64,000 nt of DNA from Caenorhabditis elegans (taxonomy: Eukaryota; Nematoda; Chromadorea; Rhabditida; Rhabditidae), in NCBI RefSeq assembly GCF_000002985.6, contig NC_003284.9:15748001-15812000 (forward strand), read 5' to 3'. Below, piece after piece: positions 1 through 64,000 of this stretch. The notes below the pieces were generated by a model that did not search any database, was not told the origin of the DNA, and saw nothing but the letters and a program-made list of their open reading frames with translations. The translations under genes and the position numbers were made by a program. Position 1 is the first letter of the stretch. Every line of letters starts with the position of its first letter.

Positions 1-30
1 ATGACCATATGAAAGAGAAAGCTTCAACAT

Positions 31-101
31 GGCCGAATGGTCTAGTGGTTTGATTCTCGCTTTGGGTGCGACAAGTCCCGGTTCAATCCCCGGTTCGGCC
101 C
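31..101 (+). tRNA. tRNA-Pro(TGG)-like, probably a pseudogene
   Basis: Matches the intact tRNA-Pro(TGG) copies elsewhere in the window (3420-3491, 48855-48926), including anticodon loop TTTGGGT. It is 71 nt instead of 72. One G is missing from the T stem, the closing pair of the anticodon stem is C-C, and the D loop has a T for A. These defects suggest a decayed copy. Confidence 0.75.
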
Positions 102-316
102 ATTCTTTTGCTTTGGAATAGTAATTTCTGGGTCCCGCGAAACGACAAAGGTATTCTAATAGTAAGCTCGCGTTGCACACCGTGGGGTTTGTTCCGTATT
201 TACCTTTCATTTTGTGACAAAAGCATATGAAAACGCATTTGAAGGCAAAACATAAGACATAAAACATTTCACACGAAAACTCACAATTTTCAAATTTTCA
301 TCAGACTAAAATAATT

Positions 317-380
317 GGCCGAACCGGGGATTGAACCCGGGACCTCTCGCACCCAAAGCGAGAATCATACCACAAAACCA
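317..380 (-). pseudogene. tRNA-Pro(TGG), 3' part, split by a transposon
   Basis: On the minus strand this holds the acceptor 3' strand, T arm, anticodon arm and most of the D arm of tRNA-Pro(TGG). The 5' end is missing here and is found 2.87 kb away at 3251-3259. Between the two lies an element with perfect 14-bp terminal inverted repeats. Apart from two substitutions in the D-arm region, the halves rejoin to the tRNA sequence seen in the intact copies. Confidence 0.88.
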
Positions 381-639
381 CACAGGTAAAGCGCGTCGGC
401 AACAGGTTAACGTCAGGTTTGTGTCAGGTTATTTTAGATTCCGTATTAGGCCCATATATACCGGGAATACTGCTTTTTGTTATTAAATGTTGATACAAAA
501 AGAGAAACATTGCCAAAAATTTTGTTTATTGAACATGAAAAATGAAAAAATAAATCTGACAAAAGGGAAAAAAACATAAATATTATTTAATATTTCGGCT
601 TAGTGTGAGCCTCGTTTCGATTCCCGATTCCTAGGATCC

Positions 640-1235
640 ATCATTAGCAGCCACTTGGTCGAATTGTTGATTCTGTGACTCTGAGCAGCATCAGATGGGC
701 GGCAACGTAGAAAATGAGCATCTATCGGCGACAGCTCGAGGAGTTTGACATCATTCCGCATCTTTCTGTAAAAAATTAACGTTAAAGTTGAGAGAAATCG
801 CTAGTTTTTTTCAAAGGCGCTAAAAATTATGATTTTAAAACTCACTTTGTGAGGTTAATTCTCTTTGCAAAGCATGATCCGAGCCAAGATGGTGTGGGCT
901 TAGCGACGACAAATTCGAACTTTCCAATCAAGAATCGCTCCATCAAAAGAATGTCGGGTACTCGATTGGTGGGAAGATTTCCACGTATTTTCTAAAATTT
1001 TTTAAATTTACATTACATTGAAATATTTTATTATGAACATACACTGTGATCATCATCGACGTCGATCCAACCAGTTGAAATCGCATTTTATCAATATTGA
1101 ACATTGGGAGAGCAAGATCCACGAGGCTCACCGCGAGATGAAATGTTTCCTTTTGGAAATTGTCGCCACCGCCGGTAATTCTCTCCTCCAGCCATTTCCG
1201 TGCCATCCCACTCGTTCGCGTCAACGTCGAAAATG
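640..1235 (-). pseudogene. Captured A-type cyclin fragment (cyclin-box exons with introns)
   Basis: Three exons are readable on the minus strand. Exon a (1235-1043) encodes a cyclin-box start including FQKETFHLAVSLVD and MRFQLVGSTSMM. A 51-nt intron has a GTATGT donor and TTTTAG acceptor. Exon b (991-846) gives KYVEIFPP, then after a frame change RVPDILLMERFLIGKFEFVV and GSCFAKRINLTK. Exon c (765 downwards) gives KMRNDVKLLELSPIDAHFL and RPSD. The order matches cyclin A across its cyclin fold. The frame change after EIFPP looks like an internal deletion. Retained introns indicate capture of genomic DNA rather than of a cDNA. A possible first exon near 1400 (minus) reads MATTLRNNDTAPSLA before a GT. 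Most likely derived from the worm cya-1 family; this is from memory of the family. Confidence 0.82.
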
Positions 1236-2610
1236 CTGAAACACGAATAAATATACGGAAAATAATTATTTTTGCCGAAAAATCAAAGAATTGATGAAGA
1301 AAACAAAGAAAAATCGAAGAAAAAGAAAAATAAATGGTGAAAAAAGTAATTTCGAAAATGAGGAGGATTTACGCTAAAGAGGGCGCGGTATCGTTATTTC
1401 GGAGTGTCGTTGCCATCTGAGTTTGGAGCTTCTTTTGAAATGCTTTCTCGCTTTTATTTGAAGTCGTAAAAAGCAAAAAAACTAACGCTAAGTCGGAAAT
1501 GTGATTTGTGCTTGAAAACAATAAAAATTAATAAAAAAATTTAGTTTAGAAAAAATTTAACTAAAATTTTTCCACTGATATCAAAAATTTCATAAGGGTC
1601 CCCCCTATGAAAAAAATGTTTATAAATTTTTTTTCCAAAAATCCTGAATACTGCTTGAATGTGTGGGAAATGTATATTTTAGTATTTTCCAAAGTTTTCA
1701 TGGCTCAATCACACTCCTGGGCAAAAAAAATACAACAGTCAATTTGGCTTGTTCATAGAAAGTCAATACTTCCAAAATGGTCTAGCACCGTTGGTAGCGG
1801 AAATATGAAAAACTTGTCAAGTAAAAAGTTGTTAGGAATAAAGTGATTGGCAAATTAATCATTGTAACTTTTTGCCATCTCGGATATCTGAGCAGATAGG
1901 AGCACCTAATTATGAGTCAAATATCACTGATTTTGACTGATGATATCTCGGTACTCTGCAAAAAAAACAAGAAACTATCAAACGTAAAACATGGTCCATA
2001 ACAAAATTAACAAGTTTGTAGTTAATAATTTTTTGATATCTTGCTTGCCCGATGGGGGTCATGGTACCAAAGAACTGGCATAGCATGTAGATTAATTAGA
2101 GTAATTGAGTAAGGAAAATCTCTATTCAACTACAAAAATTGTTTCAACACATAATTTTACGTTTTTTCTTTGTTCGATAAAAACAGTTTTAACCATTCAT
2201 TATTTTGTGTCAGTCAAAAAACTTTGCCTGACAGTAACCTGTCAGTAGACATTTGCCGGCTCTTAGCCTGCATTTCTGGAAATAATATTTTCAGAAATTT
2301 TTTACTTTTCGAAATTTTCCCGAAAACTTATAAAATCGTACTGAAAAAATGTCGTCTCTGCCGTTCAAATGCCCAGAACACGATTTCTGGTGAAAAATTA
2401 TGGTAAGTTTTCACCAGCAATTGTGATATGAGCATTTATATTGATGTAAAAGAGTAAACCGGTTGTGTTCTACAAGATTAAAGCAGTTTTGGAAAAAATA
2501 GGAAAAAACATTTTTTTTTGGAGTCAGAAAAACTTTGCCTGACAGTAACCTGCCAGTTACCATTTGCCGGCTCTTAACCTGCCATTAACCTGACACTCGC
2601 CTGACGCGGC

Positions 2611-3240
2611 TCATGATCCGGTGTGGTAACCCCGAAACTGTATTTCTGGAAATATTTTTTTCAGAAATTTACACGAATGAACATAAAACTCATTTTTATG
2701 AACTTTCATTCAGTTTCTGAAACTTCCATTTTCACTCATCTGACCCATCACCTGACACTTACTCGCCGTTCACCTGACGCGCTTTTCTCAAAATTCGTGC
2801 GAAAATTACTAAGCTGACACTAACCTGCTCTTAGTCCGACAGCGACTTTTAGCCTGATACTAAGCTGACACTAACCTGCTGGCGGCTTTCAACCTGCCAT
2901 TAAGCTGCCACTAACCTGCCGCGGTTCATGATCCTGTGTGGTAAACCCGAAACTGTATTTTTGGAAATTGTTTTTTTTAGAAATTTACACGAATGAACAT
3001 AAAACTCATTTTTATGAACTTTCACTCAGTTTCTGAAACTTTTATTTTCACTCATCTGACCCATCACCTGACACTTACTCGCCGTTCACCTGACGCGCTT
3101 TTCTGAAAATTTGAGCGAAAATCACTAAGCTGACACTAACCTGCTCTTAGCCTGACAGCGACTTTTAGCCTGATACTAAGCTGACACTAACCTGCTGGCG
3201 GCTTTTAACCTGCCATTCAGCTGCCACTAACCTGTGGCGC
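2611..3240. repeat. 315-bp tandem duplication inside the TIR element
   Basis: The segment beginning TCATGATCC at 2611 recurs from 2926, a period of 315 bp with few differences. Both copies contain TCACCTGACACTTACTCGCC and end in CTGACACTAACCTGC words. It is the subterminal repeat zone of the 381-3250 element. Confidence 0.85.
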
Positions 3241-3250
3241 TTTACCTGTG

Positions 3251-3259
3251 CATTCGGCC
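3251..3259 (-). pseudogene. 5' end of the split tRNA-Pro
   Basis: CATTCGGCC is the complement of the tRNA-Pro 5' acceptor strand GGCCGAATG. It directly abuts the right terminal inverted repeat of the transposon and completes the gene fragment at 317-380. Confidence 0.85.
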
Positions 3260-3419
3260 ATGCTTTTGAACACAATCACGAAATTTCTCATTCAAATCAA
3301 GTTTCAATTTGCGACTATCTCGTGTTTCTTTTCCGTGTTTACTGTTGAACAACATAATGGACTAAAGCAGATAGCTGAATGATGAAATCATGGCCAAATC
3401 TGCGAGGATGTCTTAGCAT

Positions 3420-3491
3420 GGCCGAATGGTCTAGTGGTATGATTCTCGCTTTGGGTGCGAGAGGTCCCGGGTTCAATCCCCGGTTCGGCCC
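3420..3491 (+). tRNA. tRNA-Pro(TGG)
   Basis: A 72-nt cloverleaf. The acceptor pairs GGCCGAA with TTCGGCC, the anticodon stem pairs CTCGC with GCGAG around TTTGGGT, and the T arm is CCGGG-TTCAATC-CCCGG. The discriminator base is C. It is identical to the copies near 48.6-48.9 kb and appears functional. It lies 160 bp from, and was divergent to, the broken copy. Confidence 0.95.
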
Positions 3492-3563
3492 ATTCATTTT
3501 ACGCGACCGGGAACAACACTATTACATGAGCCTACTTACAGCTTGCAAGTTGATAAATTTCAG

Positions 3564-4138
3564 ATAACTGTATTTCAAAATAAATATTCTATTATTTTGC
3601 CGTTATCCTGTATGTTTGTCAATATTGGAATAATTTTACATCTCCGCTTCAAACGCGAAGGCACATACGAAATGATCAAGAAAGTGTTCAGTAAACATAA
3701 GACGATAACTCCATTCGCAGTACCACTTCAAAACACAACTCTTTCAAAACTTCAAGCCAGGCGTGATCTCATCATGATGCGGCAAACCGTTTCAGTGGCG
3801 GTCTACCTCTCAATTTATGAACTAGGAGCATTATTAATCAGAGTTTTTCCGGTAACACGTTTAATTTAAAACATGAGTTTAAAAAAATATTATCATTTTT
3901 GCAGACATTCTACGCAGGCCTTCCGGATTTGGTGCATAAAAGTTATTTTTACATCCGCTACGAGTCAATTCCACCCATGACTTTTTTCGTTTACTATTTG
4001 GAAACCGGAAGCACGCGTCGAATGCTTAAACGATTTTTGAAATTCGATGGATCAAACTTTGCGTCAGCAGCGAATCAAACAGTTGTACCAGTTGGTGCAA
4101 AACAACAGACGAGGGCCGTCATAAACCCACATTCTTAA
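3564..4138 (+). CDS. Serpentine chemoreceptor-like gene, 3' exons only
   Basis: Two exons: 3564-3851 (after TTTCAG; donor GTAACA) and 3905-4138 (after TTTGCAG), joined in phase 0 and ending in TAA. The translation has a membrane segment (YSIILPLSCMFVNIGIIL), a basic loop, a second segment (MRQTVSVAVYLSIYELGALL), then TFYAGLPDLVH and a short basic tail. This fits the C-terminal half of a nematode 7TM chemoreceptor; I cannot place it in a specific sr family. No start codon or upstream membrane exons are visible. The sequence before it is tRNA-Pro and the TIR element, so it is either a 5'-truncated relic or has a distant 5' part. AATAAA follows near 4236. Confidence 0.5.
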
Positions 4139-4467
4139 GCAAGTATAAAAACTCATAATTTTTATAGAAATTATCATGTCTTTAACTGAATTGAGATGCT
4201 TGTTTTGTACTGTTTTAAAAAATTGCAATGACTAAATAAAATTGAACGTCGTAATTTTTGAGCTAACAAAATGTTTATTGAATCAATGTAACTGAAACAA
4301 ACAAAATGTCATAGATGTTGGAAGTAAATAAATAATTAATTAATTAATTAATTAGGCAACAATTGAATTGTAAAAAATGAATGAAAAAGTGTGAAATTGG
4401 TTGACCTATTTGAGATTTTTGATAGAGGATTTTGTACAACGGTTCTGTCCACAATTATTAATAGGAT
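4139..4467. other. Convergent 3' intergenic region
   Basis: AT-rich gap between the ends of the serpentine-like gene (+) and the warthog gene (-). It contains a short (TTAA)n-like run near 4332-4353. No gene seen. Confidence 0.7.
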
Positions 4468-7400
4468 CTACATCAACTTTGATGGAATTACAATATCCAA
4501 CACAGCCATAACTCCGTTAAGACCGTAACCAATGTTATCCTCATTTGTGCTATCCTCAACAGTCCAGAAGTAGTTGCGGATTTGTGACTTCCATCGGAGA
4601 ACATTCTGTAATAGTAATTTGAAATTTACCGTAAAATAGGGAACTCTACTAACAGTGAAGAAAGTGTTTTGAAGGCTGTAATTGTCGGTTTCGGAGTGGC
4701 AAGATGCATGAATACGGTCTACCAGGAGATGGCCACGTGACGTCATTGGCGAGTAGATTCCAGTTTTTTGCACAATATTGATGTCAAGAACTTTTACGCG
4801 TTGATACATTTGGGACTTCTGAAAATTTTGCTGTTCAGTTACAAAATGTTTTCATATATCGAAAATCTGATATTACCTTGCGGTGTGCAATGTAGAAACA
4901 GTCTCCAATGTTTACTCTCTCAGCTGGTACTGGGTTTGCATTTATATTCTCATCCTCAGAATAGGGCACAGAACATTGAGTTACAAAGACCAAATGCTTC
5001 TCGGTCAATGAGAATGTCTCTCCGTTGTCAAGTGTGAATCTGTAATTTGTATTGTTAAAACGGAATGCTCAAACCAAAGGTATTACTCTACAAAATCTGC
5101 AACTTGTTTTGGATCACGATGAAGCCAGTATTGAACCGGGATAAATGTTACTTGAGAGCCATTCTTGTCGAGAGCCTGAACCCAGTCTCCCACTGCGAGC
5201 TCATCCATACGTTTGAATCCTCCATTATAAACATTGACCATAGCGTCTCCAGGGAAGCAATAATACAATTCTGAAATGTGGGTTGGGAATTATTATTAAG
5301 GTGTAAAAACTTACGTAATCCAGAAGGTGCGAATCCCATTGGAGCATATCCAGCTGGTGCAGCAGGCTGGAAAAATAAATGAAGTTCGGAAAATTATTAT
5401 ATTAATTATGAAAAAAATAGTTTGCTGATTATATTGGTTAATGGAATGAGAGAGCGAAGGGTGATAATAATACAATTCATGAACTTATTTTATTGTAACA
5501 CAATTTTTTAAATATTAAAGGTGGATTAGCGCCAGTGGGGAAATTGTTAAAAACCACTCCTTTGGTCCTAAAATGACCAAATATCATGATAAAACATTTC
5601 AAAACATTTTTGAAAATTTTTAATTTAATGTCAAAAAGTGGCAATTACTCAGTTTTTCCACTCATAATTTTGGAAGTCGACCGGAAAAAAAAATTTTTTT
5701 CGACTTTTTCATGTTCTAATTTTGTTTGAATTCATTGTATTGAAACATTGTAGGGGTCGAAGCATGCAACATTTCTTTAAATTTGCTCTAAAGCTCGTAT
5801 TTTTCAAAATGTTGACAATTTGCCAACACTTTGACCGGAAATTATGAAAAATTTTTTGGAGTGTTTTATTATGACATTTGGTTGTTTTGGATCATTATAA
5901 GTGGATTTAGACAAAATCCCCACTGGCGCTACTTCACCTTTAAGAGTGGAATTGTATGATTACACTTATAATGATCCAAAACGACCAAAAAATAATTTTC
6001 AGATTTTTCATAATTTCCTGTCAAGGACTTGACAAATGCCAGAATTTTGGAAAATATGAGCTTTTCAGGAAATACAAAGCAATGTCGCAAGTCCGACCCC
6101 TACAATGTTTTAATACAAATAATTAAAACAAAATTAGAGTATAGAAAAATGTAGGGGAAAAAATTATTTTTTGGTCGACTTCCAAAATTCCGAGTGGGAA
6201 AAGCTGAGTAATTGTTACCTTTTGGCAATAGATAAAACATTTTTTAAAAAATTTTAAAAGGTTTATTATGATATTCGGTCATTTTGATAGTTTTTACATT
6301 TTCCCCACTGGCGCTACTCCACCTTTAATATTAAGAAGTATAAATGAAATTAATAAATTATTAAGTTATTTAATTAATTAGATTATTAAATTAACAGAAC
6401 TGAAAAATAAAAATGGAAAGCTAGTTATCCAAAAAAAAACAGTATGCTTTTCTTACCACTGGATTTTGGACCACTTGAGGTTGGAATGCCTGTGGCTGGA
6501 ATCCCTGCGGCTGAAATCCTTGTGGCTGGAATCCCCCCTGTGGCTGGAAACCTTGTGGTTGAACAAATCCTCCTTGCTGTCCTGGTGGTGGTGGTGGTTG
6601 AGGGTTTGTTTCTTGAACAAATCCTTCTTGAGCGACAATTTCCTCAATAATCACTTCTTGTCCATTCTGAACACCTTGTGGGACCACAAGCTGTCCAGTC
6701 TCAACTGGGGTCTCCACATCTACAGTTGGAGCTTGGTGAACGACAAATCGATGCCCGTTGACGTGGCGAATCGTGTTCTCAGAGTTTAAGATTTCAGCTG
6801 AAATTTAGAGTGTTTTTTAAAACAAGTCAATTTTTTCGTTTTGACTACAATTCTGTTGTTTTGTTTCACCCCAATATTACTTACGGACTGATCGATCAAC
6901 TTTCTGAAGATCCAAGCATGAGAATCTTTTAATATTAACTTCGTAAAAGATTTCTCCTTCGGAATCAATCTTCTTCTCTACATTGCTAATATAGTCGAAT
7001 GCATAAGGCTTATTATCTGCGAATATCTCTCCTCCAACAACAATTTGTCCGCCAGACACAGTTGCCACGCCTCGATCTATCGATGCACGCAATGGAGCGT
7101 AGGTGCAGCACTTGTAGGCAACACTGAAGCGAAATAGGTTGCAAAATTTTCAGAACTTAAAGGTGGAGTAGCGCCAGTGGGGATTTTGTCTAAAGGCACT
7201 TATAATGATCCAAAACAACCTAATATCATAATAAAAAACTCCAAAAATTTTTAGATTTTTCATAATTTCTGGTCAAAGTTTTGGAAAATTGCCAAAATTT
7301 TGAAAAATACGAGCTTTTGAGAAAATTTGAAGAAATACGGTATTTTTTGACCCCTACAATGTTTTAATACAAATAATTTGAACAAAATTAAAACATAAAA

Positions 7401-9264
7401 CATGTCGAAAAAAATTTGTTTTTTAGTCTACTTCCAAAATTATGAGTAATTGCCACTTGTTGACAGTTAAATCAAAGGATTAAAGGACGATCCGTTCTTC
7501 AAGTGCTATGCACTGCGGACCTGGGATTCAGGTACACTGCCTGGTGGTGATCTTTCTGGGCTGTAATTTAAGCCACGTCCTAGCCGGGGACTGTGGCCGA
7601 TAATCCAGTCGTGGATTGCTCCACTTCCCAATAGAGGCTGGGTGAACCTAGGGGTGAGGCCGGACTTGAACTCGTGACCTCCAGACTGCTAGCGGCCACC
7701 ACTACCGACTGAGCTATCTGCCCAATTTTTTGAAAAGTTTTATCATGATATTTGGTCATTTTGGGACCAAAGGAGTGGTTTTTAACAATTTCCCCACTGG
7801 CGCTACTCCACCTTTAAGTCTGGTCTAGTGCTTACATTTTGGTGGTAGATGCATTCATGACTGGTGCAATTCCTCCAACCCATTGGTCCTCTGGGTTGCA
7901 TGATAATGATTGGAATTCTTGTTCACAGCTCTGAAATATTTCATTAATAAAATAACTTTTTCATCTTTTTACTGATCTCCTTTTTTCTTTGATTCTACAT
8001 ATGGGTCATAAAAACCTGCTATGATGTTTCATTCATTTTCTCATCATTTTTCAATTAGCTTTTCCCTTTCATTCTCTATCACTCACTGCTTGCTGCTGCG
8101 CGTAAACTCTCGGGTCGGCCGCATCAAATGTATGAATAGCCAAAGGATCATCACGTAGGAAGCCGTCCGATTGTTGATCGATTCGGAAGAATTTGGCGTT
8201 GGTTGGAAGTTGGTGGCCATTTGAATGCCATCCAAAACAAGTTGGTCTTGCGCATCCGAGAATCGGTTGACCAGATGAAAGCACCTAGAATAAGTAGGGT
8301 AATTTGTCATGTTAAGTATGCTTTGGCGGAATGTTTATAACTATTATGTGTAAACGATTGCAGAAAGTTGAATGTTTTATAAGTTTTAAAAATGTCAAAA
8401 TCGGTATGGTGTGTATTATACCCCGCCATTTTAAAAATTAATGTTTTAACCTATAAAAAAAACGTGTGAAAATTCAGGCTTAGGAAAACGCCATTCCTCA
8501 GCCTAACAAGTTAAATGGGTATCACGTTAAATTTAAGTACTACTATGGTGATAAACTTTCTATAATGAATATCTTATAATAATAAGGGATAATTTAATTC
8601 ATTTTACTACAAGTGATTAATAATTATGAATCACAATTAACACTTCATACACACGTTTCATTATATAACTCTAAGCTTTGTAAATTGAGTCGCGTTTGTG
8701 ACATTAGGCGTAGTACACTATTTAATGAAAAATATGCAAAAATGTTTCATATTGGTTCAAATTACTTGTACTTGTACTGTACTGTACTTGAACTGTACTG
8801 TCAACTACTTATAAAATTACTTGGGTACTTGTGAAGTATACCTGGACTAAAAATATACGCCATTTTTTAAAGTGAACATCCGTAACCCTTTTTGTCCATA
8901 TTAGGCTCAGGATTAATGTTTTTTGAAGCTTGAAAGTGCAAGTTAGTTTTATATTATTTATCATTTTTTGAAATAAATAAATGGTATACTACAATAGTAC
9001 CAAAATTTCAAAAAAAAAAACGGCTAACTTTAGCTAAAAATAGTATTAGAGAAATAAACCTAGAACCCGTACTCTGTTTTTCTATGTAGTTTAGGCCAAA
9101 ATAACATTTAGCGGGTGTTTTTGTAAAAGCTTTGATTATTTTTATTACATTTCTTTTTCTCTTACCTCTAAACTATATGGAATTGTTGAATCTCCGCACT
9201 CCGATCCATATGTGAATTTATAGCTAGAAGACAACAAAACTAGTGCAAGTAAAGAAAACCTCAT
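4468..9264 (-). CDS. Warthog-family hedgehog-related protein (Wart + Hint/Hog), 557 aa
   Basis: Ten exons join in frame: 9264-9166, 8284-8087, 7930-7836, 7123-6885, 6797-6457, 5366-5315, 5270-5087, 5039-4877, 4818-4654 and 4605-4468 (1674 nt, 557 aa). The ATG follows TTCAG|ATACA, a likely trans-splice site. Residues 1-20 are a signal peptide (MRFSLLALVLLSSSYKFTYG). The Cys-rich Wart domain follows (ECGDSTIPYS, CARPTCFGWHSNGHQLP, YKCCTYAPL). A linker around residues 220-324 is rich in Gln/Pro with GFQPQ repeats. The Hint/Hog domain starts at about Cys346 (YYCFPGDAMVNVYNGG) and keeps SLTEKHLVFV and the SPMTSRGHLLVDRIHASCHS motif, so autoprocessing at that Cys is expected as in other Hint proteins. 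In worms these secreted proteins act in cuticle and epidermis. The family is clear. The wrt number is not settled from sequence; wrt-4 and wrt-6 are my candidates. Confidence 0.92.
4606..4653 (-). other. 48-nt in-frame intron of the warthog gene
   Basis: GTTAGT...TTACAG within the Hog C-terminal region. It is a multiple of three with no stop, so retention would add 16 residues without a frameshift. I treat it as an intron because the spliced product fits the Hog pattern and both splice sites are good. Confidence 0.65.
5518..5943. repeat. Foldback element, AAAGGTGG...CCACCTTT family
   Basis: Ends are AAAGGTGGATTAGCGCCAGT and its near complement; flanking TTAA-like bases. The interior repeats the words AAAACTTTT, GGTCGACTT and CCCCTACAATG in inverted order. 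It lies in the warthog intron between exons 5 and 6. Other copies: 5938-6328 (partial), 7159-7817, 17373-17765 and a truncated one at 30408. Confidence 0.85.
5938..6328. repeat. Second, partial copy of the AAAGGTGG foldback
   Basis: Directly follows the previous element and shares CACCTTTAA at the junction. It ends TGGCGCTACTCCACCTTTAA. Its left inverted end is incomplete. Confidence 0.75.
7159..7817. repeat. AAAGGTGG foldback interrupted by a SINE
   Basis: Full terminal inverted repeats (AAAGGTGGAGTAGCGCCAGT and its complement) in the warthog intron between exons 3 and 4. It is about 250 bp longer than its relatives because of the insertion at 7477-7724. Confidence 0.85.
7477..7724 (-). mobile_element. 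tRNA-derived SINE, copy 1
   Basis: On the minus strand the unit begins GGGCAGATAGCTCAGTCGGT, giving an A box (TAGCTCAGTCGG). A B box-like GAGTTCAAGTCCG follows about 45 nt later. A tRNA-unrelated body of about 170 nt comes next, ending ...ATCGTCCTTTAATCC. A second copy with about 85% visible identity lies at 56928-57192 in the same orientation. Two copies sharing both ends, with Pol III boxes at one end, is the architecture of a SINE. Confidence 0.8.
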
Positions 9265-12200
9265 TGTATCTGAACAAATTCAAGACTATAATATTAGAAT
9301 AGATAATTGTAGAAGTGGCAAGAAAATGATCTTTCAAAAAATATTAAAGAAGTGGAGAAAAAAAAAGAAAAAACTTATGAATTAGAATGAAATTAAGTGG
9401 TGAAGCATCCAGTTTAAATATCCAAGCGATTTCTTATCAAAATGGGCGGGACTACCTGGCCATCGTTTATCAAAACGCCTACCTTCTTGGATCATCCTAG
9501 CATCTACTTTGCTTCTTATTTTCTCTGTCCGGCAAGGTTTTGGAAAAAAAAGTACCATATCCTACAAAAAACTGGCCAGCGATTATGTTTTTTTTTCGAA
9601 CCGCCTACGTCTGATTTATACGATATAAGGATCTACTTTGCTTTTCATTTTATTTTTCCGCCAAACTTTTGAAAGAGCTTATCTAATATCCTACAAAAAG
9701 CTGGTCAGCGACTATGTTTTTTTGCAAACTGCCTATATCTGATTTATACGATATAATTATTCACACACTCGTTATAGAAGAACAAAATTAAGAACCGCGG
9801 TGACTGATATAACCTGATGTGGATTCATTTGTTATATTATGGACATAAAATATTTTGGAACATATGAGACGTCGGAAACATGAAGACAATAAAGAAACAA
9901 AATTTAAAGCGAGTTTTAAAAAAGATTCGCAGAAATTCAAAATAATTGAGAGAAAAAGAACATATGGCTGGATGACACGTGACAAAAAAGTAGAAAAAAT
10001 TGGTGAAACAAGAGGACTTCACAATATCATTTTAGAGTTTTGCCATAGCGATTCCAAATATTTCGCCGAGTGCCTCGAATACTGATAATGATAAACAACA
10101 AAGTCGTCAAATGAGTGCTTGTCGAATCCTTCGTTATGGATGAGACCAAGTCCGACGCAATTCGACAAAACGCCTGTAAGAAAACTAGCTAAAAAAAATA
10201 AACAAGAAAACTAGCGATAAAAAATTTCAAATATCATTTGGAGAAACTTGTTCAGAATAGATTGCTTTAAAAAATTTTTAACAGCGAGCCAATTTTTGCA
10301 GAATTTTGGCAACTTTGAATGTTCTTGAAAAATTCTATTTCTTTGAAAAAGTCAATTTTTTTCAAGTTTATCTTTCCAAAATATTTTAAAGTCTTCCAGT
10401 GTGTCTTTTCAGATTTAAACCTATTAAACTATCAAAAAAATCCACTTTGAAACAAATTTTACGGACTGTTTACAGGCCAAAATTAACAAGCTTCGAAGTG
10501 CTTCACTGTATCTAAATTTTAAGCCGTAATCTATTTAAAATATTTTTCAATAAGTTTTATTCAACAGTTTGGCTATTTTTTTGACATTTTGATGCTTGCT
10601 GATTTAACCACAAACCACAATGACCACAACAGTATTACAAAATATAATTGTTTGCAAGTTGAATCTGATATTTTGCAACATCCTGGCTTTCCTGTTAATA
10701 TAAACAAGGTTTTCTTATCAATGGAAACTCGCTTTGAATTTTAGTTCCGTATGCAAAGCTTGAGAAAGATTCTGGGAATACATGATGAAATTATAAATTT
10801 CGAAAAAACTAGCTTCTGGGTTTCTTTTTTCTTCCTTGTTTATTTTTAAAAGCGTTAAATTTTGCTAAGTGGCACTGTCTGTGAGATATTCCAAATTATG
10901 AAATCGTTCGAAGACCTACTTTTGTCTAATTTTTTTAAAATTTTTGCTGGCTGATTATTAAATCTGGTAAGTACAACTTTAACAGAACAATCATTAATCT
11001 CAACATTATGTGGCTTAATTTTACCTTGATGTTTTAACTGTGAAGACCGTGTTTGCCACTTTTAGAATATTTTTATGTTTCTAACACCAAAAAGTTATTT
11101 TCATACTAAAATTTTAGGTCACAGCATAACATCTGTGCGGCAATCCGTTCGGCAACGAAACAAAACTGTTTTGTTCAGTATAGTAAAATATTTGATTGTT
11201 TTGAGAATAAAACGTATTTTTATTTAAAAATTCAAAAAAGATCTCAAATTGTGACCGAAAGTTGCCGGTCGCCATTCTTTTGGCACATTAATTTTTTATT
11301 CAAGAAGTTAATTCAACAGATCATCTAGGACTATCATACAGGCGCCAAAACGCCTGCCGCCTTATGGCTAACTCCGCGTACACTGTGGGCCGCGCCTCCC
11401 AGATAGTGCCCGACAACCCGAGAAATGTCGGCCGCTGTAAAAAGCACCTTTGGCAATATGCGGTGTGAACCAAGAGAACCAAGCCGTTGACTTTTCGTCA
11501 GAAATGAGGCAAAAAGTCGGCCTAAAACGAGCAGGTGTGAGGCAAAAAATGTTTAAATTTTTTAACAGCAAAATGCAGTCCAAATTATATACTTTTTTGT
11601 GTTTTTTTTACTTTTACTTACTTACTGTTTTTTATTTCTCTGACTTCGCCGTTTTAACTTTTTCAGGTTCAGATTTTTTAAGTGTAACTTAACAATTTGA
11701 AAGTCAAAAGCAAAATATTACTTGTCCGGTAGTGTCTACGTGATTGTTCAAATCAACATAATATGCTCACAAATGACAGTTCACCTTTGAAGATTTACAA
11801 ACTACATAAAACATTTACACAGGAAATACACTCTCCTTAGATCAAATATTTTTATGACGAAATAGCTGACACTTTGTTTTGGAGTCTGATGTGCGTCTTT
11901 TTCGTACATGATTTTCTCGTATTATGCCTGCTAAAACGATCTTTCACTAATAAATGGACTGGCAATGTGATGCGTTGCCGTAGACAGCAATCAGTGATGG
12001 ATTAAATGGAAACAAAAACGCAAAAACGCAAAAACCGGAATTTTAAATTTTTGAACTGAATTTGACTGTACTCAGAATTTTTTTTTCTTCATTCAAATAT
12101 CTTTTTCTGTCAATTTCTATTTTGAAATATATTATACTTTCAAATTTAAACCTTTCCAGAGTAAACAGAAAATTATCAAAACTTATAGGAGGGTCCAAAA

Positions 12201-12746
12201 AAAATCACATTTTTTGAGTTTAAACTTATATCTCTATCAACTTGGAAAACTTCAAAATTCAAAATAAGTTATAAATTTTTTGAAGTGTTGCAAATCGCAT
12301 TAGAAATTAAGGTAGGTCTAGCATGTCTGAAAGTTTTGCTGTGTTAGACGCAAAATCGCCCACATTTAAAGACCCAATATCACCAAGTGTTGGGTACGTA
12401 ATTTATATCATGACTTTATTGAAAAAAAACCACGGAATGAACTACTATCACTGAAAAAGAATACAGTTTTAGATTGTAACTAAGTTTAGCTTTTTTCAAA
12501 ATTTTTAACAACTACAAAAAACTTTGAGAATTTTTTGAGAATTCGTATTGCGAAAACTAGTCCTCATTTTATCGAAAAAAAAAGCCTGAGATTTCATAAA
12601 TTATATTTCGCTTTTTATTGATGTTCTCCTATTTTTTACACGACGTTACTGAACATGTTATCATTAGCCTATTCCATAAAAAATCGTCTAAAGATATTAA
12701 GATTACAATCATCTTAATTGCCTTATCACATCCATAGTTCATCTGT
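9265..12746. other. Intergenic region without a recognised gene
   Basis: AT-rich. Contains a degenerate direct duplication at about 9450-9770, with repeated TCCTACAAAAA-CTGG and CTGATTTATACGATATAA. It also has a GC-rich block at 11340-11460 that resembles a fragment of a foldback repeat. The short ORFs here lack splice or family support. Confidence 0.6.
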
Positions 12747-15435
12747 TCAACTTATCAGCTTTTCACTTTTTAGAAACTTTTTAAACTTTAACAAACCCAT
12801 AAAAACATCATCTAGGTGAACCATTGGTACTTTGCAGACATTTTCCACTAATAACTTCGCCCCATCTTTGGAGAGAACAAATGAAGAGCCCTAAAAGTTT
12901 TAAAGTAATTTATTGCAGGTTCATGCTTTGGTTGTCTTTTTATACCTGAACAAATAGCGGATAACACAAATTGGGGTACATTTCCGAAGGCACATGCCAC
13001 GTCAACCATGGCAAAAAGATGCGTGGATATCCACGAGATACTTTTCCCAGCATTACAGGACCTTTTTTCATGTGTAGAACCTGCAATAAAATTTATGGGA
13101 AACGAATTAGTGGAACTTCCTTATCAAGGAATTTTGCCACCGGTTCTATGCCATTATTTTTTTTCTTATCATACATTATTTTTTGGCGGTGATCTTTTTG
13201 CTTTAGTCCACGTCTACTTTTAGACCAATGTTTCAATTACATGCTAACCTGTTCCAGTGCTGTTGCGTTGACAATTGTATCGTCGTTGGTGACAACGATT
13301 TGGTCAACGGATGGTAGTTGATCTATGACAAAGCCGTAGATGGCCATCATTTTCCATGATAGATTGTGATAGGAGTCCTCGAAATCAAACTGCAGAATAT
13401 CTAAACACGTTTGGATGTCGATGACATTATTATATGAATGTTGACGACATACCTCGATATTTGTTTGCCTCAATTTTAAGGGTGTCATTCTTAGAAGTCG
13501 CGCAGACGAATACAACAGGAACCAAGGTTTCAACCTGGAAATGTTTACTTGAAGTCAGTTAAAACAATTAAAAGCTTCATTAAATATGATCAAACATCTG
13601 AACATATACCAAAAGCGCATAATTTCCCGTTATTATGTATATTGGACAATTTCGGATTTAACGTTATACCGACTACAGTTAATAGACTTAGAATATTTGT
13701 TCCCTGTAGAAACTGGGGGTTTCCTTTTGCGGAACGCTGGTTTTGAAAAGGATCTTTTTTATTTCACGTACAGTACATAAGAGATAAGCTTATTCTCAAA
13801 GTTTGAAACTGCAATTATGTCGCTTGAAAAATGAATTGAAAAAGTGTGAAGTTTGAGTCTTAATATTTTTCATCTGAAAATTTAGTAGTACTGAATTCAG
13901 TGCATTTACTATGGATAACAGTGGATTTTTCTATTTTGCACCACCACGCATATTGAAAGGCGAAAACGTTGCTTTGGTGGTCGAGTGGTGAGAGCGTTTG
14001 CCTCATGTCAGTTATCGCACAATTCTTTTATTTTTTTTAATTGCACCGTATAGTTAGAACACTCCCTAGTGACATCACTTCTAGTGACGTCACCGGACTG
14101 TTGTAATCAACATATTTGGGCTTAACTTGCTGGCCCTTGAGCCCGGGTTTGAATGTCTGGAAATCAAGGCAGGGGTAAAATTAGAACTTAAAATTTTTAT
14201 AGCGGTAGCTGTCCGAAAATGTATGATTTTTTTTAATCTCTGGAGACTATTTAGTGAAGTCATCAAGACCTTTTGAAAATTGGAAACCTCAACAATTAAC
14301 GTATAGACAGTGTTGCATTTTGTCTGTCTACTTGAAAAAAAGTGAATTTTTGAATAACGGCCGATTTTGGAAATTTTCGGCAATCGGCAATATCTGAAAT
14401 TGCCCAAATTGTCGAAATTGCCAGAATTGCCGATTGCCGGACATTTTCGGCAATGTTGAAACCTAATTATATTTCAGAAATTGAACAAATTTCACCTTGT
14501 TTTTTAGCATTCGATTAGTCATTTGTCAAAAGAAAACGGTCAATCCTTGTTAGAGAATTGAAAAGTTGTGAGCTTTAAAAAAAAGTTCATGAGAATGCTT
14601 GTTTAGGCTCCTAGATCTACAAAAAATATCAAATTTATATTTACGGCAGTTCTGATTTTCGGCAATCGGCAACTTCCGACAAATGCCGGTTTTCAAATTT
14701 TTCGGCAATCAGGAATTCCGGCAATCGCCGGTTTTCAAAACTTTTGGCAATCGGGAATTTCGGCAGTTGCTAAAATTGCCGAAATTGCCGATTGACAAAA
14801 TATAGCCGCGTTGCCTTTTTAAACTAGATATAACTTTTGTTGGCGTAGTGAAATCTCATCAAAAACTTTCAATCCTAGAACACTTAGGAACCATTTTTGA
14901 AACATCAAGTGAACGGTATTTTTTAGTTATTTTCGATTTAGCGTTTTCTAAGATCTAAAAATATGTAATACCAGATCAGGTTAATTTTCTTGGGATCATC
15001 GTCTATATCACTTTTTTCTCTAAATTTCTAAAATGTCATCATGTTTCGGCCTGGCTAACGCTGATAAAACACAAACCAGAATTTTAACACACACTGCTTC
15101 ATATATCATACTACACACAGTCTCAAAGAATACCCGCTTTATAAATACATATATGCATTTATCAGGTATACATGTTGCTATAATAGATTGTTTTTCAATC
15201 AAAAAATGATTGAAAGCATCTTGTTAATATTTTTTGTTTGATTGAACAAATGTTACCTGTTGTTTCCACGTCCTCCTGATAAAATTTCTGTAGTCCAGCG
15301 ATCCAGGTCCAGATCTTATAACCAGTATCCGCTTTGGGTACTCTGGCAGGTCGGGTCTAATAAGAACATCGGGTATCTTGTCAAGCTTGCAGTTTTCAGG
15401 ATCCGCTTCTCGATTGGGAAAGAATTTGTTGACAC
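12747..15435 (-). CDS. GT31 beta-1,3-galactosyltransferase-like protein, 5' end not found
   Basis: Five exons join in frame: 15435-15257, 13534-13453, 13400-13249, 13080-12946 and 12890-12747 (about 230 aa). The translation has the GT31 motifs in order. These are KRILVIRSGPGSLDYRNFIR with RTWK, then VETLVPVVFVCATS, FDFEDSYHNLSWKM, the metal-site region VTNDDTIVN, RGYPRIFLPW with CYPLFVQGSSFVLSKDGA, and VHLDDVFMG. Such enzymes are Golgi type II membrane proteins adding galactose or GlcNAc to glycans. The N-terminal anchor exon is not visible upstream within several kb. After VFMG the reading runs 15 codons to TGA, or an intron may start there. A gene with an unseen first exon and a recent pseudogene are both possible. 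No disabling mutation is seen in the exons listed. Confidence 0.8.
14340..14830. repeat. CGGCAATTGCCG-type dispersed repeat in an intron
   Basis: Many imperfect copies of CGGCAATCGGCAA and ATTGCCGAAATT in both orientations, in the large GT31 intron. The same word family recurs near 15775, 17045, 17280, 18665-18830, 19265 and 38925-39300. Confidence 0.75.
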
Positions 15436-16329
15436 CTGAATGTTTTCATTGATGTTCGGTGTACGTATGATATGAAAAGCGTAAAAAATCTTTAAGGCAT
15501 TGCAAAATAAATAGTTTCATATTAAATAAAAATAAATAAAAATATTAAATAACATATATGAAACTTTACAAGAAAAGAACTAAAGTGTGGCACAGTAGAG
15601 AATTAGTAAAATGTTAAAAAGTTTCTATATCAGTTTAAAAAAATGATGATCACTCAGTTTTCATTTATCATATTGGAAGTGCACCGACTTGAAATAAATT
15701 TTGAAATTTTTGCAATTTACCAAAATAATGACAGAAAGGATTGAGAAATTGACAGCAACGTTTCAAATCAGGGGTGCGCGGCAATTGCCGTTCGGCAATC
15801 GAATTTTTGGCAATTGCCTAAACATGCAATTTTCTGAACAATTTTCCTTGTCAAGCTGAAAATGAAAAAAAAAATTATGACCAGACTGTTGGGATTTGTC
15901 AAAAAAGATCCCAGAGGCAAGAATGATTCGAAATAATTTAACACGTTGCACATTGTACAAGACAACCATCGACAACACCTTTGATGGTTTTATGGTGGGG
16001 GGACGATGTGTCGACTTAAAGAATACCTCCACTATATGGCTAATGATTCAAATATGTTGATTTTTGAGAAGTGTTAGGAATGCAGGTGACTTGATAGTGT
16101 TCGGATACAAGAGACAAAGAGATGTCCCTTGATTGTTCGCAGAAAGCGATTTTTAAGGGTTTGACTACAATATTTGTAGATTTATGTTTCAACTGATGAA
16201 TGTGAAAAACTTGAGTATATATTCGATTAAATTAAAAAAAAAAACAACACTTTTCACTAAAATCCCAAAAATGCCAAACATTTTTGGCATTCGCCAATCT
16301 TTCGATCAACGTTTTTTAAAACTTAGTAC

Positions 16330-16745
16330 ATATATCGTATTTCCTCTATTAGTTAGGCACCTCCATTAGTTTTGCATCCAAAATCACTAATCAAAAATTA
16401 GTTTTGTACTCTCTATTAGTTTTGCACCTCTAATAGTTTTGCACCCCTTCATTTGTTCCCTGTTTTTAGGAATTCAAAATTTGCATTATAAAGTCGTTCT
16501 AAAAATTAGGAAAACTCTTACAGACTTGGTATAACAAGTCAAAATTGGCAAGATATCAGTACAATTCGGACAATTTTTGCGTATCAGTCGTAAAATTGGT
16601 CCATTTTGGTTCATAAGTTGTCATTGAAATTGATGATATTATGCCATAACTTAATGGCAAACATGAGAAAAAACCTGTTCGAAAATTAGTTTTGCACCTC
16701 CATTAGTTTTGCATGCCTTATTAATAGAGGAAATACGGTAATATA
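16330..16745. repeat. Foldback with TAGTTTTGCACCTC words
   Basis: Ends are CGTATTTCCTCTATTAG and TAATAGAGGAAATACGGTA, inverted to one another. Inside, near each end, TTAGTTTTGCACCTCCATTA is repeated several times. Confidence 0.75.
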
Positions 16746-17372
16746 ATAATATAATAATTAATATAATAGAAGAACATTTGGAAAATTCGGTATCAGTGTA
16801 AAAAATTTCTCATTTTTTGACTTTCTATAAAGCTATGTTTGAGTTTACAAAAATTGGTTGCGCGTTCCTTTTCAAGATTTTATTATATTTTTATTACTAT
16901 TAATTTTATTTTTGCAAACTCCTACGTAACTTAATGTCGTTTGAAAACAAAATTCAAATTAGCCATTTTCGTCAGTTCGAAAAGCAAAAAATAAACTCAA
17001 ACTCCGTGTTTACGGATTTCCCCGTTTTTTTAAAATATACCTACGGCAACTGCAAAAGTTACCAAACTCTAAAACTCCGGCAACCGACAACTTTTTGGCA
17101 ATGGAAAGCCAAGTGCCGAACTTTTGAGTTCAAACTTATATTTTTGACCGTTTTGGATGAAATTAAAGCCGTTTTTTGTATACAGTGAACTGGCAACATT
17201 TTCAGGCTATCTGAATGCGTGTTACTGAGCCAAAAATGTTTGACATTAATATCGGCCGGTCGAAGTTGCCAAACGCTAAACCTTTCGGCAACCGGCAACT
17301 AGGTTGCTAGTTGCCGCACAGCTCTGATCTGAACTACAGCTTTCAAAGTTTCCATGTTGACGATACTCATTT

Positions 17373-17765
17373 AAAGGTGGAGTAGCGCCAAAACGTCTGA
17401 ATATCATAATAAAACACTCCAAAAATTTTTAGGTTTTTCATAATTTCATGGCAGTTTTGGCAAATTGTCAAAATTTAAAAAAAAAGAGTTTTTGAGGAAA
17501 TCTAAAGCAATGTCGCATGTTCCGACCCCTACAATGTTTCAATACAAATAATTAACACAAAATTACTGTATGAACATGTAGGAAAAAAAAATTTTTTTTG
17601 GTCGACTTCAAAAAATTATGAGTGGCAAAAACTGAATAATTGTCACTATTTGACAGTAAATAAAAAAATTTTCAAAGAAAATTTGAAAAGTTTTATTATG
17701 ATATCCGGTCATTTTGACACAATAGGAGTTTTGAACACTTCCCCCAATGGCGCTACTCCACCTTT
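17373..17765. repeat. AAAGGTGG foldback element
   Basis: Same family as the copies in the warthog introns; both ends present (AAAGGTGGAGTAGCGCC and GGCGCTACTCCACCTTT), with no SINE inside. Confidence 0.82.
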
Positions 17766-18966
17766 GAAATTACAACAGTTATTCCGTAGTTTTTAAATAA
17801 TGTTTTTGGAATTATTTGCATGCTGCAATAAATAATGAAAAACGTTAAACATTTTGAATTATTCTGGTTGAAATTTAAACATTACTCAGTTTTTTTTCCG
17901 TTACATATTTTGAAAAATATTGCCATTAACTTTATTCTAACATTTTGTTCACACCAACTATAATCACTTACATGTCTGAAAATCGGGATCCCTTGGCTCT
18001 GTGGATAATAAATCACTTTGTGTATAGCATAAAACCCGGAGAGGCAGGAGACATGATTCAAGGTAATTGGCAAACTGCAAAATTATCGATTTTTCCAAGA
18101 TTGAAATTAATGGGACAGAAAGTAGACTTTATCTGATTCTTTTTTAATTGTCTCAAACGTTTGATTTTTAAAAAGTGCAAACAAGCTGGATATAACTCAC
18201 AAGAAGGTATGGTATTACCCATGAAAAACAGAGGATGAAAAGCTTGATAGGCGAAATTAGAAACAGTTCTTTGTGCAGTATTGACTGCACACAGTACCTG
18301 ACGACGATTCGAAGCGGCCGCATGCCTCGCCTCGCCGGCCCAATGGTGTCTTATGTAGATACGGATCTTTTTAGGGATACGATCTTCATTTGATTCAACG
18401 TCCCCACCTAAGGCCCGTCCCTTTTTCTTTTCTTGCCTCTAACCTCTTTTATAATTCGAAATTCTTCTAGGTATGTGGTCTAGGCACTACATTCGTCAGA
18501 GAGAGAGACAAGTGAGTGAACTTTCAGAACGATCCAGAGCGGAGATATTGCTTTCAGGAGAAGGAAGACGACAGGCAACTTGCATATTTCCTGAAGGAAA
18601 AGGGGGAAAGCTTAGAATTTCTTTCGTGAGTGTGAAAAACTGCTATTGAAGGAGTCGGAATCAGGGGTGCGCGGCCATCGGAAATTTCTGGCAATCGGAA
18701 ATTTCGGCAATTGCCAGTAGTGGAAAATTTCGGCAATCGACAATTCCGGCAAAATTCCGGCAATTGCTGGTTTTAAAATTTCCGGCAATCGGCGATTTCG
18801 GCAATTTTGGCACATTTTCGGCAATTTTCAAACCTAATTATATTTTGGAAATTGAAAAAAATACCACTTTATTTTTGAGTATTCGGTTAGTCATTTTTCA
18901 AAAGAAAATAATTAATTCTTAAAGGATTAAATCATTTTGAGCTTGAGAATAGAAAACTGTTTTTTA

Positions 18967-19206
18967 TAGGGCTCCGATGAGGTCGGCGCAACGGTGCCTC
19001 CGCCGGCCTCAGCGGTCACCGCGCCGGCTTCACGACGTCACCCACGCCGCATGTATAATGAGGCGCGGACCTCCGAACGTGTCGGCCACTTCCAAACAAC
19101 AGCCTCTTCGCACTTCATTTCACACACGCGGCGTCGGCGTGAGGCCGGCCGACGTGAGTCCGGCGTAAGGCCCGCATTTCGCGCCTCACTTAGCTGGGAG
19201 TCCTAG
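18967..19206. repeat. GC-rich foldback with TAGGGCTYCCAT ends
   Basis: Starts TAGGGCTCCGATGAGG and ends GGGAGTCCTA. The interior (CGCCGGC, GTCGGCCACTTCC) is far more GC-rich than its surroundings. Relatives at 20570-20856, 22911-23112 and 53833-54160. Confidence 0.72.
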
Positions 19207-19520
19207 CTTTTTGAAATGCATGTTCAGGCTTTTAAAGCTACAAAAAGTATCAAATATATATTTCCGGTAATTTCTGCAATTGCCGGTTTTGTGAATTTTC
19301 GGCAATTTCGGTAGTTTTCGGCAGCCCCTCAATACTGTTAGGAATTTGAGAGCTATGCAACAATACATTTTCTCGCCAACTCGGTTGCCGCAGGCTCTCC
19401 GTTTTTACTCTATCAAAAAAATAAAAATAAGTACTTAACAAGTCAATCTTTTACTTTTTTCAAAAATTCACACTAAAAATTCATTTCATATCATTCAAGC
19501 AACTCAATTTAATTATTTTT

Positions 19521-22500
19521 TCATTCCTCTTTCTTGACGGCATACGTTTCTCCGATGGAAATCACATCAATCTCTGGTTTGACTTTGTCGTAAAGTCTTG
19601 GGAATGCTCCGTCGCAGTGATATCTAAGACGCACTTGATTGTAAAGAGTCATGTCGAACATCTCATTAAATTCTTCCTCGCTCATGAAAATATCTGCATA
19701 AAGGAAGGAGTAACCACCGACGTCGCGGGTGAATCTGAAATATAGATTTTGTTAAGTGAGAACTAAGTGTGAATTTTGAACGTTACTACAGCCAATTTTT
19801 ACTTTTTGATTTAATGATAAAAAATCTTTACATTGAAATTTGAAAAAAAAAATTCTGAGTACTGAAATTACCAATAAGATCAATTTAAGATCAATACTAT
19901 TATAAAATCTCACTTTTCCATAGCTCTCATCGCATGAGTTGGGTTGTATGGCTCACGACGTTCCACTTGTCCAGGGGTACCATAGACACCAAGATCATTG
20001 AACATTGAATAATTTGTTCCAGGTACCAAGCGAGATTTTGGTGGCGCTCTGAATCATAGGTTAACTTAAGTTAAGTTAGTTCGGTATTTATCTTTGAAAA
20101 TCTAGGTCACCTCAACTGTCCTTGTGGGGCACCTCCCTTGTGATCGTAAATTCTACATGGGTACACCAGTAGTGGGTACGTATCAAACAACTTTACAGCA
20201 GTGTCAACTTGCTCTTTCAATGTGTCCAATGGCATTACAATATCTTGGAAGACCTGCTTCGCGAACGTCATTTCTCTGACGGCTTGTGTGGTGGTAAATT
20301 TCAAGAATGCCGGCTTTGGTGGGCAAAGCCAGCCAAGGAAAGCACGGAACACGGGGTGATTTCCGAATGGAATCATGCTCTCGACAACCCAAAAAATGGC
20401 ACGGTTGTGGCGCAGTAAGTAGGATTCGAGTGGAATGTATTCTTCACCTCCTTTCTTCAAGAATGTTTCAACGTGTTTGTAGAACCACGGTTTGTAAAAC
20501 CAGCAGACGTCGTTGACCTAAAAGATGATACTGAATAAGTGAAATCAGAGTTTTACTGAAACAGCACACTAGGGCTTCCATGTGAGAGCGGTCTTCGCCG
20601 TCGCCGATCGTCGCGCTATGCATACTGGAGTGAATTCCGATGTTTGCTTAGGGATGATTTACGGCTGCACACCGTAGTTTTGCAACGCTATTTTGCGCAA
20701 CGTGGTGCGAAAAGTGGTTATTTGGAAGCGGCCGACACATTCTGAGTTCCGCGCCGCACTGTATAAGCGGATACGTTGCGGCGTGAGGCTCTTTGAGATG
20801 ACTCACCAGCCGGCTAACTAGTAAGGCGCCGCACCGTCGCCGAGATGGAAGCCCTAGTACACAGCAAGAATCAAATTTAATGGAAATTTAAGGCAAATTT
20901 AAGTAAAGGACCGTAAGGGTACTTACCTTTGCATTGCTCTTGCTATCCACGTCTGCAAAATTTCCAACCATGATCACAGCTTCATTCTTGTCATAAATGG
21001 TCACTTCCAAATAATCAGCAACTTTCGTGTTTTTGTCAGTTGCTCCAGAGAGTTCCATGATTTTTTTGCAGTACTCATCTTGTGAGTGGCACTGGAATTT
21101 ATAGTATTTGAATCAAAAAATATGTGTCTATCGCCTACCGGGATATATTCCATATGAACATAAGGTTTAACTTTCACAATTCTTAAAGTGAGACCAACCA
21201 AGAAACCAAGTGTTCCATGAGACCACGGGAGGCAGTAAAACAAATCAGAATGCTCGTTTGAATCAGTTACAGTAATCACATTCCCGTCGGCTGTGACCAC
21301 TTCGTAACTGACGATTGCTTCTTGGTAGAGACCAACTTTATGAGAATATGTTGTCATCCCAACTCCAAAAGCAAGACCTCCGAGCGTGGCATCTCCAATC
21401 TCTAATGTTACAGCAAGGGTGTAGCCTCTGGAAAATTATGTGATACAGGTTTTGAAGGTATTTAGAGTTGTTCCTATAGGAAAGAATTTGAAGAAAAATA
21501 ATGTATGTCTTTGAAACAAATATCACGCCACTTATTACTGATTCTGAAAATGATCCCAACTACAGTTTTCATCATTTTCCACTTCGTGCCCGCTGCACTC
21601 GAAATAAAAAAACTGCGTGGCGTGAACGCAGAAAACCCGATATTTAGGTCCCGCCTTTTTCTCGTCTACTCACGGGGAAAAGGCAAAATTCGGGACCCCA
21701 ACCAATATCGGGCCGCCGACATCTCACGGATTCCGCGCCCGCAATGTTTAACTCGCAGCGGGCGTGACGAGCTGTCTCCGCCCATGGCGAGTTAAACGCA
21801 GTGGCGCGCGGAACTCGTCAGATGTCGGCGGCCTGATATTGGTTGGGTCCCGAATTTTGCCTTTTCCCCGTGAGTAGACGAGAAAAAGGCGGGGCCCAAA
21901 TATTGGGTTTTCTGCGTTCACGCCACGAAGTTTTTTTTTTATTTTGAGTGTAATTTATTGAACTAAAAAGTTATTTTACGTTTATAACTAAGAAAATAAA
22001 AAAAGTTTCGCAGTCAGCAGGATTCGAACCTACGCGGGCAGAGCCCAATTGATTTCTAGTCAATCTCCTTAACCACTCGGACATGACGGCACACGATAAT
22101 ATCATTTTGTTTACGATCAGACGAAACAAACTATTGCAAATAAAAAACTTTCCGGAAAAAGCCATGTTTCACATGAATACACGAGTTTCCTCTTTTAGGG
22201 ATGATTTTCCTAACACGTCAATGCCTTATAGATTAGCTTCGAGCTTTTGGGTTTGCATTGTAATTTTAAAATTTACACAGTAATTGTTGAGTATCCTTTT
22301 CTTATCTTTTTCAGAGTCAAAGATTTTTTTCGGTAATTTATTATCAGTAGTCAGTGATTTTTTGTTGCTTCCACGTATTTTATGTTAACTTTATCATATT
22401 TTCAACAACGATCAAACAAAGGTACACAGAACTATCTATGATAAGAAACATGGTACCATTTACACTTACTTTGGAATCAAAAATTTGCAAATTTCACGGA

Positions 22501-23491
22501 CAGTGATATTCGGTTCCACAGTCACAGTGAGATTTTTTTCGTCTAAGGAGAGCACGTCGTGAAGATCAATTGGAACTTGGTGGCATTTTCTCTTAAAAAT
22601 TGAGCGTAATTTTTTAAAAATTCAATCGTAAGAGTACCTTGTCAAAAAAGGTTGTAGACAAGCTTAACCAGTTAGGCCTAGCGGTGCAGAGCGGTTTTTG
22701 TTCGGAATCTGGAAGCTTGCTCCATTCAGTGACTTGGTCTTGGATCTTTTGAACACGTTGCTGATGGGAAGTTGTAGCGGACAGTTTGCGGTCAAGCCAG
22801 ATACGGAATTGGATGAAAAGATCGAAGAGCTGTAAAATATAGCAATTTATTCAATTTAAAGGTCCAACTTTTAAGTCCAACTTTTAAGAACGTGATTTTT
22901 AGATAAAAAATAAGGCTCCCGGCTGAGTGAGGGGCGAAATGCGCTGTGTGTGTGCAACAAAGTGAGAAAAGTAGTTATTTGAAGCGGCCGACACGTTTGG
23001 GGTTCCGCGCCGCACTACACATTCGGATAGATGCGGTTTGAGTGACGCCGTGAGACTAGCGCGGCGACCGCTGAAGCCGGCGGAGGCGCCGTTTACCTCA
23101 TGGAAGCCCTAGATAAAAATATAGAAAATTTAGAATTTTGTTTTTTCGTTCTTTCCTAATTCTCGTGTACTTGTTCTTTAATGGTATTTCTGAATTTCAG
23201 ACTATTTTGGGTGTTTTAAAGCTATATTCCCATTCACGCTACTTCATCATTAAAAAATGTTTTTTTTCTACTTGAAAACTTTTTCAATTTTAAATTATAG
23301 GTACCACGAAATTTTAATTCAAATTCAAATATTCAAAAACTTCATGTTCTTCCATGTGATTTAACGTATCAATTTTGAAAAAGTTAACAAAAACTCACAA
23401 AGCTAGCTGGTAAACAGAACAGCACAATGACTAAACCTCTATTGTCTTCCAACCACCTGATTGCTTTGGCTTTTACCGTTCCAAGCACCAT
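19521..23491 (-). CDS. DHCR24 / diminuto-like FAD-linked sterol reductase, 538 aa
   Basis: Eight exons join without a break: 23491-23399, 22829-22638, 22591-22470, 21427-21139, 21091-20927, 20517-20111, 20048-19914 and 19734-19521 (1617 nt). The ATG follows TTTTTCAG|GG, a trans-splice acceptor. Residues 15-40 form a membrane segment (GLVIVLFCLPASF, LFDLFIQF). The FAD-binding domain follows (VTVEPNITVREICKFL, GYTLAVTLEIGDATLGGLAF, GVGMTTYSHKVGLYQEAIVS). The C-terminal substrate domain contains VCWFYKPWFYKHVETFLKK, YPLLVYPCR, and ends GGYSFLYADIF...RYHCDGAFPRLYDK. Length and domain order match 24-dehydrocholesterol reductase (about 516 aa in humans), which saturates the sterol delta-24 bond. 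Worms cannot make sterols de novo, so a role on dietary sterols or a related substrate is likely. From memory the C. elegans member is F52H2.6 on X. Confidence 0.95.
20570..20856. repeat. TAGGGCTTCCAT foldback in a DHCR24 intron
   Basis: TAGGGCTTCCAT at the left and ATGGAAGCCCTA at the right; GC-rich centre containing GCGGCCGACACATTC and GCCGCACCGTCGCC. It sits in the intron between exons 20517-20111 and 21091-20927. Confidence 0.82.
21595..21955. repeat. Long palindrome, family TTTTGAGTGTAA / GCGTGGCGTG
   Basis: Near-perfect inverted halves of about 170 bp: left AACTGCGTGGCGTGAACGCA, right TGCGTTCACGCCACG. The centre is CGGCCGCCGACATC versus GATGTCGGCGGCC. It lies in a DHCR24 intron. Relatives at 29524-29880 and 44415-44766. 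Confidence 0.85.
22009..22090 (-). tRNA. tRNA-Ser(AGA), within a DHCR24 intron
   Basis: An 82-nt Ser tRNA with a long variable arm and anticodon loop CTAGAAA. It is encoded on the same strand as the host gene, in the intron 21428-22469. The acceptor 5' strand reads GCCGTCA against TGACTGC, a mismatch at the third pair that the other Ser copies lack, so its function is less certain. Confidence 0.85.
22911..23112. repeat. TAGGGCTTCCAT family foldback, diverged left end
   Basis: Right end CATGGAAGCCCTAG; left end TAAGGCTCCCG. GC-rich core with GCGGCCGACACGTTTGG. In the first large intron of the DHCR24-like gene. Confidence 0.72.
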
Positions 23492-23816
23492 CCCTGAAAA
23501 ATGCACAGTAAGGAAAAGAAGTTCGGCGAAAGCATAGTCAGTGGCCAGGTATTGACACACAAATGAATAGATAATAAACTAAATGGTCTAATAAGAGACA
23601 AGACACGCAGGAAAAGAAAACAGATAAGAGTAGTTGACAACCTGCGACAGAAATCGGTACAAATCACGGAGTTGGTATTGATTGTGTACTTTGAGAGAAC
23701 TGTTGTAGGATTTGCAAACAATTTATGAGCAAACTAAAGATAAAGTGAGTAAAAATAACAACAAGGTAACAATGAAAATACAGAAAAACAAAAAAGTTTT
23801 AACAATTTGCAACGAC

Positions 23817-24729
23817 TCATTCTTTGCGCCGTTTCAGATTTTGATCATTTTCACTTGACAACAGCTTTGGCATTTCACGTTTCAACGCCTTTTTGTGCAC
23901 TTCCTAAATAGTTTAAAATTGAATTTCATTTAACCAATAGGTTTTATCCCATAACTTACGTTCATTTCTAGAGAATTTAGCATTCTCAGAGAAACGATTG
24001 AATTTCCGAATAAGTTTGGTTTTTGGTGTCTTTGGAGGACTTCCGAAAACTGTATTTGTTGCAAAATGTTCTGAAAAAAAACTTTTTTATAAGATTGGAG
24101 ACAGCATTCAAGGGGGATGTGACTACGAAACTTCTACGAACAACTCTCTCAATTTTATATTGTATTCAATTTTTTAAAGATTTGAATAGAGTTAAATAGA
24201 GAATAGTTCTACATAAAGTACTCCACATTTTAATTATTTGTTGTTCAGTGTTTTTGAAAAAAAAATCAAAAATATTACTTAACATATTCTACAGTTATCT
24301 TGGCTTTCACTTCTTTTAACTTTGAGTTTTCGTCAACTATCTATTTAATTATAACTTCATGCTAAATTGGAGCCTATCTCACTTTTTCAACTGCTATCAG
24401 AGTTGAAAAAGATTTCCCTGCTATCAGATCAGAAACTTACTTCCTTTCTTTCAGCTTCACATTTTTTGAGACATTTTGTTGAGAGATCACTGCTGTATTC
24501 GTTAAGAACTTTGAACGGAACATTTTTTGAAACTAAAACCTTTTCAGAATCCAACAAGTCTTGAAAACGGTCGTTCTGAAATTTTCGTGACAATCAAAAA
24601 AAACATATGTTGTTAAAGAAATCATACCCAAAATCGTGCTCTATGAATAACAGCCCAGGTCGTTGCGTCTTCAGGAGTGAAAAAGTTGTGTTTTGGAATC
24701 TGGTATCTGTCGTTTATTTCTTCTGTCAT
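23817..24729 (-). CDS. Uncharacterised 144-aa basic protein
   Basis: Four exons, all joined in phase 0: 24729-24628, 24575-24441, 24070-23960 and 23903-23817 (435 nt). The ATG follows TTTTTCAG|CACACC, a likely trans-splice site. Exons begin MTEEINDRYQIPKHNFFTPE, NDRFQDLLDSEKVLVSKNVP, NILQQIQFSEVLQRHQKPNL and EVHKKALKREMPKLLSSEND, ending KRRKE. There is no signal peptide or membrane segment. The C-terminus is Lys/Arg-rich and nuclear-localisation-like. I do not recognise the family. It lies upstream of, and in the same orientation as, the DHCR24-like gene; stop to next ATG is 325 nt, which allows an operon arrangement. Confidence 0.78.
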
Positions 24730-25330
24730 GGTGTGCTGAAAAATTCATACATAGTAAAAATCGATATCAAAAACCACAAAACAAAAAAAAAACAACAGAA
24801 TTTTAGACAGGTCTATTTGTACCGCAAAAACCGAAAAGATTGACAAAAAGATAGTGCTTGGAAGAGACGCAGCATGCTGAACAGTTTGTTTGTGTGATGA
24901 GTGGTAGTGATTGAATGAGTAGAAAAGAAAGAGAAAGGCAAGGTGCAAAGAGAAAAGGATAAGTTGTACATAGTCAGAGATAATGATAATCAAAAAGAAG
25001 AAAATATCGTGTATAATAGAAGAATTGAAATTATATCTTATTCGCTCTTTTTTTAAAGATCATTATGCATAATAGCGCGTTCACTATTAGAAATTTGCCC
25101 CAATTAGAGATACACACAAAATAGGAATTCGGAAAATGTATCTCGCACAAATATCTCGCACAAAATGTATTTCAAGGTTACTTCCTAAAGTATGTTTAAT
25201 ATTAAGCCACTCTTTCGAGCTGCAGAGCCAGTATTTTTTCAATCAAAAAAATTATCGAATAGGAAACCGATATCGGTTGAAAAATTCAATATACATACTG
25301 TTTTAAAATGAAAAAAAAAACAAAAAAATT

Positions 25331-25412
25331 CGCAGTCAGCAGGATTCGAACCTACGCGGGCAGAGCCCAATTGATTTCGAGTCAATCTCCTTAACCACTC
25401 GGACATGACTGC
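25331..25412 (-). tRNA. tRNA-Ser(CGA)
   Basis: 82 nt. The acceptor GCAGTCA pairs perfectly with TGACTGC; anticodon loop CTCGAAA gives CGA. It otherwise matches the AGA copies at 22009 and 25527, and is divergent from the latter with a 114-bp spacer. Confidence 0.94.
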
Positions 25413-25526
25413 ACAGTGGTACCAATATTTTGTTTACGATCAGGTGAAACGACAAATTTCGGAAGATATAGTTGAGGTTCAGCATACTCCGAATGTTTAA
25501 TAGCATGCGAAAAATACAAAGGAGAA

Positions 25527-25608
25527 GCAGTCATGTCCGAGTGGTTAAGGAGATTGACTAGAAATCAATTGGGCTCTGTCCGCGTAGGTTCGAATCCTGC
25601 TGACTGCG
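25527..25608 (+). tRNA. tRNA-Ser(AGA)
   Basis: 82 nt, perfect GCAGTCA/TGACTGC acceptor stem, anticodon loop CTAGAAA, long variable arm. One T for C in the variable-arm region relative to the 22009 copy. Confidence 0.94.
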
Positions 25609-25857
25609 TATAAATTTTGCTCTCAAATCTAGGTGTTTAATTACTTATAGTTGTGATAATAAATTCTTTTCTTTGTTCTCAATCTTTTACAAAAACTAAC
25701 ACCTACGTAAAATTTTAATTGGATTACAATTATTAAACTCTCGGACCGCGCAACAAACGGAAATCCGGAGAAATCTGAGTACAAGTACAAGTATAAGAAT
25801 GATGCAATTTAGATTTTAATTCCATATTCGATTCAACCCGCTCTTTTCCAAAAGAAA

Positions 25858-26185
25858 ATGCATTTTCGAGTCGTAGTTGACCGTAGTCAAACAATTGCCT
25901 ATCGTCGAAGACAAACCAGCTGGGATTCTATTAGACTATGGGCAGTTCAATTGGTAAGTCAAGTTAAAAAAAATATAAATAATGTATAGAAAATTATTTG
26001 AATAGCTCAAATTTCTATTAAAACTTTGAAGCTTAGTTTTAACTTTAGAGAAAATTGGCAATATGCCATATATTGAAATTCAGCACGAAGACGGTTGTCT
26101 GTGGCGTTTTGCAGCTGTGGTTCTGGTCATGGTCATCCTCCTCGCCATTTTCTTTGTTCCCCTTATGTTCAATAAATTGGTCTGA
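25858..26185 (+). CDS. Small single-pass membrane protein 1 (76 aa)
   Basis: Two exons: 25858-25953 (donor GTAAGT) and 26051-26185. Using the second of two adjacent AGs (CTTTAGAG|AAAATT) joins them in phase 0. The N-terminal exon (MHFRVVVDRSQTIAYRRRQT...) is basic. The second exon ends CLWRF followed by a membrane segment AAVVLVMVILLAIFFVPLMF and NKLV. AATAAA lies just after the stop. If the first AG is used the frame differs, and the second exon could start at its own ATG (26063, 40 aa). Function unknown; same plan as the next two genes. Confidence 0.6.
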
Positions 26186-26396
26186 TCATTTTTTGTATCT
26201 AATAAAGGTTTCATGAAAATAGCGAGGTCTTGCAAAATGTGAATCAGAAAGCGAATATAAGCTATTTTTATGAAGAAGCACTCACAACGTCAACAAAAGA
26301 TTACCCCTCCAAAAATGAACTACAATTCGAAATATCGTTTCCTTCGTCAGTAAAGTCCTCCTCCCCAAAATAAGGCATTTTCATCTTGACCGAGTC

Positions 26397-27205
26397 ATGG
26401 CACCAGTATCCCCTCTTCATAATGTCGAAATAGTTCCAACTGTGTCTGCAAGTGTGGCTCCAAGACCAATGCGTTTGTTCCTTCAGAGACAAAAGCTCGG
26501 AAAGGCCATATGTTGCTGTTGTTCTAAACGAACGGTAAGAAGAATTATCACAAGGTGGTCCATAATTAGGGTGGCACGCGCCTGCTTATTTTTACGCAAG
26601 TTTTTGTATGAAAGTGATAGATGAATTAATTTCTTATTAATTCAAAAAATAAACTTCCTAATTTGTCAAGCAACGGAATCGTAGTAGCGCCGTCAAAGTA
26701 ATAATTTATTACAGAAGTTGATAAAAATATTAGTAGCGTTGTCCAATTTAGCCTATTTTTTTGTTTCAGGAGGTCTGCCGTGTCGCATGAGCAGATATAT
26801 TTTAAGTTTAAACATTAGTTTTTGTTTTGGCCCACCCTGTACGTTTTATGGACGACCCTGTATATTTAAGGGTCACCCTGTAAATTTTATGGACCACCCT
26901 GTATATATTTGATAATTTTCCAATGAAAAGTTCCTAATTTCTAGGATTTTTGGAACAATTTTTTTATTACATCAACCAACGTTTTTCAGACTTTATTTGA
27001 AAAATGAATACTGGTAATAACCAGAACTCCCGGTTTTGTTATGAAGTGCTCTTTAAAACTGTCAAAACTGTCAAATAGATTATGTTTCAGAAAATAGACA
27101 TCATAAAATTCCCTGTTTCAGCTTCGAATGTGTCTAGTCACCACAATGATTTTTGGACTGGTTGTCATCGTTGGTGTTGGAGCAAAAGTCATTGGTGCAT
27201 TCTAA
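26397..27205 (+). CDS. Small single-pass membrane protein 2 (73 aa)
   Basis: Exons 26397-26534 (donor GTAAGA) and 27122-27205 (acceptor TTTCAG), phase 0. The first exon encodes 46 residues starting MAPVSPLHNVEIVPTVSASV and ending in a Cys cluster, AICCCCSKRT, a plausible palmitoylation site next to the membrane. The second gives LRMC and then TTMIFGLVVIVGVGAKVIGAF at the C-terminus. A tail-anchored or single-pass orientation is possible. The intron holds short degenerate tandem repeats at 26825-26912. Family not recognised. Confidence 0.72.
26825..26912. repeat. Degenerate about 20-bp tandem repeats
   Basis: About four copies of a unit like CCACCCTGTATATTTTATGG within the intron of small membrane protein 2. 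Confidence 0.7.
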
Positions 27206-27714
27206 TGTTCATCAAGCTATAATTGTTCTAGTATAAAACTCCAAAACGTGCATTATTTCATTATTTTTATCTGTCTATGACGTGATAACTTTTGATAATA
27301 AAAATAACGTTTGTGGTTTCAAAAAAAACATTTCATTATTCCATAGACACACTAATTGAAATTGAATAAAAAAATTTTGAATGGTGGCACAAAACTGAAT
27401 CATTTGTACTTTTTAAAGAAAAGTATTCTTCAAGATTTTTGAAAACTAATCATTTTCAGAATAACTTGAATATTAATTTCTTTTATATCATAATATATGT
27501 ACCTCAAGTCCTCTAATCAATATTCAAAATGTTCACTGAAATGATATAAGAAAAAGGAAGTATCATGCGAGAAGTGACAAACGTGCTAATTGAGATGAAG
27601 CAGAGACGGGGAAGAAGAAAATGAAAATAGGAGAAATCACGGGTTTATCACCGCTTCACTTGGCGCATTCACCCATCTATTCATTTTCTTAAGCCTTTCA
27701 TATTTAGTACTGAA

Positions 27715-28681
27715 ATGTCAAATAGAGGAGCCACAGTTGCCCCAGCTATCTGTATTATTGAGCCAACTTTAACCTCGAATAGTACGGAAAAGCCACATAC
27801 AAATAATCGCAACAAAGAACCACCGTGTAAGAAATTGTGCAAAAAGGTCAGTTTGATCATTTTTTAAATAGTATCGTAGTTTGTGAACAAATAGCAAAAT
27901 ATGACTATTAGTATATCAAACAGTTCAATTTGCAAACAAATATTCCCTATAAAATTATTGTTTGAAACGAAAGATCAATAAGTAATCTTTGAACTCAGGA
28001 ACCTCCTAGCTGGCATTTATAACAATATGCAGGGATTAATGTCTCTTTGAGTATCCTCAAAAATAACTGGCAAAATTACTTGACAATTGTAAAAACAACC
28101 TTGAATGGCAAAATTTTCGAAGTTGTCACCTAAGTTAGGAGTTTCAAAAAATGTTAAACAATGTGGCATGAGACTATTTTTAATGTTTCGTAACAGATAT
28201 CAAAATAAATTACTCTATTTCTACATTAGCTCAAAATAGGTAGGCTCCGTCTGTATTTGGGCCTTATTTTTGATTTCACATCCAACTTTTTTGGAACTCT
28301 AATAAATCTTATATGTATGCATAATGTATCTAACAAAGCCTAGTGAGAATATTGCGACAATAAATTGTATAGAAAAGGTATTCTTGAAAATTCGTCGTTG
28401 AAAACTAATATATTTTTATAATTAGTTTCAAATTATTTAATTCAATTAGTATTTTCTGTTATACTTTCTGTTTTGTATGTAGTACATAGATACTCACTTA
28501 GTTTCTTACAAATTTCAAAATTTTCTAAACGAGATTTTTGATTCTAAATAGTTTATTTTTAATTCGAATCACTTAATTTTTTTAATTCCAGATATGTCGA
28601 ACTATTGGATACATACTCTCATTAGTGGCACTTGGCTTGGCTCTAAACTACGTTGTTGAACATTACCTACATTATAAATAA
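27715..28681 (+). CDS. Small single-pass membrane protein 3 (73 aa)
   Basis: Exons 27715-27846 (donor GTCAGT) and 28592-28681 (acceptor TTCCAG), phase 0. The ATG follows ATTTAG|TACTGAA. The N-terminal 44 residues start MSNRGATVAPAICIIEPTLT and end basic and Cys-containing (PPCKKLCKK). The last exon gives ICRTIGYILSLVALGLALNY then VVEHYLHYK. Length, single phase-0 intron and placement of the membrane segment in exon 2 match the previous gene, though the sequences are barely similar. Function unknown. Confidence 0.72.
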
Positions 28682-29034
28682 AACTAATGAAATTTAATTT
28701 TGACTTCAACTGGTTTAGTTATTTATTCTACAACATTATCATAAAACCCCGCAAACAAACAATTGAAAAAATCCGCATTTTAGGCGAAAAAAACCTGTGA
28801 AAGTATTACAGGTGTAGACGATCTTGTTGATTCACATCAAAAACAAAATTACAGACAACGAAAGTCTTGAGGTAATTTTATATACATACACTTTCTGAAG
28901 TAAATAAATAATTATGGTGAACCTGAGTTCATGAACACATTAAACAATGTGCTTCATGTAGAACAAGTGAGCCGAAAACCAAATAGAAAAAATAAAAAAT
29001 GGTTTGATGAAAATAATTTATTCCCTCAAAGCAT
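28682..29034. other. Short intergenic gap
   Basis: 28861-28916 resembles 48562-48616 (both contain ACACTTTCTGAAGTAAATAAAT). No gene seen. Confidence 0.6.
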
Positions 29035-29365
29035 TTACATGAAAAAGTTAGAAATTGCTTGATTATAAAAATTCGATGTGATAGAATAAGCAGCGTAACT
29101 CATTGGAACAACCAAAATGATCAGTGGAGTGCATATCTGTAATTCTAACAGATAGATGAACTACTCAAATTTTCTCATCGCTAACCTGAATATTCAGGGC
29201 GTCCAAAAATTTCTGTTGAATCTGTAAAGTGGCTTTTGATAGTTTCAAAGATCGGGCCAAGAACTTCATTTTGATTATGACGTAAAAAGCAAAAAATGCG
29301 CATTCTGATATAGTGAGTATCACAATTAGCAAACAAGATTTAGCAAACACAATTAGCAAACACAA
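29035..29365 (-). pseudogene. Serpentine receptor fragment
   Basis: Two exons on the minus strand: about 29365-29186 and 29136-29035, joined in phase 0 at ...LDALNIQ|ICTPLI. The translation SCLLIVILTISECAFFAFYV, a basic loop with LSKATLQIQQKFLDALNIQ, then CTPLIILVVPMSYAAY resembles TM5, loop 3 and TM6 of srh/str-type chemoreceptors. The remaining transmembrane segments are absent on both sides, so this looks like a relic. Confidence 0.55.
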
Positions 29366-29523
29366 TGTAGGAGGGAAGGTCGGGAGGTAACTCCTGGAAT
29401 TTTTAAATCGAAATTTATCTAGTGAAGTTGTCGACTATTCCGAGATACACTTTCTGTGCGATAATTAGTTGTAGGATAACTATTTGTTTTTGCAGCTAGC
29501 TTTTATAATAATATTTATATTCG

Positions 29524-29880
29524 TACACTCAAAAAAAACCGCGTGGCGTGTACTGCAAAAAACCTAATATTTAGGCCCCGCCTTTTTCTCGTCCACTCAC
29601 GGAGAAAAGGCAAAAATTTTGACCTCAACCAATATCAGGCCGCCGACATCTCACGGGTTCCGCGCGCCGCTGCGTTTAACTCGCTGTGGGCGTGGCGAGC
29701 TGTCTCCGCCCGCTGCGAGTTAAACATAGCGGCGCGCGGAACCTGTGAGATGTCGGCGGCCTGATATTGGTTGGGTCAAAATTTTTGCCTTTTCTCCGTG
29801 AGTGGACGAGAAAAAGGCGGGGCCTAAATATTAGGTTTTCTGCAGTACACGCCACGCAGTTTTTTTTATTTTGAGTGTAA
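29524..29880. repeat. Long palindrome, TTTTGAGTGTAA family
   Basis: Starts TACACTCAAAA and ends TTTTGAGTGTAA. Arms contain GCGTGGCGTGTACTGCA and AGGCCCCGCCTTTTTCTCGT. Centre CTCGCTGTGGGCGTGGCGAG. Confidence 0.87.
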
Positions 29881-30407
29881 TTAGCTGTAGGATATCTATT
29901 CGTTTTAGCCGCTTGCTCTTATATTTTTTAAAAATTTAATTTTGAAGAAATAAAATCAACAAACACGTTTTAATTTTTCCGTAATCGGAATTCTCAACGG
30001 TGGTAGAATTTTCACAGAACCGTGCCATGATTCAGATTTTGCAACCCGCGCACAGGTCATGTTTGAACAAATGTTGTCAATCCCTATAATCACAAAAAAT
30101 TTTTTAACGAAACCGCGCGGAATTTGCGAAATTTGAATATCCGCACGGTTTAATGGGCCTGGCCAATCCATCTACTACATCGGGATCCCCCGTCGCTGCC
30201 AATCTCCCCGATTCGTCAGGTCTCCAAGGACCCGCAGCGGCCAGCTGGTCCAATAGCAATACTCAATCCAATACCACCTCTACGTCCCCCTGTTTGGCCG
30301 CGAACTTTTGAAACAAACCTATTTGTTGTAGAATCAAACTCCATTCTTCTTCGCATTCTTCGCTGGAGATATTTTCTCAGAAAGAACTGAGGTTTCTTTT
30401 TTTGTTA

Positions 30408-30592
30408 AAGGTGGAGTAGCCCCAGTGGGGATTTTGTCCAAATACATTTATAATGATTCAAAACAACCGAATATCATAATAAAACACTCCAAAAATTTTT
30501 AGATTTTTCATAATTTCCGGTCAAAGTTTTGGCGAATTGTCAAAATTTTGCAAAATACGAGCTTTTGACAAAATCTAAAGCTATGTCGCATT
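30408..30592. repeat. AAAGGTGG foldback, truncated
   Basis: Left end present; the family sequence stops abruptly at TGTCGCAT, where other copies continue to CCGACCCCTACAATG. Foreign sequence starts with GGATGGTAGGGACTG. Confidence 0.75.
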
Positions 30593-32350
30593 GGATGGTA
30601 GGGACTGTGCCATGTCCGAAGCCCAATATAAGGCATAATATATGAGTAGTTTATATAAGTAAAAATAAAGAACAGTAAATGAAAAATCACAATTACTAAA
30701 AGGTGTATGAGAATTCTAAAGTGAAGAAAACAATAATGGTTTTCTAAGGGGGGCTTGGGTTGACTACCAAAAAAATTGAGAAGGAAGAAAAAAATTAATT
30801 AAAAATTAAAAAAAATTAAAAGTAATTCCTCCTCATCCTTTCGTTACAATGTTGGCGGGGTGCTCCGGGCCGGCCTATTGTTGTGGTTATCTTTATCTCA
30901 CTCTTGAATGGTAAGGAATCAAGTCCATGTCCTAGGTCCAATAGATGCGTCTTCTTCGTCACGGCGTCTCCTCATGACGATGGCACCTTTGTTGCGCCTC
31001 GACTGTCTCGGCGATCCGTTTGAAAATTTGAGAGCAAAATTGTCTGCTCTCACTCCTGTTGTCCCTTTGTTCTATGTTCCTGCATACCACGCGTTCCTGA
31101 TTGTGATGGTGCAAATGCGCTCCATTGCAATCATTAAAATTTTGAAAACAAAACGAATTGTTTTTCTTTCGAAAATGTAGTTTTTCTTTCTTTTCTTTCG
31201 ATTTCTTCTCAATTTTTCTATGATTTTCACGTGACATGACCGTTTTAATTAATTCCCCGTCATCCTTCTTCCAGCCATGATCCGCCTCCACACCAGTCTT
31301 GCTGCTCCAACCAGGGCTACTTCTTCCAAGCCGCCGGAATTCCAGTGTGCTTTAGCCAGGACGGCTTTTCTGGAACTGACTGCTCCCTACTGCCGTCTTT
31401 GTGGTTTCTGCAGCAGCTGAGTCTTCCGGATTCCTGATCGCAAGTAACTAAACTTGAAAAGAAGAATTTATTGTCACCTTTGTCTGTTTGCAGCTCTTCT
31501 GGTCTCCGTCGTCGGCTTCTGCGGTCTTGTAAAAGAAAGCACGCAGAATGAAAATTAGTTCTTGATTTGTGATGAGAGAATGGAAAAGAGAGAAACAATT
31601 TTATCATCTCTCTCATTTTCTCTACATTTTTTTTTCCCATTCTCCCTCACCTCAACTCTCATCCTTTGTTACGTGTCCTGAAACGTTATCACTTCCACCT
31701 GGCGCCTCGCCGTTTATCTTCTTTTTTTTCCACGTCGTATAGTCGTGTGTAAAATTCCTTCAACATTGTCATGTTCCATGTCGTGTGATGACTGGGTTAC
31801 TGTAGTGCTTGCTGAGGTGGTGTCTGCTCCGGGAAACTTCCTTTTTTTTTAACAAGATAAGTGAAGTTATCGTACACTCTATGATTTTTTGCTGCTTTTT
31901 CAGTATGGACTTTAGCATACTAGCTTTCCAATCATTTCCTATAGAGAATTGAGAGTCGCAGTAACCGTAAACCAGTACACTAACCGTTCATTAGACGCCA
32001 AAGTTGTGGTGTAAGATGTTGGAGCTTTAGTCAAGTAGTTTTGAAGAAGGTCAATCCTTTTGAACTTATTAGCTATGTTCCGGAAATATCAGAGATTATT
32101 TCGAGGGAGCTGTGAACTGAGTTGTGAACCAAGCATCAGTACTCGCTTGCAATGAATGAAATTCGTAATCATTGCTGGGCTTCTTGGTGTAGGCGGGGTG
32201 CTCCGCTCCTGCCTGTTAGTGTGGTTCTCTTTGTTCCACTCTTGGATGGTTAGGGACCGAGTCCAGGTTCTAGGTCCAATAGTAGAATAGGTATGAGTTT
32301 ATATAAGAAAGATTAAATAAGAACAGTAGAAGATTATAGTAAGTTAGACA
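30593..32350. repeat. Unclassified repeated blocks
   Basis: GGCGGGGTGCTCCG...ACTCTTG(A/G)ATGGT...CTAGGTCCAATAG occurs at 30853-30950 and 32190-32285. The tail TATGAGT..TTTATATAAG...AGAACAGTA occurs at 30649 and 32291. The layout suggests a dead mobile element with repeated ends, but no coding domain is visible. Confidence 0.45.
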
Positions 32351-32520
32351 CAATAGAAATATAATAATATGCGAGTCGAGTTCAACCGTTACATTTCGAG
32401 GTTACACTCACTCAGACTCCCGTCTCCTACTCTTAGCGCCGCTCCACTAGATGGTGAGACGCAGACGGTGGAAGGCACGTCCATAGGATTGCCCATTGTC
32501 TTGTTAGAAAAAATGTGAAT

Positions 32521-32710
32521 TACCGTATATTCATCAAAAATATACAAAAAAATACCCAAAAATATCGAAACTGTCAAGTGACTCTTTCAATAGAAAATGG
32601 GGTGCAGCACTAATAGAGACTGCAGCACTATTTTTCGGACCCTTTTTGAATGCAGCACTATTGGAGACTGCAGTACTACTGGAGATGCAGCACTAATAGA
32701 GAATATACGG
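32521..32710. repeat. Hairpin element with GCAGCACTA words
   Basis: Ends ACCGTATATTC and GAATATACGG are inverted. The interior repeats GCAGCACTAATAGAGACTGC variants four to five times. Similar plan to 16330-16745. Confidence 0.7.
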
Positions 32711-33302
32711 AATAGCCATTTCAAAAAATCATGAAAGGTACATTGTTTATCTAAGTGAGTTTATGATACTTTGTCGGACTTAGACCATCGGCCGAGTTTC
32801 ACTGATACTTTGTCGGGCTTAGCCCATCGGCCGATTTGGTGTCAAATATGACGTTTTCATTTAAAATAAGAAACATTTGGTGTCAAATATACTTTCAACT
32901 GAAATGGAATTTTGGTAAACTGAAAAATTATAACATTGCGCGTCAACTGAAGTAGTTTTAATTTAAAAAAAACACACAAAATTACGCAACAGATTGCTTT
33001 TCAATTTTAGTATTCAAATTTAAACTAGCACATTTGAGACGCAATTTTATTTTTTTATATTAAACTTTTCAGAAACCATAACTTTATTCTCCCCGCTACG
33101 AGATTTTCGCGCGCCAAAACAACTGGCTTACGATCTCATGGTTTTTCAATACTTCATTTCACGCGCAATTTTTATGTGCAAATTTAAACCACCACATTTG
33201 ATGGTCGAATTCAAAAGAGAAAGCTTTACACCTAGTTATACGGTAGCTAGAGTTGGCTCCCATGAGCCACTAAAATCACACTTTTTCTGCTAAAATACAA
33301 TT

Positions 33303-34355
33303 TTATTTGAAAACATAAATATTAATTTTTTTAGTTTCAGTGCATCCATTTCGTTTCCATATCTTTATGATTTTGTCGACATTGAAGGTTATTCTCTGAA
33401 AAATACTTATTGAGAAAAAAACATATATTTTTTTAAAGGATTTTTTTTTAAGTTGAAATAATTTATATACTTCTATAACTATATTTTCACCTTTTTTAGC
33501 TGTGACTACTCAAAAGTTTTTTTTCGATAACCTCGCATTTTGAAGTGCCAATTAGCAATTGATTAAATATCAATTTTTTAAAATAAAACAAAATATCATT
33601 GAACACGAAATTGGTGATAAGTATTCACGAATGCACCCGAAACAGGAGTTGAAAACTTTTCTTTGACCTACTTACAGTCCAATGAAAAAGTTCAATTTCT
33701 GTGCCTCTGAAGTAAAGTGAAGCTGAAGAACCTTGCTCGACAATTGTAGAAGAATGACCTTTCAATTTGAAGCGTCTCGTGCCACTGTATACAACTCTGC
33801 ATCGTTGACATTCTCCAGGAGTTTTCCAAACGTTCTTCACAGTTACGTGGTAAACATACATTTTCATTCCTGTAGCCACTTCTGCAAACACACATTCAAG
33901 AAATATAGTTCAAGTATGGGACCAAAATTTGCCGCAGGTGCAGCAAAATTTTGAAGTTTTTGGCAACAACTTTCTCGCATAACATTACTAGAGTTATTTG
34001 AAAGATCGCGTTACTAGCCATAATTTTCTAGTTTGCCCAATTTGTCAAATCTGCCGAATTTTTCAAGCTCTGCAGTTATGGAGAGTTGCCGCATAGTTTT
34101 GATTAGGAACTCACTGATAGGGTACATGTTTGTGTGCACTTGAACACAAGCTCCGTTCTTATTCGAATGCTGTTTCGGAATATCCGTGATCTTGTCAGTT
34201 TTGATTTGGTTTGTGCAACTTGTAGCATGGAGAGATAACGTAACGGGGACATAACCAAAATATTGGGAAGTGAAAATGTTAGTCTTATTTGAAAAAAAAA
34301 TCACTAAAAAGCTTATAAAAATCGAAAAAATCAAAATTGATACAGTCCTACACAC
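33303..34355 (-). CDS. Uncharacterised secreted or anchored protein, 179 aa
   Basis: Three exons join in frame: 34355-34115, 33881-33676 and 33395-33303 (540 nt). The N-terminus MCRTVSILIFSIFISFLVIF is a signal peptide or signal anchor. The rest includes SQYFGYVPVTLSLHATSC, CVQVHTNMYPI, MKMYVYHVTVKNVWKTPGEC with QRCRVVYSGT, and a basic tail (IWKRNGC). It has six Cys after the hydrophobic start, compatible with an extracellular beta-rich domain. I do not recognise the family. Splice sites are canonical and no disabling mutation is seen. Confidence 0.72.
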
Positions 34356-34616
34356 AATAAGTCAGAATCATCAAGGGGGCTATCACACAGATACCCAATA
34401 AAAGGGGCTGAAATATCTCTACTGATGCTACCTAACCTAACGAATCCTAAAAAACTAAAATAAATTTTCAAGCAACTACTAAAAAGATAATCACTGCATC
34501 AAACATCCCAGGAACCTGAAAACTTTGATATTAAACTAGAATAGTGCAAATTTAAAAAAATTTAAAATTGGCAAATTCAACCAATAATTTGAAATTATAT
34601 AATTTGAAATTATATA

Positions 34617-35858
34617 TCAGGTTGTCCCATAAGTTTTTGTACTATTTTTTTTTTGAAAAAAATTTATTTCTCTCAAGCGACAAGTAGTACTATTCACACA
34701 AGTATTCACCATTAGTGTCCACCACTTGTTGCCATTTACTAGGTAACATCATGATGCCACGGGAGAAGAAATCCGGCGAACGCGATGAGAAGAAAGTGGA
34801 GAGTTCAGTTTTGAGATGCTCTTCGTCGTCGAATTGCTTGTCGCGCATGTAGTCACTGAGAGACAAGAACAAATGGTAGTCGGTTGGTGCAAGATCTGGA
34901 GAATATGGTGGATGCGGTAAAACAGTCCAACCAAGATCTTGCAGCTTTTGGAAAGTCTTCTTGGCGACATGAGGCCTAGCATTATCGTGAAGAAAATATA
35001 GTTTTTCATATTTTCCGTTGGTCTTTTCTGCAACTCGGTCCAATTGGGCACAATAGTAATCAGCAGTGATAGTTTTATCAGTTGGCAACAATTCCCAGTG
35101 CACGGGTCCTTGAACACCCCACCAGACACAGATCATAATCTTTTTTGGGTGAAGATCAGGCTTTGGCGTCGGTATTCCTTTCTCACCGATCGGAAGCCAT
35201 TGACGTTTTCTGGAATGGTTAACATAGAGCACCCACTTCTCATCTCCAGTAACCAGATTGTTCAGCCAATCGAACTTTCGACGAAAAGTTAGAAGTTGAG
35301 TACAAACGTTGACCCGAGTGAGCTTCTGTGATGCCGAAAGTTCATGAGGCACCCAAATTCCAAGTTTTGAAGTAAAACCAAGGCGACCCAAGTGACGTGC
35401 AATTGTGCTATGACAACACTCAAGCTTCTCTTCCATTTCACGAAGACTAAGACGAGGCTCTTCCTCCACCAGCTTCACTAGGTCTTCTTCATTTAACTCT
35501 ACCGGTCGCCCAGAACGTTCTATTTCTTCGAGACTGAAGTCGCCGTTCTTGAACTTTTGAAACCAACTCTTTGCTGTATTATAAGAGAGTGCTCCCTCAC
35601 CCATCGCACCGCATATGTTTCGTTCCGCTTCCATTGCTGAATGACCAAGACGAAATTCATAAAGAAGAAGCAATCTAACGTCTCGACGTTCAAGTTTGAT
35701 GATTGTCATCGTGGCAAAGTAGAAATGGATGAAATGAATCTTTTCTGAAAGGGGACGACCCGACCTTGACACGACCTACGATGAAAAAATTTTAAAACTT
35801 TCTAGAAGTTTTGGAAAAATATTTGAAAAAAAGTACAAAAACTTATGGGACAACCTGA
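34617..35858 (-). mobile_element. Full-length mariner element
   Basis: 1242 bp bounded by inverted repeats TCAGGTTGTCCCATAAGTTT at the left and AAACTTATGGGACAACCTGA at the right, flanked on both sides by TA. The transposase ORF spans most of the element. Intact ends, intact ORF and intact TA duplication indicate a young insertion. Confidence 0.96.
34690..35772 (-). CDS. Mariner transposase, 360 aa, intact
   Basis: Uninterrupted ORF inside the element. The N-terminal helix-turn-helix region includes LLYEFRLGHSAMEAERNICG and the linker motif WFQKFKNGDFSLEEIERSGR with P. The catalytic core shows VTGDEKWVLYVN (first D), LHDNARPHVA (second D) and HPPYSPDLAPTDYHLFLSL (third D). These are the mariner signatures; third-D spacing looks like D34D. 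The usual length is about 345 aa and the extra residues are at the N-terminus, so a downstream Met (MTIIKLERRD) may be the true start. Confidence 0.95.
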   Translation of the reverse strand: MSRSGRPLSEKIHFIHFYFATMTIIKLERRDVRLLLLYEFRLGHSAMEAERNICGAMGEGALSYNTAKSWFQKFKNGDFSLEEIERSGRPVELNEEDLVKLVEEEPRLSLREMEEKLECCHSTIARHLGRLGFTSKLGIWVPHELSASQKLTRVNVCTQLLTFRRKFDWLNNLVTGDEKWVLYVNHSRKRQWLPIGEKGIPTPKPDLHPKKIMICVWWGVQGPVHWELLPTDKTITADYYCAQLDRVAEKTNGKYEKLYFLHDNARPHVAKKTFQKLQDLGWTVLPHPPYSPDLAPTDYHLFLSLSDYMRDKQFDDEEHLKTELSTFFSSRSPDFFSRGIMMLPSKWQQVVDTNGEYLCE

Positions 35859-35946
35859 TAATTACAATTTGAAAAAAAAAAAAAATATTAAAAAAAAAAG
35901 AGTTTATTAAAAAATAAAATATCTCATATATTAGACTGCATAATCG

Positions 35947-38582
35947 TCACAGCAAAACGTCACCGTCCTCTGATATTGCGCTTCTGAAATTAAAATACTT
36001 AAATCATTTTTATCATGTTTTGTCAACTATTGCCGGATAAGATTTTTTGGAGTTGACACCACTCTGAAAAAAACGAGCCCGGACTACCCACAAATTCAAA
36101 CAAGCCATCTAAAAAAACTGACTTGAATGATGAATTAATCCACTTCAAGGAGCTCCACTGAAAATTGGTCCTAACTTTGTCAATTTCTTCTATTATATAT
36201 TTTGCATTGCCAGTTTGAGAACATTTTGTAACACGGAGAAATCTGGAAATTTGATCATTGTATGCACAAGAAAACTTTTAAATTGTTTGATTTAGGTAAG
36301 GAAGTAAAAAAGAACTCATTGAGCACAGAAGATTAACATTTGAACAATGAAGTCTATTATTAAAATATATAGTTTAAATGGGACACTAAATATATTTAAT
36401 ATTTGTTTAATTGCGAATTTTTTTCTAAAAAATCTACCTGGGTTGCTTTCTCGCATAGAATGCAGCAAAGAATTCTGCTTTGAAGATGTACAATTTATCT
36501 CTGACAGGCTCATCATTCACGAATATCTCGACGTTGGTTTTTGTGGTTGTATTCTTCAAATGGTCCCCACGTTTGTCAGTAACTTTTAATATGTCCAAGT
36601 GAGTATCATAGATATATGCACCGATTCGATCATTTACAGTCTTTATTCCAATTGTGTATTCTTGTTTCATATCGTGTGTCGCCGGTGTAATTTATTCGGC
36701 TTTTTTGCAAACGTGGTAGAAGTATAATGGTAGGCCGACTGAAATATTGCGATGTTTTGAATTGACAAAATTGCCATAAATTCTGAAAAACCACAAAAGA
36801 AAATCGTGATTTTACAATTTTGGCTAAATTCTCAGTCTTCAAACTCCGCCCACTCCACCTGATTGGTTCAAGGGTAGGCGGAGCGATTGGCTAATTGGTC
36901 GGGGAGTTCTCATTTGGGAGGGATTTTAAAAACCCTGATTTTTTCGTTTGGAACATTCAAAATTCGGTCAACTTGACTCTCTCATAATCTTGCTTCTCTC
37001 ATAATTTAAATGGAAGAGTTTGCCGAATTAGGCCAATTTGGCTCGGCCATATCTGGGTAGATTTACCGCGCGTTGCGTGTCGCGTCGCGGCTCGATTTTA
37101 GTTGTAAAACTAAATGTATTTGTCCGTGTGGAGTACACGACTTTCCCACGCGTTGTCCGGCGGGCGATTGTCAATAGAGCGCTAAAAATTCAATGAGGAA
37201 GGCCATAACCCCATGTGATTGGTTCAAAAGTGGGCGGTGCGAATCGCAGATTGGTCAGTTTTTTTTTTTGACAATTTCCAATAGATTTTGCGATTTATGG
37301 TCATTTTTGGCCGATTTTCATGCAATGTTTCAAGCATATTCAAGTGCTTTTTCAAAATTCTAGGAAACTTCCAGATTTTCAGGCAAATTTCAAAGCATTT
37401 TCAATTTTGGCAAATTTTTATTTTTTTAATCTAGAATTATCAAAATGTGCACTCACTCACGATAAATCCTTAGAGAGCAACATTTCCAGGACGAGAACTC
37501 GGCTGAGCATGTCGTTACTCTGAAAAGTTAGTACTTTAAAACTACGGTTCTCAGAAAACAGTAAACTTACAGTTCGGGTACCCAATAACTGTTGGAATCC
37601 AGAATAGTGATCCACCTCAGAATTTGAGAGGGGGGGGGGCAGAACATGGAAATACACAAAAAAATTGAACAAAATCAAAAAGGTAGGCACTCACACAAGA
37701 AACCAGGTAAAGGGGGGGGGGGTTAGGAAAAAGTTTGTAACAATAGTAAACCTACAAAAGAAAAGCCAAAATACAATTTAATTAAAACAATTTTTAAAAA
37801 AAACTTAAAGTGAGGAAAATTAAATTAGTCAAGCTGAATAAGTGAGGGGGAAGGGTCATGTCACAATACAAGCAATGGAAAATAACAAAAAAAAGGAATA
37901 GTTAAAAATCAAATAATTATAGGATATTGAACCCATTGTCTTAAATTCCATATTGAAGTCTTATTAAAATGATTTATTAACAATTTTTTGAAAAAAAAAA
38001 AAAATTCAAAAAGTGTGCTTCATAGTTCAAATTTCCATTTCCAGGTTTCTCTCTTTCTGGGGCATTTTCTGAAATTTGAACTGGGTTAAAAATTATTTTC
38101 AAAAAACATTTAATTTCGTATAATTTTTCCTACTATTATAAATTCTTATTTGTTTATGATATTTTTCTAAAAATTGCGGATGTTCATATTTCAAGGAGGG
38201 TCACTGTGAATTTAAAGGTAGAGTACCGAACTTTGAAACTTTACTTTTTTTTAGACCCAATATGGTCCAAAACTACCAAATTTCGTAATGAGGCATTTTG
38301 AAAAATTTTAAACAAAAAAAAATTTGGTCGCTTACAGTTTTGGAAAATAGGTTTTTTTTTCAGCTAAAGTCTCAAATTTCGGCAACTTCTTGGTGTATCG
38401 CAACTTCTCAATTGTATCATATTTGTGCCCATTTACATTAATTTTAAAATTTTGGTGGGGGGGGGGGGGGGGGGGGGAAGGGCAGGTACACTACACAATT
38501 ACCCAAAAAGCATACCCTGTTTTCGTCCTTATTTTCCAGGCTTTCTGCTATCATCACGAGTAGTCCACTTTGACTGGCGGGT
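35947..38582 (-). pseudogene. Multi-exon gene with one in-frame stop, family unknown
   Basis: Six exons join with matching phases: 38582-38516, 37615-37571, 37519-37461, 36782-36438, 36242-36123 and 35983-35947. They encode PASQSGLLVMIAESLENKDE..., VDHYSGFQQLLGTRT, SNDMLSRVLVLEMLLSKDLS, IYGNFVNSKHRNISVGLPLY FYHVCKKAE, then a TAA at 36692-36694, then ITPATHDMKQEYTIGIKTVN onward to SAISEDGDVLL. The coding signal is equally good on both sides of the stop. This suggests a single A-to-T nonsense change, or alternatively that translation starts at the downstream ATG (36670), giving 129 aa. Possible further exons near 38.65 and 38.8 kb do not join cleanly. The product is not recognised. Confidence 0.5.
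38457..38477 (+). repeat. Uninterrupted G tract of 21
   Basis: A run of 21 G after TTGGT, within an intron of the preceding gene. Runs of 10-11 G occur at 37630-37639 and 37712-37722. Confidence 0.95.
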
Positions 38583-38924
38583 CTGCAAAATAAGTCACAG
38601 TTTTTGTTTGAAAGAATTCAATCAGAAACTGACGTCGTGGTTCAGAATTTTTGGATCACCTGTGGCATCGCTGAAAAACATAAAAAAATTAGAACCGAAT
38701 CCGAGAGAGCTAACCATGCCCAATCTTATAGAACTGGAAAAATGACACTGTCAAAAATAGTAGACGAGTTTTTGCAGCATCTCCTCCTATCAGCATCAAA
38801 CCATATTTTGCCATGTCCCGTTCCATGTTCAATTTTAATGCCACTCATAAGGTCACCTGGAAATAGAAAATTATTTTGAATATCTCAGTTAGTTAAGTTC
38901 AGGATTGCTCAGGATTGCAAATCG

Positions 38925-39305
38925 GCACACTGCCGGAATTGAAAATTTCTGGCAAATTGATAATTTGCCGGAATTGAAAATTGCCGGCAAATTGGCAAAC
39001 CGGCAATTTCCCGAAAATTTTCGGCAACTTGTGGTTTTGCACATTTTTTTTGGAAATTTCAGAATTTCAATTTAAATCAGCAAAATTCCCTTAGATCCCT
39101 CTGAAAACTTCCGGCAAATTGATATTCGGGATACGGCAACCGGCAATTTGCCGGAATTGAAAATTTCCGGCAAATCGGCAAACCGGCAAATCAGCTAACC
39201 GGCAATTTGCCGGAATTGAAAATTTTCGGCAAATAGGCAAACCGGCAAATCAGCTAACCGGCAATTTGCCGAAATTGCCACAAAATACATTTAGAACGGC
39301 AATTT
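38925..39305. repeat. CGGCAATTTGCCGG dispersed repeats
   Basis: Clustered inverted words such as CCGGCAATTTGCCGGAATTG and GCAAATCGGCAAACC. Confidence 0.78.
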
Positions 39306-39566
39306 GGAACGGCCCACCTATGATCTGAGCCTGACGAGTTAATCGGAAACCGTGATAGTTCTAAAAGGCCTGAAAAAGGTTCGGAGAGCCCATTCCCTGG
39401 GCTTAGTTCAGGTTAAATTCAGGAAAAAACTCACGTCTTTGACGCCACCTTTGCCAGTTCAAAGTTTGACTTTTAAAAAATTTGAAAAAAAAATCAGTTG
39501 ACCATCCAACAGACGGTCTGAAATAAACACATAACAATATAATAATTACTAAAAAAAAGAACAAAA

Positions 39567-39744
39567 ATGATTCGTTCTCTGCAGTTCTTCGTTGATTTCC
39601 AAGAACATCGCCCTATTTCTGTAAGTAAACAAGTTTTAAAAAATTAAATGATTTTTCATTTTACTTACTAGTCTTTCTTGGCTTCAGTTTTTTGGCATTC
39701 TTCAAAACTTCGGAATTTTCATGCGAATCTCCTCCTTACTCTAC
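39567..39744 (+). CDS. Possible small gene interrupted by a Tc3-like element
   Basis: ATG at 39567 opens MIRSLQFFVDFQEHRPIS to a GTAAGT donor. A second exon after TTACTAG (39672) reads SFLASVFWHSSKLRNFHANL with LLTL and runs into the transposon at 39745. On the far side of the element (41747 on) the frame would continue GDFNCSGRHL to a TGA followed by AATAAA. Short and without a family; a weak call. Confidence 0.28.
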
Positions 39745-41746
39745 AGTGCGTCCAACTTCTATAGCACCCCCCTCTAATTTGGCGGTTTGGAGCTTTTCAA
39801 AATATTTTCAGGAAAAGTGTTAGTGCAGTTCGATAGCAAATGTTGAAAAACCTATGCTCCCCAATTTTTATTATGATATCTCAAAAATCACGGAAATTAG
39901 GTCAAAATATCGGAAAAATGGCCGTCCAACTTCTATAGCACCCCCTCTGATTTTTGACAATTTTCGGTAAAATCGGGGGTTTCTTTGTAATTCATCAATT
40001 TATTTTGTGAATAATTTCACACCAAAATGATCAGACGGTTTCAGTTTTACATTTAAAAAATAAATATACCGCTTGAAAACACGTGGAATGCCTGGGATTG
40101 TTCTGGAACGTTCTTATTTGCTTCAGAGGCCATATCTCGGCTCCCAATCGGTTTCGCAACACCAAACTTTTTCAAAATGTTCTTCTCCGTCTAGTTATTA
40201 CTATGTAATTAGTTGCAGAGAACATTCATTCATATTAACCAAATGGAAAAGGGAGTAACTGCAGTGATTTTTAGAAGGCTTGATTTAACTCTGGAAACGA
40301 GCGTTTGGAGGCGCAGAGATAATGATTGAGAATACATTTTCGACAAAAAATTACTAAATTATAACAACAATTGAAAATTATATTATATGAACATCAAATC
40401 CGTGGAAATCCATAGATAAATCAAATGCCAGACTAATTGTCGCATGTTAGCTTGAGAAAACTACTTGCGGCCTCGCTTTGCCTTTGTCCTCTTTTTTGAG
40501 CGGTCTCGTGAACTCGTCCAAATAAAATTTCAAAGACTTCTAATAAAAATCGAAGCTTCAAAGATATTTAAATCATATGAGCTGAAATTCTGTACCATAC
40601 AAAGTCAAAACCTTCAGCTCTGCGCCTCCAAACGCTCGTTTCCAGAGTTAAATCAAGCCTTCTAAAAATAAAAAAAATAAAAAAAATAAAAAAAAAAAAA
40701 AAAAAAAAACTCCCTTTTCCATTTGGTTAATATGAATGAATATTCTTTACAACTAACTATATAGTAATAAATAGACGGAGAAGAACATTTTGATAAAGTT
40801 TGGTGTTGCGAAACCGATTGGGAGCCGAGATATGGCCTCTGAAGCAAATAAGAACGTTCCAGAACAATCCCAGGCATTCCACGTGTTTTCAAGTGGTATA
40901 TTTATTTTTTAAATGTAAAACTGAAACCGTCTGAACATTTTGGTGTGAAATTATTCGAAATTTTATTTGGACGAGTTCACGAGACCGCTCAAAAAAGAGG
41001 ACAAAGGCAAAGCGAGGCCGCAAGTAGTTTTCTCAAGCTAACATGCGACAATTAGTCTGGCATTTGATTTATCTATGGATTTCCACGGATTTGATGTTCA
41101 TATAATATAATTTTCAATTGTTGTTATAATTTAGTAATTTTTTGTCGAAAATGTATTCTCAATCATTATCTCTGCGCCTCCAAACGCTCGTTTCCAGAGT
41201 TAAATCAAGCCTTCTAAAAATCACTGCAGTTACTCCCTTTTCCATTTGGTTAATATGAATGAATGTTCTCTGCAACTAATTACATAGTAATAACTAGACG
41301 GAGAAGAACATTTTGAAAAAGTTTGGTGTTGCGAAACCGATTGGGAGCCGAGATATGGCCTCTGAAGCAAATAAGAACGTTCCAGAACAATCCCAGGCAT
41401 TCCACGTGTTTTCAAGTGGTATATTTATTTTTTAAATGTAAAACTGAAACCGTCTGAACATTTTGGTGTGAAATTATTCACAAAATAAATTGATGAATTA
41501 CAAAGAAACCCCCGATTTTACCGAAAATTGTCAAAAATCAGAGAGGGTGCTATAGAAGTTGGACGGCCATTTTTCCGATATTTTGACCTAATTTCCGTGA
41601 TTTTTGAGATATCATAATAAAAATTGGGGAGCATAGGTTTTTCAACATTTGCTATCGAACTGCACTAACACTTTTCCTGAAAATATTTTGAAAAGCTCCA
41701 AACCGCCAAATTAGAGGGGGTGCTATAGAAGTTGGACGCACTGTAG
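39745..41746. mobile_element. Tc3-like non-autonomous foldback, about 2.0 kb
   Basis: Bounded by TACAGTGCGTCCAACTTCTA with TAGCACCCC and its exact inverse, so TA target bases flank CAGTGCG ends. The terminal pattern CAGTG...TTCTATAG.ACCCCC is that of Tc3 inverted repeats (known family feature). The arms are almost identical for roughly 780 bp (39745-40530 against 40963-41746). The middle 430 bp contains a further inverted copy of an inner arm segment (40707-40945). No transposase. Confidence 0.85.
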
Positions 41747-42853
41747 GTGATTTTAATTGTAGCGGTAGACATCTGTGAATAAAACAAGTTAACAATGAAT
41801 AATTTTTTTGGGTTTTATTGATTGAAATAGAGACATTTGTCAAAAAGAAGTATCAAATTCAAAAAAATAAAAAATATATTCCAATTTTTTCAAGCATTCA
41901 CCAAAATTACTTCAGTAATGTCTGACTACTGATTTTATCGGGAATTTCACGTGGAGTCAGAGTGTCCCATTTCGGTTAGATCTACAAAAAAATAAAAGAG
42001 TTGAGACGCAGAGTTCTCAACTGATTTTTCGAGCAAAACATTCCCGCATTTTTGTAGAGAAACCAGTGCTGGGACAGCCTGACATCACGTGAAATTTATA
42101 CTGATATGTTATTTTTTATGCATTTTTTTGCATGACGAAAAATGTTAACGATTAAAAAAAATGAAAACCGAAAACCACTAGGAATAGAAACAAAGTTTAG
42201 AAAAAAAAACTCACGATATTTAATTTTTTGGGTGAAATTTAGGGATTTCCAAGCTGTAACCAGAAAAAAACTGGCACTTCGATGTTTGACAGTTGTCTTT
42301 TTTACAATGTACAACCCAACCACCACTTCAATTTCTATTTTGTTGATTTTCGTTTGATGTTGATCTGTAAAATTAACTTTTCTCGGTTCGATTTTCAAAA
42401 ATAGTTCAGACAAAAATCAATACTTTTTTTTGAGTATAAATATTTCAGTACATAGTACTTTTTAAGAACTTTGTAAAATTTAGCTACCGACAATATTGAC
42501 TGAAATCGTGACGAGACCAACAACGTTCATGTTGTTTCACGTTTTTGTAAAAAACTGATATCAAATTTTAACAACAAAAAACTCACAGTATTGATCGCAA
42601 AAATAGTTCCCCTTTAGTTCGAACACAAGCGAAAGGCTGCTGGTCGTGTCACCCCTCTCTCCAATGTCCGCTTCTCCGTTTCTTAGCCGTAATGCACGTA
42701 GAAGGAGGAGTGATATTGAAAAGAGGGTATGTGCGATTTTCAATGCCAAACATCCTTTTGATCTGGAAAGTGCAGTTATGAATAGGTTTCAAAATTTGTA
42801 GCAATATGTAGATTGGAAGGCGTGCTGGAGAAAAAATGTTTGTCTTCATACTA

Positions 42854-43041
42854 GCACGTGGTGCCAGAGTGTCCCATTTCAGCTTGATCTACGAGGATCT
42901 ACAAAAAATACGGGAGTTGAGACGCAGGGTTTTCAACTGATTTTGCATGATTAGGAACGTGCTGACGTCACATATTTTTGTGCAAAAAATTCTCGCATTT
43001 TTTGTAGATCAAAACGAGATGGTACCGCCTGGCACCACGTG
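42854..43041. repeat. CACGTGGTGYCAGAGTGTCC foldback
   Basis: CACGTGGTGCCAGAGTGTCC at the left and its near inverse ending CACCACGTG at the right. Inner words GATCTACAAAAAAT are inverted too. Relatives at 41947-42092 and 55502-55660. Confidence 0.8.
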
Positions 43042-43265
43042 TACTAGCCAAAAATTTGTCATGCTGTGCAAGTTGGACATTCTATTTGGTATCGAGGAAA
43101 AATAGCTTTTTGATAACGCAACTATTGAACATTATGGAAGACAGCTCAATTGTTTGAAATAATAACGATATGAACATCTGATAACCACCAAATTGTATAC
43201 AACTATAGTGAAAGCTTATGCTCCAATTTTTAATTTGAAAAAATTACCGTTCACTAGTAGACCTC

Positions 43266-43636
43266 TCAATCAGGGCTGGGACCAAAAAATTAAATGTTGT
43301 GTCATAGCTTCAATACCTTTAATAGTGGTGAACTGAAATTTTTGCCACAAATAAGTATTTATCAAGAGTTCATTTTAAGATTGAATTTTTTTTTGAAAAA
43401 TTGCGGCTTACGGGATCCCATTTGATACCAAAAAAAATAACCAAAAAAATAACGACCAGCAAAAGTTGATCTACTGAAATTCTGCTACAAGAAAAGTTCA
43501 ACCTAAAACTGTTATCTTATTCGGTGGGTTAAGATCTACGTCTGTGGTAATTTTCATAACTTTTCATTTTCCGTCCGGTAGTTTTTTGTTTCAACACATT
43601 TTTTGGTGTTTTTTTTTTTGGAAGTCCCAGCCCTGC
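43266..43636. repeat. CAGGGCTGGGA foldback
   Basis: TCAGGGCTGGGACCA at the left and AGTCCCAGCCCTGCT at the right. Confidence 0.72.
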
Positions 43637-44414
43637 TCTCAATGCATAAACGGACATCACACATGCGGGAGGAGGCTCAGTTGCTCATCATAACAGAGTC
43701 AATCATAAGAAGGTGTTGTGTGTATCGCCTACAGCAGAAGGAAGAGGTCAGTGTTAGGGTCGGATTACAATAGTCGCGCATAAACATTTTTCTGCGGTGT
43801 TTTTATAAGAAAAGAAATAAGCTAAAGAAAGACAGATGGGTTCAAAAAATTAAGTTTTAGCAATCTAAGATGATTAAGTCATTGTATTTCTTATATTAAT
43901 TTTCAGCTGGTCATTTGACTGGATTAATGAAGAAAATTCAGCCAAACCGAATGGCAAAACTGAAAAATACCTCCTAATAGGCTACTCTTACTATGACCGT
44001 GCCCATATGATTTTATTGATTGGCACTGTGGGCAGAGAGAAAGGGAGAGGGGGGACTGTGTGTATGTGTGAAGACTCCAAGCTAAGGGGGGTGTAGCGCC
44101 AAGCTCCTCTCGTTGTCTCTTTTAGCTACAACATGTATCTCTCGCATGTGATTGTATTGATTGGCATGGGTGGCAGCGAGACGGGGGACGGTGTGCGATA
44201 GATTTTTTAAAACATATTCTGTGCACAATTGCAAAAGACATGATAATCAAGTATTCATAAAAATGAATGTAATCAAGCAAAAATTAATCAAGTTAAAGGT
44301 TAGCCAGCCCATCACTCGTTTTGTCTATGACAACGATTTAGTGATATTCGTTCATGAACAATGCCTCTGGAGTGTCCACCTCTTGGAGCAGATAGCCATC
44401 GAGATACACTTAAA

Positions 44415-44766
44415 ATTAAAAAAAACTGCGTGGCGTGTACTGCAGAAAACCTAATATTTAGGCCCCGCCTTTTTCTCGTCCACTCACGGAGAAAAGGCAA
44501 AAATCTGGACCCCAATAAATATCAGGCCGCCGACATCTCACGGGTTCTGCGCGCCGCTGCGTTTAACTCGCTGTGTTCGTGGCGAGCTGTCTCCGCCCGC
44601 TGCGAGTTAAACATAGCGGCTCGCGGAACACGTGAGATGTCGGCGGCCTGAAATTGGTTCGGGTCCAAAATTTTGCCTTCTCTCCGTGAGTGGACGAGAG
44701 AAAGGCGAAGCCTAAATATAAGGTTTTCTGCAGTACACGCCACGCAGTTTTTTATTTTGAGTGTAA
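44415..44766. repeat. Long palindrome, TTTTGAGTGTAA family
   Basis: Third copy: AACTGCGTGGCGTGTACTGC at the left, its inverse at the right, ending TTTTGAGTGTAA. Confidence 0.85.
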
Positions 44767-46434
44767 AACCTGCAAAATTGATTTTCAAATTTAATATTTA
44801 GTTTATGGTCTTACTTCAAGGAACCTCTTGGGCTTCCGGTTTTCTCCTCCACAAGTCTTATGAATTTGTCCATTGTGGTGGTTTTTTTTCATGCGAATAA
44901 CAAGGGGCAGTCCCTGAAATTTTCCTTCAAAAGCACCTTATCAAAGTCATCGAAAAATTGAGCCATTGAGATTGTGCTGAAATAAGAATTCCATTTAATA
45001 TTTAGGGAAGTTCTCTTAAACAAAGTAAATTATTAGACTTTTGGAAAGATCATTGCAATCAGTGGTACGGTTTGCAATTAAATTATGCAACGGAATTGGC
45101 AGTTTGCCGTGAGAACATGAATGTGCCAAAAATCACGAGTGTTTTTTATTGCGTCTCGTCTCCCACACTTCATGTTGAATATGTTTTTGCAAGCGGCCCA
45201 TTTCATTTTTGAAATTTTTTTCCCACAGTTTATTCTCATAAAGTTTTATCATAGAAATGCTAGAATGAAAATTGTGTTAAGTGATTCGGGTAGCGAGTCA
45301 GAAATGAAAATTCTAACTAAAACGGCAAAGCAGACAATCGAACAAAATAATTTCATTTAACAAGTATAGGTATTAAATGACTGAGAATCAGGTACGCCTC
45401 TATCTTCTAATTTTCGATTTATAAAACAAGTCTGTTACCGGAATCTACTGACTTCACGAACACTATTGAGATCAAATTATACTAATTAATGTAAGTCCAA
45501 CTAAGTGTATTCTATTATTATTTATTGAATATTTTTGAAATAATAAAATAAACAACATAAAACATTATCATTAATCAATTTTATTTATAATTAAAACATA
45601 TATTCAAGATTCAATTAAAGAACATATATTTATGATTGAATAGTTCGAGATCATATTTTGCTTCAGCAATTCTTCTTGACCTTCAAGCATCTTCTTCAGT
45701 TTTGTAATACTTTGGCCCATCGCAATTGAACGGAACTGATGAAGTTTTCAATAAATGCCAACGTTCTCATGGTTTACCTGAAAATTCAGAAAAGTTTAAT
45801 TTGTATTAACAATCTTTGCACAAAAACACAGCAAGTGAAAACACAAAAAGTGGGAATAAATAAAAAATTTCAGACAAAATTATGAACACAAATTGGTGCC
45901 AAAATGGGAACATTTATCAAAAACCAACAAAAGTGTGTGATCATTAACGAAAAACTCATTAGTTTTCAACTTTACGTTTTTTTTTTGAACTGTGACAATC
46001 CTTAATGTTCTAAGACAAAAAATTTCAAGTTCAAGATGTTTTTCTTTGTTTTGTTTGTAATTTAACAGAAAACAAAGGTGTTGTTATGTTTTGGAAAAAA
46101 TAGCAGTTTTTTCTTTCGTTTATCGCACTTGACAGAGAAAATTTCACTTATCATTACGGGGCTCCAAAATATTTATGATTATTTGAAAAATTTAATAATT
46201 TCGATTCCCCTCTATCTTGGGTCATTAATTCCAACAATTGTGGACTAACAACAAACTCCCACATAGTGTCCGCCAGATTTTTGGGCACTGGCGGTTCCGT
46301 TCAGGTAGAAGCCTTTTGAGCATCTTGAGCATTTGCGGTAGAAACCTGAAAAAAACTTTTCTAAAATTGTGTTCGTAAATTTCTGTGTCTTCTGCTGGTG
46401 GAGTACACAGGAGAGGATGTTAACAGAGTGCGTC

Positions 46435-46690
46435 TGCTATTGTTACGGGAACACAAAATTCTGAAAATGCGAACCTGCGCAACATATTTGACGCGCAAAA
46501 TGTCCCGTAGCGAAAACACTCGTTTTATGAGCAAGTGACTGTGATTTTCCATTTTTCGAGCCCTTAAACCGACACAAGCGCTACAGTAGTCATTTAAAAA
46601 ATTCACCGTAGTTTTCGCTACGAGAAATTTTGTGCGTCAAATATGTTGCGGAATAAACATTCTCAGAATACTGTGTTCCCGTAATAAGAA
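46435..46690. repeat. Foldback with TTACGGGAACAC ends
   Basis: TTACGGGAACACAAAATTCT at the left; inverse GTGTTCCCGTAATA at the right; inner ATATTTGACGCGCAAAAT pairs with ATTTTGTGCGTCAAATAT. Confidence 0.8.
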
Positions 46691-46759
46691 TAATTTAAAT
46701 TTTTCATGATTCTAAAATCAAATATATCCATCCGCACAATTTTTTCACTACAGTACCCA

Positions 46760-47085
46760 CCATTTGCAGCGGCTCACTGGTGTCCATTTTGCTTCAGCTG
46801 CTCGTAGCTCAGCTTCAATGGCACCAGCTCGTTGTAGAGTTTGGCTGGCGCCATTTTTTGGAGCGGTTCCACCTCTTGGGTAATTAAATCCATTTTTTTC
46901 CGTCCTGCTCCTAGTCCTGCTCCAAGATGTTGGCATCACTAAAATTGCGAAATACAGATTAGAAATAATCACACAAGTTACCTTACAATCTTCGAGAATG
47001 TGCTATTGAAGCTTATGACCTCAAATACTGGTAGGAAAAGAGCCTTCCATGGCTCCTTTACCAACGTAGAAGCTGGAAAAAGCAA
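46760..47085 (-). pseudogene. Duplicated gene remnant, copy 1
   Basis: Minus-strand exon 47085-46987 reads STLVKEPWKALFLPVFEVIS with FNSTFSKI. A following exon has an ORF starting MDLITQEVEPLQKMAPAKLY. Copy 2 at 50250-50460 reads STLVKEPWKAFVLPLFEVIS with FNSTFSRILR. Exon-to-exon frames do not join cleanly, so both are treated as decayed. Confidence 0.45.
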
Positions 47086-47228
47086 ATTGTTCAAATGAGA
47101 ATTCATATTGACTATCTCGAAAATGAGTAAGAAATAAGAAATTCATAAATTTATTCAAAAAGAAACAATGAAATGATAGAAAGAGAAGTAACAGTAAGCA
47201 TTATACAGTGCATTTTTTCCACTTCTAC

Positions 47229-47475
47229 GACTTTAAAGGAGACGCATTTATGCGGAAGAGTCTTGCCGCGCATTTAGTCATCATTTTTAACAAAGTCTGT
47301 TCAACATTCGCGGAGATCACGCGTAGATCACAATTAATTTGTGAAAATGCAACGGAAATACAAAATATGAGATAAATATTTTGTGATCTACATGTGATCT
47401 ACGCGAATTTTACACAGCAACTGTTAAAAATGATGAATAATTGCGCGGCAAGACCCTTCCGCATAAATGCGCCAT
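47229..47475. repeat. Foldback with GCGCATTTATGCGG-type ends
   Basis: GACGCATTTATGCGGAAGAG at the left, CTTCCGCATAAATGCGCC at the right, inner CGCGTAGATCACA and TGTGATCTACGCG inverted. Confidence 0.8.
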
Positions 47476-47935
47476 TTCATTGCGAGGAAAACTAATTATA
47501 AGTAAAAGACAAGAAACAAAGAAAACCGGATCGAATCAACAAGATATTGATAACCCGCCAGAGAAAATAAATGGCTCAGCGCCGGAAAAAAAAACACAAA
47601 TCAATGAAAAGAAGCCAAAAAAGCTATCTCTCTGCAGCCAATCAAGCAAAAACAAGGAATGAGGAAAAATTGTCCGATAAAAATGACTTAGCGCAACCGC
47701 GCCCTAATGTAATATTAAAGAGCGGAGAAGACGTGGCGAGAGGAGTGCTCAGAGAAAGAGAGCAAATCGAAAAGAGCGTGCGAATAAGAGAGACGCGCAG
47801 AAAGTCAAAGAAAGTCATGGCTGGGGGCCTAGGTTTTCGTTTTTGAAATCTCGATTTTGCGGGCACTTGAAAAATCTCATCACTCGCAAAAATCAAAATC
47901 GACTATCAAAATGTATGAATCGATCCTTGGATTTT

Positions 47936-48215
47936 GCAAAAATTTTTGTCGCACAGAAAGTTTATCTCCGCCCCTTTTCCAGTGCCTTTCTCGTTGATTT
48001 TTTCAATAAAGTTTCAATTTCACTTGATTGTTTCTATTCTTTCGGAAGGAAATGTTATCCAATTTGAGAAAAGAGAAAAATATAAGTAAAATTGAAACTT
48101 TATTGAAAAAATCAACAAGACAAGAAGTGGAAAAAGGGCGGAGGCAAACCCCGTGCGGCAGTGTTGCGAAAGCTACGCTCCGCCCCCACTTTCTGTGAGA
48201 CAAAAATTTTTGTTA
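47936..48215. repeat. Foldback with CAAAAATTTTTGTCNCACAGAAAG ends
   Basis: Left end CAAAAATTTTTGTCGCACAG, right end CTGTGAGACAAAAATTTTTG. Inner TTGATTTTTTCAATAAAGTT is inverted. Confidence 0.8.
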
Positions 48216-48622
48216 TAGCGGAAAGGTGTAAAAGTGGTGGGTCAATTCAAACGGCGGTGCGATATTCGGTAAGTTTGTCGCTTTCACGGCTTCAACCTCT
48301 TTTTTTTTGGTTAATAGTGATCGCTTCATTATCATTGTTGCTTGATTTTTATTATTTTAGAAAAATGTCGGTTCTGGAACATTGTTGACTTGGTCAAATG
48401 AAAAGCTCCTGCGTGTACACGCATTCCAAAACCAGAAAACAAGCCCAATAAAAAAAAACAACATACGGCGAATGTTTCCAATTTTATAGCGGCATAATAC
48501 AGTTTATGATGAAGCTAATGAGATAAAAAAGGTTATTCAAATCGAAAATGATATTACAAATTACGAACGTTTTGAGGTAGATTTGTGTACACTTTCTGAA
48601 GTAAATAAATCATCAAAAGAAT

Positions 48623-48694
48623 GGGCCGAACCGGGGATTGAACCCGGGACCTCTCGCACCCAAAGCGAGAATCATACCACTAGACCATTCGGCC
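48623..48694 (-). tRNA. tRNA-Pro(TGG)
   Basis: 72 nt, identical to 3420-3491 on the opposite strand; all stems intact, anticodon TGG. Divergent partner of the next tRNA, with a 160-bp spacer. Confidence 0.95.
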
Positions 48695-48854
48695 ATGCAA
48701 ACATGCCTACTGAGATCTGGACACGATTCCACGATTTAGATATCTGTTTCTGCCGAAGATGTTGTTCAGCGGCGAACATAGGAAAGAAACAAGAGATAGT
48801 CGCAAATGGAAACTTGCTTTGGATGAGAAATTTTGCGATTCTGTTCAAAAGCAT

Positions 48855-48926
48855 GGCCGAATGGTCTAGTGGTATGATTCTCGCTTTGGGTGCGAGAGGT
48901 CCCGGGTTCAATCCCCGGTTCGGCCC
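48855..48926 (+). tRNA. tRNA-Pro(TGG)
   Basis: 72 nt, intact cloverleaf, anticodon TGG, discriminator C. Identical to 3420-3491. Confidence 0.95.
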
Positions 48927-50029
48927 ATGTCATTTTTGAAATTTCCCACAGTTTATTCTCATTAAGTTTTATAATAGAAGCTACTGCTAGTATGAAAATT
49001 GTGTTAAGTGATTCACCTCCATCTTCTAATTTTCGATTTATAGAACAAGTCTGTTACCGGATTTAAACACCAATTTAATCCTTTAAATACTGATTTCACC
49101 AACGCTGAAGAGATCAGTTAATGCTAAATAATATTAGTCCAACCAAATGTATTCTACTGTTATTTATTAAATACATTTAATATCAATAAATAAAAACACA
49201 TATAGAACAACAAAAAAAGAGAATAACCAAGTATATTACAATAAAAACATATATTCAAGATTAATGAACAAAAAAAAAAAAAAAAAAAAAATTCATGACT
49301 AAATTGTCCGAGTAGAGGCCGGCAGTGTCGATCACGTTGTGATGGACGAGTCGGAGAGCCTAAAATAACTTTTTTTTTGATAGGTTAGAACCTCGATTTT
49401 CGGAACCTTAGAAAATACAATTCAATATAGACTTGATAACTAAATTTTGCATGCGGACTTTACAGAATGTTTGAAATTTCAAAAATAAATCGTAATGTTT
49501 TAATGTGTCACATAGTTACGTTTGCAAGAGTAAGGGGTGAATTTTTGTATTTTGCCTTTTAGGGTTTTGGCCAACAAATTCTTTGCCATTTTTCAAATAA
49601 AAAAACCGAAAAAAAAAATCAAAAAACCACAAAAGTGTGTGATTGTGAACGAAATACTCAATAGTTTTCAACTTTACGTTTTTTCGAACTGTGACAATCC
49701 TCAAAATAAATTAATGTTCTAAGAAAAAAATTTTAATTTCAAGATGTTTTCTTTCGTTTTGTTCGTAATTTAACAGAGCAGAGAACAAAGGTGCTGTTTT
49801 GTTTTTGAAAAAATAGCCGCTTTTTTTCGTTTTTCGCATTTGATAGAGAAAATTTCACTTATCATTACGGGGGCTCCACAATATTTACTAATTATATTTT
49901 TAAAATTTTCTAAAATACAGACGGGTGTTTACCTTGTTGTGGTTCCTCTATTACACACAAGCACACCGACAGTGTCCAGCAGAACTGAAATTATATGATT
50001 TTTTCAAGAATTTAATAATTTCAATTCAC

Positions 50030-50460
50030 CTCTATCTTGGGTCATTAATTCCAACACTTGCCAATGGAAGAAACTCGTTTCTAATTTTCAAATGTTGTGA
50101 GATCATATTTTGCTTCAGCAATTCTTCTTCCATAAAAGCAGCTTGATCCGAGACCATATCATTCTCCCATGCCATAATCAAAATGTCCAATTGAAGATTT
50201 TCGAGAACTTTTTCAATATCCTTCTCCGGCATACCTCTTGGCTAATTAAGTCCATTTTTTCCTAACTGATCTTTGCGGTTTGGTCCTGCTCCTAGTCCTG
50301 CTCCAAGTCGTTGCCACCACTAAATTTGCAGAATACATATTAGAAATAATCACACAAGTTAACTTACTTCGTAAAATCCTCGAGAAGGTGCTATTGAAGC
50401 TTATGACCTCAAACAGTGGAAGGACAAATGCCTTCCATGGTTCCTTTACCAACGTAGAAG
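50030..50460 (-). pseudogene. Duplicated gene remnant, copy 2
   Basis: Contains STLVKEPWKAFVLPLFEVIS exon sequence. A separate ORF (50232-50032) starts PEKDIEKVLENLQLDILIMA and continues with acidic, helical sequence (FMEEELLKQNMISQHLKI). The word EELLKQNMIS also occurs in copy 1 near 45.64 kb. No complete model found. Confidence 0.45.
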
Positions 50461-51431
50461 CTGAAAAAGCAAATTGTTCAAATGAGAATTCATATTGACT
50501 ATCTCAAAAAACGAGTAACAGATAAGAAATTCATAAATTTATTCAAAAATAAACAATGCAATGATAGAAAAAGAAGAGAGAACAGTGAGCATCATAGCAT
50601 CAACCTTTACCTTTTTTTAAAAAAAACAAGGGAGGTAAGTGTCTTCGCAACTGGCAAAAACACAGCATTAGACTGTGCATAGAGAGAAGAGACGCAGGCA
50701 GGGACCATAAAACCATTTGTTGTTCATTGCGCCGGGAAGGGGAACCTGTCCTATCCTACCTGTCCAGAGAGTGTAGTCAGCTGAAGAGACACAGACAACC
50801 CGGGATTTGTGTCGATTTACGGTGACACCATTAGAAAAACAGTTTATTCTTTAGTACAAACAAAAACCATTACATCTGAAACAAAAGTGAATTAAATAAT
50901 TTGAAAAATAACTGAAAAATTTTAATTTACATTCGCGAAAGGTTTTGAAACAAGGTCGTACCGAGTTTTATATACAGCTTTAAAAAAAACATTCTGAAAA
51001 CTTGTAAAACTGATTTTACTTGTTATAAGAAAATATTCTAGATCAAATTAATGATGCAAGCGAATTTTAAAGAATGTTGTAATTATGTATTTCCAAAACT
51101 CACATTTTTCTCAAATTTTGCCTGTTTTTTTTCAAATTGCAGCACAAAATTTATGTAATACTCAAAGTTGCAAGATTCATTCATGCAGTTTAAGAAAACC
51201 AAATTCCAATTTTAGTATACCATAAGGTATCAATCTTGGAGCGATAATGGAAAAAAAACACTCGAAAATGAACACGATTCCGTCAAAAAATGTAATGTTT
51301 TAGTTTAATAAACTTTAACTATATGTACCATTGTTAACTTTTTAGAAATATTTTTTATTTTTTTAAAACCAAATAATGCGTATTTAAAAGTGATTGTAAA
51401 ACATTTAATGATCAAATCAATCGAAAATAAA

Positions 51432-51695
51432 TTATCGAGGTATTTTCGCCGAGCTGCCTCCATTTTCCTTCGCACCTGAAACCCGTTTGTTACTCCTTGA
51501 CACCATTTCCGTCGATGAAAAGGTTGATGTTAGGCCCTGGTATTTCTTTGCCATTTCCGCTTCCCAGTGGTTATAGTCAGCAAATGTGTTTTTCAGATAT
51601 TCCATTGCTTCGTCAATTTGCTTCACTAGAAGTTCAGCCTCGTTACGAATCTGCCTGATGGTTTCAAAGTACACTGTGAATGAATCGGTGTCCAT
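51432..51695 (-). CDS. Uncharacterised 87-aa coiled-coil protein
   Basis: Single exon. The ATG lies just after TTTCAG|AACA, a good trans-splice acceptor. Residues about 8-55 (VYFETIRQIRNEAELLVKQI then DEAMEYLKNTFADYNHWEAE) form an amphipathic helix with coiled-coil character. The tail is Ser/Lys-rich and ends GGSSAKIPR. There is no signal peptide or membrane segment. Size and helix resemble small adaptor or complex subunits, but I cannot assign a family. Confidence 0.7.
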   Translation of the reverse strand: MDTDSFTVYFETIRQIRNEAELLVKQIDEAMEYLKNTFADYNHWEAEMAKKYQGLTSTFSSTEMVSRSNKRVSGAKENGGSSAKIPR

Positions 51696-53216
51696 TGTTC
51701 TGAAATTTTCTTTGTTAGTTTAAGCTAAATTGTTTCAAACATCCAATAATACGATTTTTAAATTAAAAAAAAACGCTTTCCAATTTCCAAAAAAACAAGT
51801 CGAGTACATTTTAAAAAAACCAAAAGTTTCAGACAGCAGTGGCAGCATGTGATAAAACATCTGATATAACTTCTTATCAGTAATAAGTTACACACTGAAA
51901 GTGGAAAAAAATGCGAGATAAAAACCCGAAAATATCTGAGCACATTGAAAAAAGAAGCAAAATTCTTCCAGACGGATTATTGTATTATAGTTTTTCAGCC
52001 AGAGTTAATTGAATAGAGTGCTCGAGAGATTTTGATTGAAAAACCGTAGATTTCTAAATTTCAAAACTTCAAAACTTTGGTGCCACGAAAGCGGAAAAGC
52101 AAGGCATTTGCCATTTCGAGCTCCATCCGAGCAGAACTTTGTACTTTTTGCGCAAATCATGCTGAATCTCTATGGAAACAGAGAGAAACAGGTTATTATA
52201 GGCATGTAATGTGTAATCAGAGACCCTAGTTTTTGGAATTCGCAAAAGATCAGCATTAGTCTGAGAGCAAAATGTTGTTGAAACGTATTTTAAAATATCT
52301 AATCAAATTTGTTATGATGTTTTGAAACGGAAATAGAGTAGAATGATGTCACTTTGGGCTTCTGAGTTTTGTCTGATGAATTTCGGTTTTACGAAAATAA
52401 ATTCATGAAAGTAGTGACGTTTAAGATACATTTTAACTTCAAATCTGCTCACAAAAAAAGATTTTTTGAAATTTTTACCAAATGTTTTCGTCCATAGATT
52501 TTAAAATACCTAAATCATTTGAAAACACGCAAGATACCTGATTATTAAAACTAAAATTTGACGGTGGTTTCATTGTTTCCAGCTGCTGCAACTTTGACAA
52601 GCCGGTCAAATTTCAAATTTTAACTAATTTTAGGCCATTTTTTCGAGCCGTCATAACTTTTTTTTGAGAAGTTTTCAAGAAGTTTCATTACAAAATTCGG
52701 TGTTTTCAGACAATTTTCAGTCTAATGAAAGCAATAAAAAATTGGACTACACCACCTTTAATAGAAATCATTTTTCAAGAGGAACATAAAAATTCACAAA
52801 GTTTCAAAACTCAAACATTTTACTGTCGCGATTTATAATCATAAAAAGCTTCTGAAAAAAGTGTGTCGTTTCAAAATCGATCTACCGGTTTCAATTGATA
52901 AAATAACGTGAAATTCCATCAACTTTAATAAATACATTTCAAACATTTAAAAATACAATTTTATCTATTTTAAAATGAAAATGGAAATTTTTCAATCACA
53001 AAATAAATCTCAAATCACAATGTTTCATAAAACAACACGTGGCATGGCGAGTATATAATTGTTTAAAAACGTACAATTATTCACGGAAATAATTGGGAAA
53101 GTACAATGAAGTTATTGAATTAAAACTATGGTGTAGAGATTGCTGAAAACTGAGATCTAGGATGTTGTTGGAAGCTAATATGTACTTCAAATCAGAAAAA
53201 TCCTGCTTAAACATGC
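51696..53216. other. Intergenic region
   Basis: No gene. 52560-52755 is a foldback-type repeat ending GGACTACACCACCTTTAATA; its last 75 bp recur at 63307-63362 beside the satellite array. Confidence 0.6.
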
Positions 53217-56172
53217 TTATAGAAATGAATACGGAGTTTGGCTGAATTGGCTGTTAAGTAAGATGCTCACATCTGGAAAAGGGGCTGGATTTGCTGAAAA
53301 CACAAGTTATCAATGCAATTGGCATATTTCAGTCAAACCTGTCGCTGGTGTAGGTAACTGAAAGAGCAATTGTTGCGCCAGCTCCAAATTTGGAGCAACC
53401 ACAGGAAGCGGTGCAATATTCTGAGCCGTTAATTGTGCTAAAAGTAGATTTAGTAAAGCTGGGTCGAATGTTGTTAGATCTGGGAGAGTATTGGTTGATA
53501 AGTTGTGCAAATTCATTGTTGGAATTGGAATGTGAAATTGAGGCAATTGAGTCACGGCTGGTGCTGCTGAAACTATAGAAAATGGGTTAGGCAAACAAAT
53601 TTTTAATGATTGGAAAATTCTAGTACACAGTCTAAGCACAAAATTGACATTTTAAACTATAACTCTTGCTTGACTGAGTATTTTGAAATGTTGGTCCATT
53701 TTGTAGATTATTAGTCAGGCTGAAAAAATTTTTCAAAAATTTACTCCGAATCGGTTAATTTGGAATGACTTAAATCGTCTCAATTATGCAAATGATGCAA
53801 AATAAGTGAATTTTACAAAATATAGAGCATGCTAGGGCTTCCATCTCGGCGCCGATTTGTCGTCTTCGCCGGCCGGTGAGGCGCTTCAAACAACCTTACG
53901 CCGCCACTAACGTCGCAATGAATCGGCTTGTATAGTGCGGCGCGGAACCCCGAATCTGTCGGAGGCTTCCGAAGAACTGCTTTTCACACCACGTTGCGCA
54001 AAACAGCGTTGCGCAAAACTACGGTGTGCAGTCGTTAATTGATCACTACGCAGACACCGGAGTTCACGCCAAAATGTACATTGCGGCGACAGGAGTAGAC
54101 TGGCCGGCGTGAGGCGCCGACGCCGCGCCGACGCCGCGCCGACGCCGCGCCGTTTTCACATACAGTAAACTAGCGTTTTTTTAGTTAAACTAGAACACGG
54201 CCTGTCGGGAAATGATTAAAACCCTATTTTATGATATTTTATGATATAATATGTACTTAAAAAAAGTAAAAATTAAAATAAGATTATTACAATTTTTAGT
54301 CATTTTAGCACTATAAAAATGCGTTCAATTATCTCTCCACAGACCAAAGTCCAGTTTTAAACAGAAAATTATTTATAAATGGGTATCATCTACATTTTTG
54401 TTATACCAATACAAGCTACATATGTAAATACACATAATTAATAAATTTACCATTAGCAGTATTAATCCCGCTTTGCAAGCAGAAATCGTTCGGAATACCA
54501 TTGACAAAATTTGGTATATTATCCAATAATGCTGTAGTTTCATTTTGTATCCTGAAAGCGACTTGATCTTCTTCACATTTTTTATACAATGCATTAAAAA
54601 TGGTCCTCTTGTCCTCAATGTCTTTTGTGGCTTGTTTCTGATAGCTTCTTGTTGATTTTAGTATGCAATCTTTTATTGAAGCAGACTGCTCTGACGTTGT
54701 TGGCTCTTCTCTGAATAGTTGAGGCATGGGTTCTGGTGAAAACTGATTAATATTTTCAAGTCTCAGTTCGTTAGTGAATGGACCAGCGAGATACGGTGGT
54801 TTGTCATCTGCCGTTTTTTCTGTTACTTGTGGTTTGACAGACGAGCGTAATGGTGGAAGAACCGGCATGCTTGTTCCGTATAACAACTGCATTAGAGCCC
54901 CCTGGCAGTCGGTGTTTCGCAAGTTTGATGGTAATGCTTTCAGAATGTAGTCAACCGGTTCAGATTCAAATTTTTGCCGCTTTTGAGAATGATCAATCTC
55001 CTCTGTGATGTTTCTTTTTTGTATGTTTGCCGGATTTTTCAGTGGGAGAGATGTAGAGAGAACCGAATAGTTCTGGCTTTCAAATGAACTGGGAAGGAAC
55101 GGTGCTCGGAATTCGTGCTCTTTTTGCTTTGCATTTTTTGCTAGTTTCAAAATATCGTTGTCTATAACAATTGTGCCATAATCCGTCCGAGCAACCACCT
55201 TAGCCGTTTCTGAAATAATGTTAATCTCAGAATGGATTAGCTGAAGGTATTTGTTTTTGATGTTTTTAGACCATTATTTGTAGTTTCAGATTATCCTACC
55301 GTAATCCAAAGAGTTTCAACAACATAATATAGGAAACTGCTAGATTAAAAAGATAACTAAAAACCTAAACTATAACGGGAAACTGTAATAAGTTTGGTGA
55401 TAAATCGTGAAAGAATTATATTGTTGAAGGCCTTCTTTTGTTGAATTTAGCGCTCGGAACTTAAAATGTATCTAGCAGAAAGTTTTTTTGAATGAAGGAC
55501 ACACGTGGTGTCAGAGTGTCAAATTGTGGTTTGATCTACAAAAAATGCGGGAATTTTTCCCCGAGGAAAGTGTGACGTCAGCAAACTCTGCGAAATTAGT
55601 GGAAAAGTCTGCATTTTTTGAAGATCAAACCAAAATGGAACACTTTGACACCACGTGAGGACGGAAATTGAACTGTTTTCGTAATAAAATTATGTTTCTA
55701 AAGAAATTTCTCAACGACAAACTTTGAACATTGCTAGATATATTAAAATATGATTTACTTTTTTTAAAAATTTATTCAACTATTCAGATTAAAAGTCATA
55801 TTTATTTTCATCTTTAAATTTAGAAATTACGCTTTTTTAGGTCTGAGAATCAGACAAAAGTTCCCACGGTTTTATATAAAAATTAACCTTTCAAATATAG
55901 GGATTACTTATTGAAAAAAAAAATTTCAATAAGGACTGAGGCGGAGTAAGTTCAGGAATTTACAAAATCCTAAAAAAAACTTTCCTAATACAACTTTATC
56001 AGATGAAATTGTTTAACAATTTGTGACAGAACTAACCTTTATTTCCCGACATCATTGACATTTTCTGCATATCCGAAATCATGTTGGACACTCTGAGTTT
56101 GGAAGACTCCGAATTGGATCGTTTTCTGTGATCGGTCGATGAATCTTCAAAGGGAAAAAGACTGCAGGACAT
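53217..56172 (-). CDS. Uncharacterised low-complexity protein, 401 aa
   Basis: Four exons join in frame: 56172-56037, 55209-54451, 53572-53339 and 53293-53217 (1206 nt). The ATG follows TTTCAG|GGTTGAGCTCAATAA. The N-terminus has a basic KRSNSESS patch. The middle exon contains QKRQKFESEP (nuclear-signal-like), LPSNLRNTDCQGALMQLLYG and many S/P/E residues. The third exon is rich in Leu, Gln, Pro and Asn (LLNLLLAQLTAQNIAPLPVV). There is no signal peptide or membrane segment. The composition suggests a disordered nuclear regulator, but no domain is recognised. A GC-rich foldback (53833-54160) lies in the second intron. Confidence 0.78.
53833..54160. repeat. TAGGGCTTCCAT GC-rich element, right end lost
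   Basis: Left end TAGGGCTTCCATCTCGGCGCC. Interior matches the DHCR24 intron copies (GGCGCGGAACCCCGAATCTG). It ends in three tandem GACGCCGCGCC units without the inverse terminus. Confidence 0.7.
55502..55660. repeat. CACGTGGTGTCAGAGTGTC foldback
   Basis: ACACGTGGTGTCAGAGTGTC at the left and GACACCACGTG at the right, with inner TTTGATCTACAAAAAATGCG inverted. Confidence 0.8.
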
Positions 56173-56927
56173 TTATTGAGCTCAACCCTGAAAGCGCAAT
56201 TTGTTTTGATTTCGAATCACGTGAGACAATGTCCGTGAGAGTAAACATGGTCGAAATGTTTTGTAGGTACGTGAGAAACAACATGTGAACTAGTCAGTCA
56301 AAACAACGTCTGAGCCCAATGATAATGTAGAATTGTTGAAGCGGATCAAGAAGGAGATTACTAGAGACTAAGATCAAGAAACAAACATTTTGAATGAGAG
56401 GAAATAAGACGGATTTGGTCTGCAAAAGGGGGAGGACAACAAGACAACTCTGCTTTCTAAAATCATAGGCTTCAACATCAAAATGAGGGGGCTCGTACGC
56501 ATATAGCATTAACGTGACTTCTCTAATGAGATATCGCACAAAACCTAAACAATTATCATTATCGCCATCAGATAGTCAACTGATTTTCAACTGACATCAA
56601 AAGTCACATTGATAGACTGGTGGCTCACAACAGAATTGTGACTTTGAGTTTCCAATTTAGAAATCGCACGAATTTTGAATTATTATCACTATATTAGTCA
56701 GTTCACTTTGTCTCTGGAGAAAAGTAGATCACTGTGATATTTGAACCATCGAATATCACAAGAACGAACAGTTGAACTATGTAAAACAACTAGCAGAGAT
56801 ATGAGAAATTTGATCAAGAGATGGTACAATAATTTTTTGAAAATGTCATCAATTTAAAACTAGATGTGTTAAAATGACGTAGTGTTTATGTAGGTGGGAA
56901 AACACTAAAATATGGAGTTTAAAACGA
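56173..56927. other. Intergenic region
   Basis: No gene or clear repeat seen. Confidence 0.5.
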
Positions 56928-57192
56928 AAGGATTTAAGGACGATCCGTTCTTCAAGTGCTATGCACTGCGGACCTGGGATTCAGATGCACTGCTTGCTGG
57001 TGATTCCACTGGACTATAATTTAAGCCGCGTCCTAGCCGGGGACTGTGGCCGATAATCCAGTCGTGGATTGCTCCACTTCCGAAAATAAGCTGGGTGGTG
57101 AAACTGGAAGAACTTAGGGAGTGAGGTCGGACTTGAACTCTTGACCTCCAGATTGCTAGCGGCCACCACTACCGACTGAGCTATCTGTTCCC
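56928..57192 (-). mobile_element. tRNA-derived SINE, copy 2
   Basis: Same unit as 7477-7724, in the same orientation: A box TAGCTCAGTCGG, B box-like GAGTTCAAGTCCG, and the same 3' tail. It has a 10-20-bp insertion after the tRNA-like part (GTTCTTCCAGTTTCACCACC). Confidence 0.8.
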
Positions 57193-57780
57193 CTGGGCCC
57201 AACTTGAAACTTTAATTTCAATTCACCCTAATACATTTTAATACTTTGTTTATTTTAGTCTCATTTTTTAAAAGAATTTAACATTACTTAGCATCTGAGT
57301 TCAAAAAAATTACGTGAAGTTTAGCGCGTCAACAAAATCTGGGTCTAGTTTTTAAACCCTACCGCAGTTGAATAATCAAGGTTTGAGAAACATTGCACAT
57401 TTTTTATAGAACCCACAAAACCAAACATTTTTTGTAATTCTGCAATAAAGTTTTTTGGCTTTTATTTGGTGATCTATTCAATTATAGAACTGTTTTTTGT
57501 TATTCTGTTAACAACCAGAAAATGAGTTCGCTAGGACATTTCTGCTTCATGATTAAAACTTGAAATAAAGCTAGATTAATGAGAAGGAACCAAATATCCT
57601 GACACAAGAAAGTTTCAACCTTTGGCATTTAGCTATTGCAAAATTTATTTACTTCAATAATCTACTTCAATGATTTAAAAAAAAAAATTAAAAATTCCCC
57701 ACATTTTAGAACTCCAAAAAGTACATAAATAACAATTTTCAAGGAATATAGGAACACTGAAATTTTATATTTTTTATTTG

Positions 57781-58095
57781 AAGGTGGGCTATCGAAATTT
57801 GAGACTTAGTTTTTTTTGGACCCGAAATGTTCCAAAGCTACCAAATTTTGTAATAAGACGTTCTGAAAAATTCTCAAAAAAAAAGTTATGGTCGCTCAAA
57901 GTTTTGGAAAAAACAGTATATTTTTAGCTAAAATCTCAAATTTTGGCAATTTTTCAGTGTCTCAGCGATTGTAACTAGCGGCCATAACTTTTTTTTGAGA
58001 AATTTTCAGAACGTCTCATTACGAAATGCGGTAGTTTTGAAACATTTCGGGTCCAAAAAGCAAATTCTCAAATTTCGGTACTCCACCTCTAATGT
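57781..58095. repeat. Foldback of the AAGGTGG..TATCGAAATTTGAGA type
   Basis: Left GAAGGTGGGCTATCGAAATT, right AATTTCGGTACTCCACCTCTAA, with inner ACCAAATTTTGTAATAAGACG inverted. A half copy lies at 38213-38430. Confidence 0.75.
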
Positions 58096-58359
58096 CGGAA
58101 ATTAAAAACTTCAAAAAATTTGACAAACCGTTATATATATATTTTTTTCTCAAAGCAAGCATTTTTTAAAATAATTTTATTTGAATAGATCTTTCAATTG
58201 CCAACCAGAATCCTGTGCCATTTGTAGTTTTATGAAACGATTTGCATGTTGTTGAAGAATTCTTTCTCAAAACATATAATTTTTGTGAAGTAAATGTGAC
58301 AAGACACTACATCTATAATTCTGTGATTTACAACCTTAATAATGTTTTGTTGTCGATTC

Positions 58360-58680
58360 TGCCCCTTACAGGTTTATCCCGACAATTTTACAGTACTCTA
58401 ATATATATGGTTTTCCATTGAATAGCCCACTATTCTTAACCAATATCCGTACTGTTGTGTTGTACAATTATTATCTCTTTATTACATTTTGTTCCATTCA
58501 AATCCGTTCAGTATTCGCTAAGATATCAATCACCATATATATATATATTTGTATTCAAACCGCGCGCCACCAGCTTATGGTAGCGCCTTCGCGGCGAGAC
58601 CCATTGCGTCTCTAACTACTTGGCGCCGTGCCAACTTCACCGCCACCCGCGAGTTAACAACTTGTTTGTTACAGAATTGG
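58360..58680 (+). other. Possible LTR remnant with primer-binding-site-like sequence
   Basis: A mixed AT/GC stretch ends CTCTAACTACT and is followed at 58621 by TGGCGCCGTGCC. TGG plus GC-rich sequence is what a tRNA-complementary primer binding site looks like after an LTR. No matching second LTR or gag/pol is in the window. Confidence 0.25.
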
Positions 58681-58982
58681 TGAAATACGATGCTGATGAT
58701 ATGTTGTTGATGCCGTTATTCTTATCAGAATACTTCTAATCCTTATTAATACCAACATCCACAACATATCACACCTTCTATATCCACACGCATTATTTTC
58801 CAGCGTGAATTACATCTCAAACCCCTATTTGAATTATATATTTCTGAATTGACCCACATTTACCTTCGTATTGATTGAGAGGGTCTTTACACCAACACCA
58901 ACAAAATTTAATACCATCTTCTATTGTTCCTTATTGTATTTCCCTCCTTTTACTTGTTTTATCCTATTTAGAATCCTGCGTT

Positions 58983-59457
58983 ACCCAAAAAATAGATTGG
59001 CATACCAAAAAACAGATTGGCATACCAAAAAATAGATTGGCATACCAAAAAAAAGATTGACATACCAAAAAATAAATTGGCATACCAAAAAACAGATTGA
59101 CATACCAAAAAATAGATTGGCATACCAAAAAATAGATTGACATACCAAAAAATAGATTGGCATACCAAAAAACAGATTGGCATACCAAAAAATAGATTGG
59201 CATACCAAAAAATAGATTGACATACCAAAAAATAGATTGGCATACCAAAAAATAGATTGACATACCAAAAAATAGATTGGCATACCAAAAAATAGATTGA
59301 CATACCAAAAAATAGATTGGCATACCAAAAAACAGATTGGCATACCAAAAAATAGATTGGCATACCAAAAAACAGATTGGCATACCAAAAAATAGATTGG
59401 CATACCAAAAAATAGATTGACATACCAAAAAATAGATTGGCATACCAAAAAATAGAT
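58983..59457. repeat. 20-bp minisatellite, about 24 units
   Basis: Unit CATACCAAAAAATAGATTGG, with variants AACAGATT and AGATTGA. The 20-bp period leaves one frame open for long stretches, giving artefactual ORFs. The last unit runs directly into the 26-bp array. Confidence 0.97.
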
Positions 59458-62400
59458 TTTGGTGAACGGCCAGAGTCACTAAATTTGGTGAAGGGCCAGA
59501 GTCACTATTTTTGGTGAACGGCCAGAGTCACTATTTTTGGAGAACGGCCAGAGTCACTATTTTTGGTGAACGGCCAGAGTCACTATTTTTGGAGAACGGC
59601 CAGAGTCACTATTTTTGGTGAACGGCCAGAGTCACTATTTTTGGTGAACGGCCATAGTCACTAAATTTGGTAAACGGCCAGAGTCACTATTTTTGGTGAA
59701 CGGCCAGAGTCACTATTTTTGGTGAACGGCCAGAGTCACTAAATTTGGTGAACGGCCAGAGTCACTATTTTTGGTGAACGGCCAGAGTCACTATTTTTGG
59801 TGAACGGCCATAGTCACTAAATTTGGTGAACGGCCAGAGTCACTATTTTTGGTGAACGGCCAGAGTCACTATTTTTGGTGAACGGCCATAGTCACTAAAT
59901 TTGGTGAACGGCCAGAGTCACTAAATTTGGTGAACGGCCATAGTCACTAAATTTGGTGAACGGCCAGAGTCACTATTTTTGGTGAACGGCCAGAGTCACT
60001 AAATTTGGTGAACGGCCAGAGTCACTATTTTTGGTGAACGGCCAGAGTCACTATTTTTGGTGAACGGCCATAGTCACTAAATTTGGTGAACGGCCATAGT
60101 CACTAAATTTAGTGAACGGCCATAGTCACTAAATTTGGTGAACGGCCAGAGTCACTAAATTTGGTGAACGGCCAGAGTCACTAAATTTGGTGAACGGCCA
60201 GAGTCACTATTTTTGGTGAACGGCCAGAGTCACTATTTTTGGTGAACGGCCAGAGTCACTAAATTTGGTGACCGGCCAGAGTCACTATTTTTGGTGAACG
60301 GCCAGAGTCACTATTTTTGGTGAACGGCCAGAGTCACTATTTTTGGTGAACGGCCAGAGTCACTATTTTTGGTGAACGGCCAGAGTCACTATTTTTGGTG
60401 AACGGCCAGAGTCACTATTTTTGGTGAACGGCCAGAGTCACTATTTTTGGTGAACGGCCAGAGTCACTATTTTTGGAGAACGGCCAGAGTCACTAAATTT
60501 GGTGAACGGCCAGAGTCACTATTTTTGGTGAACGGCCAGAGTCACTAAATTTGGTGAACGGCCAGAGTCACTATTTTTGGTGAACGGCCAGAGTCACTAA
60601 ATTTGGTGAACGGCCAGAGTCACTATTTTTGGTGAACGGCCAGAGTCACTATTTTTGGTGAACGGCCAGAGTCACTATTTTTGGTGAACGGCCAGAGTCA
60701 CTATTTTTGGTGAACGGCCAGAGTCACTAAATTTGGTGAACGGCCAGAGTCACTATTTTTGGTGAACGGCCAGAGTCACTATTTTTGGTGAACGGCCAGA
60801 GTCACTATTTTTGGTGAACGGCCATAGTCACTAAATTTGGTGAACGGCCAGAGTCACTATTTTTGGTGAACGGCCAGAGTCACTATTTTTGGTGAACGGC
60901 CATAGTCACTAAATTTGGTGAACGGCCAGAGTCACTAAATTTGGTGAACGGCCATAGTCACTAAATTTGGTGAACGGCCAGAGTCACTATTTTTGGTGAA
61001 CGGCCAGAGTCACTAAATTTGGTGAACGGCCAGAGTCACTATTTTTGGTGAACGGCCAGAGTCACTATTTTTGGTGAACGGCCATAGTCACTAAATTTGG
61101 TGAACGGCCATAGTCACTAAATTTAGTGAACGGCCATAGTCACTAAATTTGGTGAACGGCCAGAGTCACTAAATTTGGTGAACGGCCAGAGTCACTAAAT
61201 TTGGTGAACGGCCAGAGTCACTATTTTTGGTGAACGGACAGAGTCACTATTTTTGGTGAACGGCCAGAGTCACTAAATTTGGTGACCGGCCAGAGTCACT
61301 ATTTTTGGTGAACGGCCAGAGTCACTATTTTTGGTGAACGGCCAGAGTCACTATTTTTGGTGAACGGCCAGAGTCACTATTTTTGGTGAACGGCCAGAGT
61401 CACTATTTTTGGTGAACGGCCAGAGTCACTATTTTTGGTGAACGGCCAGAGTCACTATTTTTGGTGAACGGCCAGAGTCACTATTTTTGGTGAACGGCCA
61501 GAGTCACTATTTTTGGTGAACGGCCAGAGTCACTATTTTTGGTGAACGGCCAGAGTCACTATTTTTGGTGAACGGCCAGAGTCACTATTTTTGGTGAACG
61601 GCCAGAGTCACTATTTTTGGTGAACGGCCAGAGTCACTAAATTTGGTGAACGGCCAGAGTCACTATTTTTGGTGAACGGCCAGAGTCACTATTTTTGGTG
61701 AACGGCCAGAGTCACTATTTTTGGTGAACGGCCAGAGTCACTAAATTTGGTGAACGGCCAGAGTCACTATTTTTGGAGAACGGCCAGAGTCACTATTTTT
61801 GGTGAACGGCCAGAGTCACTATTTTTGGAGAACGGCCAGAGTCACTATTTTTGGTGAACGGCCAGAGTCACTATTTTTGGTGAACGGCCATAGTCACTAA
61901 ATTTGGTAAACGGCCAGAGTCACTATTTTTGGTGAACGGCCAGAGTCACTATTTTTGGTGAACGGCCAGAGTCACTAAATTTGGTGAACGGCCAGAGTCA
62001 CTATTTTTGGTGAACGGCCAGAGTCACTATTTTTGGTGAACGGCCATAGTCACTAAATTTGGTGAACGGCCAGAGTCACTATTTTTGGTGAACGGCCAGA
62101 GTCACTATTTTTGGTGAACGGCCATAGTCACTAAATTTGGTGAACGGCCAGAGTCACTAAATTTGGTGAACGGCCATAGTCACTAAATTTGGTGAACGGC
62201 CAGAGTCACTATTTTTGGTGAACGGCCAGAGTCACTAAATTTGGTGAACGGCCAGAGTCACTATTTTTGGTGAACGGCCAGAGTCACTATTTTTGGTGAA
62301 CGGCCATAGTCACTAAATTTGGTGAACGGCCATAGTCACTAAATTTAGTGAACGGCCATAGTCACTAAATTTGGTGAACGGCCAGAGTCACTAAATTTGG

Positions 62401-63183
62401 TGAACGGCCAGAGTCACTAAATTTGGTGAACGGCCAGAGTCACTATTTTTGGTGAACGGACAGAGTCACTATTTTTGGTGAACGGCCAGAGTCACTAAAT
62501 TTGGTGACCGGCCAGAGTCACTATTTTTGGTGAACGGCCAGAGTCACTATTTTTGGTGAACGGCCAGAGTCACTATTTTTGGTGAACGGCCAGAGTCACT
62601 ATTTTTGGTGAACGGCCAGAGTCACTATTTTTGGTGAACGGCCAGAGTCACTATTTTTGGTGAACGGCCAGAGTCACTATTTTTGGTGAACGGCCAGAGT
62701 CACTATTTTTGGTGAACGGCCAGAGTCACTATTTTTGGAGAACGGCCAGAGTCACTAAATTTGGTGAACGGCCAGAGTCACTATTTTTGGTGAACGGCCA
62801 GAGTCACTAAATTTGGTGAACGGCCAGAGTCACTATTTTTGGTGAACGGCCAGAGTCACTAAATTTGGTGAACGGCCAGAGTCACTATTTTTGGTGAACG
62901 GCCAGAGTCACTATTTTTGGTGAACGGCCAGAGTCACTATTTTTGGTGAACGGCCAGAGTCACTAAATTTGGTGAACGGCCAGAGTCACTATTTTTGGTG
63001 AACGGCCAGAGTCACTAAATTTGGTGAACGGCCAGAGTCACTATTTTTGGTGAACGGCCAGAGTCACTATTTTTGGTGAACGGCCAGAGTCACTAAATTT
63101 GGTGAACGGCCAGAGTCACTAAATTTGGTGAACGGCCAGAGTCACTAAATTTGGTGAACGGCCAGAGTCACTATTTTTGGTGA
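59458..63183. repeat. 26-bp satellite array, about 143 units, higher-order structured
   Basis: Unit GGTGAACGGCCAGAGTCACT plus ATTTTT or AAATTT. Main variants: CAGAG/CATAG, ATTTTT/AAATTT, and rare GGAGAACGG, GGTAAACGG, GGTGACCGG, AAATTTAGTG and CGGACAG. The rare variants recur at 1014 bp (39 units), 1222 bp (47 units) and 2236 bp (86 units). This shows duplication of large blocks. Confidence 0.97.
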
Positions 63184-63305
63184 AACAATCTAGTTTTTCG
63201 TGTAACAATCTATTTTTTCGTGTAACAATCTATTTTTCGTGTAACAATCTATTTTTTCGTGTAACAATCTATTTTTTCGTATAACAATCTATTTTTTCGT
63301 ATATT
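63184..63305. repeat. 20-bp minisatellite, six units, inverse of the left one
   Basis: Unit AACAATCTATTTTTTCGTGT. CAATCTATTTTTT is the complement of the AAAAAATAGATTG core of the array at 58983-59457. Confidence 0.92.
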
Positions 63306-64000
63306 GTTTTCAGACAATTTCGAGTCTAATAAAGCAATAAAAAATTCAACTACACCACCTTCAACAGAAAAATCCAACCCTAACTAATGTAAATAACAGT
63401 CAGCATTTCACAACAAATCAATTCAAACCCCACAAAAAATGTGTGCGTCGCCCCGGTCCCCTTTCTAACATTTGGTTCGTTTTCCCCACTCCCATTCGCA
63501 TTTCTTCTCCCCTGTTCACGAGGTATACCGTAGTTTTCTCCCTTCGCTTTCCTTTGCATAAACATAATCGACATAAAGTGTGGGATACGAGACGCAAAGA
63601 AAGGAGACTCGGGGTGTGTGGGACAGACTTTTTTCCTTTCTCAACAGAAATCTGGCAATGACATTTCATAATATGGTATTTGTGTGTTCGCTGTACCCTC
63701 AAATGTTTTCGTTTTTTCAATAAATAAAATTGAATTTTGATCTTCAGAAAAATGGTTTCTAAACTTGATAATGAAAATACACTATGCACCTCTAGCACAC
63801 AGTCCCCTCTGCATCTTATGGCAATCAGTAAAATCATGCAGCAAAGGCGAGAGACACATGGCTCGACAAACCAGACAACGAGAGGAGCTTGGCGCTGTGC
63901 CTCTCACATACAGTTCCTCCTGTCTCTGCTCATTGCGTCAATCAATAAAAAGCGAGAGCCACATGTATGTACCGCGGCACAACTCCTCCGTGTTGGTGCG
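63306..64000. other. Window end, no gene recognised
   Basis: The first 60 bp match the end of the 52560-52755 repeat. 63840-63990 resembles the inverse of 44090-44190. The minus-strand ORF at 63418-63837 lacks start context and family support. Confidence 0.5.

Follow-up and report, generated by a model that had tools for sequence, protein, structure and literature searches.

Inverted-repeat DNA transposons that carry pieces of host genes already have a published precedent in C. elegans, so this kind of capture is known: Turmoil-1 holds an exon-intron-exon piece of rsp-2 together with a piece of cpg-3 (PMC2572040). The element described here resembles Turmoil-1 in its host species, in its inverted repeats, in the capture of host gene sequence at the DNA level and in the decay of the captured pieces (PMC2572040). 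It differs in that Turmoil-1 has its own Harbinger transposase, inverted repeats of 760 bp and pieces of rsp-2 and cpg-3; furthermore, the account of Turmoil-1 tabulates nine copies or fragments and, in the passages on the element, describes no tRNA targeting (PMC2572040).

Similarly, four Pack-TIRs are mentioned for the worm reference (PMC8277862). As in the multicopy animal Pack-TIRs of that source, a host gene fragment has moved here with an inverted-repeat element and lies between different target duplications. On the other hand, the multicopy cases presented there are four from reference genomes (three frog, one alligator) and one family in fly populations, compared with 15 C. elegans loci here (PMC8277862). 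The original prediction of a Pack-type capture is supported, and Turmoil-1 and the four worm Pack-TIRs show that such captures are not new to nematodes.

Helitrons have no inverted repeats, make no duplication and insert between A and T; a Helitron was ruled out here by the inverted repeats and the duplications. The CACTA/CMC superfamily has ends beginning with CAC and 2–3 bp duplications, and the CAC ends and 2–3 bp duplications of our element match it; as these features are short, the match is suggestive only. The plant Pack-CACTA elements are likewise non-autonomous, carry gene pieces and have ends starting with CAC, whereas their ends read CACTACAA compared with CACAGGTAAA here, and the 5-nt duplications stated for rice and maize CACTA compare with 2–3 bp here (PMC8903248).

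Dada elements are likewise DNA transposons with insertions within tRNA genes, frequently at the A box (nt 8–13), but they make duplications of 6–7 bp (PMC8869645), compared with 2–3 bp here. Their families are named, though not strictly, for the main RNA gene used (PMC8869645), whereas our elements occupy 11 isotypes at 11 intact sites. Insertion in multicopy small RNA genes was seen here as well, but a 6–7 bp duplication was not (0–3 bp in 26 of 26 elements). Dada was consequently ruled out by duplication length, and the 2–3 bp duplications indicate an element distinct from it.

We consider it highly likely that a non-autonomous terminal inverted repeat (TIR) transposon captured part of cya-1 at the DNA level, most likely once, and then spread mostly into tRNA genes, with the cyclin piece as a passenger and not as a working cyclin. 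Two things are unusual here: the number of copies, for an animal, and a tRNA target combined with short duplications. This is an animal gene capture with many dispersed copies, not a single relic; the repetition at 15 loci and the tRNA sites are both absent from the original prediction.

An Intron-Retaining Cyclin Fragment Inside an Inverted-Repeat Element

The window, the whole stretch of 64,000 bp that was analysed, is C6:15748001–15812000 in a genome of 100,286,401 bp and 7 contigs; contig C6 we take to be C. elegans chromosome X. The element had been predicted at 381–3250, and these limits were borne out by a 14-bp terminal inverted repeat, with CACAGGTAAAGCGC at 381 (381–394, + strand) and its reverse complement ending at 3250 (3237–3250, − strand), and by the 2-bp target site duplication CA at 379–380 and 3251–3252. 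Longer forms of the repeat pattern recur across the genome, giving 71 repeat-end matches (CACAGGTAAASCGCG, 45; CACAGGTAAAGCGCCA, 26), compared with none for the same patterns reversed. Within the element, CCTGACACTAACCTG-like subterminal repeats occupy 2217–3242 (+), and a stretch at 1217–2109 (+) is common to the cyclin-less loci L049–L052, with 83–86% identity in the longest alignment of each.

Window 301–3500 was used as a BLASTN query against 20 stretches, among them 7 kb around the cyclin locus L034 (C3:9107554–9108067), which we take from its position to be cya-1. Window 690–1163 and this locus are 79.8% identical across an alignment of 516 columns (E = 1e-133), and the match runs through the introns. 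A strong match to a cyclin A locus had been expected, and neither a missing match nor one lacking the introns was observed. These results confirm that window 690–1163 is an intron-retaining copy of part of an A-type cyclin gene. The predicted extent of 640–1430 was too wide, as 1217–1430 belongs to the stretch common to L049–L052.

The captured fragment is antisense to the element as oriented in the window (690–1163, − strand), and its alignment to the parent resolved three exon pieces and two introns, with exon numbers taken from our own model of the parent gene. All lie on the − strand: an exon 3 piece with the cyclin box, its 5' part gone (1043–1163); a retained intron, GTATGT...TTTTAG (992–1042); exon 4 (846–991); a second retained intron, GTGAGT...TTACAG (766–845); and a piece from the start of exon 5 (690–765), with the capture boundary at 690. 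Both introns have GT...AG ends and phases identical to those of the parent, and the three consecutive cyclin exons in correct phase are thus as predicted. The damage exceeds the single deletion or frameshift that had been proposed: exon 4 has a 37-bp frameshift deletion, exon 5 has a 3-bp deletion, and upstream exon parts that are present in longer copies are gone. The frame at 943–1368 (−) still matched Pfam Cyclin_N with 26.9 bits (cut-off 23).

The parent itself scored 87 bits with Cyclin_N and 83 bits with Cyclin_C in the Pfam profile search, and its frame across the three exons is open and cyclin-like. It lies elsewhere in the genome and not beside the element, as in Pack-type capture: in the 7 kb around cya-1, the cyclin piece was the sole match of at least 50 bp to window 301–3500. 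Turmoil-1 is similar, with no element sequence beside its parent cpg-3 in the published description (PMC2572040).

No transposase was detected. Window 381–3260 contains no frame above 141 aa, and the 141-aa frame holds the cyclin match; in ten stretches scanned, the largest non-cyclin frame outside an insertion in the copy L046 was 129 aa. Ten frames, two of them from the window, had no transposase match in Pfam; among them were six non-cyclin frames outside the L046 insertion, one of which gave a below-cut-off match to a family of unknown function. A search with PF02992, the CACTA transposase, found no match in this genome or in the control genomes and, with the controls silent as well, carries no weight either way. 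As in Pack-type elements, a gene fragment lies between TIRs with flanking duplications, and the element has no transposase of its own.

A gene fragment in new places would also result if cya-1 had been retrocopied, or duplicated as an ordinary segment, and a transposon had reached the new copy later; this is the sole point in favour of such an origin. A processed retrocopy is ruled out because the introns are kept, and at loci whose flanks differ the fragment has one and the same placement relative to the element, between its inverted repeats; we therefore regard this origin as extremely improbable. The retained introns point to capture at the DNA level, as in Pack-type elements, and capture inside an inverted-repeat transposon, as originally proposed, is the best reading of a parent match that contains them.

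Fifteen Copies with Shared Lesions

We found cyclin-derived sequence of the element at no fewer than 15 loci, the window and L035–L048, which are spread over all six large contigs. Because 40 of 41 candidates were scored, the count is a lower bound. At the 15 loci, to the extent that each survives, the cyclin piece has the same relation to the element (in L048, the left end and the beginning of the piece are all that remain), and the GT and AG splice ends are kept wherever the stretch survives. Relative to L041, a fuller copy of 3212 bp, the window copy is short of ~100 bp inside the left end and of ~320 bp of the cyclin part. With L048 left out, the copies are 83.6–98.8% identical to one another and 81.3–85.8% identical to cya-1. 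Across the 15 copies, identity to cya-1 is 82.5–87.4% in exons and 77.1–88.2% in introns, where L048 contributes 17 intron bases only.

Several lesions are common to the copies. A 3-bp deletion (parent 3887–3889) and the absence of parent 3250–3332 occur in all 15, the latter as a separate 83-bp gap in seven (L035–L039, L041 and L046) and inside larger gaps in eight. Thirteen copies have exon-4 sequence on both sides, and every one of them carries a deletion in exon 4 at a related position, measuring 37 bp in seven copies, 32 bp in three (one of which lacks 2 bp more) and 80 bp in three. In L047, 105 bp are missing across the exon-4 start, and L048 has no exon 4. Stops were found at parent 3232 in six copies, including L047, the deepest copy, and at parent 3160 in seven. 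Parent 2963–3126 is kept in L047 alone. In a midpoint-rooted tree without L048, cya-1 is set apart and L047 branches next; cya-1 is a single row, so that this grouping rests on the midpoint rooting, and 3 of 12 inner branches are well supported. The shared lesions suggest that the fragment was most likely captured a single time and was already a pseudogene when it spread, and together with the stops they point to a piece broken before the spread.

One observation counts against a passenger. The 14 copies compared, L048 not among them, differ from cya-1 by 0.102–0.205 at codon position 1, by 0.070–0.130 at position 2 and by 0.179–0.257 at position 3, so that positions 1 and 2 differ less than position 3; intron differences in the same copies were 0.140–0.256. 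This bias, in a comparison of the copies with cya-1 alone, would fit constraint acting on cya-1 while the copies drift freely.

Could the captured piece instead be a source of small RNAs or antisense transcripts acting on cya-1, with the element kept or spread for that reason? The window copy has 12 exon 21-mers in common with cya-1 (longest exact stretch, 31 nt), and the 15 copies have 0–45 (longest exact stretch, 18–42 nt), which at the level of sequence would permit cross-silencing of cya-1. On the other hand, the copies are full of lesions and show no evident constraint of their own, and one of the 15, L040, has no exon 21-mer in common with cya-1. We therefore think such a role improbable, and slightly more so the specific variant in which copies lodged in RNA polymerase III genes undergo transcription and give rise to small RNAs against cya-1.

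For the passenger that we favour, the captured segment would run from the end of exon 1 to the start of exon 5 of cya-1, about 1.07 kb of the parent with its introns. The capture probably proceeded by template switching while DNA within the element was being repaired or replicated, a route that has been proposed for multicopy Pack-TIRs (PMC8277862). The frame of the cyclin piece would have been lost early, and the element would then have spread, presumably by a transposase acting in trans. The window copy, lodged in a tRNA-Pro gene, would have been shortened further by deletions of its own.

A pre-capture form was not seen among the cyclin-less relatives compared. The closest of them, L096 with the ends L084/L085 (C5:20331491–20333665), lacks the whole cyclin part and looks like a deletion derivative of the cyclin element, of which it is a sibling. 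It lies in a tRNA-like site.

Relation to the Annotated Cyclin CYA-2

Could one of the copies correspond to an annotated cyclin gene? Two A-type cyclins, CYA-1 (ZK507.6) and CYA-2 (F59H6.7), are listed in PMC1482691, the latter as a predicted CDK partner. Our Pfam profile search found 23 Cyclin_N matches in the genome. By position, these are presumably other cyclin genes and copies of this element, and we place F59H6 at C2, 2.02 Mb. By elimination, CYA-2 is thus probably one of the transposon copies, most likely L046 (C2, 2.02 Mb).

The name CYA-2 might suggest that the element carries a diverged but working cyclin, and the 53.4-bit Cyclin_N match of L046, together with the listing of CYA-2 as a predicted CDK partner (PMC1482691), would agree with this. 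However, L046 is broken by frameshifts, two stops and a 3.7-kb insertion, and none of the five Cyclin_C matches found genome-wide at E ≤ 0.001 lies at a copy. Furthermore, according to PMC1482691, RNAi screens indicate that embryos need all of the A- and B-type cyclins that it names except CYA-2. A working cyclin is consequently very hard to credit.

The L046 insertion (3733–7440) splits the cyclin piece and contains frames of up to 186 aa, two of which were run against Pfam with no match. A title by Kreutzer et al. from 1995, cited in PMC1482691, speaks of a "cyclin A multigene family", and transposon copies may be behind this expression. The passenger reading offers an account of both this family, whose extra members would be transposon passengers, and the reported dispensability of CYA-2 in embryos.

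tRNA Genes as Insertion Sites

Many of the element flanks are, by sequence, parts of tRNA genes. In the window, the element divides a tRNA-Pro(TGG) gene, recognised by ARAGORN in the joined flanks, with the 3' part at 315–380 (−) and about 8 nt of the 5' part at 3253–3260 (−); it lies next to tRNA-Pro genes at 31–101 and 3420–3491. To evaluate the target sites, the flanks of 26 two-ended elements were joined with one copy of the duplication and submitted to ARAGORN at default settings; the right end of L047, where the full repeat is missing, was set by alignment. The results show a tRNA across or at the junction in 11 of 26 joins, compared with 34 of 2600 random 240-mers, whereas the 52 single flanks gave no tRNA. 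The 11 intact joined tRNAs represent 11 isotypes (Pro, Asn, Arg, Thr, Leu, Ile, Ser, Ala, Val, Gly and Phe) and are cut at nt 8–24 in nine cases, at nt 42 in one and at nt 1 in one. Seven of the 13 two-ended cyclin copies lie inside these ARAGORN-accepted tRNAs. With the relaxed threshold (-ps75), 18 of 26 joins were accepted, yet so were 661 of 2600 background pieces; since relaxing also raises the background, only the default run was counted as evidence.

Similarly, a paired A/B-box score of at least 22 was reached by 21 of 26 joins (each with empirical p < 0.02), 10 of the 13 two-ended cyclin copies among them, compared with 117 of 4000 window pieces; the background of intact tRNAs and A/B boxes in random pieces was about 1–3%. 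The junction of these 21 lies at nt 1–2 in three and just outside the tRNA-like stretch in L035/L056. A 27th two-ended element (L057 with its L046 neighbour), outside the set of 26, scored 16, below the threshold, and makes this 21 of 27. When left flanks were joined to the right flank of another element, 374 of 1009 such joins also scored at least 22; the box test alone is thus no proof of each join, and the high scores fit flanks that are tRNA halves. One result is against the association: 20 single-ended flank pieces compared with Rfam gave nothing at E ≤ 1 (a set without L048 and L051, and with L057, whose partner end was recognised later), half tRNAs not being easily recognised. Identical flank ends were 2 bp in 20 of the 26 elements, 3 bp in four and shorter in two. 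The association of the elements with tRNA genes is strong.

Could this association reflect the survival of harmless insertions rather than targeting? tRNA genes are multicopy, so that insertions there may persist. Five of the 26 joins miss the box threshold, among them three of the 13 two-ended cyclin copies (L037, L044 and L046), which have no clear tRNA signal, and the outside junction of L035/L056 also agrees with survival. On the other hand, the paired boxes in 21 of 26 joined sites and the cuts at nt 8–24 in nine of 11 intact tRNAs argue against it. Furthermore, tRNA genes make up far less DNA than intergenic and intronic sequence, so that survival alone would not be expected to gather insertions in them. 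We consequently hold survival without targeting to be unlikely.

Under targeting, the insertions would occur with 2–3 bp duplications, mostly in the 5' half of tRNA genes, and would depend on recognition of the genes or of proteins bound at the A box. We lean towards the view that C. elegans contains a DNA transposon lineage with inverted repeats, distinct from Dada, by which a tRNA gene of almost any isotype is recognised close to the A box. One branch of this lineage would have become a shuttle that carried a fragment of a cell-cycle gene to 15 loci, and tRNA genes would serve the lineage as both refuge and landing pad. In the open-licence literature searched, we found no account of a C. elegans DNA transposon that targets tRNA genes or of cyclin capture by a transposon. 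If this targeting is true, a DNA transposon system directed at tRNA genes exists in an animal amenable to genetics, where one could ask directly how a transposase finds polymerase III genes.

Some further features of the sites and relatives were observed. The tRNA-Pro-like sequence at window 31–101, which adjoins the interrupted gene, has mismatches relative to 3420–3491 and is possibly a decaying gene. The flanks of L035 and L044, as well as L066, L068 and L082/L083, lie in or beside an apparent dispersed tRNA-like repeat (near CATCCCAGTTTGAGGTGTCTCCCGCATGGCCGAGTGGTTAG). Ends of the form CACAGGTAAA[GC]CGC also occur without a cyclin match, at L049, L052, L053, L086/L087, L088/L089, L092/L093, L097 and L098, and cyclin-less elements with such ends were likewise found by ARAGORN in tRNA genes (Ala, Val, Gly and Phe). 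L049, L052, L053, L097 and L098 each have ~100 bp or more in common with L041. In the cyclin-less L097, the internal inverted repeats at 1641–3189 are nearly perfect, with arms of 476 nt that are 97% identical.
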